This document shows positions 1 through 45,058 of a stretch of DNA of 45,058 bases, piece by piece. The stretch is from a virus, in the IMG/VR virus record IMGVR_UViG_3300009169_000034, positions 1 to 45,058 of that record. One strand, written 5' to 3'. Positions within the stretch are counted from its first letter, which is position 1; every line of letters starts with the position of its first letter. The notes under the pieces were generated by a model, which was not told the DNA's origin, searched no databases, and saw only the letters and a program-made list of their open reading frames with translations. The position numbers and the translations under genes were made by a program.

Positions 1-12
1 GTAAGGTCGCAC
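1..12. repeat. left copy of 12-bp terminal direct repeat, probable cos end
   Basis: The first 12 bases (GTAAGGTCGCAC) are identical to the last 12 bases of the window. The copy lies 99 bp before a lambda GpA/Nu1-type terminase pair. Linear virion DNA with 12-nt 5' overhangs filled in during library preparation would give exactly this arrangement. A short assembly overlap of a circular genome is the alternative. Confidence 0.6.
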
Positions 13-50
13 CCCGGCATTTTTCATATTGGCATTGATTAGGCTAAAAG

Positions 51-95
51 TTAAGTAGGTTAAAAAAATTAAGTATATTTGTATAAAATTAAGTA
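51..95. promoter_or_regulatory. three TTAAGTA direct repeats, candidate cosB (terminase-binding) site
   Basis: TTAAGTA occurs at 51-57, 69-75 and 89-95, spaced 18 and 20 bp apart, between the probable cos end and the small terminase gene. In lambda the small terminase binds three repeated R sites in the same place. Binding by this TerS is inferred. The middle copy overlaps the -7 promoter element. Confidence 0.45.
74..81 (+). promoter_or_regulatory. Bacteroidota-type -7 promoter element for the terminase genes
   Basis: TATATTTG matches the Bacteroidota -7 consensus TAnnTTTG, 30 bp before the terS start codon. The -33 element is weak (TTA at 51-53). It overlaps the TTAAGTA repeats, so a terminase or other protein bound there could affect transcription. 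Confidence 0.5.
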
Positions 96-111
96 TAAAT
101 TAACTTAACTA

Positions 112-822
112 ATGCAGAACATACTAAAATACAGCCAATTAGCAAAAGTATTAGGAGTAGCGGATGGATGTATAACAATGGCATTAAAGCATAATAGGAT
201 AGTCCCGTACTCTTCGGAGGAGAAAACAATCGACATAACAGACCCTTTAAATGAAATTTGGATAAATAAACAGGTATCTAAAGGTAAAACTTTCGATATG
301 TCAATGATTTCGGCATCTCAAAAAGAGGTAAAGGAAAAGAGAACTGAAAGGAAATTGAGAAAGCAAGAAGAAAAAGAGAATGAGGTAGAATATATTGAAA
401 TTATAAAAGAAGAACCAAGAAAGAAAAAAGAATCGTCAGCAGACGAACTAAGGGAAAGCTTATATGAATTAGAGATAAAGAAAAAAAAGAAAGAGTTACG
501 CAAATTAGATAACGATGACAGGATCGCGCAAATTAAAATACAGAAATTAGAAGGCGAATTAATGCCTTTTGATGACGTGAAAAGCCTGTATTTATTCACA
601 ATTGAGACAATAAGGAGTACATATTTGCAGGAAGTAAGGAGTTTAGCCGATATTTTTAAACAAAGATTCGGAGGAAGTGATAAAGAGTACGTGGCATTAC
701 AAAGGGACTTAACGGAAAAAATTAACGATATTATTGAAGATTCAAAGAAAAACGCACTTAAAGAGGTTGATAACATGCGCGAATCTTATTCAGAGGTAAG
801 GGGAAGGGGTGAAAAGATATGA
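112..822 (+). CDS. terS: small terminase subunit (Nu1-like)
   Basis: This 236-residue protein probably recognises the packaging site and delivers DNA to the large terminase. The first 50 or so residues (YSQLAKVLGVADGCITMAL) look like a small helix-turn-helix/winged-helix DNA-binding domain. Residues 70-150 are extremely Lys/Glu rich and predicted coiled coil. The C-terminal third, with a short arginine and phenylalanine segment (ADIFKQRFGG), resembles the lambda Nu1 region that precedes the large-subunit contact. It is the first gene after the probable cos end and overlaps the next gene by 4 bp (ATGA), so the two are co-translated. It is longer than lambda Nu1 (181 residues), mainly in the charged middle. 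The family is assigned from architecture and position. Confidence 0.75.
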   Translation: MQNILKYSQLAKVLGVADGCITMALKHNRIVPYSSEEKTIDITDPLNEIWINKQVSKGKTFDMSMISASQKEVKEKRTERKLRKQEEKENEVEYIEIIKEEPRKKKESSADELRESLYELEIKKKKKELRKLDNDDRIAQIKIQKLEGELMPFDDVKSLYLFTIETIRSTYLQEVRSLADIFKQRFGGSDKEYVALQRDLTEKINDIIEDSKKNALKEVDNMRESYSEVRGRGEKI

Positions 823-2801
823 AATTAACAGACCATCAAATAGATTTGATTCGTTCAATACCTTCAAAAAGACTTGAATATTTACCGCATGAATACGCTG
901 AAAAATTTCGTAAATTAACCTCTGACGTATCTACAATCCAAGGGAGGTTTAAGTATGACCACACGCCTTATCTTACGGAGATTGTAGACTGTCTAAGTCC
1001 ATATAACCCAGCGAAGGTAATCGGAGTAATGAAAGGTAGCCAAATTGGATTTACCGAGGGCGTTTTGGTAAATGGAATACTTTGGATTATTGCTAATAAC
1101 CCCGGAAATGTTTTAATGTTATCCGCCAACGATGACCTGTCAAAAGAAGTTGTTGAAGGTAGGTTAGACCAAGGTATTGCCAGTTGTGGTATTCAACATT
1201 TGATAAGGCCGAACACAATTAGAAAGCGAAACCAAAGAACAGGCGATACTTCGAGATACAAAGAGTTTGCCGGAGGAAGGCTATTTGCCGGGGGGTTGAA
1301 TAGTACAGATAAACTTTCGCGCCAAAGGTCGATAAAATATGGATTCTTTGACGATTGGGAGGCAGCCCCGATAGCAGACAAAGAGCAGGGGGATATATTT
1401 TCTCTACTTCAAAAACGTTTTTCTACGGCCAAAAATGCAATGAAGCAATTTTTTATAAGTACTCCAGAATTAAAACCATCAAACATTGAAAAGGTATACT
1501 TAATGGGAGACCAGCGGCATTGGTTCGTACCTTGCCCGAAATGTGGGGATTATATCGAATATCTTTGGCACGATAATAAAAATGGCAAAAAAGTAGGCAT
1601 AACATTTGAAAAAGATAACGAAGGTAATGTTATTGATGAAAGTGTTGCCTATATATGCCAATCATGCGGGCAAACATTTACAGAACGGCATAAATACGAT
1701 ATGAACATTAACGGTATTTGGAAACCTACTGCTAAACCTATTAGGTCAGGGTATCAGTCGTACTATGTTCCTAACCTTTTGGCCGCTCCATTTATGTACG
1801 GGTGGACTGACTTTGCTCATGAGTGGAACGATATTTATAAGGACGGGACAGAAAAAAAATCTAAATTAAAAGTTTTTTTTAATCAAACTTTAGGATTACC
1901 ATGGGAGGAACGAAAAGAAGAAATTAAAGCAGGCAGACTAAGTAAGAATTGTAGAAATTACGACATAGGAACTGTACCAAACGCTTTGAGTAAACAGGAT
2001 GGTAACGGAATGATTATTCTATTAACGTGTGCGTGTGACTTAAACGGGACTATTGATGACGCTCGATTAGATTGGGAGGTTTGGGCGCATTGTGAAACCG
2101 GGTCAATGTATGCCATTGAACACGGGAGTATTGGAACGTATGGGCAAAAGAATGAAGACAGGGAAAAATACACCTATCGGAATGAAGCTAAAGACAACGT
2201 TTGGGTCTATCTGTATAATGAGATAATTTCGAAAGATTATTTAACAGACGAAAATCAAAATATGCGTATAATGATGACCGGAGTAGATACCGGGTATTAC
2301 ACGCACTTTGCCTATGGATTTATAGACCAATATCCGGGTATGATAGTGGGGGTTAAGGGTAGGCAAGAAGATAAATTTCAAAAATATAGTAAAGATTTGC
2401 CAACTTATAAGGTAGCCCGTGAGCGTTCAAACCTATATATATTGGAGGTAGATATAATAAAAGACGAAGCCGCCGAAATGATTAACCTACGTTGGACAGA
2501 TGGTAACGTACAGCCATCCGGCTTTTTAAATTTCCCTAATCCATCAAAAGGTAAATATACTTTAAAATATTTTGAACAGTACGAAAATGAAAACAAAGTA
2601 CTTGAGCAAAATGATTATGGAGATACAATAGGATGGAAGTGGGTAAGGAAACATACATCCGCACCAAACCACTACTGGGATACGCTTGTTTATAACTTAG
2701 CAATAAGGAATATACTTACATCAAAAATTTTGAATGAATTTGATATTAAGCGCGGTACGTGGGCAGATTTTGTAGGAATTATTAAAAAACTTATACAATA
2801 A
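819..2801 (+). CDS. terL: large terminase subunit, GpA family
   Basis: This 660-residue packaging motor and nuclease belongs to the lambda GpA family. The N-terminal ATPase has the GpA-type P-loop region GVMKGSQIGFTEG at about residues 68-80 and the acidic segment YGFFDDWEA near 175. A Cys-rich zinc-ribbon-like insertion (CPKC and CQSC, about 239-283) is typical of GpA proteins. The C-terminal half carries the nuclease, with TGVDTGYYTHF as a likely acidic metal-binding segment. GpA enzymes cut cos sites, which agrees with the terminal repeat. Its stop abuts the stop of the convergent minus-strand gene with no intergenic space. The rest of the head module lies 24 kb away, although terminase and portal are usually adjacent. 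Confidence 0.93.
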   Translation: MKLTDHQIDLIRSIPSKRLEYLPHEYAEKFRKLTSDVSTIQGRFKYDHTPYLTEIVDCLSPYNPAKVIGVMKGSQIGFTEGVLVNGILWIIANNPGNVLMLSANDDLSKEVVEGRLDQGIASCGIQHLIRPNTIRKRNQRTGDTSRYKEFAGGRLFAGGLNSTDKLSRQRSIKYGFFDDWEAAPIADKEQGDIFSLLQKRFSTAKNAMKQFFISTPELKPSNIEKVYLMGDQRHWFVPCPKCGDYIEYLWHDNKNGKKVGITFEKDNEGNVIDESVAYICQSCGQTFTERHKYDMNINGIWKPTAKPIRSGYQSYYVPNLLAAPFMYGWTDFAHEWNDIYKDGTEKKSKLKVFFNQTLGLPWEERKEEIKAGRLSKNCRNYDIGTVPNALSKQDGNGMIILLTCACDLNGTIDDARLDWEVWAHCETGSMYAIEHGSIGTYGQKNEDREKYTYRNEAKDNVWVYLYNEIISKDYLTDENQNMRIMMTGVDTGYYTHFAYGFIDQYPGMIVGVKGRQEDKFQKYSKDLPTYKVARERSNLYILEVDIIKDEAAEMINLRWTDGNVQPSGFLNFPNPSKGKYTLKYFEQYENENKVLEQNDYGDTIGWKWVRKHTSAPNHYWDTLVYNLAIRNILTSKILNEFDIKRGTWADFVGIIKKLIQ

Positions 2802-2984
2802 TTATTTTAAGTTTATCAATTTTTCAATGTCTGATATTGTCATTACTATTTTTGTAGCCTGTTTTCCTCCCCTATGTAAATCAGATTCAAGAGATTTCAT
2901 TGTTTCGTAAAATTCAATAAGAATATTACCGATTGACTTTTCAGGTTCGTCTAGATGCTGTATCCATAATCGTATATCTGACAT
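2802..2984 (-). CDS. small hypothetical protein
   Basis: A 60-residue acidic, helical protein (MSDIRLWIQHLDEPEKSIGN) of unrecognised family. It is the last gene of the leftward early half and its stop codon abuts that of the large terminase. No membrane segment or metal motif is visible. Expression with the SSB group upstream is likely but not shown. Confidence 0.55.
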   Translation of the reverse strand: MSDIRLWIQHLDEPEKSIGNILIEFYETMKSLESDLHRGGKQATKIVMTISDIEKLINLK

Positions 2985-3037
2985 ATTTATTTTAACTATT
3001 GTATTGAGTTCATATTTTATTTTTTTTAACTACCATT

Positions 3038-3064
3038 TTAAAATGGTAAATCATTAGGTAGGAA
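3038..3064 (-). pseudogene. duplicated remnant of the SSB C-terminal tail
   Basis: Just after the 78-residue hypothetical gene the minus strand reads FLPNDLPF followed by TAA, preceded at once by an in-frame stop. This resembles the last residues of the SSB gene 300 bp upstream (EPDNLPF-stop), including the D-x-L-P-F tip that SSB partners bind. It looks like the broken 3' end of an SSB copy left when the intervening gene arrived. The region is also a perfect 18-bp palindrome (3031-3048). Confidence 0.45.
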
Positions 3065-3075
3065 TTATAAAGAAG

Positions 3076-3312
3076 TTAATTGTTTAAAGCCACTTTATAT
3101 CTATCTTTTAAAAAAAGATATTTTTGCTTATAATTAAGCAAATTAAAATTTAATTCTTGAATTTCTTTATTGCAAGAAGTATAAGTTATTAATTTTTCAC
3201 TAATAGAATCAACAGTAAATTTATAAACATCATTATTTTGTACATCTCGTATAAAATTTCTCATTGTATCATATTCTTGTAATGATATTGTTATTATATT
3301 ATTATTTTCCAT
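3076..3312 (-). CDS. hypothetical protein inserted behind SSB
   Basis: A 78-residue protein starting MENNNIITISLQEYD with a helical, Lys/Asn-rich body. Family not recognised. It begins 12 bp after the SSB stop and is followed by a second SSB-like C-terminal tail, so it appears to have been inserted at the 3' end of an SSB gene. Its A/T richness is higher than that of SSB, which fits recent acquisition. Confidence 0.55.
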   Translation of the reverse strand: MENNNIITISLQEYDTMRNFIRDVQNNDVYKFTVDSISEKLITYTSCNKEIQELNFNLLNYKQKYLFLKDRYKVALNN

Positions 3313-3323
3313 CGTTATATTTT

Positions 3324-3719
3324 TTAAAACGGTAAATTATCAGGTTCGATATAATCTTCGTCATGTTTTTGGTAGTCATTAGATACCTCACTAGATTGAT
3401 TTGATTCTGATTTAGCCCCTATAAATTTTATCTGATTAGCTATAATCTTCGTTGAGTACTTTTTTACTCCATCCTTTTCGTAAGATTCATATTTTATCTT
3501 ACCTTCAAGATATATATGACTGCCTTTTTTAACGTGTTTGGCTACTATATCAGCTAACTGACCAAAACATACTACGTTATGCCATTCGGTATTTGTTACC
3601 TTTTCACCGGCTTTGTTTTTGTAGGTTTCAGACGTTGCAAGGCTAAATGAACTTACTGACGAATTTACTTCCGGGTCTTTGCCTACGTTGCCTACTAATA
3701 TTACGTGATTTACTGACAT
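3324..3719 (-). CDS. ssb: single-stranded DNA-binding protein
   Basis: A 131-residue SSB. Residues 1-105 form the OB fold (MSVNHVILVGNVGKDPE at the start, then TEWHNVVCFGQLADIVAKHVKKGSHIYLEGK split over about 44-73), followed by a short linker and the acidic tip DNLPF that recruits replication and repair partners. It should coat single-stranded DNA for replication and for annealing by the Rad52-like protein encoded 2.5 kb upstream in the same direction. Length and motif order are normal for bacterial and phage SSB. Confidence 0.95.
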   Translation of the reverse strand: MSVNHVILVGNVGKDPEVNSSVSSFSLATSETYKNKAGEKVTNTEWHNVVCFGQLADIVAKHVKKGSHIYLEGKIKYESYEKDGVKKYSTKIIANQIKFIGAKSESNQSSEVSNDYQKHDEDYIEPDNLPF

Positions 3720-3720
3720 T

Positions 3721-3900
3721 TTACTCGACTATAAATTTAGTTACCCCGATAGTTATCGTTTCGTACTTTTTGGCTTTTATTCGGTTTTTTATTGTGTTAT
3801 AATCCCAACCAGTATCTTTACTAACCTTAGTAATTGTTCTCGGGTTATGCTTTTTTAATAATTCCCTTAGCTGTTGAATTGATTCTTTACGGTCTTCCAT
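3721..3900 (-). CDS. small helix-turn-helix-like protein
   Basis: A 59-residue basic ORF (MEDRKESIQQLRELLKKHNP at the start). The middle part, TITKVSKDTGWDYNTIKNRI, has the spacing of a helix-turn-helix, so DNA binding is likely. It ends 1 bp before the SSB start and could be a regulator of SSB or part of the replication group. A TACGTTTG -7-like element lies just upstream (3916-3923) without a clear -33 box. Confidence 0.6.
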   Translation of the reverse strand: MEDRKESIQQLRELLKKHNPRTITKVSKDTGWDYNTIKNRIKAKKYETITIGVTKFIVE

Positions 3901-3908
3901 GTTACTTT

Positions 3909-4151
3909 TTATTTACAAACGTATGTATTTTTACAAGCTACGCCAGTTGAACCGCTTCCCATAGTCAAATCAGCAACCTTGACAACCTTTGCATTTTTGA
4001 AAGGTCTGAAAACTCTTGCATAAGCAATAGCTTGTGATGCTTTCAATTTATCTTCAAAAACTTCTGCATTTTCCTTTTTTACCGTTCTACCGGGGTCGCC
4101 ATCCCAAGGCGCAATCCAAACATTGTTTTCTAATTCTACAATCCATTTCAT
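3909..4151 (-). CDS. chimeric small ORF ending in a DNA-methyltransferase motif fragment
   Basis: An 80-residue ORF. The first 55 residues (MKWIVELENNVWIAPWDGDP) form a small domain of unknown function. The end reads DLTMGSGSTGVACKN, which is the S-adenosylmethionine-binding D-P-x-x-G-S-G-T motif region of N6/N4 DNA methyltransferases, with nothing else of an enzyme. It is the terminal unit of cassette cluster 3: it starts directly after R' (GTTGTGGTGCG) of the preceding attC but has no attC of its own. I infer that the cassette became fused to the remains of a phage methyltransferase gene. Methylation activity is not expected. Confidence 0.55.
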   Translation of the reverse strand: MKWIVELENNVWIAPWDGDPGRTVKKENAEVFEDKLKASQAIAYARVFRPFKNAKVVKVADLTMGSGSTGVACKNTYVCK

Positions 4152-4161
4152 AAGTTAAAAC

Positions 4162-4290
4162 GCACCACAACACAGTATAAAATCAAGCGGGGGTTGCAGT
4201 GTCTTTTTGACCGCTTCGGCTGTTTAATTTGGTTTCTGCTATCGGAGAAGTGTTTGCCGTTCATTCCCCGCCAGCTTAAGTGAACGGCAC
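4162..4290 (-). other. attC-like site a (degenerate)
   Basis: The left R' reads GTTGTGGTGC on the minus strand (4162-4171). Imperfect arms CAAGCGGGG near 4190 and CCCCGCCAGCTT at 4266-4277 pair across the loop. The right R'' is degenerate (GTGCCGTTCAC instead of GTGCTAAC), and it overlaps the end of gene 4276-4521. It is probably no longer recombinogenic. Confidence 0.55.
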
Positions 4291-4521
4291 TACATCTTTT
4301 ATAAGATCATTCACTATGTTAAGTTTTTTGTGAAGCAAAACATTTACATATCTTGCAATTTCAGGTTCGGTGCAATTTTTTTTACATAAACTTTGACCAA
4401 AGATTTGAAGCGGTCTAATTGTAATTAACCATCTTTCAGGGTCAGTAATATGTGTATGAATTGATATTGCTTTCCCAATTTCATAACCCGTAACAATTCC
4501 GTTTTTAATTTCTTTTTCCAT
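4276..4521 (-). CDS. cassette-borne hypothetical protein
   Basis: An 81-residue protein (MEKEIKNGIVTGYEIGKAIS) of unrecognised family with a WLITIRPLQIFGQSLC core, probably a small alpha/beta domain. It lies between two attC-like sites in cluster 3. Its start codon is 29 bp after R' of attC b, so unlike several neighbours it starts within its own cassette. Its own R'' has decayed. Confidence 0.55.
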   Translation of the reverse strand: MEKEIKNGIVTGYEIGKAISIHTHITDPERWLITIRPLQIFGQSLCKKNCTEPEIARYVNVLLHKKLNIVNDLIKDVVPFT

Positions 4522-4549
4522 TTTTATTTGATTTTTAAATAATTAACAA

Positions 4550-4683
4550 GTGCTAACACGCAATAAAAAACAAAAGGGTATTAGTGCTCAATAATAAGCT
4601 TTTTTGCTTCGGTCGGCAGTAGTAACGTAGGATAGAGACGTGCTCGTAAATCCCTTTCGTTTCTTATTGCCACCGTTAGCACC
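4550..4683 (-). other. attC-like site b
   Basis: R' is GTTAGCAC on the minus strand (4550-4557) and R'' is GGTGCTAAC (4675-4683). The arms GCAATAAAAAACAAAAGGG and CCCTTTCGTTTCTTATTGC pair almost completely with a few unpaired bases, around a loop of about 80 nt that contains GGGATTTACGAG, a motif shared with the other sites. It starts 3 bp after the stop of gene 4687-5214, as an attC does in an integron cassette. Confidence 0.85.
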
Positions 4684-4686
4684 ACT

Positions 4687-5214
4687 TTAAATAGTGCTTC
4701 GTTGATACTTTTGTTTTAAATTCCAGATTCGCATAACTCCCAATCGGGCGATTTTTAATTGTTCATTAATTGTTAGTTTTCTGCATTGTTTTTTAGGTGC
4801 TGATTTTACGCATCTTGCAAAACCTATATCTTCATACTTTGTAATTGTGAAAACCCCTGCATATTCAGGAATCAATCCTTCACATTGTTCGTATAGCTCA
4901 ATAGGCATTGCATAATATAAATACTGCAATCTTTCATCAACATGTCCGTGTTTCTTTTTAAAATCAGCCTTTAAATCACTCTTGCTCATTTTTATTTCAA
5001 TCTCTTCTGCATATCCAGAGCGCTTAATTATTATTAAATCACACTCATGATCTGCACTTGTTCCAAAATTTATATAGAAATTTGGAACAATTATATGTTG
5101 CCTTGTATCGTAGTATTTTGCAATCGCCAGTTCAATATCGAGATAAGATAAACTGGTGCTAACAGCACCTATACGCAAAATGGGGTTCTCGTTGGACAAA
5201 TTATCTGTATTCAT
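4687..5214 (-). CDS. cassette-borne PD-(D/E)xK-like (MmcB/VRR-type) nuclease-fold protein
   Basis: A 175-residue protein. ECDLIIIKRSGYAEEIEIKM at about residues 57-76 has the D-x(n)-E-x-K spacing of the PD-(D/E)xK nuclease core, followed by SDLKADFKKKHGHVDERLQY, so a DNA repair or restriction-like role is plausible. The first 18 residues (including ENPILRIGAVS) are encoded by the 3' arm of attC c, and the recombination point falls at Val18, so the ATG belongs to the upstream site. The cassette ends in R'' (GGTGCTAAC), exactly complementary to its R' start at 5155-5163. Confidence 0.65.
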   Translation of the reverse strand: MNTDNLSNENPILRIGAVSTSLSYLDIELAIAKYYDTRQHIIVPNFYINFGTSADHECDLIIIKRSGYAEEIEIKMSKSDLKADFKKKHGHVDERLQYLYYAMPIELYEQCEGLIPEYAGVFTITKYEDIGFARCVKSAPKKQCRKLTINEQLKIARLGVMRIWNLKQKYQRSTI

Positions 5215-5285
5215 AAGTTTTGTTTTTCGTTGTTAATTTTGTGGGTACAATCCCCATTCAGCGCATAGCTGCAACACGTTAGACG
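5155..5285 (-). other. attC-like site c with the downstream gene start in its loop
   Basis: R'' is CGTCTAAC on the minus strand (5278-5285) and R' is GTTAGCACC (5155-5163). The arms GCAGCTATGCGCTGAATGGGG (split by single mismatches) and CCCCATTTTGCGTATAGGTGC pair. The ATG of gene 4687-5214 is at 5214-5212, inside the loop, so the second arm is translated. Confidence 0.8.
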
Positions 5286-5287
5286 TT

Positions 5288-5557
5288 TCAATATAACGCT
5301 TTATATTTTTTATTGATTATAAGACTATCAAACTGACTAAGCATATAAGAAGTATCGTTTTCAAACGATTTTTGAAGGTCGTATCCAAATATTTCTCTCC
5401 TTTTAGCGAATTTACCCCTGTGCCAGGCATCCGTAATTATTTCTTTATACTGCTCTTTTGATATAGAAGCGCATGTTTGTACATTTCTGCTATCAGCGAA
5501 TTTTAGCATAAAGTACATACATACTGTTGTAACGATAATTGCAAGTATTATTTTCAT
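5288..5557 (-). CDS. small membrane-anchored hypothetical protein
   Basis: An 89-residue protein with one N-terminal hydrophobic segment (IILAIIVTTVCMYFMLKFA), then a soluble Lys/Tyr-rich domain. It is probably an inner-membrane anchor or signal-anchor protein. Family not recognised. It is the first cassette of cluster 3: it is followed by attC c (R'' CGTCTAAC, 3 bp after the stop), but no matching R' lies upstream, where it adjoins phage gene 5569-5889. Confidence 0.55.
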   Translation of the reverse strand: MKIILAIIVTTVCMYFMLKFADSRNVQTCASISKEQYKEIITDAWHRGKFAKRREIFGYDLQKSFENDTSYMLSQFDSLIINKKYKALY

Positions 5558-5568
5558 GTTTTTTAGTT

Positions 5569-5889
5569 TTAAAATGAAGTTTCTTTTTTTGTTATTCCAA
5601 TATTTTTTTGAGTTAATTTGTTTTCAGGTCGGAACCATACATGTATGCACTTTTGTTTCCAGTTCTTTATAACCTTTCCTGTTGAATCCCTCCATTCAGC
5701 TACTTTATACCCGTTGTAAGCCCTTAAAGCAAGTTCTTCTGGGTATCCGTTTATTTTAAAAAAGTGGATAAATTCAATTTCTTCTGGGGCTATTTGTTTT
5801 TTCTCAAGTATTTTTAAAGCCTCTACTACAAAAATCAAATCTTTTGTCTCAAGTGCTAAATTTAGTAGCTTTTTTACTTTGTTTTCCAT
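5569..5889 (-). CDS. phage replication-associated protein with C-terminal W-DS-GK-NWK motif
   Basis: A 106-residue protein. The C-terminal half, GYKVAEWRDSTGKVIKNWKQ followed by VWFRPENK, resembles the tail segment of phage replication-initiation/helicase-loading proteins in Bacteroidota phages; the N-terminal half is helical. The large DNA-binding part of such proteins is missing, so this may be a stand-alone tail domain. It is translated with the Rad52 group (4 bp gap to the upstream gene), which supports a replication or recombination role. Confidence 0.5.
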   Translation of the reverse strand: MENKVKKLLNLALETKDLIFVVEALKILEKKQIAPEEIEFIHFFKINGYPEELALRAYNGYKVAEWRDSTGKVIKNWKQKCIHVWFRPENKLTQKNIGITKKETSF

Positions 5890-5893
5890 TCAG

Positions 5894-6268
5894 TTAGCTT
5901 TTAACTTTTAGAAATACAGTTGATTTATATGTAGCAGGGGTAATAAATTCCCCGGTATCTCCGTTTATGTTTAAATTAGCCTTAGCAGATAACTGAGCCC
6001 TTTCTTCGATTGCTTTAAGCTCATTTTGTTTTTGTATCCATTCTGGTATGTGGTCGTATTCCCATACTTTCCGCTCAGATAGTTCGAACGTTGCTCCGCT
6101 TTCAGAAAAACGTCCTTTTGGATATTTCGCGGCCTCGCTAATCGCTAAGTCTTTTACGATTTCCTTAGCTTCCTTTGCCTGCTTTTCAATCTGAGATAGT
6201 TGAGCGTATCCGATAAGAGGATTTATTTCCCCTTCAATTACCTGTTGCACTATGCTATTTAAGTTCAT
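5894..6268 (-). CDS. hypothetical recombination-group protein
   Basis: A 124-residue protein with a helical N-terminal half (IEKQAKEAKEIVKDLAISEA) and a C-terminal beta-rich end. It overlaps the Rad52-like gene by 14 bp and probably acts in the same recombination step. Its position and coiled-coil content resemble single-strand annealing accessory proteins of phages, but no family is recognised with certainty. Confidence 0.6.
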   Translation of the reverse strand: MNLNSIVQQVIEGEINPLIGYAQLSQIEKQAKEAKEIVKDLAISEAAKYPKGRFSESGATFELSERKVWEYDHIPEWIQKQNELKAIEERAQLSAKANLNINGDTGEFITPATYKSTVFLKVKS

Positions 6269-6836
6269 TTTTGAATGATTTTAATTGTTCGAATAAATCT
6301 CGATTTACTGAGTATTTCTTTAGTACATTATTAGGGTCACCACCTTCGGTAATGTACTTTACAACAGCGTCAAATTGCTCGGAACCTTGTTTAAGTTCTG
6401 GTAACTTTTGTTTTATTTCAGATGTTTTTTGCTCTACTGGCTTATTAGGCTGGCCCTTAAAAACATCAATACCTATCTCCAACCAACTGCCTATTTTTGT
6501 CATAGCATCTGTTACGGCTCCTTTATATGCGTCACCAAGGTCAAAGTTTTTTGAGTTCGCCCCCCCATTATCATTGCCTCCATATGATTCTAATTCAATT
6601 CCATATTCCGGGACTGAAAAATAAACCTTCACGACAACCATACCACCAACCTTTTCTACTAATTCGCTTTTAGCCTTCCAGCCTCCAATCCCGAAGACAT
6701 CGTTTAGCCTTTCAGTTACATATACCCCTTTTATTGACGATAAATAAGTCTTTGTCGGGTGTTTACTTATCGCTGCTGCTGGTAGTGGTTTTCGCAGCAT
6801 GTCAATCATTTCAGGTGTTAGTTTCTTTATTTCCAT
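6255..6836 (-). CDS. Rad52-family single-strand annealing protein
   Basis: A 193-residue protein. Residues 1-130 match the Rad52/Rad22-type phage recombinase (Sak-like): YLSSIKGVYVTERLNDVFG, GGWKAKSELVEKVGGMVVV and then DAYKGAVTDAMTKIGSWLEI carrying the conserved helical segment. Such proteins form rings that anneal complementary strands coated by SSB. The C-terminal 60 residues form a Lys/Glu-rich linker and a small helical end that may bind SSB. It is embedded in a tightly overlapping operon driven by the promoter at 7342-7371. Confidence 0.88.
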   Translation of the reverse strand: MEIKKLTPEMIDMLRKPLPAAAISKHPTKTYLSSIKGVYVTERLNDVFGIGGWKAKSELVEKVGGMVVVKVYFSVPEYGIELESYGGNDNGGANSKNFDLGDAYKGAVTDAMTKIGSWLEIGIDVFKGQPNKPVEQKTSEIKQKLPELKQGSEQFDAVVKYITEGGDPNNVLKKYSVNRDLFEQLKSFKNELK

Positions 6837-7087
6837 TACTCATTGATTTTTTTGATTAATACTTCATATCGTTCAGTAAGTTCAATTAGGCAATTTGTTG
6901 AAATTGAAATTGTATCGGTAAGGAATTTTTCGGTAAAATACTGCCATCTTTCCCTCTCGTCTTTCTGCTCTTCTTGTCTTATCCTCTCATTGCAGTCGTC
7001 TATTTCACGGGAGGCTTTTATACGTGTTCTTAAGTTAAGTGAAGCCTCTTCATGTAGTGCAAGTTTTTCGTTTAGGTAGTTTCTCAT
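6836..7087 (-). CDS. small coiled-coil protein of the recombination operon
   Basis: An 83-residue, highly charged helical protein (SREIDDCNERIRQEEQKDER in the middle). It overlaps the Rad52-like start by 1 bp and the upstream gene by 4 bp, so translation is coupled. No known family. It may be an accessory factor of the annealing protein. Confidence 0.6.
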   Translation of the reverse strand: MRNYLNEKLALHEEASLNLRTRIKASREIDDCNERIRQEEQKDERERWQYFTEKFLTDTISISTNCLIELTERYEVLIKKINE

Positions 7088-7326
7088 TTGATTAGTTTTT
7101 TAGTTGTTTCAATTTCAGACCGAATAATGTTTATTTCTTGTATCTTATGCCGGATTTGCTTGTCGTAAAAATCCTCTGAATCAAATAGAAATGATTCCGT
7201 ATAAGGTTTTTCAGATTCATCGACAAGCCTCTGAATTAAATTTGCACATTCTTTTTGCGCTGAATCAAAATCTTCGATAAGGTGCAAAATCTTAGTGCAG
7301 TTCTTTTTTAAATCGGTTAGTTTCAT
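7084..7326 (-). CDS. small helical protein, first gene of the recombination operon
   Basis: An 80-residue helical protein (MKLTDLKKNCTKILHLIEDF) without recognised family. It is the first ORF after the promoter at 7342-7371, about 10 bp from the expected transcription start. It overlaps the next gene by ATGA. Confidence 0.6.
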   Translation of the reverse strand: MKLTDLKKNCTKILHLIEDFDSAQKECANLIQRLVDESEKPYTESFLFDSEDFYDKQIRHKIQEINIIRSEIETTKKLIK

Positions 7327-7341
7327 TTTTTTTTGTTTTTA

Positions 7342-7371
7342 TAAAGATAGGGCTATTTTTTGAATATACAA
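7342..7371 (-). promoter_or_regulatory. early promoter P1 (TTG-N19-TATCTTTA)
   Basis: On the minus strand TTG at 7371-7369 is followed after 19 bp by TATCTTTA at 7349-7342. The sequence is nearly identical to those at 12165-12194 and 16751-16780, including the spacer start TATATT, and each has a palindrome 22 bp upstream of the TTG. It drives the Rad52 operon and cassette cluster 3. Confidence 0.75.
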
Positions 7372-7392
7372 TAGTTTGTAGTAGTTATTTTT

Positions 7393-7408
7393 TATGTTGT
7401 ATAACATA
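7393..7408. promoter_or_regulatory. operator-like palindrome A upstream of P1
   Basis: TATGTTGTATAACATA, 7 of 8 half-site bases symmetric. The same TATGTT-N4-AACATA form lies at the same distance from P2 and P3, and also near 27.2 and 40.7 kb. A phage regulator or upstream activator site is inferred. Confidence 0.55.
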
Positions 7409-7594
7409 CTACGCGAATCTATTGACGACCTTAAACCATTTGTCTCCCCTGGTATCGTCAAAGACAATCTTTATCTTATCGTTCATCTGTTCAGCCATTG
7501 ATATGAAATTACCCCATTGACTGTCTGGAATGACTTTTAAACTCACCCAATCTAATTCCATTTGTGATTGTAGGTAATTTATTAATTCATTCAT
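7409..7594 (-). CDS. small hypothetical protein
   Basis: A 61-residue protein (MNELINYLQSQMELDWVSLK) with a beta-rich C-terminus (NDKIKIVFDDTRGDKWFKVV). Family not recognised. It sits between the end hairpin of cassette cluster 2 and the operator of P1, and has no attC of its own, so it is probably a phage gene rather than a cassette. Confidence 0.55.
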   Translation of the reverse strand: MNELINYLQSQMELDWVSLKVIPDSQWGNFISMAEQMNDKIKIVFDDTRGDKWFKVVNRFA

Positions 7595-7623
7595 TTTTAT
7601 TCGCTTTTTATGAGTTTGTAGAG

Positions 7624-7664
7624 TGATAGGCCTAATAAGTTAGACCTATCAGGTAGTTAGCCAC
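7624..7664 (-). other. cluster-2 end element: attC R'' plus hairpin
   Basis: R'' GTGGCTAAC (minus strand, 7656-7664) lies just after the RNA ligase stop and is exactly complementary to that cassette's R' at 8544-8552. It is followed by a TGATAGG/CCTATCA hairpin (7624-7651) instead of a full attC. The same end element closes cluster 1 at 14952-14997. It probably replaces the attC 3' arm and may terminate transcription. Confidence 0.65.
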
Positions 7665-7667
7665 AAT

Positions 7668-8609
7668 TTAAAAAAGATGCGGCATCACTTCTTTGATGCG
7701 GTTAATCGTAAAGAAAGAAAGTCGTTTAAAATCAACAATCGGATTTTTAAACTCTTTAACAAAGTTCCAGCTTTCTTCTTTTACAAGGCAGTAAAAAACT
7801 GTATTTAAAAGTCGTGGTATTTGTTTGCTACTCCAACCGCTTTCAGTTTCAATTTTTGCCAGTTCTTTTTCAATTAAAGCCTTTGTAACAAACTTGTTTA
7901 CTATTTCTTCTTCTATAATTTTGTTCTCTTTAATTTCGGTTACATCGCATTTGGCGTGTTTTGCCTTAAATTCGTTTTTAACAATCTTAGCCCAAACCAC
8001 TCGCCCAAATCTATTTTTGTAATTGTAGTTTTTAATTACAATACCTTCGCCAGTTCCTTGTCCATCTTCAATCAAGTAACCATTTTTTTCTAATTGGTTT
8101 ACTAATCGTTCGTAAGTTGGGTTCTCAACTTTGCAAATTGGCGGTATGTATTCAATACCAAATTCATCGAGTATTACTTTGTATGTTTCGTAAGGCAAAT
8201 AGTTTTCTCCATCCATTACGTCAAACACATAAAAGTTATTCCATGCTGTTTTTTGGTAAGTTTTCAAAGTATGTGGTACAAGCCATTCACCAACCAATCG
8301 CAAGTTTGGGTATTTTGCAAAAAATAATTTAAACATTTCTTGCTTTAAAGCCCAGTTGTAAAAGCCCGCATTGTCATTTTCAACTTCTAAATGTCGGTTA
8401 CGGCTACCAGCTTGCAAACCTTCATTAAACCAAAGTTGAGAGTTTGTGCCATCAATTTTTGGGAATATATAACACATCCCCATTTCAATGCCATTTGTTT
8501 CAGTAGTTCCCAGCCTTTCTACGTGCTGATATTTAGAAAAACTGTGGCTAACACCCGCTATAAGTAATGCGGGGTTTTCTGCTAATTGTAAGTTTGTTTC
8601 TTTGTTCAT
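7668..8609 (-). CDS. RNA ligase (T4 Rnl2-like nucleotidyltransferase) carried as a cassette
   Basis: A 313-residue ATP-dependent RNA ligase. Motif I is KIDG at residues 51-54 (adenylated Lys51), followed by SRNR near 69-72 (motif Ia), RLVGEW near 104-109 (III), EGIVIK at 188-193 (IV) and WAKIVK at 206-211 (V), so the catalytic set is complete. It likely repairs nicked RNA, for example tRNA cut by host anticodon nucleases. The first 20 residues (with AENPALLIAGVS) come from the 3' arm of attC d; the conserved enzyme start SFSKYQHVERLG lies just after the recombination point and has no ATG of its own. The gene is the last cassette of cluster 2. Confidence 0.88.
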   Translation of the reverse strand: MNKETNLQLAENPALLIAGVSHSFSKYQHVERLGTTETNGIEMGMCYIFPKIDGTNSQLWFNEGLQAGSRNRHLEVENDNAGFYNWALKQEMFKLFFAKYPNLRLVGEWLVPHTLKTYQKTAWNNFYVFDVMDGENYLPYETYKVILDEFGIEYIPPICKVENPTYERLVNQLEKNGYLIEDGQGTGEGIVIKNYNYKNRFGRVVWAKIVKNEFKAKHAKCDVTEIKENKIIEEEIVNKFVTKALIEKELAKIETESGWSSKQIPRLLNTVFYCLVKEESWNFVKEFKNPIVDFKRLSFFTINRIKEVMPHLF

Positions 8610-8678
8610 AATTTTATATTATTTGATAATTTTGTACTCGTAAATCCCGCACTACTCATAGCGGAAACGTTGTGGTGC
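8544..8678 (-). other. attC-like site d with the RNA ligase start in its loop
   Basis: R'' GCACCACAAC (8669-8678) and R' GTTAGCCAC (8544-8552), both on the minus strand. The arms TCCGCTATGAGTAGTGCGGG and CCCGCATTACTTATAGCGGG pair with few mismatches. The loop contains GGGATTTACGAG and the ligase start codon at 8609. Confidence 0.85.
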
Positions 8679-8880
8679 AGGCTATGGTGCGCTGATCCAA
8701 ACAAATTGACCTGTAAAAAAATAACTTGTGAATTGCACGAATATCCACATTGGTATTACAAACCATCCTGCAATTAATAAAAACCAAAATATTTGGAGAA
8801 TCAATTGCATGTTCAATAAAGGCGATAACTCTAAGTATAATTACAAGTATTAGCCAGTAAATAAAAATTTTTAGTTCCAT
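8656..8880 (-). CDS. cassette-borne small membrane protein
   Basis: A 74-residue ORF whose first 20 or so residues form a strong transmembrane helix (IFIYWLILVIILRVIAFIEH), followed by a short Cys-containing tail. I take the ATG at 8880, because the reading frame further upstream only crosses attC e. Cassette ends: R' GTTGTGGTG at 8932-8924 and R'' CACCACAAC at 8669-8677. Function unknown. Confidence 0.5.
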   Translation of the reverse strand: MELKIFIYWLILVIILRVIAFIEHAIDSPNILVFINCRMVCNTNVDIRAIHKLFFYRSICLDQRTIACTTTFPL

Positions 8881-8921
8881 TTTATAATTTTTAGTTTGTT
8901 TAGTTGTTAATAATTGAAGCC

Positions 8922-9059
8922 CACACCACAACACGCAATACCCGTCAATGGCTCCGGCAGTGCTTTATTTGACCGGAATTCGGAAAACAAACTTATAGTG
9001 CTGTTAATCAAATCCCTGCTATTTTACGCCACTGCGGGTATTGCACAACGTTACCGCCC
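8922..9059 (-). other. attC-like site e
   Basis: R'' GGGCGGTAAC (9050-9059) and R' GTTGTGGTGTG (8922-8932), minus strand. The arms GCAATACCCG and CGGGTATTGC pair perfectly, with a loop of about 80 nt containing GGGATTTGATT, a variant of the shared GGGATT motif. It begins 2 bp after the stop of gene 9062-9232. Confidence 0.85.
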
Positions 9060-9061
9060 AT

Positions 9062-9232
9062 TTAAAGAAACGGTACACGGTAAATTATAGCATCGTTTAA
9101 AACGATAGGAAAATCTTTCATCTTTAGCGAATGGTAAGGCAATTGAAATTCTTCGCAAAGTTTCTTGAAATTACCCCGACAAATTGGCTCTTTGTCAGGG
9201 TAAATCATAATTATTACATTTTGCCTTTTCAT
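9062..9232 (-). CDS. small helix-turn-helix-like cassette protein
   Basis: A 56-residue ORF starting MKRQNVIIMIYPDKEPICRG with NFKKLCEEFQLPYHSLKMKD next, which has helix-turn-helix-like spacing. It ends 2 bp before attC e and overlaps the upstream gene by ATGA. It is the third gene of a three-gene cassette with its own promoter and could be a regulator or antitoxin-like partner; this is only inferred. Confidence 0.6.
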   Translation of the reverse strand: MKRQNVIIMIYPDKEPICRGNFKKLCEEFQLPYHSLKMKDFPIVLNDAIIYRVPFL

Positions 9233-9402
9233 TCTTCTATTTCAGTTGCACGGTAATAACCCCATGAGTATTCACCATCTACTACTTCGCTTTCCCAATT
9301 TTCGGGTACTGCTTGTAAAAACTGAGCCTTTGGTATTGGCTGTCCGTTGTAAAAATAATTGTACTTTTTCATATAAGTATGTTTATTAGTAATTAATTCC
9401 AT
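9229..9402 (-). CDS. small hypothetical cassette protein
   Basis: A 57-residue protein (MELITNKHTYMKKYNYFYNG) with a Tyr/Trp-rich, acidic C-terminus (VVDGEYSWGYYRATEIEE). I chose the ATG at 9402, which overlaps the stop of the upstream gene by 10 bp; a longer form reads back into that gene. Middle gene of a three-gene cassette. Function unknown. Confidence 0.55.
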   Translation of the reverse strand: MELITNKHTYMKKYNYFYNGQPIPKAQFLQAVPENWESEVVDGEYSWGYYRATEIEE

Positions 9403-9668
9403 TTTGAACCTAAGCAACTTCTTTGGTATTCGGCTTGTGTTGAGTATTTGCAACCAGCACCCCAAAGTGTATTTACATGTTTTTTTTCGTAACCCATCAA
9501 AGAAACAACTTCATCAACTAAATCAATAGGGTTGTTAGCTTCTGCCATACCACCTTCTACAAGGTTTAACATTGCTTTCATAATTTCTACTTTTTTAGTT
9601 GTATCAGCTATTTCGTTTATTCTGCTGATTATTTCGTTTCTGTTGTCTTTTAAGTCTTGCGTTTTCAT
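9393..9668 (-). CDS. hypothetical helical cassette protein
   Basis: A 91-residue protein with an N-terminal helical half (MKTQDLKDNRNEIISRINEI) and a C-terminal part containing two Cys. First gene of a three-gene cassette with a dedicated promoter. Family not recognised. Confidence 0.6.
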   Translation of the reverse strand: MKTQDLKDNRNEIISRINEIADTTKKVEIMKAMLNLVEGGMAEANNPIDLVDEVVSLMGYEKKHVNTLWGAGCKYSTQAEYQRSCLGSKWN

Positions 9669-9691
9669 CGTTGTATGTTTTAATTGTTATG

Positions 9692-9722
9692 TAAATATAC
9701 AACGTATTATTCTATTGTGCAA
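9692..9722 (-). promoter_or_regulatory. promoter inside a cassette (TTG-N20-TATATTTA)
   Basis: On the minus strand TTG at 9722-9720 and TATATTTA at 9699-9692, 20 bp apart, ending 24 bp before the start codon at 9668. This lies within the cassette bounded by R' at 9781-9790 and R'' at 9050-9059, so the cassette brings its own promoter. Most other cassettes here show none. Confidence 0.6.
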
Positions 9723-9780
9723 GTATTTTTGTAATTATTTTCAAAATATTTCTATTTATTTTTAGGTAAAGAACAAAAAC

Positions 9781-9869
9781 GGGCGGTAACCCAGTATATA
9801 AGCCATAAAACGCACTATCCAACGCACTGCCAAATTTTACGGCTCATATACTCATCGTTAGTTATCGGC
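9781..9869 (-). other. attC-like site f (shortest)
   Basis: R'' GCCGATAAC (9861-9869) overlaps the stop codon of gene 9862-10143, and R' is GTTACCGCCC (9781-9790), minus strand. The arms GAGTATATGAGCC and GGCTTATATACT pair with one unpaired base, the usual attC irregularity. Length 89 bp. Confidence 0.88.
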
Positions 9870-10143
9870 AAGCTTGAAAAAACCACCGCTTCAACTCTTC
9901 ATACGACCCACAACCTCCCCACCCATCGGGAAATCCTAATCTTCTTACTTGTTTTTCGCAGTAATCACGAGTTTCTCTAATTACATTTTCATCCCACTCC
10001 CCACCCTGCTGGTAAATCACAGAATATGTGAGTAGTTTAGAAAACCGCTTTTGTTCACGTTTCGACCGAAAGCCAGCCGATAACAAGCGGTCATAATTAA
10101 CAGCCGTTTCGGTGGTATTTTGTTGCTTTTGTTCTCGTATCAT
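9862..10143 (-). CDS. cassette-borne basic hypothetical protein
   Basis: A 93-residue protein. Residues 1-20 (including TTETAVNYDRL) are read from the 3' arm of attC g; the cassette begins at Leu21. The body is basic then Trp/Gly rich (GFPDGWGGCGSYEELKRWFF). No known family. Its R' GTTATCGGC (10076-10084) is exactly complementary to R'' at 9861-9869. Here the recombination point is in a different reading frame (G|TTA) from that in the RNA ligase (GTT). Confidence 0.6.
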   Translation of the reverse strand: MIREQKQQNTTETAVNYDRLLSAGFRSKREQKRFSKLLTYSVIYQQGGEWDENVIRETRDYCEKQVRRLGFPDGWGGCGSYEELKRWFFQACR

Positions 10144-10211
10144 AGTTTATAGTCTTTTGAAAGTTAATTACTTCGTATTCGGCTGCTAATCATACCGCAG
10201 CCGGTTGTGCG
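10076..10211 (-). other. attC-like site g with the downstream gene start in its loop
   Basis: R'' CGCACAAC (10204-10211) and R' GTTATCGGC (10076-10084), minus strand. The arms CGGCTGCGGTATGATTAGC and ATTATGACCGCTTG pair imperfectly, and the 5' arm has its own CGGCTGC/GCAGCCG hairpin. The start codon at 10143 lies within the loop. Confidence 0.75.
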
Positions 10212-10214
10212 TAA

Positions 10215-10436
10215 TTACCGACCAACAACGTAATGCTCTTTTATTTCGCTTGCTGCATCGTTTTGAGCTTCAACAGCTCCGTTTTGGAAACCTTCATAAT
10301 ATGCCATTTCCATTGCTTTAATTATTTTTGATAGATTTGGATTTAATGTAATTGCTATTTGCAAATCGTCCTTTTCGGATTGGCAATCAAAACTTGTAGG
10401 CTCGAATATTTTTTGTAAAATTTCAATATTTGTCAT
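10215..10436 (-). CDS. cassette-borne acidic hypothetical protein
   Basis: A 73-residue acidic helical protein (MTNIEILQKIFEPTSFDCQS). The segment MAYYEGFQNGAVEAQND is reminiscent of the short helical phage proteins with a G-F-x-x-G motif. Its start lies 29 bp after R' of attC h. Cassette ends match over 10 nt (GTTGTGCGTA at start, complement at end). Confidence 0.6.
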   Translation of the reverse strand: MTNIEILQKIFEPTSFDCQSEKDDLQIAITLNPNLSKIIKAMEMAYYEGFQNGAVEAQNDAASEIKEHYVVGR

Positions 10437-10464
10437 AATAAATTGATTTATAAATTAATAACTA

Positions 10465-10595
10465 CGCACAACAACGGGTATAAAATATAGCGGGGTCGGT
10501 GGTTGTGCAATCATACTGCCTCGCATTTAGTTTCTTATCGTGGGATAGTGTAACAGCCAGTAAACCGCTACTTTTCATATACGAACCGTTACCAA
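10465..10595 (-). other. attC-like site h
   Basis: R'' TTGGTAAC (10588-10595) and R' GTTGTGCG (10465-10472), minus strand. The arms ATGAAAAGTAGCGG and CCGCTATATTTTAT pair around a loop of about 75 nt. It follows the stop of gene 10598-10879 by 2 bp. Confidence 0.82.
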
Positions 10596-10597
10596 TA

Positions 10598-10879
10598 TTA
10601 AAAAGACTGGACGTACCTTTTAGCATTCCTGACAGCTTCTTGCCATTGTTTCCAATCTGATTTATTTTCAAGCCAGCAAGAGGCTATATAATTGTTAGTT
10701 TTATGCTTATGTAGCCTACATTCTCCTGTCATTTTTATTGTTATCTGCTTATACTCAGTCCTTGTTATTTTTACAAATATTTCTTCTGAATCATCTTGAT
10801 AGTAAGCATAAAAAGGGAATACTACTTCTACTTCTTTATAATCTTTGACTTCTACCAATATTTTATGTTTTTTTGCCAT
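10598..10879 (-). CDS. cassette-borne hypothetical protein, first of cluster 2
   Basis: A 93-residue protein with beta-strand pattern (KILVEVKDYKEVEVVFPFYA) and a helical Trp-rich end (KSDWKQWQEAVRNAKRY). Family unknown. It is followed by attC h but has no matching R' upstream, where it starts 10 bp after the DnaC-like gene; the first cassette of the cluster has apparently lost its 5' boundary. Confidence 0.6.
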   Translation of the reverse strand: MAKKHKILVEVKDYKEVEVVFPFYAYYQDDSEEIFVKITRTEYKQITIKMTGECRLHKHKTNNYIASCWLENKSDWKQWQEAVRNAKRYVQSF

Positions 10880-10888
10880 TTTTGATTT

Positions 10889-11542
10889 TTATTTCCTTTT
10901 AGACTGTCCTTTTAATTCTTTAATATTACACATTTCTCTTAAACGTTCTGCTATGTAGGTGCCATACATTTCTGAAAGGTCTTCATAACTATAATTTGAT
11001 GTGCCAAACGTCAATGCCTTGTTATTGTATCTTTGCGTTAAAAGCTCAATTAAAGGATGTTTTTCAGTTCCGAAATCTTTGATAACTTTTACCTCTCGGC
11101 CTATCTCGTCTACTATCATAGGTCTTTTATAATAAAATTCAAGGCCGTTATTTTTTATGTGTTCCGGGAGGCTTAAAGATGACATAAACGTAACTCTTTT
11201 TAATGTAAGAGCCTCGATTATATCCTTAATTATCATTAAAATAGTAGTCTTACCGGTTCCGAAACCTCCTACAATAATTAGTCCTTTATCAGGGTCTAAT
11301 GTTCCTTTGTCACTTGCTGTTAGGTAATAATATATATCGTTTATTAAATCTCGATTTAAATTGTCTATGATATACTTCTCATTTGACTTGTAATTTAAAA
11401 GTAGATGTTTTTCAGCAAAAAGTAAAAATAATGACTTATAATCATTAGCTGAAATTTGCAATGTAAATCTCTTTGTGTTTGTAGATTTAAGCTCTTTTAT
11501 CTCGTTCTGAATGCTGCTATATATTTCCGCGAGTTTTATCAT
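10889..11542 (-). CDS. DnaC-like AAA+ helicase loader
   Basis: A 217-residue ATPase. Walker A is GGFGTGKTT at residues 92-100, Walker B RPMIVDEIG near 139-147, a sensor segment TFGTSNYS follows and an arginine-finger-like AERLREM lies near the C-terminus. The layout fits DnaC/IstB-type loaders that place the replicative helicase on phage DNA. No helicase is encoded here, so it presumably loads the host DnaB. Transcribed from P2 with gene 11687-12118. Confidence 0.82.
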   Translation of the reverse strand: MIKLAEIYSSIQNEIKELKSTNTKRFTLQISANDYKSLFLLFAEKHLLLNYKSNEKYIIDNLNRDLINDIYYYLTASDKGTLDPDKGLIIVGGFGTGKTTILMIIKDIIEALTLKRVTFMSSLSLPEHIKNNGLEFYYKRPMIVDEIGREVKVIKDFGTEKHPLIELLTQRYNNKALTFGTSNYSYEDLSEMYGTYIAERLREMCNIKELKGQSKRK

Positions 11543-11547
11543 ATATG

Positions 11548-11693
11548 TTAATTTGAAGTTTGAAATAGTTTTTCATTTATTAAATTGAATGCTGCATGCA
11601 TGCCGTCAATGAAGCCAATACATTCGTCTGTTGAATGTTTTTCGCGGATATACTATCAACGAGAGCTTCCTGTTGTTCTTTTGTGATTAACAT
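11548..11693 (-). pseudogene. frameshifted small phage gene
   Basis: The minus strand starts MLITKEQQEALVDS and then continues in the -1 frame as EKHSTDECIGFIDGMHAAFN to a TAA 5 bp before the DnaC-like start. Length 146 nt; a single missing base near GATAGTATATCC would restore one frame of about 48 residues. Both halves look like one coherent small helical protein. It is either a recent 1-bp deletion or a frameshift in expression; no slippery heptamer in the correct register is visible. Confidence 0.55.
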
Positions 11694-12118
11694 AGCTGTA
11701 CTTCTATTTCGTTGTTTTCTTCATCAAAAGTCACTATCTTATCAATCGCGATAGTGCTTTGAAAGTCTGATTCCGCGGGTTGAAAGTTAGTGACAGAACG
11801 GTAGTCGGATTCTGAATTTACTATCGTTGCTTCGAAGAAGTACGTCACCCCGTTCACTTCGAAGTCACCTTCAACTTTATGGGTTCCATCTTCGTTGTTA
11901 TTTGCCCGGTCAGCAATTTCTAACGCTTTGACGAGTATTTCTTCCAACCTTGTCATGTAATGGTCAATCATTATGTGTGCAAGGTATTCATCGTAGTGCA
12001 TCAATGCTGGGGGGACTTGAGGCAAACTTTCTTGTTGCCTTTTAAGTTCTTCGGTTCTGTAATTAGCGACTAACTCACTAATCCAGGTATAGTAGGTTGA
12101 TTCAATTTGTGGTATCAT
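11687..12118 (-). CDS. hypothetical phage early protein
   Basis: A 143-residue acidic protein, helical in the first half (Trp/Tyr-rich, IMIDHYMTRLEEILVKALEI) and beta-rich in the second (VEGDFEVNGVTYFFEATIV). First gene behind P2. Family not recognised. Its stop overlaps the start region of the frameshifted gene downstream. Confidence 0.6.
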   Translation of the reverse strand: MIPQIESTYYTWISELVANYRTEELKRQQESLPQVPPALMHYDEYLAHIMIDHYMTRLEEILVKALEIADRANNNEDGTHKVEGDFEVNGVTYFFEATIVNSESDYRSVTNFQPAESDFQSTIAIDKIVTFDEENNEIEVQLC

Positions 12119-12164
12119 TACTTATAGTGTTTCAATCAGGTTGGTTTAACTCCTAATTGTTATG

Positions 12165-12194
12165 TAAAGATAGGGAGATTTTTTGAATATACAA
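12165..12194 (-). promoter_or_regulatory. early promoter P2 (TTG-N19-TATCTTTA)
   Basis: Minus strand TTG at 12194-12192, 19 bp, TATCTTTA at 12172-12165. Its spacer and upstream 50 bp are almost identical to P1. It drives gene 11687-12118, the helicase loader and cassette cluster 2. Confidence 0.75.
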
Positions 12195-12215
12195 TAGTTT
12201 GTAGTGGTTATTTTT

Positions 12216-12231
12216 TATGTTTTAAAACATA
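12216..12231. promoter_or_regulatory. operator-like palindrome B upstream of P2
   Basis: TATGTTTTAAAACATA is a perfect 16-bp palindrome, 21 bp upstream of the -33 TTG. It abuts the stop codon of the upstream gene. It is the most symmetrical of the five related sites in the window. Confidence 0.6.
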
Positions 12232-12408
12232 TCAAAAAGGCAAGTAAACATGTTCATCATAAAATCTTTGCTTATCCTTTCCTTGCAAATAGCATTCGTA
12301 AAGCAATCGCGGACAATAGTTATCAGGGGCCTCGACATCTGCTCTCCAGATTTGAAAGAACAAATCTAACTCGATAGGCTCATTCGTTGGGGTATGGTAG
12401 CGCGGCAT
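12232..12408 (-). CDS. small hypothetical protein
   Basis: A 58-residue ORF (MPRYHTPTNEPIELDLFFQI) with a Trp/Tyr-rich acidic body. It overlaps the end of the NinB-like gene by 29 bp and ends exactly at palindrome B. Position suggests it is the last gene of the P3 unit. Family unknown. Confidence 0.5.
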   Translation of the reverse strand: MPRYHTPTNEPIELDLFFQIWRADVEAPDNYCPRLLYECYLQGKDKQRFYDEHVYLPF

Positions 12409-12793
12409 TGTAGTTATCTAAAAAAGTGGAACGTATACGCATTAGAAACTCTTCAAACTCAACAGTATTTTCTTTTGCGGTGCTTGCTGGATAACTGTAT
12501 ACCTCGCCTGTTTGAATGTTAACCGAGCATTTGCGGTTAAAATTATCCTTGTTCCATTCATGTACGGCCTCAGCATTTGGAAAGATATACCCTTCTTCTT
12601 TTAATATTTCTATTTCAGCAGGAATAAACACGCCCCAATAAAATGCATTTTGGTTAATACTCCTATCAGAATATTGCTTAGTAATTACCCATTTATACCA
12701 TCCGTCTTTGAGTTGTTTTACAACCTGTGATAAATTACCTTTTCCGGATTCTACCACGCCATCTTTGACGTTAAAACTCCCTTTTAACTCCAT
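12380..12793 (-). CDS. NinB-like recombination protein
   Basis: A 137-residue protein. The core DRSINQNAFYWGVFIPAEIE resembles the S-x-x-Q-N-x-x-Y-W-G signature of NinB/Orf family proteins, which bind single-stranded DNA and help phage recombination. Length fits (lambda NinB is 146 residues). The nearby NinG-like fragment supports a nin-type recombination block. Confidence 0.6.
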   Translation of the reverse strand: MELKGSFNVKDGVVESGKGNLSQVVKQLKDGWYKWVITKQYSDRSINQNAFYWGVFIPAEIEILKEEGYIFPNAEAVHEWNKDNFNRKCSVNIQTGEVYSYPASTAKENTVEFEEFLMRIRSTFLDNYNAALPYPNE

Positions 12794-12817
12794 TTTTGTA
12801 GGTTAATATTATGCGTA

Positions 12818-13477
12818 TTATTTATATTCATATTTATAACCTTTATTATAATAATTTCCTTTTTTTATAGGAGTGTCAATAGCTTTATCGCAACTCCATC
12901 CCCTTAATATTCTTCCTTTTATAGTAGCATAATGGTCTATCAAACCCATTTTTCTAACTAATAACATAAATGGATATTTTTCATTTTTATAAATAACATA
13001 AAATGTATTATCTCTATTGTTTGTATTTATAAGGCTACTAACAAATCTACAATTAGACGGGTTATAACCTTGTTTATTGTCAATCCTATCAATTTGCAAT
13101 CCTGGTTCAAACCCATTATTTAATGCCCATTCCTTAAATTTTAAATAACTTTCACGCCACTCTTTACAAACTGTTCTGTTATTTATAAAATATAAATTTG
13201 ATTTTGAGTGCCCATCTTGACATCTATATTTTATTGATGCCCACTTTCTGTATAGTTCTGTTTTCCCTGATTCGTTTGATTTTTCACCGCTCAAACATCC
13301 ACATGACTTTATTCTGCCTCTTATTAAATGCACTAACCTAACTTTAGATTCTTTTCCGCAATCACATTTACATAGAAAGTATCTATTATATTGCCCGCAA
13401 GGTAATTTAATTTTAGGAAGCTCTTTTATTACGGTTAGCATATTGAATTTGTCGCCAGTATTAATTATTATTTTCAT
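12818..13477 (-). CDS. HNH/AP2-type homing-endonuclease-like protein
   Basis: A 219-residue basic protein. An N-terminal Cys segment (CKCDCGKESKVR...SCGCLSGEKS) is followed by the C-terminal LQIDRIDNKQGYNPSNCRFV, the typical I-D-R-I-D-N...Y-x-P-x-N-C-R-W-V signature of phage HNH/AP2 endonucleases. Such genes spread by cutting DNA lacking them. It is markedly more A/T rich than its neighbours. Confidence 0.7.
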   Translation of the reverse strand: MKIIINTGDKFNMLTVIKELPKIKLPCGQYNRYFLCKCDCGKESKVRLVHLIRGRIKSCGCLSGEKSNESGKTELYRKWASIKYRCQDGHSKSNLYFINNRTVCKEWRESYLKFKEWALNNGFEPGLQIDRIDNKQGYNPSNCRFVSSLINTNNRDNTFYVIYKNEKYPFMLLVRKMGLIDHYATIKGRILRGWSCDKAIDTPIKKGNYYNKGYKYEYK

Positions 13478-13515
13478 ATTGTGTTAATTGCAATGTTAAT
13501 ATGCAAATATAACAT

Positions 13516-13785
13516 TTATAAATCTAATAACATAACTATTTTTTTAATATCTTCAATATGTCTAAATAAGTTAAATTGTTGAGGGGTATACCGAAGTATT
13601 CTCCACCCTAAAATAGTGGCTTCGTTGTATTTTTCCATGTCCTTAATATATCCAGCCCCTCTTGTGTGTCTTCCGTTATTCCATACACCTCCCTCAACTT
13701 CAATTGCTATCATATATTTAGGTATTGCATAGTCAAAACGCCACTTTCTTGCCGGATGAAATTTATACTCTGGTATTAAGTGCAT
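13516..13785 (-). CDS. 5'-truncated DUF559/Vsr-like endonuclease
   Basis: An 89-residue ORF. WRFDYAIPKYMIAIEVEGGV followed by GRHTRGAGYIKDMEKYNEA and WRILRYTP is the PD-(D/E)xK core (D, E-x-E) of the phage endonuclease family related to Vsr/DUF559, perhaps acting on Holliday or branched DNA. Relatives carry about 25 further N-terminal residues; here that region is replaced by the end of the HNH gene next door. I use the ATG at 13785; a start at 13827 overlaps that gene. Confidence 0.6.
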   Translation of the reverse strand: MHLIPEYKFHPARKWRFDYAIPKYMIAIEVEGGVWNNGRHTRGAGYIKDMEKYNEATILGWRILRYTPQQFNLFRHIEDIKKIVMLLDL

Positions 13786-13792
13786 GAATACA

Positions 13793-14524
13793 TTATTTAT
13801 TAAGCACATCAATACCAAATATAGCATCCAAGTTTCTTTCTTCTACTATATTATTTCTTAATCCTTTTATTTTATGAAATTCATTATGGCATTTAACACA
13901 TAATATTAAAATATTTTCCTTGTTATGTAAATTAGTATGATTTGGCTTTTCACTCCTGAAAATTATATGATGTCTTTCATACCTTAATCCTATTGATGTC
14001 TGACAATGTTCGCAATATTTATAACCAACATTAGATATCATTAACGATTCTATTTCTTTAGCATTTTTTGTAAATAACCTCTGTCCTATTCCTGACCTTT
14101 TTATTCCTGCTGCGTAATTACCATTTCTGTAACACGGATTTTTAACTCCTTTTATTTTATCCACTTTATCTTTATTCCAATTTCTACTTCTTTTTGATTT
14201 AGTATCATTTACTCTGCAATTCGCAGAGCAAAATTTATCCAATGATGTGTATGGAGTAAATTCTTTTCCGCAATATTTACATATTTTTATTTTTGGCTTA
14301 TTAGACCTTCTTTCTTGTTCAGATATTGCTTTACACTTATATGAACAGTATTTACTTAATTTATTTTTACCAATAAATACATCCCCACATGTTTTGCATT
14401 TAACTTCTACTTTTGGCAATTTTCTTTTTTTATTTTCATATTCTCTTTGGCATTTTATATTACAGTATTTTTTATTTGTTTTTCCCCATATTTTTGTTGG
14501 TAATCCACAATTTAAACACTCCAT
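13793..14524 (-). CDS. zinc-finger HNH homing endonuclease
   Basis: A 243-residue protein with three zinc-finger-like Cys quartets (CLNCG...CNIKC, CKTCG...CSYKC, CKYCG...CSANC) in residues 1-105, then an HNH nuclease (YERHHIIFRSEKPNHTNL and ILCVKCHNEFH) near 175-225. It is very A/T rich and sits between truncated recombination genes, as expected of a mobile homing endonuclease that inserted with local deletion. Confidence 0.8.
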   Translation of the reverse strand: MECLNCGLPTKIWGKTNKKYCNIKCQREYENKKRKLPKVEVKCKTCGDVFIGKNKLSKYCSYKCKAISEQERRSNKPKIKICKYCGKEFTPYTSLDKFCSANCRVNDTKSKRSRNWNKDKVDKIKGVKNPCYRNGNYAAGIKRSGIGQRLFTKNAKEIESLMISNVGYKYCEHCQTSIGLRYERHHIIFRSEKPNHTNLHNKENILILCVKCHNEFHKIKGLRNNIVEERNLDAIFGIDVLNK

Positions 14525-14575
14525 AATTATAATTTTATATATGCAAATATAATAAACATTATTAACATCTGTATT

Positions 14576-14653
14576 TTATTTTCTACATATATTTATAAAA
14601 TCAGATTCCCCATATTTAAAATATTGCATATATATTTTGACGTGTTTTTTCAT
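14576..14653 (-). pseudogene. N-terminal remnant of a phage HNH endonuclease gene
   Basis: A 25-codon ORF MKKHVKIYMQYFKYGESDFI that ends shortly afterwards. It matches the start expected of the common M-K-K-H-T-K-I-Y-x-x-x-F-G-Y-x-x-x-D-F-I HNH proteins, but the C-E-x-C and H-H cores are missing. It is cut off 52 bp before the HNH homing gene, supporting a deletion at the insertion point. Confidence 0.5.
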
Positions 14654-14655
14654 TT

Positions 14656-14901
14656 TTAGTTATCCTCATTGAACCTTAACCACGAATAATGGCCAGCTGG
14701 GAATAAATGAGACGCATGGTAATTTCCTCCTTCAATTCGTTTTGTTTGTCGGCATGTAGGGCAGTAAAAGTAATCTCCTTGCCTATCTCTATTTCTTATA
14801 TATAGGTTAAAATTTTCTGTAGCTTTTTCAAGCAACCAAGAAATATTCCTACTCTTATATTTCTCGATTTGTTGATTTGATAGTTGTATTTCGTTTATCA
14901 T
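14656..14901 (-). CDS. C-terminally truncated NinG-like protein
   Basis: An 81-residue protein. LYIRNRDRQGDYFYCPTCRQ and GGNYHASHLFPAGHYSWLRF match the first half of NinG/Rap recombination proteins (branched-DNA-binding, zinc-coordinating). It stops at FNEDN, just before the second Cys pair (Q-C-x-x-C) normally present. It is presumably inactive or altered, part of the scar around the HNH gene. Confidence 0.65.
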   Translation of the reverse strand: MINEIQLSNQQIEKYKSRNISWLLEKATENFNLYIRNRDRQGDYFYCPTCRQTKRIEGGNYHASHLFPAGHYSWLRFNEDN

Positions 14902-14951
14902 TCTTTATATTTTTATAATATGTTTATTATTAGTTATTTATAATATATTAA

Positions 14952-14997
14952 AAGTGATAGGTCTAATAAAACATAGACCTATCACTTAGTTAGCAAC
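14952..14997 (-). other. cluster-1 end element: attC R'' plus 14-bp hairpin
   Basis: R'' GTTGCTAAC (14989-14997) overlaps the stop of gene 14990-15193 and matches its R' at 15143-15151. A perfect 14-bp stem (14952-14965 with 14974-14987, 8-nt loop) follows and ends in TTTTAAT on the minus strand. It is the same element as at 7624-7664. Confidence 0.7.
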
Positions 14998-15193
14998 AAT
15001 TGTCAACTAACTTCTGTAATCCTTCTGAATAATCCGATGGCATAGGATAACCGCTATACTTTGCATTGCAATATTCTGAACAAGTGCCATTGCCATGTTC
15101 TATTATTTCTGAATCTAATTCCTTATCACATATTAAACAACTGTTGCTAACACGTGGTATAGTTAATTGGGGTTTTTCTGCGTTATTCATCAT
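14990..15193 (-). CDS. cassette-borne Cys-rich small protein
   Basis: A 67-residue protein. Residues 1-15 (with EKPQLTIPRVS) are encoded by the 3' arm of attC j. The cassette part is zinc-finger-like: CLICDKEL...GTCSEYC, ending in CC-stop, where the stop codon overlaps R''. The cassette is only about 160 bp long. Function unknown. Confidence 0.65.
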   Translation of the reverse strand: MMNNAEKPQLTIPRVSNSCLICDKELDSEIIEHGNGTCSEYCNAKYSGYPMPSDYSEGLQKLVDNCC

Positions 15194-15276
15194 TTGTAAT
15201 ATTTATTAAGTTTCTACTTGTGGATAGATTGTCGGTATCTAATCCCCAACTAACCATACCACCAACGTTAGCAAAC
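15143..15276 (-). other. attC-like site j with the downstream gene start in its loop
   Basis: R'' GTTTGCTAAC (15267-15276) and R' GTTAGCAAC (15143-15151), minus strand. The arms GGTGGTATGGTTAGTTGGGG and CCCCAATTAACTATACCAC pair with few mismatches. The ATG at 15193 lies in the loop. Confidence 0.85.
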
Positions 15277-15282
15277 AGCTTG

Positions 15283-15525
15283 CTAAAGTATATTACAATC
15301 ATTTTCTTTATCACATTCAAAACAATAATGTGATTTGGCTTCAAATCCCCGAATACAAGCCGATTTGCTAACAACAGGTATATTCAAATTTTTTACTTGC
15401 TGTTGTGCGAAATCAAACAGAACATCGCTTAAATAAAGGTCAATCCTGTGGTTTCTGTCTATTCTTAATCCACTATTCTGATAATTATTTTCTTCCAGCC
15501 ATTTTTTAATATCTTCGTATGTCAT
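15283..15525 (-). CDS. cassette/attC hybrid ORF with a Cys-rich tail
   Basis: An 80-residue ORF. The first 52 residues (MTYEDIKKWLEENNYQNSGL and DLYLSDVLFDFAQQQVKNLN) are encoded by the unusually long loop and arm of attC k; only the last 28 (including CFECDKENDC) come from a cassette of about 100 bp. The R' at 15364-15372 (GTTAGCAAA) equals the complement of R'' at 15267-15275. This shows most clearly a protein assembled across a recombination point. Confidence 0.6.
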   Translation of the reverse strand: MTYEDIKKWLEENNYQNSGLRIDRNHRIDLYLSDVLFDFAQQQVKNLNIPVVSKSACIRGFEAKSHYCFECDKENDCNIL

Positions 15526-15582
15526 AATATTTGTGTCTTAAATTCGTAAAAAATCAAAATATACCTGCGGACGTTATGTAAC
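15364..15582 (-). other. attC-like site k (long loop)
   Basis: R'' GTTACATAAC (15573-15582) and R' GTTAGCAAA (15364-15372), minus strand. The arms CGCAGGTATATTTTGATTTT and AAATTTGAATATACCTG pair. At 219 bp it is the longest site, because the loop holds about 45 codons of ORF 15283-15525. Confidence 0.75.
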
Positions 15583-15585
15583 AGT

Positions 15586-15822
15586 TTAAATCCATGCATC
15601 AGCCGTGTAAGTTTCGACACATTTCATAACTCTGAATTTATGATTAGGTGTTATTTTCTTTTCAGCTTCGGCAAGTGCTTTAGCTTTTTTGCGTTCTAAA
15701 AATTTGTGATAATATTCGTTTGTTTCCTCATCGTGAGTGTGGTAAACTATTTGAGGATTTTTACCCTCTACTTCAACTTGCACATAATAGTGCGTAAATG
15801 AATGATTTACATTTGGTCTCAT
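15586..15822 (-). CDS. cassette-borne basic hypothetical protein
   Basis: A 78-residue Lys/His/Tyr-rich protein (MRPNVNHSFTHYYVQVEVEG) with a long charged helix (YYHKFLERKKAKALAEAEKK). Family unknown. It starts 37 bp after R' of attC l and ends 3 bp before R'' of attC k; both read GTTATGTAAC on opposite strands over 10 nt. Confidence 0.6.
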   Translation of the reverse strand: MRPNVNHSFTHYYVQVEVEGKNPQIVYHTHDEETNEYYHKFLERKKAKALAEAEKKITPNHKFRVMKCVETYTADAWI

Positions 15823-15858
15823 AATTTATATTTAAGTTATTAATAATCAATAAAAACC

Positions 15859-15993
15859 GTTACATAACACGTGGTATAAAACAAAGCGGTTTAAGTGGTT
15901 ATCGAAGCGGTGTAGCCCGTGCCTAGTTTATTGTATTTCGATAATTCAGTCCTCGCAATCCGCTTCGATTTCATACCACCAACGTTATAAGCC
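15859..15993 (-). other. attC-like site l
   Basis: R'' GGCTTATAAC (15984-15993) and R' GTTATGTAAC (15859-15868), minus strand. The arms GGTATGAAATCGAAGCGG and CCGCTTTGTTTTATACC pair strongly. R'' overlaps the stop codon of gene 15985-16227. One of the clearest sites. Confidence 0.88.
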
Positions 15994-16227
15994 ATTTAAA
16001 AGACGGCTTCTCGTATCCAATGAGTATAAGTATCTTTTATATTTTCTTGACACTTTTCTTGCAATATGTTTTGAGATTAATTCTTGACCCCAATTAAACC
16101 ATACATAACTTGCCAACCAATGTGAATGACATTCATATTCCAAAATTTGTTTAACTGATAAACGGCTTATAACACCGTGTAATACGGCATTGCCTTTTAA
16201 TTCTTTGATAGGTTCTTCTGTGTTCAT
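15985..16227 (-). CDS. cassette-borne basic hypothetical protein
   Basis: An 80-residue Trp/His/Arg-rich protein (HSHWLASYVWFNWGQELISK). Residues 1-19 (with KGNAVLHGV) are read from the 3' arm of attC m, and the cassette takes over at Val19-Ile20. Family unknown. Confidence 0.6.
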   Translation of the reverse strand: MNTEEPIKELKGNAVLHGVISRLSVKQILEYECHSHWLASYVWFNWGQELISKHIARKVSRKYKRYLYSLDTRSRLLNGL

Positions 16228-16300
16228 AATTTTGGGTATTTATAAAGTTTGTACTAATTTGATACTTCGGCAACGACCGCATACACGAACCGTTAGCAAC
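16164..16300 (-). other. attC-like site m with the downstream gene start in its loop
   Basis: R'' GTTGCTAAC (16292-16300) and R' GTTATAAGCC (16164-16173), minus strand. The arms CGTGTATGCGGTCGTTGCC and GGCAATGCCGTATTACACGG pair with one insertion. The ATG at 16227 lies in the loop. Confidence 0.85.
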
Positions 16301-16538
16301 AAGGCAAAAAGTCCTTGCAGTCATCCCATACCGTGAAATCTTGATTTGGTTCAGGTTCAGGGTCTCCACCTTCCCAATGTTCTTTTGAGCAATATTCCAT
16401 CGTTGTAAGTGCTGGATATTCATCTCTACCAGTCGTATATCTTTTTTTGTGTTGACATTCCGAACATTTAAAATGCCCAGTTGCTAACACACGGTTAGCG
16501 CAATTGCCGTTTTCGTGGGTGTTTAAAGTATCTGCCAT
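16293..16538 (-). CDS. cassette-borne zinc-finger-like small protein, first of cluster 1
   Basis: An 81-residue protein. CSECQHKKRY and a second Cys/His group (MEYCSKEH) suggest zinc binding; the tail is acidic and ends in CC-stop, the stop overlapping R''. The N-terminal peptide NGNCANRVLATG crosses site n, where a short GCTAAC/GTTAGC hairpin supplies R'. It starts 12 bp after the gene directly behind P3. Confidence 0.6.
   Translation of the reverse strand: MADTLNTHENGNCANRVLATGHFKCSECQHKKRYTTGRDEYPALTTMEYCSKEHWEGGDPEPEPNQDFTVWDDCKDFLPCC
16480..16499 (-). other. attC/attI-like partial site n at the head of cluster 1
   Basis: On the minus strand GCTAAC (16499-16494), a 5-nt loop and GTTAGCAAC (16488-16480) form a short hairpin. 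The GTTAGCAAC is the R' of the first cassette and matches its R'' at 16292-16300. There is no long 5' arm upstream, where phage gene 16551-16730 lies, so it resembles an entry site or a truncated attC. Confidence 0.5.
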
Positions 16539-16550
16539 TTTATTAAGTGT

Positions 16551-16730
16551 TTAGAAGTTCTTTATAATTTCGTATTTTGCTTTTTCACTTTCTGCAATTT
16601 CTTCTTTTGTCATTTCTGATTTTAAACGAGGTTTATCATTTTTATAATCGTAGAGCCAGATAACTGTTTTACCGTTTTGGCTTACTTTAAAACTTCCATA
16701 GATTTTACAAATTCTTGCTAATCCTGCCAT
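16551..16730 (-). CDS. small hypothetical protein behind P3
   Basis: A 59-residue basic protein (MAGLARICKIYGSFKVSQNG) with a beta-strand start and a Lys/Glu-rich helical end. Its start codon is 21 bp from the -7 element of P3. Not recognised. It is the only phage gene between P3 and cassette cluster 1. Confidence 0.6.
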   Translation of the reverse strand: MAGLARICKIYGSFKVSQNGKTVIWLYDYKNDKPRLKSEMTKEEIAESEKAKYEIIKNF

Positions 16731-16750
16731 TTTTGTGGTTTTTATATAGT

Positions 16751-16780
16751 CAAAGATAGCGATATATTTTTAATATACAA
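16751..16780 (-). promoter_or_regulatory. early promoter P3 (TTG-N19-TATCTTTG)
   Basis: Minus strand TTG at 16780-16778, 19 bp, TATCTTTG at 16758-16751, a full match to the Bacteroidota -7 consensus. Closely related to P1 and P2. It drives gene 16551-16730 and cassette cluster 1. Confidence 0.78.
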
Positions 16781-16801
16781 TTATTTGTATGTATTATTTT
16801 A

Positions 16802-16817
16802 TATGTTATAAAACACA
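16802..16817. promoter_or_regulatory. operator-like palindrome C upstream of P3
   Basis: TATGTTATAAAACACA, 6 of 8 symmetric positions, at the same distance from the TTG as palindromes A and B. It overlaps the T-tract following the hairpin at 16820-16844. Confidence 0.45.
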
Positions 16818-16819
16818 AA

Positions 16820-16860
16820 ACCCCGACCAACTCGTGACCGGGGTAAACCATAAACTAACC
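16820..16860 (-). terminator. hairpin terminator with the conserved AGTTTATGGTTT box
   Basis: On the minus strand, 28 bp after the stop of gene 16872-17213, AGTTTATGGTTT precedes an ACCCCG/CGGGGT stem (820-825 with 839-844), 13-nt loop and TTTTG. The box and stem resemble the small-RNA elements at 18281-18361 and 19026-19106, but no 5' partner for the loop is found here. Confidence 0.6.
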
Positions 16861-16871
16861 AACTAAAACCA

Positions 16872-17213
16872 CTATTTTTTTAATAGCTTTTCAATTCCTG
16901 ACTTTACAAGTAGAATACCTTGCAGTAATTCTACCGAAGCATCTTCAATGTTATCGTATTTTCCTTCTTGGTCGTACGCGTTCATTACTGCTCTTACAAG
17001 TTCGCCTCCTTCCTTAGTGTCGATGTCTTTTATTTCCTCTCCGATTTCCTGAATGGCAGAAACGATTTTAAATGCTTTACCGGCATGTTTTACAAATAAG
17101 GTACCACCTTCTATCATGGTGATCTTATCTTCGGATTCTTTGGCTTCTTTTACATCTTTGTAAATGTCCACAAGCGAAGTTAACGCAAATACTGTTTTGT
17201 CAATGTTTTCCAT
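16872..17213 (-). CDS. hypothetical acidic helical protein
   Basis: A 113-residue acidic protein (MENIDKTVFALTSLVDIYKD), helical throughout, with KIVSAIQEIGEEIKDIDTKE in the middle. It is a monocistronic unit with its own -7 element (17235-17242) and terminator (16820-16844). Family not recognised; a phage-specific structural or regulatory helper is possible. Confidence 0.6.
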   Translation of the reverse strand: MENIDKTVFALTSLVDIYKDVKEAKESEDKITMIEGGTLFVKHAGKAFKIVSAIQEIGEEIKDIDTKEGGELVRAVMNAYDQEGKYDNIEDASVELLQGILLVKSGIEKLLKK

Positions 17214-17234
17214 TTTTTAAATTTTTTTATTTAA

Positions 17235-17242
17235 CAAATATA
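17235..17242 (-). promoter_or_regulatory. -7 element for gene 16872-17213
   Basis: TATATTTG on the minus strand, 21 bp before the start codon at 17213. No clear -33 TTG at the usual distance. Confidence 0.5.
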
Positions 17243-17351
17243 CACTTTTTTTTATTATCTATACATACCCCCGTCTTATCCCTGCATATTAAGAGAGTTA
17301 AATTTCTCTTTTTTATGCAAAAATCACAATTAAAGTTGTAAATTTGGACTT

Positions 17352-17466
17352 TAATTGTCAGGCACGAAGCACGGCCGTTTATCCTACGGTATGGCAGTTA
17401 GAAATTCGCGGTTAACGAATATGCAGGTCGGGGGTCAGACGGGAAGCTGTTGCCCCCACTTTTTTT
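17352..17466 (+). ncRNA. candidate structured small RNA (plus strand)
   Basis: The 402-bp stretch between genes 16872-17213 and 17617-18264 has no convincing gene. On the plus strand a TAAATTTG -7 element (17339-17346) is followed by three hairpins: CCGT/ACGG (375-378, 386-389), ATTCG/CGAAT (404-408, 416-420) and GGGGG-CAG/CTG-CCCCC (430-457), the last followed by ACTTTTTTT, as in an intrinsic terminator. It runs against all neighbouring genes. No Rfam family is recognised. The minus strand also reads a possible protein remnant (GDIEALWQKKWGQQLPV, no ATG), so a pseudogene is the alternative. The remainder up to 17616 shows nothing further. Confidence 0.5.
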
Positions 17467-17616
17467 GCCATAATGCTTCAATGTCACCTTTTTTTTCATT
17501 TGCCTTATCCAAACCTTTGGCAGGGGTGAAAAAAATTCGAAAAAAAGACCTGTATTTAACATAATATTATTTACTGAGTGTGTTAATTTAAGATTATTCG
17601 ATTAATCTTATTTTAA

Positions 17617-18264
17617 TCAATTTGATACTGATAAAGGTTTACAATGCCTAAAAGCCCATTCCTTACGCATTACGTCTTTAAATTGTTCAAATGATTTTAT
17701 AAAACCTAATTCAATATATCTGATTGCATCGCGTTCGAGTTGTTGTATATCTCTTTCTTGCTCAGGCGTTGCTTTATCCCTTAATTTTGGTTCGTGCTTA
17801 TTAAATACAACAAGGTTAATTATAGTACCGATTTGGCTGTAATCTGTCTCCGGGAATACTGATAATGATTTGCAAAGTAAGACGTAGTTATCGCCTGCCA
17901 AATGTCTGTCTTTAATTAGTTCATCATGGACAAATTTTATAACTTGATATTCGAACCGTGGATTTAACCACATGGCAAACCTTATAAATAAAAACGGGTG
18001 CATCCATGTCCCTGAATTCACACCGCGTGAGGCCTTTGATTTTACATAGGGGGAATTACCCCCATGTAAATTTTCTTCCTTTATTAATACTTCTAAAAAG
18101 TCATTAGTTTGCTGATTGTAAAAGAAATCCTTTACATCCTTTTTCATTCCAGTATTCGAGTTCCATTGCCTTAACAATGCGGTTGCATTAAACATTCCGT
18201 CTGACGTCCTTTGAAAGACTTCAAAGTCTCCAATTTTTCTAGTTAGCGTAACACTTGTTTTCAT
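17617..18264 (-). CDS. KilA-N domain protein 1
   Basis: A 215-residue protein. Residues 10-130 are a standard KilA-N domain: DGMFNATALLRQWNSNTGMK, then GTWMHPFLFIRFAMWLNPRF and YQVIKFVHDELIKDRHLAG. KilA-N is a DNA-binding fold of large DNA viruses and phages, often in regulators or anti-repressors. The C-terminal part is helical. Its start is 17 bp from the end of the small-RNA element at 18281-18361, so its expression may depend on read-through of that hairpin. Confidence 0.88.
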   Translation of the reverse strand: MKTSVTLTRKIGDFEVFQRTSDGMFNATALLRQWNSNTGMKKDVKDFFYNQQTNDFLEVLIKEENLHGGNSPYVKSKASRGVNSGTWMHPFLFIRFAMWLNPRFEYQVIKFVHDELIKDRHLAGDNYVLLCKSLSVFPETDYSQIGTIINLVVFNKHEPKLRDKATPEQERDIQQLERDAIRYIELGFIKSFEQFKDVMRKEWAFRHCKPLSVSN

Positions 18265-18280
18265 AAAAATAGTATAAAAA

Positions 18281-18361
18281 ATCCGCTTCTGGACTGGCAG
18301 GTCGAAGCGGATATATTAAAACAAAAACTGAGAAAGGTAAGCTCTTTTGGTGGCCAGTCCA
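18281..18361 (-). ncRNA. small RNA or attenuator with loop complementary to its 5' end (copy 1)
   Basis: The minus-strand transcript from the promoter at 18368-18398 would begin near TGGACTGGC (18361-18353). After a 40-nt spacer containing CAGTTTTTGTTTTA comes a 9-bp stem ATCCGCTTC/GAAGCGGAT (281-289 with 304-312) and then TTTTTTA. The 14-nt loop contains GCCAGTCCA (18298-18290), complementary to the 5' end over 9 nt. The same design occurs at 19026-19106 with unrelated pairing sequences, so the pairing is conserved by compensatory change. It could be an autonomous small RNA or a leader attenuator of the KilA-N gene. Confidence 0.7.
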
Positions 18362-18367
18362 ATAGTA

Positions 18368-18398
18368 CAAATATATGCAGAATTATTGGATAAATCAA
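18368..18398 (-). promoter_or_regulatory. promoter for small RNA / KilA-N 1 (TTG-N20-TATATTTG)
   Basis: Minus strand TTG at 18398-18396, 20 bp, TATATTTG at 18375-18368. The transcript start is expected 6-7 bp downstream, at the first base of the 5' pairing segment. Confidence 0.72.
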
Positions 18399-18423
18399 AC
18401 ATTATTCAAATAATTCATTTACT

Positions 18424-18654
18424 TTAATTAAAAATAAGTACATACCAACCATAATCAGGAAAATCATGTTTTAAACACAACTTATCAAATTCAGCCTCTT
18501 CTAATGATTGATAAAATTTTACTTCATCCCACTCATCCGTGGTTTGTAACAAGCCATATTTTACGCCTTTATAAAATTCAGATTGTTTCATTGGTTCGTT
18601 ATATTGAAACCCAACAATACAATAACGAGTAGATAAAATTGTTTTAGCGGTCAT
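18424..18654 (-). CDS. small hypothetical protein
   Basis: A 76-residue protein (MTAKTILSTRYCIVGFQYNE) with an alpha/beta pattern and DYGWYVLIFN at its end. It overlaps the stop of the upstream gene by ATGA. Unknown family; last of three small overlapping genes behind the promoter at 19115-19144. Confidence 0.55.
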   Translation of the reverse strand: MTAKTILSTRYCIVGFQYNEPMKQSEFYKGVKYGLLQTTDEWDEVKFYQSLEEAEFDKLCLKHDFPDYGWYVLIFN

Positions 18655-18824
18655 TTTTTAAACCCATTTAAAAAGTCAATAATTCCTTGATCTAATGATT
18701 CGTGACAGTTATAAAATACTACCTTATTTTTTACCTTTTCCTTAGCGTCTGATTCGTCTTTGGCCGTTAGTGTATGCTTCATGTAGCGACCGAAAAAACT
18801 AAAATATAACGTGTACTCTTTCAT
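18651..18824 (-). CDS. small hypothetical protein
   Basis: A 57-residue protein (MKEYTLYFSFFGRYMKHTLT) whose strand-helix pattern, with TAKDESDAKEKVKNKVVFYN, resembles small alpha/beta phage proteins. Start and stop overlap neighbours by 4 bp on both sides, a strong sign that it is translated. Unknown function. Confidence 0.62.
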   Translation of the reverse strand: MKEYTLYFSFFGRYMKHTLTAKDESDAKEKVKNKVVFYNCHESLDQGIIDFLNGFKK

Positions 18825-19003
18825 ATTGTAAACTTAACAATTACATTAAGATTAACAGGAAACTCTCTACCTGAATTTAACTCTACTCTTTTTATGTCAA
18901 CATTAATAGTTGTATCCATAAAAGCATATTTCATATAAAATGACATTAATATTTCTTTAATATCATGTTCAATCTGTTTTTTCTCTTTTAAAAGATTTTC
19001 CAT
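18821..19003 (-). CDS. small hypothetical protein
   Basis: A 60-residue protein, helical first half (MENLLKEKKQIEHDIKEILM) and beta second half (VELNSGREFPVNLNVIVKFT). It is the first ORF after the small-RNA element at 19026-19106. I chose the ATG at 19003 rather than the TTG two codons upstream. Confidence 0.58.
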   Translation of the reverse strand: MENLLKEKKQIEHDIKEILMSFYMKYAFMDTTINVDIKRVELNSGREFPVNLNVIVKFTI

Positions 19004-19025
19004 GGTCAATTGATTTAAAATAAAA

Positions 19026-19106
19026 ACCCCCGGCAGACGTGAGAGCGAAGCCGGGGGTAAACCATAAACTGAAACACCAAATCAAAATATCTTTATACTC
19101 TCACGT
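19026..19106 (-). ncRNA. small RNA or attenuator with loop complementary to its 5' end (copy 2)
   Basis: The minus-strand transcript should start close to ACGTGAGAG (19106-19098). A 39-nt spacer ending TTTCAGTTTATGGTTT leads to a perfect 9-bp stem ACCCCCGGC/GCCGGGGGT (026-034 with 050-058), then TTTTTATTTT. The 15-nt loop carries CTCTCACGT (19045-19037), complementary to the 5' end over 9 nt. Layout and distances match copy 1 almost base for base while pairing sequences differ. Downstream are three small genes. Confidence 0.72.
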
Positions 19107-19114
19107 ATGTTATA

Positions 19115-19144
19115 CAAATGTATGTATTTTCTTGATATAAACAA
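19115..19144 (-). promoter_or_regulatory. promoter for small RNA copy 2 (TTG-N19-TACATTTG)
   Basis: Minus strand TTG at 19144-19142, 19 bp, TACATTTG at 19122-19115. It lies 10 bp beyond the end of the Cys-rich gene 19154-19267 and starts a separate leftward unit. Confidence 0.7.
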
Positions 19145-19153
19145 TACAAAGAG

Positions 19154-19267
19154 TTAATTATTTTCTTCAATTTCTCCAAAATCTGCATAAAAATCCTGCA
19201 AACAATCGTAACACATTTCTCTGTTTATTGTTCTACGATCGCAAATAGGGCATTTATTTTCTTCCAT
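19154..19267 (-). CDS. 37-residue zinc-ribbon-like protein
   Basis: A very small ORF: MEENKCPICDRRTINREMCY followed by DCLQDFYADFGEIEENN. Two C-x-x-C pairs 9 residues apart suggest one zinc ion. It overlaps the holin-like gene by 14 bp and closes the lysis block. Function unknown. Confidence 0.6.
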   Translation of the reverse strand: MEENKCPICDRRTINREMCYDCLQDFYADFGEIEENN

Positions 19268-19496
19268 TTCTGGTAGTACTTGTTGTATACGTGTACCCAG
19301 CTACCCCTAAACCTAATAAAACCAAATCCCAGCCCAAGGAGGCTAATCCAATAGGCATTGTAGCTGGGAAAACTGTTACAGCTACCTTTAGAGCCAAACC
19401 AAGTCCGGCCAAGCCTATACCGTACTTTCTGTTCTTTTTGTGGTAGTCAGGGGTTTCCTCTTTTAACCGTTCTGCTGTTTCTTTTAGTTGTCCCAT
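19254..19496 (-). CDS. putative holin (two membrane segments)
   Basis: An 80-residue protein with a charged start (KETAERLKEETPDYHKKNRK), two hydrophobic segments (about 26-45 and 48-68, Gly/Ala/Leu-rich, GLAGLGLALKVAVTVF and LGWDLVLLGLGVAGYTY) and a basic end. Size and topology fit a class II holin, and it lies 6 bp downstream of the endolysin gene. No specific holin family is recognised. Confidence 0.6.
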   Translation of the reverse strand: MGQLKETAERLKEETPDYHKKNRKYGIGLAGLGLALKVAVTVFPATMPIGLASLGWDLVLLGLGVAGYTYTTSTTRNGRK

Positions 19497-19502
19497 GGTA
19501 TT

Positions 19503-19961
19503 CTATTTTAATTCAAAGTGCATTCCGTCAGGTAGTTTGAAATCGTACCCGCAATTTACGTAAAGCCTCGATATTTCCAAAAACTCATCAGTAAAAGGAG
19601 TAAGGCCAGCGGCTTCATTTTGCTCACGTGTTTTAAGGTGAGGGTTTTGATGCAAATTGAAATCAACAGAAATAGCCCATGAGTGCATAGACCATTCGTC
19701 AAGCGGGTGTATAGCCCTGTTTATTACCCTTTTCTTCCTAATGTTATGGCACCCGTCAAACGTTTTAATTTATTTGATTAATCCGGTTGCATAAAGCTTT
19801 TGCATCCACATTTCGAATACAGGAATAAAATCTATGTTCATGTAGATTCGCTTTACCGGGAGCCTCCAAATTGGTTTAGGCGTGTAAAGCTTCATCCATT
19901 TTTTTTGAGTGGATGTTTTTAGCGGGTCTCCATAATAATTAAATGCGTCCTTCGATGTCAT
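19503..19961 (-). pseudogene. M15 (VanY-like) peptidoglycan endopeptidase, interrupted by an in-frame TAA
   Basis: One frame of 152 codons encodes an M15-type endolysin, but codon 64 is TAA (19772-19770). Before it is the N-terminal half ending LYATGLIK; after it IKTFDGCHNIRKKR, MHSWAISVDFN and DGMHFELK continue with the complete zinc-ligand set (H, D, H). Relatives usually have an acidic residue at this spot, so GAA to TAA by one change is likely. The rest of the frame is intact, arguing for a recent mutation, a sequencing error or read-through. Either fragment alone should be inactive. It is the main cell-wall hydrolase candidate of the lysis block. Confidence 0.8.
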
Positions 19962-20041
19962 CTGACTGTTTTTTTAAAATATAAATACATTAAGCTGACA
20001 CAAGATAGCGAAAAAATCGCCCAAATTACAATTGTCTCCAT
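19958..20041 (-). CDS. 27-residue single-membrane-segment protein
   Basis: METIVIWAIFSLSCVSLMYL followed by YFKKTVR: one membrane helix and a basic tail. Its stop overlaps the endolysin start as ATGA, so it is probably translated. It may be a lysis accessory (spanin- or holin-like). Confidence 0.5.
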   Translation of the reverse strand: METIVIWAIFSLSCVSLMYLYFKKTVR

Positions 20042-20060
20042 TTTATTTCTCCTTTTTTTC

Positions 20061-20411
20061 TTAATTCAACCCGTCCGGGTATTGGTTCAATCCGTTCAAG
20101 TCGCTCGTTAACTTTTTTTTTTCGTTTAGTTCTTCAATTAAATTTACCGTTTGCTCGGTGTTTAGTTTAAGTTGTAGAATTACCTTCTTTGTAACGTCCT
20201 TTTGAGCCTCCTGAGTGCATTGTATTTGCAGTTGTGTTTCTTTTATCTGTTCAAATTGCGGGGTTACTTCTTCCATGACAGATTTAACGATTTCATCGGT
20301 CTGCCCTTTCATATCCTGCAAGTCGTGGTATATTTCAAATACTCCATACAATACTCCTATTGCGGTTACTGATGACAAAAACCAAGTTAATATCTGGCCT
20401 AATAGCTTCAT
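20061..20411 (-). CDS. membrane-anchored coiled-coil lysis-block protein
   Basis: A 116-residue protein with an N-terminal membrane segment (ILTWFLSSVTAIGVLYGVFE, about 7-26) and a long coiled coil (EEVTPQFEQIKETQLQIQCT onward). This i-spanin-like or holin-like layout suits the lysis block. It overlaps the upstream gene by ATGA. Confidence 0.55.
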   Translation of the reverse strand: MKLLGQILTWFLSSVTAIGVLYGVFEIYHDLQDMKGQTDEIVKSVMEEVTPQFEQIKETQLQIQCTQEAQKDVTKKVILQLKLNTEQTVNLIEELNEKKKLTSDLNGLNQYPDGLN

Positions 20412-20704
20412 GGTATCCAGTTTTCGATTTTTGTTTCTATTACTTCAACCCGCTTTTTTAGCTTAGCAATTTCGCCTTCGTGCGCGATGCAAGGGCGTGT
20501 CTTTACGTCAGCCCTTAGCCTTTCTATACTTTCGCTAAGTACTATCATTTGCGAGATTAGCTTTGTATTAAGCTCCGATAGCATTTCCCAGCTTTTTGTT
20601 CGGGCTTCTAAAATCATTAGCTTGTCAATGACACTCTCCTCGAAAGACTTTGGTTTGTCTGTTTCGAGCGTGTGGGCTACTACTGTAGGTCGTTTATGTG
20701 CCAT
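20408..20704 (-). CDS. coiled-coil protein of the lysis block
   Basis: A 98-residue helical protein (EESVIDKLMILEARTKSWEM and LKKRVEVIETKIENWIP at the end). No membrane segment. It is translationally coupled to both neighbours by 1-4 bp overlaps. It may pair with the membrane coiled coil that follows. Family unknown. Confidence 0.55.
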   Translation of the reverse strand: MAHKRPTVVAHTLETDKPKSFEESVIDKLMILEARTKSWEMLSELNTKLISQMIVLSESIERLRADVKTRPCIAHEGEIAKLKKRVEVIETKIENWIP

Positions 20705-21207
20705 TATTTTTCGAGTTCAAAGGTTTGAAATAGAGAATATTCGTTAGCAATGTCTTCCGGGTCTGTTTTGTACCAAAATTTAAAATTTCCGGTCAATTTG
20801 TAGTATATCAAAGCAACTGCCTCGGAGCAGTACAATCGCCTGTCTGCTTTCGTTTCGCCTTTGCCAATCCACTTGCCAGTTGTTTGGTAAACTAACTGAT
20901 GTATAAGCCCGGCAAAGTCGTAAGGTCTGGCAAGGTCTATCTGTTGCTTAATTGTTGTTTCGATATAATCCACCCTAAAATTAGGACGTTTAACAATTAC
21001 CCGCCTCGCTTTTCGTATGCTCCACGAAAGCTCGTGTTCCCGGAATCCGTCAGCAAGGCTTTCGGCAACGGTAACTCCTGAGACTGTGCGGTACACAATA
21101 GCGCAATGATTGAATTTGCTATTTGTTTCACGCTGAATGATACGCGCAAGTAGGCTCGTGTTTGAGTAGCACAGGCAATCGCCGGGGAGTAGTTGGTTAG
21201 GTTTCAT
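20704..21207 (-). CDS. permuted papain-fold (YiiX/NlpC-P60-like) hydrolase
   Basis: About 167 residues from the ATG chosen at 21207. It opens with the MKPNQLLPGDCLCY motif of the family, then KFNHCAIVYRTVSG (likely catalytic His) and RLYCSEAVALIYY (catalytic Cys), in the H-then-C order of permuted NlpC/P60 enzymes. Such enzymes cut amide bonds in peptidoglycan peptides or lipids. Beside the broken M15 endolysin it could be the working lysis enzyme, or a virion-associated hydrolase. A longer form starting at 21303 is possible but overlaps the previous gene by 107 bp. Confidence 0.72.
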   Translation of the reverse strand: MKPNQLLPGDCLCYSNTSLLARIIQRETNSKFNHCAIVYRTVSGVTVAESLADGFREHELSWSIRKARRVIVKRPNFRVDYIETTIKQQIDLARPYDFAGLIHQLVYQTTGKWIGKGETKADRRLYCSEAVALIYYKLTGNFKFWYKTDPEDIANEYSLFQTFELEK

Positions 21208-21571
21208 AGTCTTCGAATTTACCATTATACATTTCGAGCAATCCTTTGTGTTCAGGAAGTACAAACAAAAAGTACACGTACCCGATTCCTTTTTCGTCAT
21301 CAAGATTGACCGGGATTCCCTCTGTTTTGATTAATGATAGAATTTCAGGTAGTTCAACTCCCAAACGTGCTACGTCAGCATAAGCCATTTGCATCCTTAT
21401 TGGTCTGTCGGTATACAACCACTCAGCCGGGATGAGTTCAAACGCTTCGTTAACATAGCGATATTTCCCTGTCATGATGTCGGATGGGTATACTTCGAAT
21501 GACTGTGAGCCTTCAAATGGTTCGATAGATGCCTTTTCTATCTTCGTACCGTTAATTTTGCAAAATATCAT
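21197..21571 (-). CDS. hypothetical protein linked to appendage genes
   Basis: A 124-residue protein, beta-rich at first (MIFCKINGTKIEKASIEPFE), with a helical end. It overlaps the large beta-propeller gene by 4 bp and the hydrolase gene by 11 bp. Perhaps a chaperone or small virion component; not recognised. Confidence 0.55.
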   Translation of the reverse strand: MIFCKINGTKIEKASIEPFEGSQSFEVYPSDIMTGKYRYVNEAFELIPAEWLYTDRPIRMQMAYADVARLGVELPEILSLIKTEGIPVNLDDEKGIGYVYFLFVLPEHKGLLEMYNGKFEDYET

Positions 21572-23103
21572 AGCTGTATAATTTCTACTGGTTTAAGTTG
21601 TGCAACATTTTGCACATCAAGACCTGAAAAAAATATCAGGCGGTTATTAACTTCATCAACATTTATGGAGTTATGGGTATTTTGCAAAAGTATTTCGTTA
21701 TATGCTCCAGTACTCAGCGTAATGTCCATAAATGATGATCCATTTTGAGAAATGAAATATATATGTCCGTTGTATGCGAGAAAATCGGGTTGAGTAATTG
21801 AAAAACCTGTTACAAATGTTCGTGCAGGACTATCAAAAGTACTTAGGTCTATTTCGGTTACTGTACCATTCGTATAGAGTGTATATAGAAAACCATTATA
21901 CACTTCATTTCGTATTACTGTCCCTGATGCGTTGGTAGTGATTGTAGAAGTTATAACAAGATCAGTTTCCCTTACTTTTTGAACGCTTGTACCGGTGCAC
22001 ACGTATACATATCCGTCATGGTAAGCGATAGGGCCGTTGAGTACGGTTACATAAGTAGTTGTTGTCCCTACTACTTTGTTTAACGCTGTACTTTTTTGTA
22101 TGAAATAGGATGTTGGAGATACAGCGACAGGATAAGCTAAATTTGTCGACAAATTTTGGATTGCAATATCTCCATAAGCTAATGTGTTTAAGTCAATCCA
22201 TGTGCAGGATCTATATCCGGCAGAATATATATAATCTCCTACTTTTGCTACTTGAGAAAAGCCCATCCCTGCTGTTAAAATGGATGGATAAATACTTACT
22301 ACCTCTCTTGTTGCGACATTTAGCCTGCTTACCTGTAATCGTTCGAAGGAATGAAAAAATATATATCCATTTACCTCTATCATTGATTTATACCGCCCAG
22401 GAAGCCAAAAGCCACTCGTAGTTTGCCACAAATAAGCCCCTTCGCCAATGATATATTTCTCATCCTCATCAAACATTCCACGTCCTAATATTAGGACCTT
22501 ATTAAGATTGATTGAATATATCGCCCCATTTACCCCCTGTTGAATGACTTTTGCTCCGAGTTGACCAGTATCAACCATCGGCCCTGTCGAACTGGTTTTA
22601 ATTGTCTTCACCGTATAGGTTTGACCCGCTGTTCCGGTAATTTGCAGCCGGTCATCCTTTTCAACTGGATAAGGCACGGTGATAGGTATGCCATTAAGAA
22701 CCGGATTTATAGCCCCGCCCAAATCACTAAGTATACCAGTTTGTGTTAATGTATATGTGGTGTTTGTTCCTGTAAGTTTTACCGGGCGGGTAAACGTTAC
22801 AGGATCGCTAACCTCCAAATCAGGCTGTTGAATGTCGAGCCTCAACGTATCACCTACGGCAATTTCAGCCGCATCGGTATAGGCTGAGTAATCTATTAAC
22901 CAGTCCGAACCGTCTGCTGTGATTGATAGTAGACGACATTGGCCTGTGCCAAAAAGCAAGTCATCGGTTCCAGTAGTCTTTTCGAGATACCCAACTACAC
23001 CTTCTTTAATAGGCTGCGAACTTAACCCGATAACCCTAATTACTTTTGTTGATTCAATACTGTATGCTGTACCCGTGTCGGGCTGTCCTATTCGTATGTT
23101 CAT
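21568..23103 (-). CDS. beta-propeller virion appendage protein (receptor-binding candidate)
   Basis: A 511-residue protein. The first 190 residues are beta-rich and modular (GQPDTGTAYSIESTKVIRVI; SDPVTFTRPVKLTGTNTTYT). The remainder (about 200-500) contains repeated short motifs of the type AYHDGYVYVCTGTSVQKV, NGFLYTLYTNGTVTEIDLST and AYNGHIYFISQNG, pointing to a six- or seven-bladed propeller. Location behind the portal, with repeat and fiber-like genes, suggests an appendage that binds host surface polymers. It is coupled to both neighbours by ATGA overlaps. Confidence 0.6.
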   Translation of the reverse strand: MNIRIGQPDTGTAYSIESTKVIRVIGLSSQPIKEGVVGYLEKTTGTDDLLFGTGQCRLLSITADGSDWLIDYSAYTDAAEIAVGDTLRLDIQQPDLEVSDPVTFTRPVKLTGTNTTYTLTQTGILSDLGGAINPVLNGIPITVPYPVEKDDRLQITGTAGQTYTVKTIKTSSTGPMVDTGQLGAKVIQQGVNGAIYSINLNKVLILGRGMFDEDEKYIIGEGAYLWQTTSGFWLPGRYKSMIEVNGYIFFHSFERLQVSRLNVATREVVSIYPSILTAGMGFSQVAKVGDYIYSAGYRSCTWIDLNTLAYGDIAIQNLSTNLAYPVAVSPTSYFIQKSTALNKVVGTTTTYVTVLNGPIAYHDGYVYVCTGTSVQKVRETDLVITSTITTNASGTVIRNEVYNGFLYTLYTNGTVTEIDLSTFDSPARTFVTGFSITQPDFLAYNGHIYFISQNGSSFMDITLSTGAYNEILLQNTHNSINVDEVNNRLIFFSGLDVQNVAQLKPVEIIQL

Positions 23104-23756
23104 AATATTGCTGCTTTAATTTTTCTTTGCCATTTGGCTGATATTTGTAACGGGGTATCTACTGAGCCATCTCCAGATAATGTTTCGTTGTCGGTTACTG
23201 AGCCGCCTGATATATCCGCCATAGTTGCTGCCGGATTAGATGCGCTTAAACTATTAGCACCCTGTATTCCTGCCAGTTCGTCTGACGTTAATTCGTTAGT
23301 TGGTATATCATTAATAGTGGCAAAAACATTGCTTGCAGAAGGGGTGTTAGCCCATTGTACCGCTGCCAGTTCGTCTGACGTTAATTCATTACTTGGTATA
23401 TCCGACATAGTTGCAAACACATTACTCGAAGATGGTGTATTTGATCCTTGTACCGCTGCCAGTTCGTCTGACGTTAGTTCATTTGCGGGTATATCGCTAA
23501 TTGTTGCAAAAACGTTCGAAGCACTTGGATTGTTTGCGCTCTGAATAGCCGAAACTTCATCTGATGTTAATTGGCTGCTACCCAAATCCTCAATTGTTGC
23601 AAATGGGTTTGCCGCGTCTGGGTTGTTTGCCCCCTGAATCGCGTCTAATTCGTCAGTAGTTAAATCAGTTCCACCACCTCCGATAGTCGTATTATTCAGG
23701 ACGCGTGCCTGAACCTTCGGACTTACTATTTTAGCTTGTATGGTTATACTTCCCAT
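23100..23756 (-). CDS. repeat-containing fiber-like protein
   Basis: A 218-residue protein built of five 31-residue repeats (residues 32-186) with consensus L-T-S-D-E-L-A-A-V-Q-G-A-N-x-P-S-A-S-N-V-F-A-T-x-x-D-I-P, flanked by a beta-rich N-terminus and a basic end. Repeats of this sort form rod-like shafts in phage fibers. It overlaps its neighbours by a few bases and should be co-translated with the propeller protein. Confidence 0.7.
   Translation of the reverse strand: MGSITIQAKIVSPKVQARVLNNTTIGGGGTDLTTDELDAIQGANNPDAANPFATIEDLGSSQLTSDEVSAIQSANNPSASNVFATISDIPANELTSDELAAVQGSNTPSSSNVFATMSDIPSNELTSDELAAVQWANTPSASNVFATINDIPTNELTSDELAGIQGANSLSASNPAATMADISGGSVTDNETLSGDGSVDTPLQISAKWQRKIKAAIL
23199..23663. 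repeat. five tandem 93-bp repeats inside the fiber-like gene
   Basis: The DNA of the five 31-codon units is similar; the motif GTTCGTCTGACGTTA, or close variants, recurs every 93 bp. Slippage or recombination could change copy number and so shaft length. Confidence 0.75.
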
Positions 23757-24094
23757 CGTCTTTTTGTTATGTCATTGTAAACCGTAACGAAGTCCACAAT
23801 AGTACTTCGCGGCTTTTCGTCATCGCCTTCGAGTGAAAAATCATATACATGTATACCAGCCGGAACGTCTTCCCAGTCTGCTGCCTCTATCTCTAAAATT
23901 GACTTCCCGTTAGTAGGGTCTGAATGTACCGTTATATCTTTTGTGATAAGTGCGTTGTCATCTGTTGTCACTACGTCAGATTTACGCTTCATGGTAAAAA
24001 ATAGCGTTTTACCTGTTATATCAACTGGTAAATTATTTTCGTCCGTGAGTTCGAAAACAATCGAATAAGCGTCTCCTTTTATTAGTTCTAACAT
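23744..24094 (-). CDS. BppU N-terminal-like baseplate/appendage protein
   Basis: About 116 residues from the ATG at 24094, 1 bp after the upstream stop. LELIKGDAYSIVFELTDENN, then DITGKTLFFTMKRK and the final WEDVPAGIHVYDFSLEGDDE give the Ig-like fold seen in the N-terminal part of BppU-type receptor-binding proteins. It probably links the repeat/propeller proteins to the virion. A longer form starting at 24130 overlaps the previous gene. Confidence 0.65.
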   Translation of the reverse strand: MLELIKGDAYSIVFELTDENNLPVDITGKTLFFTMKRKSDVVTTDDNALITKDITVHSDPTNGKSILEIEAADWEDVPAGIHVYDFSLEGDDEKPRSTIVDFVTVYNDITKRRWEV

Positions 24095-24095
24095 A

Positions 24096-25379
24096 TTACC
24101 TATGTATATAAAGTAATCGTAAACCACCACTTAAAACAGTAGCGTCATCATTGCTGGCCGTATTTCTTATTTCTGCCCACAATTCTTGCCCGGCTGTTGC
24201 TATCCAATACCCCGGAACTACTACTTCGTGCGGGGCTGTTCCATCTGTCGATATAGATACTTTATGAATCTCTCCAGTTGTTGACATTAACCTAACCTCA
24301 TATATGTCTGCATTGGTTCCAGTAAACGACAAGCTAAAATCTACATTAAAATGACCCGCTACTGTCGCGCTTACCGTGTCATCTTCTACGCTCAATAGAT
24401 ACTGGTCAATCACCCTGAAAAGGCTATCTGCTGGATTTGTAATTTGCGCCCACGTGTTTTGAGTTAAGGCTATCGTCCGTGTGCTATCAGCAAACCTAAT
24501 CCACGCGTGAGGTGGTTTAATTAAATAAGAAATGTCATCATATAACCCTGTTGTTGGTGATTTTACAAATTTTGTTCCCAAAGTATCTGAAATTGTAACT
24601 GCTTTCTGGGTTATCAAAAAATCTGGCGGTTTTACTGAAAATGGAGATATATTGAATGAAAATGTATCGCATGTTTGGTAACAGTTGCTATAACTTATAT
24701 CTCCTTCTATTGCTTTTGATGTTTTCTCAGGTAATTCAATATTATAATTATTTTCAGTTCCGTTTGATATTAAATTGCTAATTCCACCAGCGGCATAACT
24801 GTAACTAGATGAATTACTCCCATACGTGAAAGTATTAATTTGGCCTGATGTAACAGATTTATACTCTGACGTATATGTAGGGTTCCACGCCGTCACAGTA
24901 AGCCCATCTGTTTCGTATTTAAAAGTAGCGTTAGTTGCTCCTCCATATCGGCCTACGGTTAAATTACTTGCCAATGTGTCATCTAAGCTAATTGTATTTG
25001 AAATTATATCAATACCATTTCCGGCATCATAAGTAGAACTTCCTATAGTTCCAATAATACTATCTATTTCTAATTGAGTATAAAAAGATGTCCAATTACT
25101 GTCAGGTAGCCAATGTATATCGTTAGTCGAGATTCCATCATATCTCTGAGTTATCAACTTACCTGACTTAAAAAAAGATACATACATCCCTAATTCTCTT
25201 TTAAGTATTGGGATATTTGCCTTCGCTGCACTATCCGGGACTATATGTAAGCCCCCTTTAACATCAGTTGAAAGTACCGTAGGGCGTGTTACATAATAAT
25301 TTTGAACATAATCCGGCACTTTATACTGAGCCAATAGCAGGTTGGGCAATAGCAAAATCGCCAGCAATATTTTTTTCAT
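24096..25379 (-). CDS. secreted/virion fiber-like protein with signal peptide
   Basis: A 427-residue protein. It opens with a clear Sec signal peptide (MKKILLAILLLPNLLLAQ, cut after LLAQ expected). The middle contains fiber-like low-complexity beta sequence (NNTS, TYGSNSSSYSYAAGG), and the C-terminus (TWAQITNPADSLFRVID to LRLLYIHR) is like a C1q/TNF-type jelly roll. The signal peptide is encoded in a 59-bp overlap with the portal gene. A protein meant for the capsid should not need export, so it may act on the cell surface or be assembled late. Confidence 0.62.
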   Translation of the reverse strand: MKKILLAILLLPNLLLAQYKVPDYVQNYYVTRPTVLSTDVKGGLHIVPDSAAKANIPILKRELGMYVSFFKSGKLITQRYDGISTNDIHWLPDSNWTSFYTQLEIDSIIGTIGSSTYDAGNGIDIISNTISLDDTLASNLTVGRYGGATNATFKYETDGLTVTAWNPTYTSEYKSVTSGQINTFTYGSNSSSYSYAAGGISNLISNGTENNYNIELPEKTSKAIEGDISYSNCYQTCDTFSFNISPFSVKPPDFLITQKAVTISDTLGTKFVKSPTTGLYDDISYLIKPPHAWIRFADSTRTIALTQNTWAQITNPADSLFRVIDQYLLSVEDDTVSATVAGHFNVDFSLSFTGTNADIYEVRLMSTTGEIHKVSISTDGTAPHEVVVPGYWIATAGQELWAEIRNTASNDDATVLSGGLRLLYIHR

Positions 25380-26895
25380 TTGTTACTTGTTTTATGACTT
25401 GATTATAATCACCAGTATTTAGATTTTCCATAGATTGCTCGATAGATGTAAGCGGAATACCTTTTAATCGATCACCTAATTTTTGGCGTTCTGCTAATAC
25501 CTCTTTGACAGGGTCTATATGTGGAACGGTCGCACCTATAAAACGACAATTACGATATGATTCTTTTACCATTTCATCGCCACCTAAATATCCCGGAGCT
25601 TGTACAACATTTTTAAGGATTTGAATATCTAACCAAAAATCAAAAAAAGGCTTGTAGAATTGTCTTTTTAGTATAATATCCCTATCGGTCATCATTTTAT
25701 ACTCCCAGCTCTTAATAGCAGCCCGGCTACCAGAGTAAGCCCCTCCAAATTTATCCATGGCTACCTCTGGGGGTATACCTAAAGTAGCGTAAATAATATC
25801 AATATTTATTTCAAAAAAGTCTCTAAAATAAAGGTCTGTATTTCCTGAGTTACGTTTTAAACTTGCACCTTTAGGCATATTTAATGCCATTTTATTAGTT
25901 GTTTGAGCAACTTTTGAAGCTACAACATCGGCGTTGTCTGTTTCTGTTTCCGGTGCTGTCCCTTTTCCTTTTCCGAATGATTGTGCGATATGTTGAGCCA
26001 ATGGATTTTCCCCAGTAGAATTATTGTCATGTTCTATAGTATAAGGTATTTTAGCATTTTCCTCTGCGCTTCCCAAAGTAGCATCCTTATACCTATCCAT
26101 CTTGTCCGCCGTTTCGATAACAGCCGCGAGTAATGACATCCCCCTTATTTCTGACTTTTTGTATTTCATTCCATACATAAGCCACGCTGTGCGCATTCCT
26201 AATGAATTGTACGCTGGAATTCGTTCGTAATTCATTGATTTTGTAATGACATAATAAGCAACATGACTTCCTTTACCGTTAACTTCAACCCCTTGTACTA
26301 TTGTATTACCTCTTTTGATAGCTTTAGCCATTTCCTCACCCATGATAGGGGTTTGTAAATTACCACCGTCAATTGTTTCTACCGTAACATTTGAACCATC
26401 AAACCGTGTAACGCAAAGAATATCACCGCAAATGATAGCATTTTTTAAAGCTTCGGCGGCTTCATCGTGTAGGGTTGTTTCTTTTGAATAAGTTGAATTT
26501 TTCGAGTTAGCGTAAAGCCTAAAAAGTGATTCAACAGAATCTATATACTCCCTTATCTGACCTTCGTTAATTGATACCTTATATTTATCCAGCACCATTT
26601 TTTCAGGGTTAGATTGTAGTTTTAACCCTGACCCTACAATCCAAAGGCAATACTTTCTAATGGCGTTTTGAACAACGTCAGATTTAAGATATGATTCCCA
26701 AGCTCGATACCTTAAAGTATAATAATCCAAATAATAATTAATTGGAGACCCTAATTCGTAAGGTGTTTTTTCCCCATCAAAAGGGACTACATTAGTATAC
26801 CTATAACCTTTAAATTCGCTGTAAGAAAGTTTATCCGAGACAACTTCAATAGCTTCGGATTTATCTTTAAAAATTTCGTATCCAAGTATTTTCAT
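25321..26895 (-). CDS. portal protein, lambda family
   Basis: A 524-residue portal. The N-terminus with RYRAWESYLKSDVVQNAIRK and IVGSGLKLQSNP is characteristic of the lambda gpB/HK97-like portal family; further signatures include YKKSEIRGMSLLAAVIETAD and GGAYSGSRAAIKSWEYKM. It would form the dodecameric DNA gateway and tail attachment point. It is transcribed leftward, opposite to protease, decoration and capsid genes, which is unusual. It overlaps the gpW-like gene by 4 bp. Confidence 0.92.
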   Translation of the reverse strand: MKILGYEIFKDKSEAIEVVSDKLSYSEFKGYRYTNVVPFDGEKTPYELGSPINYYLDYYTLRYRAWESYLKSDVVQNAIRKYCLWIVGSGLKLQSNPEKMVLDKYKVSINEGQIREYIDSVESLFRLYANSKNSTYSKETTLHDEAAEALKNAIICGDILCVTRFDGSNVTVETIDGGNLQTPIMGEEMAKAIKRGNTIVQGVEVNGKGSHVAYYVITKSMNYERIPAYNSLGMRTAWLMYGMKYKKSEIRGMSLLAAVIETADKMDRYKDATLGSAEENAKIPYTIEHDNNSTGENPLAQHIAQSFGKGKGTAPETETDNADVVASKVAQTTNKMALNMPKGASLKRNSGNTDLYFRDFFEINIDIIYATLGIPPEVAMDKFGGAYSGSRAAIKSWEYKMMTDRDIILKRQFYKPFFDFWLDIQILKNVVQAPGYLGGDEMVKESYRNCRFIGATVPHIDPVKEVLAERQKLGDRLKGIPLTSIEQSMENLNTGDYNQVIKQVTNEKNIAGDFAIAQPAIGSV

Positions 26896-27185
26896 ACTAA
26901 CCCCCTTGCCGGGCGAAGCACAAAGCCACGACCATTTAGTTTATTTAAAAGCATTTGTTTTAGGGCTTCAAATGATTCAATGCCTTTTACTATTTCCGAA
27001 GTACTGCGATACCTTGTTCTAATTTGCACTTGACCATCGTTTAAACTATATTCCTCGACATCTGAGTTTCCAGTACCTACGTTTAACATTTGCAATTCTA
27101 AAGCCTCAATTATCTGACAAACCCTTGTAAGTCTGTCGTTTAGACTTGTTGCAGATTCTATATAAAGACGTTCTGTTAGTGCCAT
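26892..27185 (-). CDS. gpW-like head-tail joining protein
   Basis: A 97-residue helical protein (MALTERLYIESATSLNDRLT) with the central YSLNDGQVQIRTRYRSTSEI resembling the gpW family beta hairpin. In lambda, W lies before the portal, as here. It would join portal and tail. Role assigned from position and pattern. Confidence 0.6.
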   Translation of the reverse strand: MALTERLYIESATSLNDRLTRVCQIIEALELQMLNVGTGNSDVEEYSLNDGQVQIRTRYRSTSEIVKGIESFEALKQMLLNKLNGRGFVLRPARGLV

Positions 27186-27201
27186 ATAGCAAAATATTTG
27201 A

Positions 27202-27209
27202 CAAATATA
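27202..27209 (-). promoter_or_regulatory. leftward -7 element for the gpW-portal-appendage-lysis unit
   Basis: TATATTTG on the minus strand, 17 bp before the start codon at 27185. It faces the opposite element at 27242-27249. It probably serves the 8 kb leftward unit down to 19154. Confidence 0.6.
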
Positions 27210-27220
27210 TAAAAAATTGA

Positions 27221-27236
27221 TATGTTATTAAACATC
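27221..27236. promoter_or_regulatory. operator-like palindrome D between the divergent structural promoters
   Basis: TATGTTATTAAACATC, core ATGTT-N4-AACAT, lies exactly between the two divergent -7 elements. It is a fourth copy of the motif seen upstream of P1-P3. Confidence 0.5.
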
Positions 27237-27241
27237 TTTTG

Positions 27242-27249
27242 TATATTTG
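27242..27249 (+). promoter_or_regulatory. rightward -7 element for the head-tail unit
   Basis: TATATTTG with a TTG at 27217-27219, 22 bp upstream; the protease start is at 27271. This is likely the main late promoter of the rightward half. Confidence 0.62.
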
Positions 27250-27270
27250 TAGCGATTAATTTAATTGCTT

Positions 27271-28242
27271 ATGAAGCAGATATTGTTATACACTCCGATT
27301 TTTAGCTTTACGGCTGAATCATTTGTTGATAAAATCACCAACATTGAGGATAAAAACGAAGATATAACTATTAGAGTTAATAGTCCAGGTGGTTCTGTTT
27401 TTGCAGGATGGTCAATGATTGCCGCAATGCAGGAACATAAAGGGTCTATTAAAATGAAGGTTGACGGGGTTGCCGCTTCAATGGCTGCATATATGACACT
27501 ATTTGCTGACGAAGTAGAGGCTTTAGATGTTTCCCGATTTCTATTCCATAGGGCTGACGGATATACTGAAAACGAAGATGACAAAAAAGAACTATTAGCC
27601 ATAAACGACATTATAAAAAAACAGATGCAAAAACGAATGAACCCGGATACTTTTAAAGAAGTTTCAGGCGTTGGATTTGACGAACTGTTTGATATGTCAA
27701 AAAGAAAAGACGTATGGTTAAGTGCAAAGCAACTAAAACAAATAGGATTAGTAGACAAAATAGTCCGATTAGAGCCTAAAGAGATTGAGGCAATGAACGA
27801 AACTTTTTACGCTTTTAGTAATTTCGAACAAGGTAGTTTGGAATCAGGAGGTACTGATAAAAAAGCGGAATCAAATAATAACGATAAAAAAATTGTAACA
27901 ATGACAAAACAAGAAATTAAAGCGCAGTTCCCTGAGGTTTACGCTGAAATCGTAAAAGAGGGAACTTTGTCCGAACGGGACAGGGTAGCAGCTTTCATGG
28001 AATTTGCCGACATTGACCCCGAAGCAACTAAAAAAAGCATTGTGGACGGTATTGAAATGTCGCAAAAGTACATGGCCGAAATGACAAAAAAATTTATTTC
28101 CGCCGAGAAACTTGCCACTATAAAAGAGGAATCGCAAAAGCCAGTTGAGGTAAAAGCTACGGACGACAAACCGGAAGACGTAGAAGCCGCAAACTTCGAA
28201 AAAGAGGTTTTTGCAAGTATGAACTTAAAAAAGGAGGAATAA
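27271..28242 (+). CDS. ClpP/S49-like capsid maturation protease with scaffold domain
   Basis: 323 residues from the ATG at 27271 (a TTG at 27265 is less likely). The N-terminal 175 residues are a ClpP-like serine protease: ITIRVNSPGGSVFAGW, nucleophile Ser70 in DGVAASMAAYM, His93 in FLFHRADG and WLSAKQLKQIGLVDKI with the likely Asp. The C-terminal 120 residues are Lys/Glu-rich and helical, as in the lambda gpC scaffold. It should guide head assembly and then cut itself and partners. Confidence 0.9.
   Translation: MKQILLYTPIFSFTAESFVDKITNIEDKNEDITIRVNSPGGSVFAGWSMIAAMQEHKGSIKMKVDGVAASMAAYMTLFADEVEALDVSRFLFHRADGYTENEDDKKELLAINDIIKKQMQKRMNPDTFKEVSGVGFDELFDMSKRKDVWLSAKQLKQIGLVDKIVRLEPKEIEAMNETFYAFSNFEQGSLESGGTDKKAESNNNDKKIVTMTKQEIKAQFPEVYAEIVKEGTLSERDRVAAFMEFADIDPEATKKSIVDGIEMSQKYMAEMTKKFISAEKLATIKEESQKPVEVKATDDKPEDVEAANFEKEVFASMNLKKEE
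28231..28237 (+). promoter_or_regulatory. strong Shine-Dalgarno site of the decoration gene
   Basis: AAGGAGG, 8 bp before the ATG at 28246. Such complete sites are rare in this window and in Bacteroidota genomes; see also 28687 and 32947. Confidence 0.7.
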
Positions 28243-28245
28243 GCC

Positions 28246-28686
28246 ATGAGTGTAACTAATGTAGTACAAACCCGGAATCAACTTACAACGAATTACGATG
28301 TAAGTAAATTCCTACTTGGCAATAACTCCTTTATTGATGCCAACGTAACCGCTTCCGGCGCAAATGTAGTTCTTACCGAAGGCCTTGTAATGGGTCGTAT
28401 TTCGGCAACTGGATTACTCGCAAAATTGGATAAGGACGCTACCGATGGCAGCCAATATCCGGTTGGTATTTGTGTAACTGACCAGACAATTGTTGACGGA
28501 ACTACCGCTTCGGTACGCCTTGTAAACAAAGGTAAAGTAGCAGAATCTAAAGTAACTATCGCAGATGGTACTCTATCTACTGCTATTGGAGTTGCTAACC
28601 ACCAGCGTACCCTACGCGATTGGATTGAATCAATCGGTATCGAATTGATGGGTGGCGAAGAATTAACCGCATTTGATAATTATTAA
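28246..28686 (+). CDS. capsid decoration protein, gpD-like
   Basis: A 146-residue beta-rich protein between protease and major capsid genes, the place of lambda D. EGLVMGRISATGLLAKLDKD and GSQYPVGICVTDQTIV match the gpD-like head-stabilisation pattern. It would cap capsid trimers after expansion. Translation is probably high because of the AAGGAGG site upstream. Confidence 0.8.
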   Translation: MSVTNVVQTRNQLTTNYDVSKFLLGNNSFIDANVTASGANVVLTEGLVMGRISATGLLAKLDKDATDGSQYPVGICVTDQTIVDGTTASVRLVNKGKVAESKVTIADGTLSTAIGVANHQRTLRDWIESIGIELMGGEELTAFDNY

Positions 28687-28693
28687 AAGGAGG
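28687..28693 (+). promoter_or_regulatory. strong Shine-Dalgarno site of the major capsid gene
   Basis: AAGGAGG, 8 bp before the ATG at 28702. Confidence 0.7.
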
Positions 28694-28701
28694 GAATAAC
28701 T

Positions 28702-29802
28702 ATGTTACCAGTTCAACAAGCAAGGAATATTTTTAATAAGGCGTATCTTGCCGCCTATAAGGAAATGATACCAGTCCCTTCCTTTTTGAAATCGTTTTTT
28801 CCTGTCAAAACTTTTGACACTAAAACGGTTAGTATTGAGGTTCAAAGGGGTACTGAGCGTATTGCAGTCGATGTGCTTCGCGGAACGGATGGCAACCGTA
28901 ATACTTTTTCTCGGTCAACCGAAAAAGAGTTTATGCCTCCTTTCTTTTCGGAAAATTTTGACGCTACTTCACTCGACCGTTATGATCGAATATTTGGCAT
29001 GGATGCCGCATTTACCCCAAAAACTATCGGTTATTTAGCCAGCGATGTTGCTTTGAAATTGAGCGAACTTCGAAATAAAATCGACCGTGCAAAAGAGTTG
29101 CAATGTTCACAGGTGTTTGAAACCGGAACAGTCGAACTTATTAACGGTGATTCTATCGACTTCAAACGCAAAGCAGCGTCTAAAGTTGACGTTTCAACCG
29201 CTGACAAATATTGGAACGATGTAACCGCAGACGTAGAAGGTCAGTTGATTGCAGCCGCTCAGTTTATCCGGTCATACGGGAAAAGTGGTGTACCTACTTT
29301 CAATTTGGTAATGTCAGGGAGTGCATGGGTAAAACTCAAAAACACTAACTACATTAAAAATTATGCCAACTACGAAAAGGTATCGCTTTTGGATATTAAT
29401 ATGCCACAAACGCAGGCTTTCGGAGCTGGTTTAATGGGACGTATTTCTGCCGGGGCTTATATATTTAACGTATGGACATACGATGAAGTATACGAAGCTG
29501 CAAACACCGGAGTAATTACCCGCTACTGGCCGGAAGATATGGCTTTTATTGTGCCTACCGCCGGAACACGCTTCGAACTTGTTCATGCTGGAGTACCTGC
29601 TATTATTCGGGATATGGCTCGTGCTGAATTTCCTGAGTATATCACAAATCAGGCCTCTGAGTATTGGGTTAACAATTACATTGATGCCAAAGCAAAATCG
29701 CACACATTCGAAATAATGTCCGCGCCTTTGGCTATCCCTGTTACTGTTGACATGATTTATACCATGACAGTAATTGACCCTAACGCCCCGGTTGTTGGTT
29801 AA
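28702..29802 (+). CDS. major capsid protein, gpE family
   Basis: A 366-residue HK97-fold shell protein of the lambda gpE group. The N-terminal TVSIEVQRGTERIAVDVLRG and FMPPFFSENFDATSLDRYDR, and the C-terminal MSAPLAIPVTVDMIYTMTV, mirror the layout of gpE (341 residues). It has no large extra N-terminal delta domain, consistent with the separate scaffold at the C-terminus of the protease. Confidence 0.9.
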   Translation: MLPVQQARNIFNKAYLAAYKEMIPVPSFLKSFFPVKTFDTKTVSIEVQRGTERIAVDVLRGTDGNRNTFSRSTEKEFMPPFFSENFDATSLDRYDRIFGMDAAFTPKTIGYLASDVALKLSELRNKIDRAKELQCSQVFETGTVELINGDSIDFKRKAASKVDVSTADKYWNDVTADVEGQLIAAAQFIRSYGKSGVPTFNLVMSGSAWVKLKNTNYIKNYANYEKVSLLDINMPQTQAFGAGLMGRISAGAYIFNVWTYDEVYEAANTGVITRYWPEDMAFIVPTAGTRFELVHAGVPAIIRDMARAEFPEYITNQASEYWVNNYIDAKAKSHTFEIMSAPLAIPVTVDMIYTMTVIDPNAPVVG

Positions 29803-29820
29803 CTTTAAAAACAAAAAGAA

Positions 29821-30273
29821 ATGAAAAATTTAATTTTTATAACCCTATTATTTAGTATTCTGCCTGTATTTGGGCAGAATGCTACTATTGACAAAACATT
29901 GGAATACGGACAAACGTACATCAATTTTTCAGGCGTTGCAGCTGATACGATTGGTGTAGGCGATTCAACATGGACATATACCGTTTATAAAAAGTCTGAC
30001 GATAACATTTATCCGTATATCTATACCGATTTGGCCGTTGTCGCCGGTGGCACTCCTGATACTGTATTAGTAATCTTACAGGGTAAAGTATTTGCAAATC
30101 AATCGTTTACTGCCTTAGACACTGTTATATGGCGCGGTAATCCTGATAATGCAATAACTCCATTTGATTATACTACTGCAAATAAAAATCAAATATGGAG
30201 GGTTATGCTTCAAGGTTCTAATGATGCAATAAAAGCACGCGTTAGTAAATTGGACTTTTATTTTCCTAAGTAA
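29821..30273 (+). CDS. exported beta-rich protein between head and tail genes
   Basis: A 150-residue protein with a Sec signal peptide (MKNLIFITLLFSILPVFGQ) and a beta-rich mature part (TIDKTLEYGQTYINFSGVAA), ending in KLDFYFPK. Signal peptides are odd for virion genes. It could be a surface protein expressed late, for example superinfection exclusion, or an unusual structural protein. Its stop overlaps the next start by 1 bp, so it is part of the late operon. Confidence 0.62.
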   Translation: MKNLIFITLLFSILPVFGQNATIDKTLEYGQTYINFSGVAADTIGVGDSTWTYTVYKKSDDNIYPYIYTDLAVVAGGTPDTVLVILQGKVFANQSFTALDTVIWRGNPDNAITPFDYTTANKNQIWRVMLQGSNDAIKARVSKLDFYFPK

Positions 30274-30470
30274 TGGCAAAGTATAAGTTAATAGCTACAT
30301 CGGTTACTATTGAGGGCAAGGTCTTCAAAAAACGTAACAACCCAATTTTAGAGGACGGTAAAATAGATTCAGCTCTTTTGGCTGCTGCTGAAAAAGCTGG
30401 TTTTATAGCCGAAATCAAAATTGAAAAGAAGGTTAAAAAACAGGAAATTGAAGAAGTAAAACCTGAATAA
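30273..30470 (+). CDS. small head-region hypothetical protein
   Basis: A 65-residue basic protein (MAKYKLIATSVTIEGKVFKK, then a Lys/Glu-rich end). It holds the position of the FI/FII-type small head completion proteins, but the sequence is not diagnostic. Confidence 0.55.
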   Translation: MAKYKLIATSVTIEGKVFKKRNNPILEDGKIDSALLAAAEKAGFIAEIKIEKKVKKQEIEEVKPE

Positions 30471-30472
30471 CC

Positions 30473-30853
30473 ATGAGCCTCGCACGCGCTATTTTTGACA
30501 TAAATCGCTTTTCACAAAAGGAATTTAGTACGCTAATTACTTTTACGGACAGGGATTTTAACACAACAGTAACCGTGCGAGGCTTAATATCTAAGCATAA
30601 TTTGAGTATTGACCCGGATACAGGTAGGCCAGTAAGTTCGAAAAATGTTCATTTGTCAATTGCGGAAAAAGTTTTGATTGATGCCGGGTACGAAACCCGA
30701 AATTATAAAAACGAAATTGACATAAAATGGCACATGGCTACTTTTTCAGATGCAAGCGGTAGTAGTTTTTCGTACTATATTAACACGTTTATGCCATCTG
30801 AAACAACAGGATTAATAGTATGTATTTTAGGAGAATCTAATGAAATTAACTAA
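30473..30853 (+). CDS. putative head-tail connector protein
   Basis: A 126-residue protein, beta-rich (FSTLITFTDRDFNTTVTVRG, then DIKWHMATFSDASGSSFSYY). Position between capsid and tail terminator genes suggests a head completion/connector role (FII-like). It overlaps the next gene by 14 bp. Similar proteins carry nucleotide-like names in Mu-type phages only by position. Confidence 0.5.
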   Translation: MSLARAIFDINRFSQKEFSTLITFTDRDFNTTVTVRGLISKHNLSIDPDTGRPVSSKNVHLSIAEKVLIDAGYETRNYKNEIDIKWHMATFSDASGSSFSYYINTFMPSETTGLIVCILGESNEIN

Positions 30854-31427
30854 CCCTATACCATATCATAATTTTGAGTTAATTCGCGACCGTATTTGCT
30901 TAATACTTGCTACTGAGTACTGCGGTCAGAATGAAACAAAAAACGTAAAAGTATGGCGTGAAAGGTCTATTCCATTTGATTTAACTGAACTTCCGGCTGT
31001 TAATGTTGCTTTTGACCGCGTAACGTTTGAGCCAACAAATCCAAAGGCACAAACAGGCGATTTACAGTTTTATATTGATATACACGTACGCGAAAAACAT
31101 GCAATAAACGAAAATGGCGATACTTTGTCAAGTATAACAGCTCAAAGGATAGCAGGTATAACAAGGTATATTTTAATGTCGCCTGAATACTATTTGCTCG
31201 ACTTTGATCCCGGAACTGTATTTTATCGCTTTATAGATTCGATTGTAACCGGAAAAGCAAACGTAGACGATTCACAGCATGTAATTGTAAATCGTGTATC
31301 GTTTAAGGTAAAAGCAAATGAGTTTGTAAATGACTTAGTACCTGTAACCGCAGAAATGTTTAGTACTCAAATTAAATTAGAAGAAACAAATAAAGGACAT
31401 TACCTAATAATTGAACAAAATGATTAG
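30840..31427 (+). CDS. putative tail terminator
   Basis: A 195-residue alpha/beta protein. LPAVNVAFDRVTFEPTNP and DLQFYIDIHVREKHAINENG have the strand pattern of tail terminators (gpU-like), which cap the tube and join it to the head. It directly precedes and overlaps the sheath gene by 8 bp, the usual place. Confidence 0.6.
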   Translation: MKLTNPIPYHNFELIRDRICLILATEYCGQNETKNVKVWRERSIPFDLTELPAVNVAFDRVTFEPTNPKAQTGDLQFYIDIHVREKHAINENGDTLSSITAQRIAGITRYILMSPEYYLLDFDPGTVFYRFIDSIVTGKANVDDSQHVIVNRVSFKVKANEFVNDLVPVTAEMFSTQIKLEETNKGHYLIIEQND

Positions 31428-32949
31428 TACAGCAATTGATATTACACGGGTTAGCCGCGTTGTCGGTTACAAAGTGAAGCCTGCTAATTTTAGTCAGGTT
31501 ACGCCGTACTTGCCACAACGAATAGCCGTACTCGGGGAGGCTAATACCGCAAATCAGAGCGGATTAGATGTTACTCCTTATGAGTTTATTAATGCTACCG
31601 AAGTTGCTGCAAAGTATGGTTATGGTTCACCATTGCACCAAATAGCAAGGATTTTACGCCCAAAGTCAGGCAACCCGCTCGGGGGTATTCCAACGGTATG
31701 TTACCCTCAAACTTCAAGTGGATCAGCCACAGCCGGGGTATATAAATTAGGGGTTACTGTTGCAACAGCCGTAACAGCAAATGTAACTCACTATTTAAAA
31801 ATTAATGGTCGCGATAATGTTGACGGTGCATTTTACGCAGTTAACCTTGCAATAGGTGATACCGCAGGAGATGTACGCGATAAGATTGTAGACGCTATCA
31901 ATGCCGTTTTATCAGCTCCGGTTACAGCCGCCGAAAACAGTACCGATGTGGATATAACCACAAAATGGGAAGGGGCTACGGCGATTTTAGATGTTGAAGT
32001 TATAACCAATGGAAATGCCGCCGGGGTTGTATACGCTGAAACATCTAATACGGATGGTACGGGAGTTGTTGATATTAGCGATGCACTTGACGCTTTTGCC
32101 GAAAATTGGAATACTTTAGTTATAAATCCTTACGGTTCGGCTCAGTTTTCAACCTTAGAAGCCTTTAATGGAATACCTGACCCTGAATCTCCTACTGGTC
32201 GCTATGCCGCTGAAAACTTTATGCCTTTTATGGCGTTCTATGGTTCAGCTTTAAGCGATAAAGATGATGTAATTGCAATTACAAACGCTTCTGGTCGCCG
32301 TACTCAGGTAACGAATGTAGTTTGCCCAGCTCCGGCATCTAAAGGGTTCCCATGGGAGGCAGCCGCTAATATGGTTATGACAGTTGCCCCAATTGCACAG
32401 AATAGCCCACATTTGGACAATTCAGCAAAACAATATCCTGATATGCCAGTACCTTCGGACGAAAATATTGGCGATTTTTCGAGCTATTCCGCAAGGGACT
32501 TCATGGTGAAAAAAGGGGGGTCAACCGTAAATCTTACAGGTGGTAAATACACCGTGCAGGATTGCGTTACTACCTACGCCCCGGATGGTGATACAACGCC
32601 TAAATTTCGTTTTGTACGCGATTTAATTGTTGATTGGAACGTTGCTTTCAATTCGCTTTTAATTATGCGTAGGGATATTCAGGATAAGGCCATAGTTCCC
32701 AATAACACACCTGCAAGGGTAAGCGGTACAGTATCTCCAAAGGCTGTTAAGCAGTTATTCACGAGCCTTGTAACTGACCTTTCGGAACTTGCTCTAATTG
32801 CTGACCCTGCTTATTCAGAGGACAGTTTACAAGTAGGGATTAACGAAACTAATACGGCACGTATGGACATCTTTTTTAAGTACAAAAGGACTTCTACCGC
32901 TCACGTAGTTTCTACCGATGCCGCTGTTGATTATAACTTTACCACATAG
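31420..32949 (+). CDS. contractile tail sheath protein (Mu gpL-like)
   Basis: 509 residues from the ATG at 31420. QVTPYLPQRIAVLGEANTAN at the N-terminus and the C-terminal NETNTARMDIFFKYKRTSTA are typical of Mu-like sheath proteins. The central 200 residues form an outward beta-rich insertion. It shows that the virion is a myovirus despite the lambda-type head. Confidence 0.9.
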   Translation: MISTAIDITRVSRVVGYKVKPANFSQVTPYLPQRIAVLGEANTANQSGLDVTPYEFINATEVAAKYGYGSPLHQIARILRPKSGNPLGGIPTVCYPQTSSGSATAGVYKLGVTVATAVTANVTHYLKINGRDNVDGAFYAVNLAIGDTAGDVRDKIVDAINAVLSAPVTAAENSTDVDITTKWEGATAILDVEVITNGNAAGVVYAETSNTDGTGVVDISDALDAFAENWNTLVINPYGSAQFSTLEAFNGIPDPESPTGRYAAENFMPFMAFYGSALSDKDDVIAITNASGRRTQVTNVVCPAPASKGFPWEAAANMVMTVAPIAQNSPHLDNSAKQYPDMPVPSDENIGDFSSYSARDFMVKKGGSTVNLTGGKYTVQDCVTTYAPDGDTTPKFRFVRDLIVDWNVAFNSLLIMRRDIQDKAIVPNNTPARVSGTVSPKAVKQLFTSLVTDLSELALIADPAYSEDSLQVGINETNTARMDIFFKYKRTSTAHVVSTDAAVDYNFTT

Positions 32950-32953
32950 GAGG
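32947..32953 (+). promoter_or_regulatory. strong Shine-Dalgarno site of the tail tube gene
   Basis: TAGGAGG, 7 bp before the ATG at 32961. Third and last of the complete sites noticed, all before highly abundant virion proteins. Confidence 0.68.
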
Positions 32954-32960
32954 AAAAAAT

Positions 32961-33374
32961 ATGAGTTACATAGGTGGCGATATTATCGAAATTACTTACA
33001 ATCACCCGGTAATAGGTTCGGGTACGTTGTATTGCAAATCAAACGAAGATGGTACGATTGACCCCGGAGGGTATCGTACTAATGACGATGCTAATCAGGT
33101 TACCGGGGACGGTAAAATGATAGTTCAGCTTAACCGTGTTTTAGCACGATTTGAAGCACCCCCAATTGCATGGGACATGACCGGAGCGGACGAACTGTTT
33201 AAACTCAAAGACATGGCCGCAAGCCCTGTAAATGCTGACTGGACAATCAACCATGTATCAGGCAGTATATGGGGCGGAAAAGGTCGTCCTGTTGGCGATA
33301 TTCAGGCCGCTACCAATTCGGCACAGGTTACTTTAATTTTAGCATTCGAAAACGAACTTAAAAAACTTTCGTAA
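32961..33374 (+). CDS. tail tube protein (Mu gpM-like)
   Basis: A 137-residue beta-rich protein with IIEITYNHPVIGSGTLYCKS and the characteristic WTINHVSGSIWGGKGRPVGD end-region. It forms the inner tail tube, directly after the sheath gene. Confidence 0.82.
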   Translation: MSYIGGDIIEITYNHPVIGSGTLYCKSNEDGTIDPGGYRTNDDANQVTGDGKMIVQLNRVLARFEAPPIAWDMTGADELFKLKDMAASPVNADWTINHVSGSIWGGKGRPVGDIQAATNSAQVTLILAFENELKKLS

Positions 33375-33779
33375 ATGATAAAAGTCGCAAAAGAAGTCGC
33401 CGTTCAGGAATTTGAACGGTGGCTTTCATACAAAGGAATAAGAGACAAAAAAAGAAAAGACAATGAATCATTTGAGGAAACCATTATCGCAGCGATTGAA
33501 GATGGTCAGTTAACCCTCGATGACGACCATGTTTTTACTCTTAAAATTACCCCGGTAAAAGATGCAAATGGCTCGAATGTTTTGGAAAGTTTGAAATTTA
33601 AACCACGCCTACAAGTATACCAGCTTAACCAAAAATTAAAAGGTGTATCGGCGAATGATGGCGATGGTAGGGTAATGGCTTATGTTGCTGCAATAACAAA
33701 CGAAAATAGCGGTGTAATTGGGTTAATGGATACGTCAGAGTATTCCGTTTGCCAGTCAATCGTTATGTATTTTTTGTAA
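33375..33779 (+). CDS. tail assembly chaperone, short form (Mu gp41-like)
   Basis: A 134-residue protein (MIKVAKEVAVQEFERWLSYK) between tube and tape measure genes. The last codons are TAT TTT TTG TAA; see the slippery site at 33770. Chaperone pairs of this type hold the tape measure during tail assembly. Confidence 0.82.
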   Translation: MIKVAKEVAVQEFERWLSYKGIRDKKRKDNESFEETIIAAIEDGQLTLDDDHVFTLKITPVKDANGSNVLESLKFKPRLQVYQLNQKLKGVSANDGDGRVMAYVAAITNENSGVIGLMDTSEYSVCQSIVMYFL

Positions 33780-33952
33780 TTGACGGCCTCGATATTGTTA
33801 TTAAAACGATAAAGAGGTTGTACAAAAGTAGCATTGAAGAAATTGGGAATATGTATTGCGATGACATTGACTTTCACGGAATACTTTACTGGTTCGAAGA
33901 TGCTAAAGAGTACGTAAAACAAATTGAAAAAAGTTTAGGAGCTTTACAATAA
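33375..33952 (+). CDS. tail assembly chaperone, frameshifted long form (gp41-42-like)
   Basis: A -1 shift at 33770-33776 avoids the TAA and adds VIDGLDIVIKTIKRLYKSSI through to KSLGALQ-stop at 33952, giving about 191 residues. The extension has no convincing start codon of its own, its stop overlaps the tape measure start by 1 bp, and the arrangement matches the G/GT-type frameshift of lambda and the homologous frameshifting gene pair in Mu-like tails. Confidence 0.85.
33770..33776 (+). promoter_or_regulatory. programmed -1 frameshift slippery heptamer TTTTTTG
   Basis: Read in the upstream frame as T TTT TTG just before TAA, a canonical X XXY YYZ heptamer. The downstream ORF is in exactly the -1 frame. 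Confidence 0.85.
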
Positions 33953-35727
33953 TGGCAACATCTTTAGCAGCGGCAGTTAAATTCACAGCGGTAGATAAGT
34001 TTACCGGGGTAGTTCAAAAAATGACTGCCGCTACTACTTCTTTTAGCCAAAAGGCATCGGCTGGGTTCGCCATGGTGCAACGTGCTGAAACCAAGATGCG
34101 CCAAGGCATTTCTAACACGTTAGGCAAATTAGGACAGTTAGGATTAGCATTTGGAGGGGCTTCATTGGCTATGATGGCTTTCGGGGCAAATGTAGAATTA
34201 GATAAGCGATTACAATCATTACAGGCAATTACGGATGTTACTGGTACAAAGTTTGATGCTTTTAGGATTGAAATAGACCGTGTTTCAAAGTCTCAAAAAA
34301 TGTTTGCCGGGGATACGGCCAAGGCTTTCGAAATTGTAGGGAGTGCAAAATCTGAATTACTTTCCGATGCAAAGGCTTTGGCGCAAGTAACTGAGGCCGC
34401 GATGGTTTTTAGTAAGTCAGGAGCCGGTGATATGGAAACGTCTACTAATGCTTTAGTGGGAGTATTAAATCAATTCAATCTTACAGCCGACCAATCTACA
34501 AGGGCGATTAATGCTTTAGCAGCTGGTAGTATTGTAGGGGCTGCAAATGCACAGGAAGTAAACGAATCAATAAACGCTTTCGGTACAGGTGCAAAAATGA
34601 TGAACGTATCATTAGAGCAGTCAGTCGCTTTAGTTGAGATTTTATCCCAAAAACAAATAAAAGGAGCTGAGGCCGGAACGAAGTTAAGAAATGTACTTTC
34701 GAAGATGTCAGCCGTGAAAGGACTGCCAAAAGAAGCGCAAGAACAACTGTTAAGAATGGGTGTTAATATGGATTTAGTTTCAGATAACACCGTAGATTTT
34801 CAGAAAAGATTAGAAGAAATGGCAAAGGTGGTAAAAGACCCTGTTGCCCTAATGAAGATATTCGGAGCGGAAAATAAAGAAGCCGCAGCGATTATACTGC
34901 AAAACACTAAACAATTTAAAGATTGGACAAAGGAAGTAACCGGAACGGATTCAGCATATAAGCAAGCTGCTATTAATAGTGCTTCCCTATCAACAAAAAT
35001 ACAAGAAATTAGTAACGCATTTAAAAACGCTGTTACATCGACAAGCGCAAATAACAAATCCATGGACGGGCTAAAAAAGATACTTGGATTTGTTGCTAAT
35101 AACATGGAAAAGATTATAAAAGTAGCGACTATACTAATAAGTATGTTTTTAGTCTACAAAACAGCCGTTACAATAGTTACTGCCGTGCAATGGGTTATGG
35201 CAGCTGCTGTTAACGCTACTCTTTGGCCTATACTTGCGGTAATGGCTGCCATTGCTGCTATTGTGCTAATTATTATGAACTGGGGCAAAATAACCAAGTG
35301 GTTTAGCGATACATGGGCGAAGTTTACCGGATTTATTACCGAAACATGGGGTAAGATAGTATCTTACTTTCAGAATACGAGCCTAAAAGATATGTTTATT
35401 GATTTAGGACAGACAATATTTAGGTTTATGCTTACTCCGATAATATTAGTCCTAAAATTACTTTCAAAACTTCCGGGGGCGGTAGGAAATACTGCAAAAA
35501 CAGCATTAACGGCTATTGATAAGTTTACAGGAAAAGACGGGGAATTAAACGTAAATGCACAGCCTTTAAATGCAGAGGCTACGGTAGAAAGGGTAAGGAC
35601 TGAAAGGTCAGAAAAAACAAGTAATGAAAAAATATCAATGGAAGTAAGGGCGGTTAATTCTACGGCTAAAATAACAGAAAATACCGGAAAATACCCTGTA
35701 AAAACAACCTCGACAATGGGACGCTAA
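33952..35727 (+). CDS. tail tape measure protein
   Basis: A 591-residue protein. The N-terminal part is helical with GANVELDKRLQSLQAITDVT and ETSTNALVGVLNQFNLTADQ, the conserved TP901-type tape-measure region. Two or three hydrophobic stretches (ILISMFLVYKTAVTIVTAVQ, AAIAAIVLIIMNW) and a basic tail follow. At about 0.15 nm per residue it predicts a tail near 90 nm. Confidence 0.9.
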   Translation: MATSLAAAVKFTAVDKFTGVVQKMTAATTSFSQKASAGFAMVQRAETKMRQGISNTLGKLGQLGLAFGGASLAMMAFGANVELDKRLQSLQAITDVTGTKFDAFRIEIDRVSKSQKMFAGDTAKAFEIVGSAKSELLSDAKALAQVTEAAMVFSKSGAGDMETSTNALVGVLNQFNLTADQSTRAINALAAGSIVGAANAQEVNESINAFGTGAKMMNVSLEQSVALVEILSQKQIKGAEAGTKLRNVLSKMSAVKGLPKEAQEQLLRMGVNMDLVSDNTVDFQKRLEEMAKVVKDPVALMKIFGAENKEAAAIILQNTKQFKDWTKEVTGTDSAYKQAAINSASLSTKIQEISNAFKNAVTSTSANNKSMDGLKKILGFVANNMEKIIKVATILISMFLVYKTAVTIVTAVQWVMAAAVNATLWPILAVMAAIAAIVLIIMNWGKITKWFSDTWAKFTGFITETWGKIVSYFQNTSLKDMFIDLGQTIFRFMLTPIILVLKLLSKLPGAVGNTAKTALTAIDKFTGKDGELNVNAQPLNAEATVERVRTERSEKTSNEKISMEVRAVNSTAKITENTGKYPVKTTSTMGR

Positions 35728-36191
35728 TGGCAAGTGATATAACCATATATGAAACAGGCACGGGAGGCGATTTATATCTAAAAAATAACGATATAAACCT
35801 AACTACCGGACTAACTAATCAAATTTACATTGCCCTCTTCGGGGGTAATAAAGAGGAAAATACATCGGAAAATTTGAATGTAAAAGATAATCGTCAAGAC
35901 TTTTGGGGTAATGCTTACTTGGATTCAGAGTATCAATTTAACTCTAATTTTGAACGCGCTTTAAGTACTGTTGCTTTGACTTCCGGGGGTATATCTAAAT
36001 TAGAAGATGCTGCAAAGTCAGATTTAAAATACCTACGAAATTATGCTGATATAACAGTAGTCGGAAGTATCCCGGAAATTGCTAAATTTGTACTTGACAT
36101 AACAATAAAAGAACCTGACAACCAAAGTACGAAGGTTAAATTTATATGGGATGGACAGAAAGTTGAAATAATTGAAGAAATAACGATATGA
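35727..36191 (+). CDS. baseplate protein, Mu gp46-like
   Basis: A 154-residue protein whose DLYLKNNDINLTTGLTNQIY and later DFWGNAYLD segments are typical of the GP46 family of baseplate wedge proteins. It overlaps tape measure and gp47-like genes by 1-4 bp. In the usual Mu order, gpN, gpP and gp45 genes would come between the tape measure and this gene; here they are elsewhere. Confidence 0.82.
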   Translation: MASDITIYETGTGGDLYLKNNDINLTTGLTNQIYIALFGGNKEENTSENLNVKDNRQDFWGNAYLDSEYQFNSNFERALSTVALTSGGISKLEDAAKSDLKYLRNYADITVVGSIPEIAKFVLDITIKEPDNQSTKVKFIWDGQKVEIIEEITI

Positions 36192-37354
36192 CAGTACCAA
36201 CTATAAATGAACTGTTTACCTCAATTCAAAGCGATTTGAGGAATAAGTTAAATATAACTAACGTGTTCGGGAGGTTGGTTATCAATGCTTTTGCTTTAGT
36301 GCAAGCTGCAAAACTAAAGATTTACTATTTACGACTATCTTTTATTTATAAAAATATACTCCCCGATACCGCAGATCCGGAAGAATTAGAAGGGACGCTG
36401 CAAAGATATGGACGGTTGAAGTTAGGCCGAGATTTACTGCCAGCAGTCGCAGGGATTTATACCGTACAAGTAACCGGAAGTATTGGGGCTGTTATACCTC
36501 CGCTGGCTACATTTAAAAGTACAGATACATCAAAAAGCCCGGATAAATTGTTCATTTGTGATTCAGGATTGACATTAACAGGATCAACTGGTTCAATAAG
36601 CCTACGCGCTTTGGATTTAGGGATAACCGCAAAACTTGAAATAGGAGACGAATTACAAGTAACTCAGCCAATTATAGATTTAGATAGTTTTTGCGAAGTA
36701 ACCGCAATAGTAACCGAGCCGACTAACTCCGAAGATATTGAAGAGTATCGACAAAGAGTAATAGAGGCTTATCAACAGGAATCGCAAGGAGGTGCAAAGA
36801 CAGATTTTAGGATTTGGGCAGCGGACGTGCAAACGGTTAGAAAAGTTTATCCGTATGTAAACGCCCCCGGAATTATAGATTTGTATGTAGAGGCAAACCC
36901 AGCGGATTCAACAGACGGAAATGGAACCCCATCGGCTCAAACACTTTTGGACGTAGAATCAGTAGTTGAATTTGACCCTGACACGTCAAAGCCAGTAAAC
37001 GAAAGAGGGCGTAGGCCGATAGGCGTATTTCAGATAAACTTTTTAGCAGTAGACCCTATTCCGGTCGATGTTGAAATAACCGATTTAAGTGATAATTCAT
37101 ATCTCACAGCGATTGAAGATGCTGTAAGTGCTTATCTGTTCAATGTAAGACCGTTTGTAGATGGTGCTGACAATCCAAACAATTCACAGATAGACTTGCT
37201 ATATAAATCGGACATTTATGGAATTGTAAGGGATGTTATTGGTTCAAATGCAACGTTTACAAGTTTGACTGTCGAGGTTGACGGAATTGGTGTTGATATA
37301 CACGAATTTACAGTTGACGAAATACCTTACTTAAATTCGGTTACTAATGTCTAA
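36188..37354 (+). CDS. baseplate J-like protein, Mu gp47-like
   Basis: A 388-residue baseplate wedge protein with QRVIEAYQQESQGGAKTDFR followed by VYPYVNAPGIIDLYVEANPA, the conserved core of the gpJ/gp47 family. Positioned directly after gp46-like. It overlaps the gp48-like start by 8 bp. Confidence 0.9.
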   Translation: MTVPTINELFTSIQSDLRNKLNITNVFGRLVINAFALVQAAKLKIYYLRLSFIYKNILPDTADPEELEGTLQRYGRLKLGRDLLPAVAGIYTVQVTGSIGAVIPPLATFKSTDTSKSPDKLFICDSGLTLTGSTGSISLRALDLGITAKLEIGDELQVTQPIIDLDSFCEVTAIVTEPTNSEDIEEYRQRVIEAYQQESQGGAKTDFRIWAADVQTVRKVYPYVNAPGIIDLYVEANPADSTDGNGTPSAQTLLDVESVVEFDPDTSKPVNERGRRPIGVFQINFLAVDPIPVDVEITDLSDNSYLTAIEDAVSAYLFNVRPFVDGADNPNNSQIDLLYKSDIYGIVRDVIGSNATFTSLTVEVDGIGVDIHEFTVDEIPYLNSVTNV

Positions 37355-38849
37355 TGTAAGCGTAGACATATTAGTTGATAGTAATTTTGCTGTAACTGAG
37401 AATTACGGTAGCGGTATTACTATCATTAACAATCAGTTATTTATTTGTGATAAGCAAAACAATCGTATCCTAATTTACGATTTAGCTGGAAATAATGTAA
37501 GTGATTTTGGAACAGTAGGAACTGGAGATGACGAATTTTATTTTCCGGAGGGGATTACAAACGATGGTGTTAATTTGCTTATTGTTGACAGCGGAAACCA
37601 CAGGATAAAAAAACATGCCACAGACGGAACATATATTGATGAGTTTGGAGAATTAGGATTAGGGGCTAACTTCTTTAATTACCCTTTAGGCATAAGCTAT
37701 CAAAATTCAAAAATTTATATAGCCGATAGGCAAAATAATAGGATTAAAGTTCATAATGCCTCTTATGCGTTCGAATTTGAGATAACAGGGTTAAATTTTC
37801 CCGAAGATGTTACTGTTTTTGATAATAAAATAATAATTTCAGATTCAGGAAATAAGGTTGTAAAGTATTATGATAATTCCGGTAATTACCTTGGCCAGTT
37901 TGGAGGGTTTGAATATCCGTCCGGGTTAGTAAATGTTAATAATAATGTTTTGGTAGTAATTGACAGAGTTGATAATCTTATCAAAGTCTACGATACTGCT
38001 TTTACACTTTTAGAAACCTTCGGAAGTACTGGTAGTTTAGATGACGAATTCTTTTTCCCCACCGATGCCTACTATTCAGATGGGAAATTATACATAAATG
38101 ATTCAGGCAATAATAGGGTAAAAGTTTTAGATTTTACGATAGAGTTAGATATACCGATATTTGTATCTGAAATTTTAAAGTTAACAAAACAACTCTATCC
38201 ATCAGGCCGGGCGTGGTGGTTAAATTTCGGTAGTGTGTTCAGCAAATTTCACGAAGCCTTGGCCTATTCTGAAAGTCGTGCTTTGGAGGCTGCAAATGCA
38301 ATTTATAATGCTATAATACCCGATAACGAAGGCTTTACCGCAGTCGATGCAACTAATTGGGAACGCGCTTTAGGGATATATATTAAGCCTGAATTAGATT
38401 TAGCAACCCGAAAAGCCGTTATATTAAGAAAAATGGAACATCCGGGTAATATTTTAGCCCGTCAACATTACTTATATCTTCAAGGCGAATTACAAAAAGC
38501 AGGGTTTAATGTTTATGTGATTGAAAACAGAGTGCCAATTGGTGGCGGTCAGTATGAAATATACGACCCTACGGCGGCAATTTATGGAAATGTAACCTAT
38601 GGGAGTGTTGAGTATGGTGGTGCATCTATTGGAAGTTATACTAAAATAGCTAACTACATAGACGAAACGGTAGACGACACATTTTTATTCGGAAACGATA
38701 CAAATTTAAGAAGTACATTTTTTATCGGAGGGGCAAACCTTGGAAGCCGGGCAGATGTTCAAACAGAACGAAAAAATGAATTTAGGGAGTTGATTTTAAA
38801 GATTAAACCAGCTCAAACAGCAGGATTTTTATTAATAGATTATATTTAA
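37347..38849 (+). CDS. NHL beta-propeller fused to a gp48-like (DUF2313) baseplate protein
   Basis: A 500-residue fusion. Residues 1-260 have six repeats with D-S-G-N-x-R-I-K-V type motifs (DKQNNRILIY, DSGNHRIKK, DRQNNRIKVH, DSGNKVVKY, DRVDNLIKVY, DSGNNRVKVL), a six-bladed NHL propeller. Residues about 270-500 (LTKQLYPSGRAWWLNFGSVF, then DLATRKAVILRKMEHPGNIL) match the gp48/YmfQ family. Mu gp48 is only about 200 residues, so the propeller is an added domain at the baseplate, a likely glycan or surface-binding module. Confidence 0.88.
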   Translation: MSNVSVDILVDSNFAVTENYGSGITIINNQLFICDKQNNRILIYDLAGNNVSDFGTVGTGDDEFYFPEGITNDGVNLLIVDSGNHRIKKHATDGTYIDEFGELGLGANFFNYPLGISYQNSKIYIADRQNNRIKVHNASYAFEFEITGLNFPEDVTVFDNKIIISDSGNKVVKYYDNSGNYLGQFGGFEYPSGLVNVNNNVLVVIDRVDNLIKVYDTAFTLLETFGSTGSLDDEFFFPTDAYYSDGKLYINDSGNNRVKVLDFTIELDIPIFVSEILKLTKQLYPSGRAWWLNFGSVFSKFHEALAYSESRALEAANAIYNAIIPDNEGFTAVDATNWERALGIYIKPELDLATRKAVILRKMEHPGNILARQHYLYLQGELQKAGFNVYVIENRVPIGGGQYEIYDPTAAIYGNVTYGSVEYGGASIGSYTKIANYIDETVDDTFLFGNDTNLRSTFFIGGANLGSRADVQTERKNEFRELILKIKPAQTAGFLLIDYI

Positions 38850-38853
38850 CAAT

Positions 38854-39771
38854 ATGGCACGCGATTTAATATCACAGACCGGAGTACAATCCGACCCTGA
38901 TTTTCTCAATGGGAAAATAGTTGACGGGGTTACTTTGATAAGCGAAGGGATTAATCAGGATATAATTCAATTATTTCAAAAGGTAATGAATTATGCCGGA
39001 CTTACTGCAAATGGTAATCCGGATAACGAAGCCAATGGCTATCAATTTTTACAGGCATTACTATATTATGCCCGTTATAATATCTTATCAACTACTACCA
39101 CCCCCGGAACGGTTGAAAAGGCCACAACAGCAGAACGGGATGCTGGAACAGCTGATAAGTATATTGATGCTGCATTATTGGCAGGCAGAACCGCTACTGA
39201 AACAAGAACGGGTATAGCCGAACTTGCTACAACAGCCGAGGTTCAGACCGGAAGTGATACTTCAAGAATTGTTACACCAGCAGGATTAAGTGCGAGGACT
39301 GCAACTGAAACGAGAACTGGTATAGCTGAGTTAGCTAATCAAACAGAGGCTAATACAGGCGCTGATGATACGCGTGTTTTAACTGCTTTGAAGGCTAAAA
39401 CGGCTTTGCCTGAATGGAATGGTGCATGGACTAATTTAACACTAAATGCAGGGTGGAGTGGTACTGTTAGGTATAAAATAATGGGAGATAATACTGTGCA
39501 TTTACAATTTATTCAAATATATAGAAGTAGTGGGTCTATCTTGGAAGTGTTAAATTTGCCCAATAGCATACGCCCGTCAAATATAGTTGTAGGCTCCGGG
39601 GGAGCTAATCCCGGAATTGGGATTTTTATATTTGGGTTAATATGGGTTAAAGTAAATGGGGACACATATACTTTTATTAACTCTATATCAGGGTCTCCCT
39701 CAAGGACTTTTGGAACAACACCAACTGGGGCCGTTGGCTTATTTGATGGGTATGTTGTTTATACGATTTAA
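38854..39771 (+). CDS. tail fiber protein with repeat shaft
   Basis: A 305-residue fiber. The N-terminus (MARDLISQTGVQSDPDFLNG) is a baseplate-attachment segment; residues 110-185 contain two clear copies of TATETRTGIAELA with intervening TGSDTSRIVT, the phage fiber shaft repeat; the last 120 residues are beta-rich and probably bind the receptor. It is next to the gp48-like gene, as in Mu. Stop overlaps that of the opposite gene. Confidence 0.82.
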   Translation: MARDLISQTGVQSDPDFLNGKIVDGVTLISEGINQDIIQLFQKVMNYAGLTANGNPDNEANGYQFLQALLYYARYNILSTTTTPGTVEKATTAERDAGTADKYIDAALLAGRTATETRTGIAELATTAEVQTGSDTSRIVTPAGLSARTATETRTGIAELANQTEANTGADDTRVLTALKAKTALPEWNGAWTNLTLNAGWSGTVRYKIMGDNTVHLQFIQIYRSSGSILEVLNLPNSIRPSNIVVGSGGANPGIGIFIFGLIWVKVNGDTYTFINSISGSPSRTFGTTPTGAVGLFDGYVVYTI

Positions 39772-40607
39772 TTAATAATGTAGGATGATTTATATAACTG
39801 AAAGTACTCAGCCTCTTTTTCGTAAAAATTATTATTATATCCTGTTATAACATTATTTATACTGTAAAGAACAGGAAAAATATAATTTATTCTGATATAT
39901 TTATTTTTATAATTTATATTGGTTTGATTAAATTGAACACTATGAATCACTTCATGCGTAAGGATAGAATTAAAATTAGGTTTAAATTTATGACTTATAG
40001 TTAAATTTTCTATTTTAGTGTAATGAACAAAATCATTACAAGTTGTTACAGATATTGAACCCCCAAAATTAACACCCAAATCATTTGGATTTTCGGTAGT
40101 ACTAAAAAAAATAGGATAACCCGTCTTCAATGATGTTAAAATATTTATATGACTGTTTTTAAATAATGGAAAATAAATATAAGATATAGCTGTTAAAACA
40201 TCTATCCTTGGATTAACCCCATTTTTACTTATACATAAATAGGCTCCATAAATATTAATATTATACCCCTGAAACATTCCCCTTCCTTCCTGAGTATTTT
40301 CCATGATAGAAGCACCTAAAGAACTAACCAAATTAGTAGGCCATCCCCAAAGTAGATTATCCCTTACTGAAATCTGTTGAGCAATATATTTACTCGATTG
40401 ACAAACAGCACCACCGACACAACCCTTCCAAAAAGCATTAACGAAAACCTTACCATACGTCCGTTTATCGGTTTTCTTTTTGTTTACCATTGCGCCAACT
40501 CCGGTAATTACTCCCGATGTTACGGTATTGGTAACAGCAAATTTAATATCCTCTTTTTGAGCGTTTATGGTAAGCGATATTAATAAAAGTAAAATAGTAG
40601 TTTTCAT
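39768..40607 (-). CDS. secreted HExxH-motif protein (metallopeptidase-like)
   Basis: A 279-residue protein with a signal peptide (MKTTILLLLISLTINAQ) and the zinc-binding motif in LTHEVIHSVQF near residue 225, followed by FYEKEAEYF that may give the third ligand. It is on the opposite strand to the tail genes, with its own -7 element (40631-40638), as is typical of lysogenic-conversion or moron genes. Very A/T rich. Substrate unknown; some such HExxH proteins in Bacteroidota are predicted membrane-associated and not proven peptidases. Confidence 0.62.
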   Translation of the reverse strand: MKTTILLLLISLTINAQKEDIKFAVTNTVTSGVITGVGAMVNKKKTDKRTYGKVFVNAFWKGCVGGAVCQSSKYIAQQISVRDNLLWGWPTNLVSSLGASIMENTQEGRGMFQGYNINIYGAYLCISKNGVNPRIDVLTAISYIYFPLFKNSHINILTSLKTGYPIFFSTTENPNDLGVNFGGSISVTTCNDFVHYTKIENLTISHKFKPNFNSILTHEVIHSVQFNQTNINYKNKYIRINYIFPVLYSINNVITGYNNNFYEKEAEYFQLYKSSYIIN

Positions 40608-40630
40608 ATTGGTTTTTCTTTAGTATACGT

Positions 40631-40638
40631 CAAAAATA
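40631..40638 (-). promoter_or_regulatory. -7 element of the HExxH gene
   Basis: TATTTTTG on the minus strand (TAnnTTTG), 24 bp before the start codon. No good -33 TTG; palindrome E lies where a -33/activator site would be. Confidence 0.45.
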
Positions 40639-40659
40639 TACAAAAGATTGAAATAATTA

Positions 40660-40675
40660 TGTGTTTTAAAACATA
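40660..40675. promoter_or_regulatory. operator-like palindrome E between divergent promoters
   Basis: TGTGTTTTAAAACATA, 7 of 8 symmetric positions, almost identical to palindrome B (TATGTTTTAAAACATA). It lies between the HExxH gene and the KilA-N 2 gene, suggesting KilA-N 2 may be in, or control, the same regulon. Confidence 0.58.
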
Positions 40676-40679
40676 AAAA

Positions 40680-40709
40680 TTGCAATATAAATATATTATA
40701 CTAACTTTG
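40680..40709 (+). promoter_or_regulatory. promoter of KilA-N gene 2 (TTG-N19-TAACTTTG)
   Basis: TTG at 40680-40682, 19 bp, TAACTTTG at 40702-40709, then the start codon at 40732. The TTG abuts palindrome E. Confidence 0.72.
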
Positions 40710-40731
40710 TATAAAAAATAAAGTAAAATAT

Positions 40732-41424
40732 ATGGAAAGTAATATTATTATGAAAAGCAAAGACCGAGATTTATTCGGGGTCGTAATTAAGCAAGAAACA
40801 AAAACCGGGTTTTTGTCAGTTAGCGAATTGCAAAAGGCATACGAAACCGCGAGATGGCAATATGGATGGAGTGATAAAAGAATATCAGATATTATGCAAA
40901 CAGATGCCTTTAAAGAACGTACATATTATTTACTTCATAATCAAGGTATTATAAAAGCGAGTTTTACCGCTTTTATGGAAATGACTAAAAAAGAAGGTAT
41001 TGCAAAAGTATTAAAGGGACTTGGTGTTTATAAGACAACCGGGGCGAGGGAAAATAAAGTAACCTTTACAAACCCTTATATATGGATTCTTTTGGCTATG
41101 GAATTAAATCCAATGATATATGCAACTGTTGTAACGTGGCTTACAGACACATTAATATTTGACCGAATAGAGGCCGGAGATGAATTTAAACCAATGAATA
41201 ATGCTATAAAAAGCATTGTGCCAAATCCTGACTATAAAAAATATGCTATTGCCATAAACGAAAAAGTATTTGGAAAGCATTTAACTGGAATGAGAAATTT
41301 AGCTTCCGCCCAAGAATTAAAAAAAATAACCAAAATAGAACAGTTTATTTCGCAAGGCATAAATATGCAAATGATAAAAGAGGATAGGCAAATAATGTAT
41401 GCTATCGCGAATTTCTCTTTATAA
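40732..41424 (+). CDS. KilA-N domain protein 2
   Basis: A 230-residue protein. The N-terminal segment TGFLSVSELQKAYETARWQY and the middle VTFTNPYIWILLAMELNPMI and VVTWLTDTLIFDRIEAGDEF correspond to the KilA-N fold, more divergent than the copy at 17617. The C-terminus is helical. It is a single-gene unit with its own promoter and adjacent operator-like palindrome, as expected of a phage regulator. Confidence 0.75.
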   Translation: MESNIIMKSKDRDLFGVVIKQETKTGFLSVSELQKAYETARWQYGWSDKRISDIMQTDAFKERTYYLLHNQGIIKASFTAFMEMTKKEGIAKVLKGLGVYKTTGARENKVTFTNPYIWILLAMELNPMIYATVVTWLTDTLIFDRIEAGDEFKPMNNAIKSIVPNPDYKKYAIAINEKVFGKHLTGMRNLASAQELKKITKIEQFISQGINMQMIKEDRQIMYAIANFSL

Positions 41425-41543
41425 ATAGTGTATTAATATTACGTATATATAAACAACTTTTTTTAAAGTACTTATAATATTCGTAAAATAATAACACCTA
41501 TTTTATGTTTAATATAATAAATCACAAGTATCAAATTAATCAC

Positions 41544-41551
41544 TATATTTG
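41544..41551 (+). promoter_or_regulatory. -7 element for the right-end tail genes
   Basis: TATATTTG 14 bp before the ATG at 41566. The 140 bp upstream are A/T rich with no other signal noticed. It should drive the gpZ-gpN-gpP-gp45 group up to cos. Confidence 0.55.
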
Positions 41552-41565
41552 CATAAAAGACTTGT

Positions 41566-42270
41566 ATGGAGTTCAATATCAATACCCATGAAGTTGTCGA
41601 AATAACAAACAAACTTGAAAAACTCCACAAGTCGGCTATGCCTATTGCTGTTCGGGAAACATTAAACGAAGCCGCCGTAATGGGAAGACTTGAAATGATA
41701 AAGCAATTCAAAGAGAAAGACGAGTTTACTATCCGAAAACCAAACTTCATAAACGTTCATTCAAAATTCAATAAATCAAAAAACACCTTCGATATAAACC
41801 AAATGCAGTCGGAGTTCGGACTAATAAAAGGTAAATCAAATGCAGGCGATGAATTGGAAAAGGTAGAGTTTGGAGGCATAGCGCAAAAACGTGACTTCAT
41901 ACCAATGGACGAAGCAAGAGGAGGGACTAAAAAAAGGCTAATATTAAAAAAACATTATCTTCAAAATATAAAACCAAAAAAAGGGAAAAGCATTTATAAA
42001 AGTCAACAATTGATAAGAGCCGCAATAAAAACCGGGAAAGGTGGTTATGTTTTGTATGGACATGTTTTATCAGAAATAAAAAAAATCGAGAAACCTTCAC
42101 GAAATAAGATTTTTATAAAATATTCCCCGATATATCACTTTAAAGATAACCGAAGTGTAAAAGTACAAAAAAACGCTTTTATCGAACCTGCTGGACAAAT
42201 AGCACTCGATAAAATACCTCAGATATTCAAAGAGAAAGCCCAAAAACGATTTGATAAATACCTAAAGTAA
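41566..42270 (+). CDS. tail completion protein, gpZ-like
   Basis: A 234-residue basic protein (LEKLHKSAMPIAVRETLNEA at the start, which fits the minor tail protein Z pattern). It would help to finish the tail-head joint. It overlaps the next gene by 1 bp. Its location after the fiber is unusual. Confidence 0.6.
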   Translation: MEFNINTHEVVEITNKLEKLHKSAMPIAVRETLNEAAVMGRLEMIKQFKEKDEFTIRKPNFINVHSKFNKSKNTFDINQMQSEFGLIKGKSNAGDELEKVEFGGIAQKRDFIPMDEARGGTKKRLILKKHYLQNIKPKKGKSIYKSQQLIRAAIKTGKGGYVLYGHVLSEIKKIEKPSRNKIFIKYSPIYHFKDNRSVKVQKNAFIEPAGQIALDKIPQIFKEKAQKRFDKYLK

Positions 42271-43481
42271 TGAGTTGGTTAGAACGATTGAACACCATAC
42301 AACTATCCATTATAACCGGGGACGGTAAAGAGTACTCCCCGCTATGGAAGGATGCCGAAAAGAACATTAACTACAATGTAGAAGGGTTTGATTTTATAGG
42401 AGTAGAAGGCACTTATGTAGCCCGTAAAGAAAAGTCCGGGATTCAATACCCAATGACATTATATTTTCAGGGTGAAAATAATATCGACATATCAGACGCG
42501 TTCGAGATAAGCGCACGGGACAAACGCCCGTGGACAATAAAACACCCTTATTATGGAGAGTTCAAAGCCCAACCTTTAAGTCTGTCATTCAATAACAAGT
42601 TTCAAAACGTTACCGAGATAACCGGGACACTATGGCAGACCATTGACGAAAAATACCCCGAACAGTCAATATCTACAAAAAAGGATGTCGAAATAAAAAA
42701 ACAGGAACTTGATACAACAGTTGAAGATTCATTTTCGAACGCGCTATCAAATCCAAACCCTTCAATAATTGAACCCGGAACAACAGCCGTACAAAGAATA
42801 GGCAAGAATTACGAAAAACTAAAGTTATCAACTGAACAGGCAGCGGAACTTAAAAACGAAATAGCCTCCGCAAGTGCTTTGGTTCAAAATATAGTATCAG
42901 ACCAACGTTCAGCGATTCAACAGATAATAAGTCTTATTAACTTTCCTTTTGAGACAGTTCAGGACATACGTCAAAAGATAGATGCTTATATTATTACTCT
43001 TAATGATTTAATAGGCGTATTCCTAAAAGACAGTAATGGAGACTTTTTACCAACTCCCGGACAAAATGCAACTATGTATCAGTCGTATTCTGCAACTGTA
43101 TTCGGAGAGATGTCCCGTAGTGCTGTTAATGGGAATTTTCAAAACAGAAAAGAAGTAGTTACCGCAATATCGCAAATAAATGAAGCATACAATCAATACC
43201 TTTCAAACATTGATACAATAGGACTAACCGAAGGGTATGATATATCTCAGAAATTAGATGTAATCATAAACCAAACGATAGCCAGTCTGTTTGATGTTGC
43301 TTTTGAATCAAAACAAGAAAGAGTGTATACTATTGATAAAGACGAAAATATTATAACGCTCGCACACAGATTTTACGGTCAAGGAGACGACAATATTATG
43401 ATGTTTATACTCCAAAACGATGTTAAGTTATCAGAGTACGTTACAATGAAAAAAGGACGCCAAATAGTTTACTTCGTATGA
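42270..43481 (+). CDS. gpN-like baseplate protein (DNA circularisation family)
   Basis: A 403-residue protein. The N-terminal domain with SWLERLNTIQLSIITGDGKE and FQNVTEITGTLWQTIDEKYP is the DNA-circulation/gpN family start; the last 45 residues (ERVYTIDKDENIITLAHRFY) look like a LysM or similar binding domain. In Mu it sits right behind the tape measure. It overlaps the next gene by 4 bp. Confidence 0.78.
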   Translation: MSWLERLNTIQLSIITGDGKEYSPLWKDAEKNINYNVEGFDFIGVEGTYVARKEKSGIQYPMTLYFQGENNIDISDAFEISARDKRPWTIKHPYYGEFKAQPLSLSFNNKFQNVTEITGTLWQTIDEKYPEQSISTKKDVEIKKQELDTTVEDSFSNALSNPNPSIIEPGTTAVQRIGKNYEKLKLSTEQAAELKNEIASASALVQNIVSDQRSAIQQIISLINFPFETVQDIRQKIDAYIITLNDLIGVFLKDSNGDFLPTPGQNATMYQSYSATVFGEMSRSAVNGNFQNRKEVVTAISQINEAYNQYLSNIDTIGLTEGYDISQKLDVIINQTIASLFDVAFESKQERVYTIDKDENIITLAHRFYGQGDDNIMMFILQNDVKLSEYVTMKKGRQIVYFV

Positions 43482-44467
43482 AAATCACAATAAACAACAA
43501 ACAATTCAATTTCTTTGCATCTTATGGCATATCGCTAAAGTACAACGCTATTGCCTCCACTTTCTCATTCGATGCCTTACAGGATAAATTAGGCTTTTTT
43601 ATTGAGTACCCAAACATTCAGATATTTGATGACAATGATAACCTAATGTTAACAGGAACTTGTTTAGCCCCAAATCTTAAACAAACAACTAAACCGGAAT
43701 TAACCCAAATCGGAGGGTATTCGCTTCCGGGCATTCTTGAAGATTGCGTTATCCCAGTAAGTTCATACCCTTTACAATTTGACAACTTATCGCTAAATGA
43801 GATAACTTCAAAAGTGATAAAACCTTTTGATATTAAATTCATAAGTACATCAAACATATCGACTGAGTTTAATAAGAAATACCCAAAGGTAGCCGCCGAA
43901 CCGTCTCAATCAATAAAAGACTTTTTAACTGGACTGGCCACACAAAGAAACATAATCCTAACAAATAACGAAAAAGGCGAAATTGTCTTTACGCGCTATA
44001 TAAAACAAATGCCATCGGCACGACTTGAGGAAGGCCAACCCGGAATAAATAACATACAGCTATCAATAAACAGCCAAGCCTTGCACTCAGAAATAACCGT
44101 AATGAGGCAGGCTACAAATGATAATCCTGATTCAGGGGAGTACACAATACAAAATCCATATTGCAGTAAATTCAGGCCGACAATAAAAACACTCGATTCG
44201 GCTGATATTTTCGATGTTCAAAAGGCAGCCCGTAACGAACTATCAAACGAACTAACAAACATTCAAATAACATTCCAAACAACGCGCCTTTATAAGCCCG
44301 GAGAAATAGTCGAATTAAAAGCCCCCTCAATAAACATAAACGCATTTGTTGAGTTATTTATCCAAGAAACCGAAATAACCGGAACAACAAAAGATGAATA
44401 CTACCAAGTAAAATGCGTATTACCTGACATCTATCAAGATAATAAAGTAAAATCAATATTCCAATGA
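43478..44467 (+). CDS. gpP-like tail hub protein (Mu gp44-like)
   Basis: A 329-residue protein whose beta-rich domains (ITINNKQFNFFASYGISLKY; LPGILEDCVIPVSSYPLQFD) match the gpP/gp27-like hub family that closes the tube end. Coupled to gpN- and gp45-like genes by 4-bp overlaps. Confidence 0.78.
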   Translation: MKITINNKQFNFFASYGISLKYNAIASTFSFDALQDKLGFFIEYPNIQIFDDNDNLMLTGTCLAPNLKQTTKPELTQIGGYSLPGILEDCVIPVSSYPLQFDNLSLNEITSKVIKPFDIKFISTSNISTEFNKKYPKVAAEPSQSIKDFLTGLATQRNIILTNNEKGEIVFTRYIKQMPSARLEEGQPGINNIQLSINSQALHSEITVMRQATNDNPDSGEYTIQNPYCSKFRPTIKTLDSADIFDVQKAARNELSNELTNIQITFQTTRLYKPGEIVELKAPSININAFVELFIQETEITGTTKDEYYQVKCVLPDIYQDNKVKSIFQ

Positions 44468-44973
44468 TCCTCGCTAAAGTAAACAAAGCTACAGCAGCCT
44501 TTATTAAAGTACTAAGATACGGTAAAAGCGATGTAATAACCCCGGAGTACTGTTTGCCTCACGGTATTGATTCAAAGCCTAACAAATCAGATATAGCCGC
44601 AATATCCAATACAGCAGACAAAGGGAAAGACATTGTATTAGGATACATTAAACAATTCAACCAAACGTCAGAGGGAGAGATACGCATATACGCTAACGAT
44701 GCACAAGGCCAAGAGGCGTTCAGTATACACCTAAAGAATAATGGCACAATAGAGATAGGCGGGGCTAATGACTTCCTCGCGCGTTTCAATGAACTAAAGA
44801 GTGGGTTCGATACGCTTAAAAACAATTTCAATACACACGTTCAGAATTATAATACACACGTTCACCCCGGCGTAACATCAGGAGGAAGCTCTACACTTGT
44901 AACAACAACTGTCAGTACCCAGTCAACTGCAAGTATAGACAATGCAAAGATAAGCGAAATAAAAGTATTGTAA
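44464..44973 (+). CDS. gp45-like baseplate spike
   Basis: A 169-residue protein. An OB-like N-terminal part (VLRYGKSDVITPEYCLPHGI) and EGEIRIYANDAQGQEAFSIH are followed by a coiled linker and THVQNYNTHVHPGVTSGG, where the H-x-H pair is the iron-binding tip motif of Mu/P2-type spikes. It is the last gene before the right cos end. Confidence 0.85.
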   Translation: MILAKVNKATAAFIKVLRYGKSDVITPEYCLPHGIDSKPNKSDIAAISNTADKGKDIVLGYIKQFNQTSEGEIRIYANDAQGQEAFSIHLKNNGTIEIGGANDFLARFNELKSGFDTLKNNFNTHVQNYNTHVHPGVTSGGSSTLVTTTVSTQSTASIDNAKISEIKVL

Positions 44974-45016
44974 CTTATTGATATACAATATATAATACTA
45001 TTCCTATATGCGTAGG

Positions 45017-45030
45017 TACTTAGCTAAGTA
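45017..45030. promoter_or_regulatory. perfect 14-bp palindrome near the right cos end
   Basis: TACTTAGCTAAGTA. Its half-site AAGTA is shared with the TTAAGTA repeats at 51-95, on the other side of the joined cos site, so it may be a further terminase-binding site. Confidence 0.4.
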
Positions 45031-45046
45031 GTTGTAAATCAGTGCA

Positions 45047-45058
45047 GTAAGGTCGCAC
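45047..45058. repeat. right copy of 12-bp terminal direct repeat, probable cos end
   Basis: Identical to positions 1-12. It follows the last tail gene by 73 bp, so the genome would close as tail genes, then cos, then terS, as in lambdoid phages. Overhang polarity cannot be told from sequence alone. Confidence 0.6.

Follow-up and report, generated by a model that had tools for sequence, protein, structure and literature searches.

In plasmid countertranscript attenuators, competing pairings set whether a leader terminator forms. Judged by analogy, the nearest precedents for the RNAs described here, in which pairing of a terminator loop is tied to the control of termination, are the thiS and fhsA motifs. 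The terminator loop of the thiS motif, an HMP-PP riboswitch, is one partner in a putative pseudoknot that works against termination, and mutants of this putative pseudoknot abolish ligand-dependent read-through (PMC6478431). In the published proposal for the fhsA motif (PMC11109978), termination is prevented when RNA further upstream in the leader base-pairs with the terminator loop.

Here we describe a Bacteroidota phage in which two gene units open with an untranslated leader of about 85 nt in which the 5′ nucleotides and the loop of a terminator hairpin are exact complements. This architecture is real and non-random, and the phage holds two independent instances of it. The 5′ end of the leader RNA can probably knot into its own terminator loop. 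The source is a viral contig (IMG/VR record IMGVR_UViG_3300009169_000034), which we analysed over its whole stretch of 45,058 nt, hereafter the window. It belongs to a tailed phage with a portal about 40% identical to those of Ficleduovirus phages of Flavobacterium; the closest portals in IMG/VR are up to 64-65% identical to that of this phage.

Results

Architecture of the two elements

Both elements lie on the minus strand (copy 1, 18361-18281; copy 2, 19106-19026) and have the same order of parts: consensus Bacteroidota sigma-A promoter, 9-nt 5′ segment, spacer, hairpin and U tract. A sequence check found every sequence given in a preliminary description of the two elements at its stated position. 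That description put a promoter directly before each 5′ segment, and this is so for both; the start sites, however, are predicted 2-4 nt upstream of the 18361 and 19106 that it gave. The copy 1 promoter (18399-18368) consists of TTTG (18399-18396), 20 nt and TATATTTG (18375-18368), that of copy 2 (19144-19115) of TTG (19144-19142), 19 nt and TACATTTG (19122-19115). We assigned start sites from the -12 to -5 register of the TAnnTTTG -7 element, its position in F. johnsoniae (PMC6847099) and in F. psychrophilum (PMC9723704). On this published register the transcripts are predicted to start at A18363 and A19110, so that the 9-mers fall at +3 and +5, at the extreme 5′ end.

The 5′ segment, S1a, is UGGACUGGC in copy 1 (18361-18353, +3 to +11) and ACGUGAGAG in copy 2 (19106-19098, +5 to +13). 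It is followed by a spacer, L1, of 40 nt in copy 1 (18352-18313), containing CAGTTTTTGTTTT (18330-18318), and of 39 nt in copy 2 (19097-19059), with CAGTTTATGGTTT (19071-19059) at its end. Next comes the terminator hairpin, which has a 9-bp stem, S2, in both. In copy 1 (18312-18281) the arms ATCCGCTTC (18312-18304) and GAAGCGGAT (18289-18281) enclose a 14-nt loop; in copy 2 (19058-19026) the arms ACCCCCGGC (19058-19050) and GCCGGGGGT (19034-19026) enclose a loop of 15 nt. The U tracts lie at 18281-18276 and 19026-19022.

Each loop contains a segment, S1b, that is perfectly complementary to the 5′ segment: TGGACTGGC (18361-18353) matches GCCAGTCCA (18298-18290) in copy 1, where L2 is 5 nt and L3 is 0 nt, and ACGTGAGAG (19106-19098) matches CTCTCACGT (19045-19037) in copy 2, where L2 is 4 nt and L3 is 2 nt. 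The geometry S1a-L1-S2a-L2-S1b-L3-S2b is thus near-equal in the two copies (L1/L2/L3 of 40/5/0 versus 39/4/2 nt). The 9-mer sequences are wholly different. The earlier suggestion that what is kept from one copy to the other is the pairing, not the sequence, is borne out, with a perfect 9-nt complement in each and unrelated sequences.

The complementarity stands out from chance

We scanned both strands of the window blind, without supplying the positions of the elements, for T-tailed GC-rich hairpins with a loop complementary to some stretch upstream of them. With the stricter stem settings, the two copies were the only T-tailed hairpins in the window with upstream loop complementarity of more than 7 nt; shuffling the window six times produced two matches of 7 nt and none longer. 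Looser settings also brought up a few 8-9-nt matches in the window, AT-rich or coding, so what counts is that promoter, position, GC content and terminator come together. Of the GC-rich T-tailed hairpins on the minus strand of the window, two alone lie a leader's length behind a TAnnTTTG promoter, and they are precisely the pair with 9-nt complementarity between 5′ end and loop. When the first 15 nt and the loop were shuffled, the 9-mer arose in 1.6e-4 of trials for copy 1 and 4.7e-4 for copy 2, a joint chance of about 7e-8.

A pseudoknot is plausible and its 5′ pairing is predicted to come first

We estimated the energy of a pseudoknot as the simple sum of S1 and S2 plus a penalty of 9.6 kcal/mol, a commonly used value of our choosing. 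The sum came to -28.3 kcal/mol for copy 1 and -31.8 kcal/mol for copy 2, against -20.1 and -25.9 kcal/mol for the best unknotted folds, in which S1a is weakly structured; the advantage, penalty included, is 8.2 and 5.9 kcal/mol. An L3 of 0-2 nt lets the S1 helix stack on S2 along the S1b-S2b strand, and an L2 of 4-5 nt can bridge the deep groove over 9 bp of helix, with the long L1 free. By this general reasoning on stacking, a coaxial H-type pseudoknot with the RNA 5′ end placed at the top of the terminator stem is feasible, and the pseudoknot proposed in the preliminary description is both sterically and energetically plausible by its loop lengths and computed energies.

Prefix folding placed S1 as the best structure at about 70-78 nt in copy 1 and about 66-74 nt in copy 2, with energies of about -11 to -17 kcal/mol. 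By 82 nt the S2 terminator had replaced it, in a folding model without pseudoknots. Because S1 is the best fold before the complete second terminator arm exists, it has a temporal head start. In the computed prefix folds, then, the 9-bp S1 forms with the loop ahead of the second terminator arm, and it may be an alternative pairing that involves the terminator. S1 and S2 may coexist; as the two look compatible, S1 may leave termination unaltered.

The elements fill unusually long leaders

Copy 1 precedes a KilA-N domain gene of 215 aa (18264-17617, minus strand; Pfam PF04383, 1.5e-19), the ATG of which is about 11 nt past the U tract. Behind copy 2 lies a minus-strand unit of three ORFans (19003-18424) that overlap or abut: one of 60 aa, with its ATG at 19003, about 18 nt past the end of copy 2, one of 57 aa (18824-18651) and one of 76 aa (18654-18424). 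The copy 1 transcript contains no ATG, and that of copy 2 just a 16-codon frame through the terminator. In the middle of an ORFan region, a 61-aa ORF (19503-19688, minus strand) matches the M15 peptidase domain PF13539 along its entire length and resembles a very short fragment of an endolysin.

The leaders are 103 and 111 nt long and are filled by the element. The other consensus promoters in the window that are intergenic with a convincing unit behind them (27249+, 40709+ and 16751-) have leaders of 20-22 nt. The median leader is 24 nt in F. psychrophilum (PMC9723704) and, as published, 32 nt in B. thetaiotaomicron, where long leaders are often regulatory. By sequence, an intrinsic terminator sits between the promoter and the first start codon of the unit in both copies. 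This is the layout of an attenuator; a terminator of an upstream operon would be expected before the promoter, not after it. The attenuator reading already offered in the preliminary description fits this placement behind the promoter and ahead of the start codon, and also fits the shortness of the other leaders of the phage.

No support for a conserved box, third copy or family

It had also been suggested that a shared box defines the elements, that a third, partial copy exists and that the copies form a family. The box, CAGTTTnTGnTTT, is indeed present in both copies, but similarity of that size between the spacers arose in 462 of 5000 shuffles (9%); it is not significant, and the box is not supported as a defining element. 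The two spacers share nothing significant and hold no recognisable sensor. An origin by transposition or duplication was rejected, as the copies lack significant shared sequence.

The supposed third copy at about 16820-16861 (minus strand) has neither promoter nor 5′ complement, and we rejected it as a copy of the element. It is instead the ordinary gene-end terminator of a 113-aa gene (16872-17213): the hairpin at 16820-16844 follows the stop of this gene, and its stem can close to a 5-nt loop. Seventeen nucleotides are common to this site and copy 2 (106 of 5000 shuffles, 2%), a closer likeness than that of the two spacers to each other. The common stretch, AGTTTATGGTTTACCCC (approximately 16841-16857 and 19055-19071, minus strand), covers the flank and 5′ arm of both terminators and may be a recombined terminator module.

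Neither a third member nor a relative in which S1 and S2 covary turned up among IMG/VR viral contigs, phage records, 395 Bacteroidota genomes and about 4 Mb scanned with a descriptor, collections from which records very close to this phage may be missing; a family is thus not supported. The descriptor scan replaced a covariance model because there are only two sequences, MAFFT misaligns them and Infernal cannot hold a pseudoknot. Across phage-related loci totalling 2.8 Mb and a further 1.18 Mb from host chromosomes, the pseudoknot descriptor put the window copies on top, with a G-U-rich 9-bp host match tying with copy 2. Rfam 15 gave no match at the gathering score and chance-level matches only at a relaxed E-value; DNA similarity to phage records was likewise limited to chance matches. 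In IMG/VR, the 17-nt sequence of copy 2 and the site near 16820 had five matches, all without terminator or 5′ partner, the exact S1 pair of copy 1 had one, without terminator, and the promoter-box-T-tract pattern gave no GC-containing loop complement among the matches listed. Inspected by eye, the matches to this pattern in the 395 Bacteroidota genomes were chance-looking sequences only.

Such a leader is also absent from the contigs of KilA-N relatives (44-53% identity). The element is missing from 80 portal-bearing viral loci (portals up to 64-65% identical), which lack the surrounding accessory genes and homologues of the neighbouring ORFans too, from ten bacterial loci, and from five annotated phage genomes, covered in full or in large part. 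Nor is it present in the Ficleduovirus and Cellulophaga phages. No relatives of the 57-aa ORFan protein were found. As long as relatives and transcripts stay unfound, the pair remains a well-defined two-copy curiosity.

Separately, Bacteroides phage LoVEphage (MW660583, locus L134) carries a complete 5S rRNA gene at 11337-11447 on the minus strand (Rfam RF00001, 76.4 bits); the site is annotated with an antisense 'DUF2724' ORF in MW660583 and as 5S rRNA in OY731433.

Other RNAs and hairpins in the window

On the plus strand, the non-coding gap 17255-17617 contains a promoter-like TAAATTTG followed by a GC-rich RNA of about 110 nt with a GGGGG...CCCCC hairpin and seven T (17339-17465). It has no Rfam match even at a relaxed E-value and folds no better than shuffles; it is a possible phage non-coding RNA. 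We rejected this RNA (17346-17465) as a partner of copy 2: its pairing was beaten by 7 of 300 shuffles, yet ran mostly through the G-C-rich hairpin arms and is not convincing. It matches the loop of copy 1 over 8 nt only, and no trans factor was identified. A further sequence, TGGACTGGCCACACAAAGA (43930-43948, plus strand), in the gene 43478-44467, is identical at 17 of 19 positions to the opening 19 nt of the copy 1 S1a region (E 0.07, not significant); an mRNA carrying it could compete for the copy 1 loop. An AT-rich intergenic hairpin at 14952-14987 (minus strand) has a perfect 14-bp stem, an 8-nt loop and a T-rich tail, and is possibly a two-way terminator.

Discussion

We read both elements as 5′ leader attenuators, that is, leader terminators, with the short terminated RNAs as a by-product. 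Going by the sequence, we hold this, the likeliest reading, with roughly even confidence. RNA polymerase would start at the sigma-A promoter and transcribe the S1a 9-mer, the spacer of about 40 nt, and then the first arm and the loop of the intrinsic terminator. S1b would emerge from the polymerase ahead of the second arm of the terminator, which would let the 5′ end pair with S1b first. The S2 stem would then have to close around S1, giving an H-type pseudoknot with the 5′ end stacked on the terminator stem. Part of the transcripts would end at the U tract, with 11-18 nt still to go to the start codon, leaving an RNA of about 85 nt with a buried 5′ end; the remainder would continue into KilA-N or the ORFan unit. 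Some factor of the infection presumably sets the balance between stop and read-through, and we infer that S1 and S2 form together and that S1 changes termination.

As to the direction of this change, we lean slightly, as a guess, towards an early S1 that slows S2 and favours read-through. This leaning towards S1 as a hindrance to the terminator comes from the analogy with the thiS pseudoknot mutants and the fhsA proposal. Whatever occupies the 5′ end would then shut the unit off. If S1 and S2 coexist, the pseudoknot would instead yield a stable, 5′-protected terminated RNA.

In a different reading, the elements are stand-alone small RNA genes. The product would be a stable RNA of about 85 nt, with a pseudoknot that hides its 5′ end from 5′-dependent decay, acting in trans or as a decoy, and the downstream genes would rely on read-through or other transcripts. 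An own promoter, a strong terminator and a buried 5′ end would suit such a gene, and RydC is a precedent for a pseudoknot needed for stability. However, both elements immediately precede start codons, and we found no other consensus promoter for these genes. Moreover, the most target-like segments, the 5′ 9-mer and the loop, are consumed by self-pairing and differ between the copies, and the window holds another exact 9-mer for copy 1 only (43930+). We regard small RNA genes as possible but unlikely.

The position of S1a at +3 and +5, and a stacked model that buries the 5′ end, would also suit a knot that chiefly guards the KilA-N and ORFan read-through mRNAs from decay, with termination incidental. 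A U tract of five to six after a 9-bp stem would be unneeded for this and would lower expression, which makes such a shield improbable.

S1a and S1b might alternatively be inverted protein sites in the DNA, 61-63 bp or about six turns apart, that bend the promoter region into a loop; the complementarity in the RNA would then be a by-product. KilA-N is usually taken as a DNA-binding domain, and the centre-to-centre spacing is similar in both copies. The second site, however, lies exactly inside the terminator loop in both, and because the sequences of the copies are unrelated, two proteins would be needed; we give an inverted operator little credence.

Least credible of all is that these are plain leader terminators with loops that match the 5′ end by accident: conservation lacks confirming relatives and 8-9-nt matches between loop and upstream sequence, mostly AT-rich, do occur in 2.8 Mb of phage DNA, but two GC-containing 9-mers in the same place have the very low joint probability given above, and none of 111 promoter-plus-hairpin arrangements in about 4 Mb pairs better than these two, with the G-U-rich host-genome match as sole tie.

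The attenuator reading can be taken a step further, to a claim that we make only tentatively and on the sequence. The elements might represent an undescribed compact phage RNA in which the nascent 5′ terminus is itself the switch strand and threads the terminator loop, occupancy of the 5′ end decides between stop and read-through, and exchangeable pairings keep the two units orthogonal. If true, this would be a minimal attenuator without a separate antiterminator hairpin. Its pairing sequence could be changed freely, allowing several copies per genome without cross-talk, which would be useful for building RNA switches in Bacteroidota. It would also mean that terminator loops, usually thought irrelevant, can hold regulatory information.

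How do the elements compare with known systems? RydC (PMC4337610) is a short bacterial RNA, too, and depends on a pseudoknot for its stability. It exposes a 5′ seed and works with Hfq, whereas the phage elements consume their own 5′ end and sit in a leader. In the hok and AapA type I toxin mRNAs (PMC6733600), the 5′ end also pairs with the 3′ part of a short transcript after co-transcriptional intermediates, but this pairing hides the ribosome-binding site of the toxin ORF. The phage elements have no such ORF, and the partner is the terminator loop. Plasmid antisense-RNA attenuators (engineered forms, for example, in PMC4878617) resemble them in that competing pairings decide the fate of a leader terminator. 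There the competing strand is antisense; here it is the RNA's own 5′ end, with no antisense transcript identified.

The fhsA motif shares the proposed pairing of the terminator loop with upstream leader RNA, but its partner is a preceding hairpin; in the phage elements the partner is instead the 5′ end, which is single-stranded, and there is no folate gene downstream. The thiS motif is alike in having a leader terminator directly before a gene, in being very compact and in using the loop for pairing. Yet its pairing involves a few nucleotides, highly conserved and inside the terminator itself, and it occurs in two phyla, tied to thiamin genes. The phage elements pair 9 variable bp between loop and 5′ end, without a conserved sensor, and have the KilA-N gene and ORFans downstream rather than a thiamin-pathway gene. 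Set against these systems, the phage leaders look like a known kind of regulator, the leader attenuator, in a new version that so far belongs to one phage.
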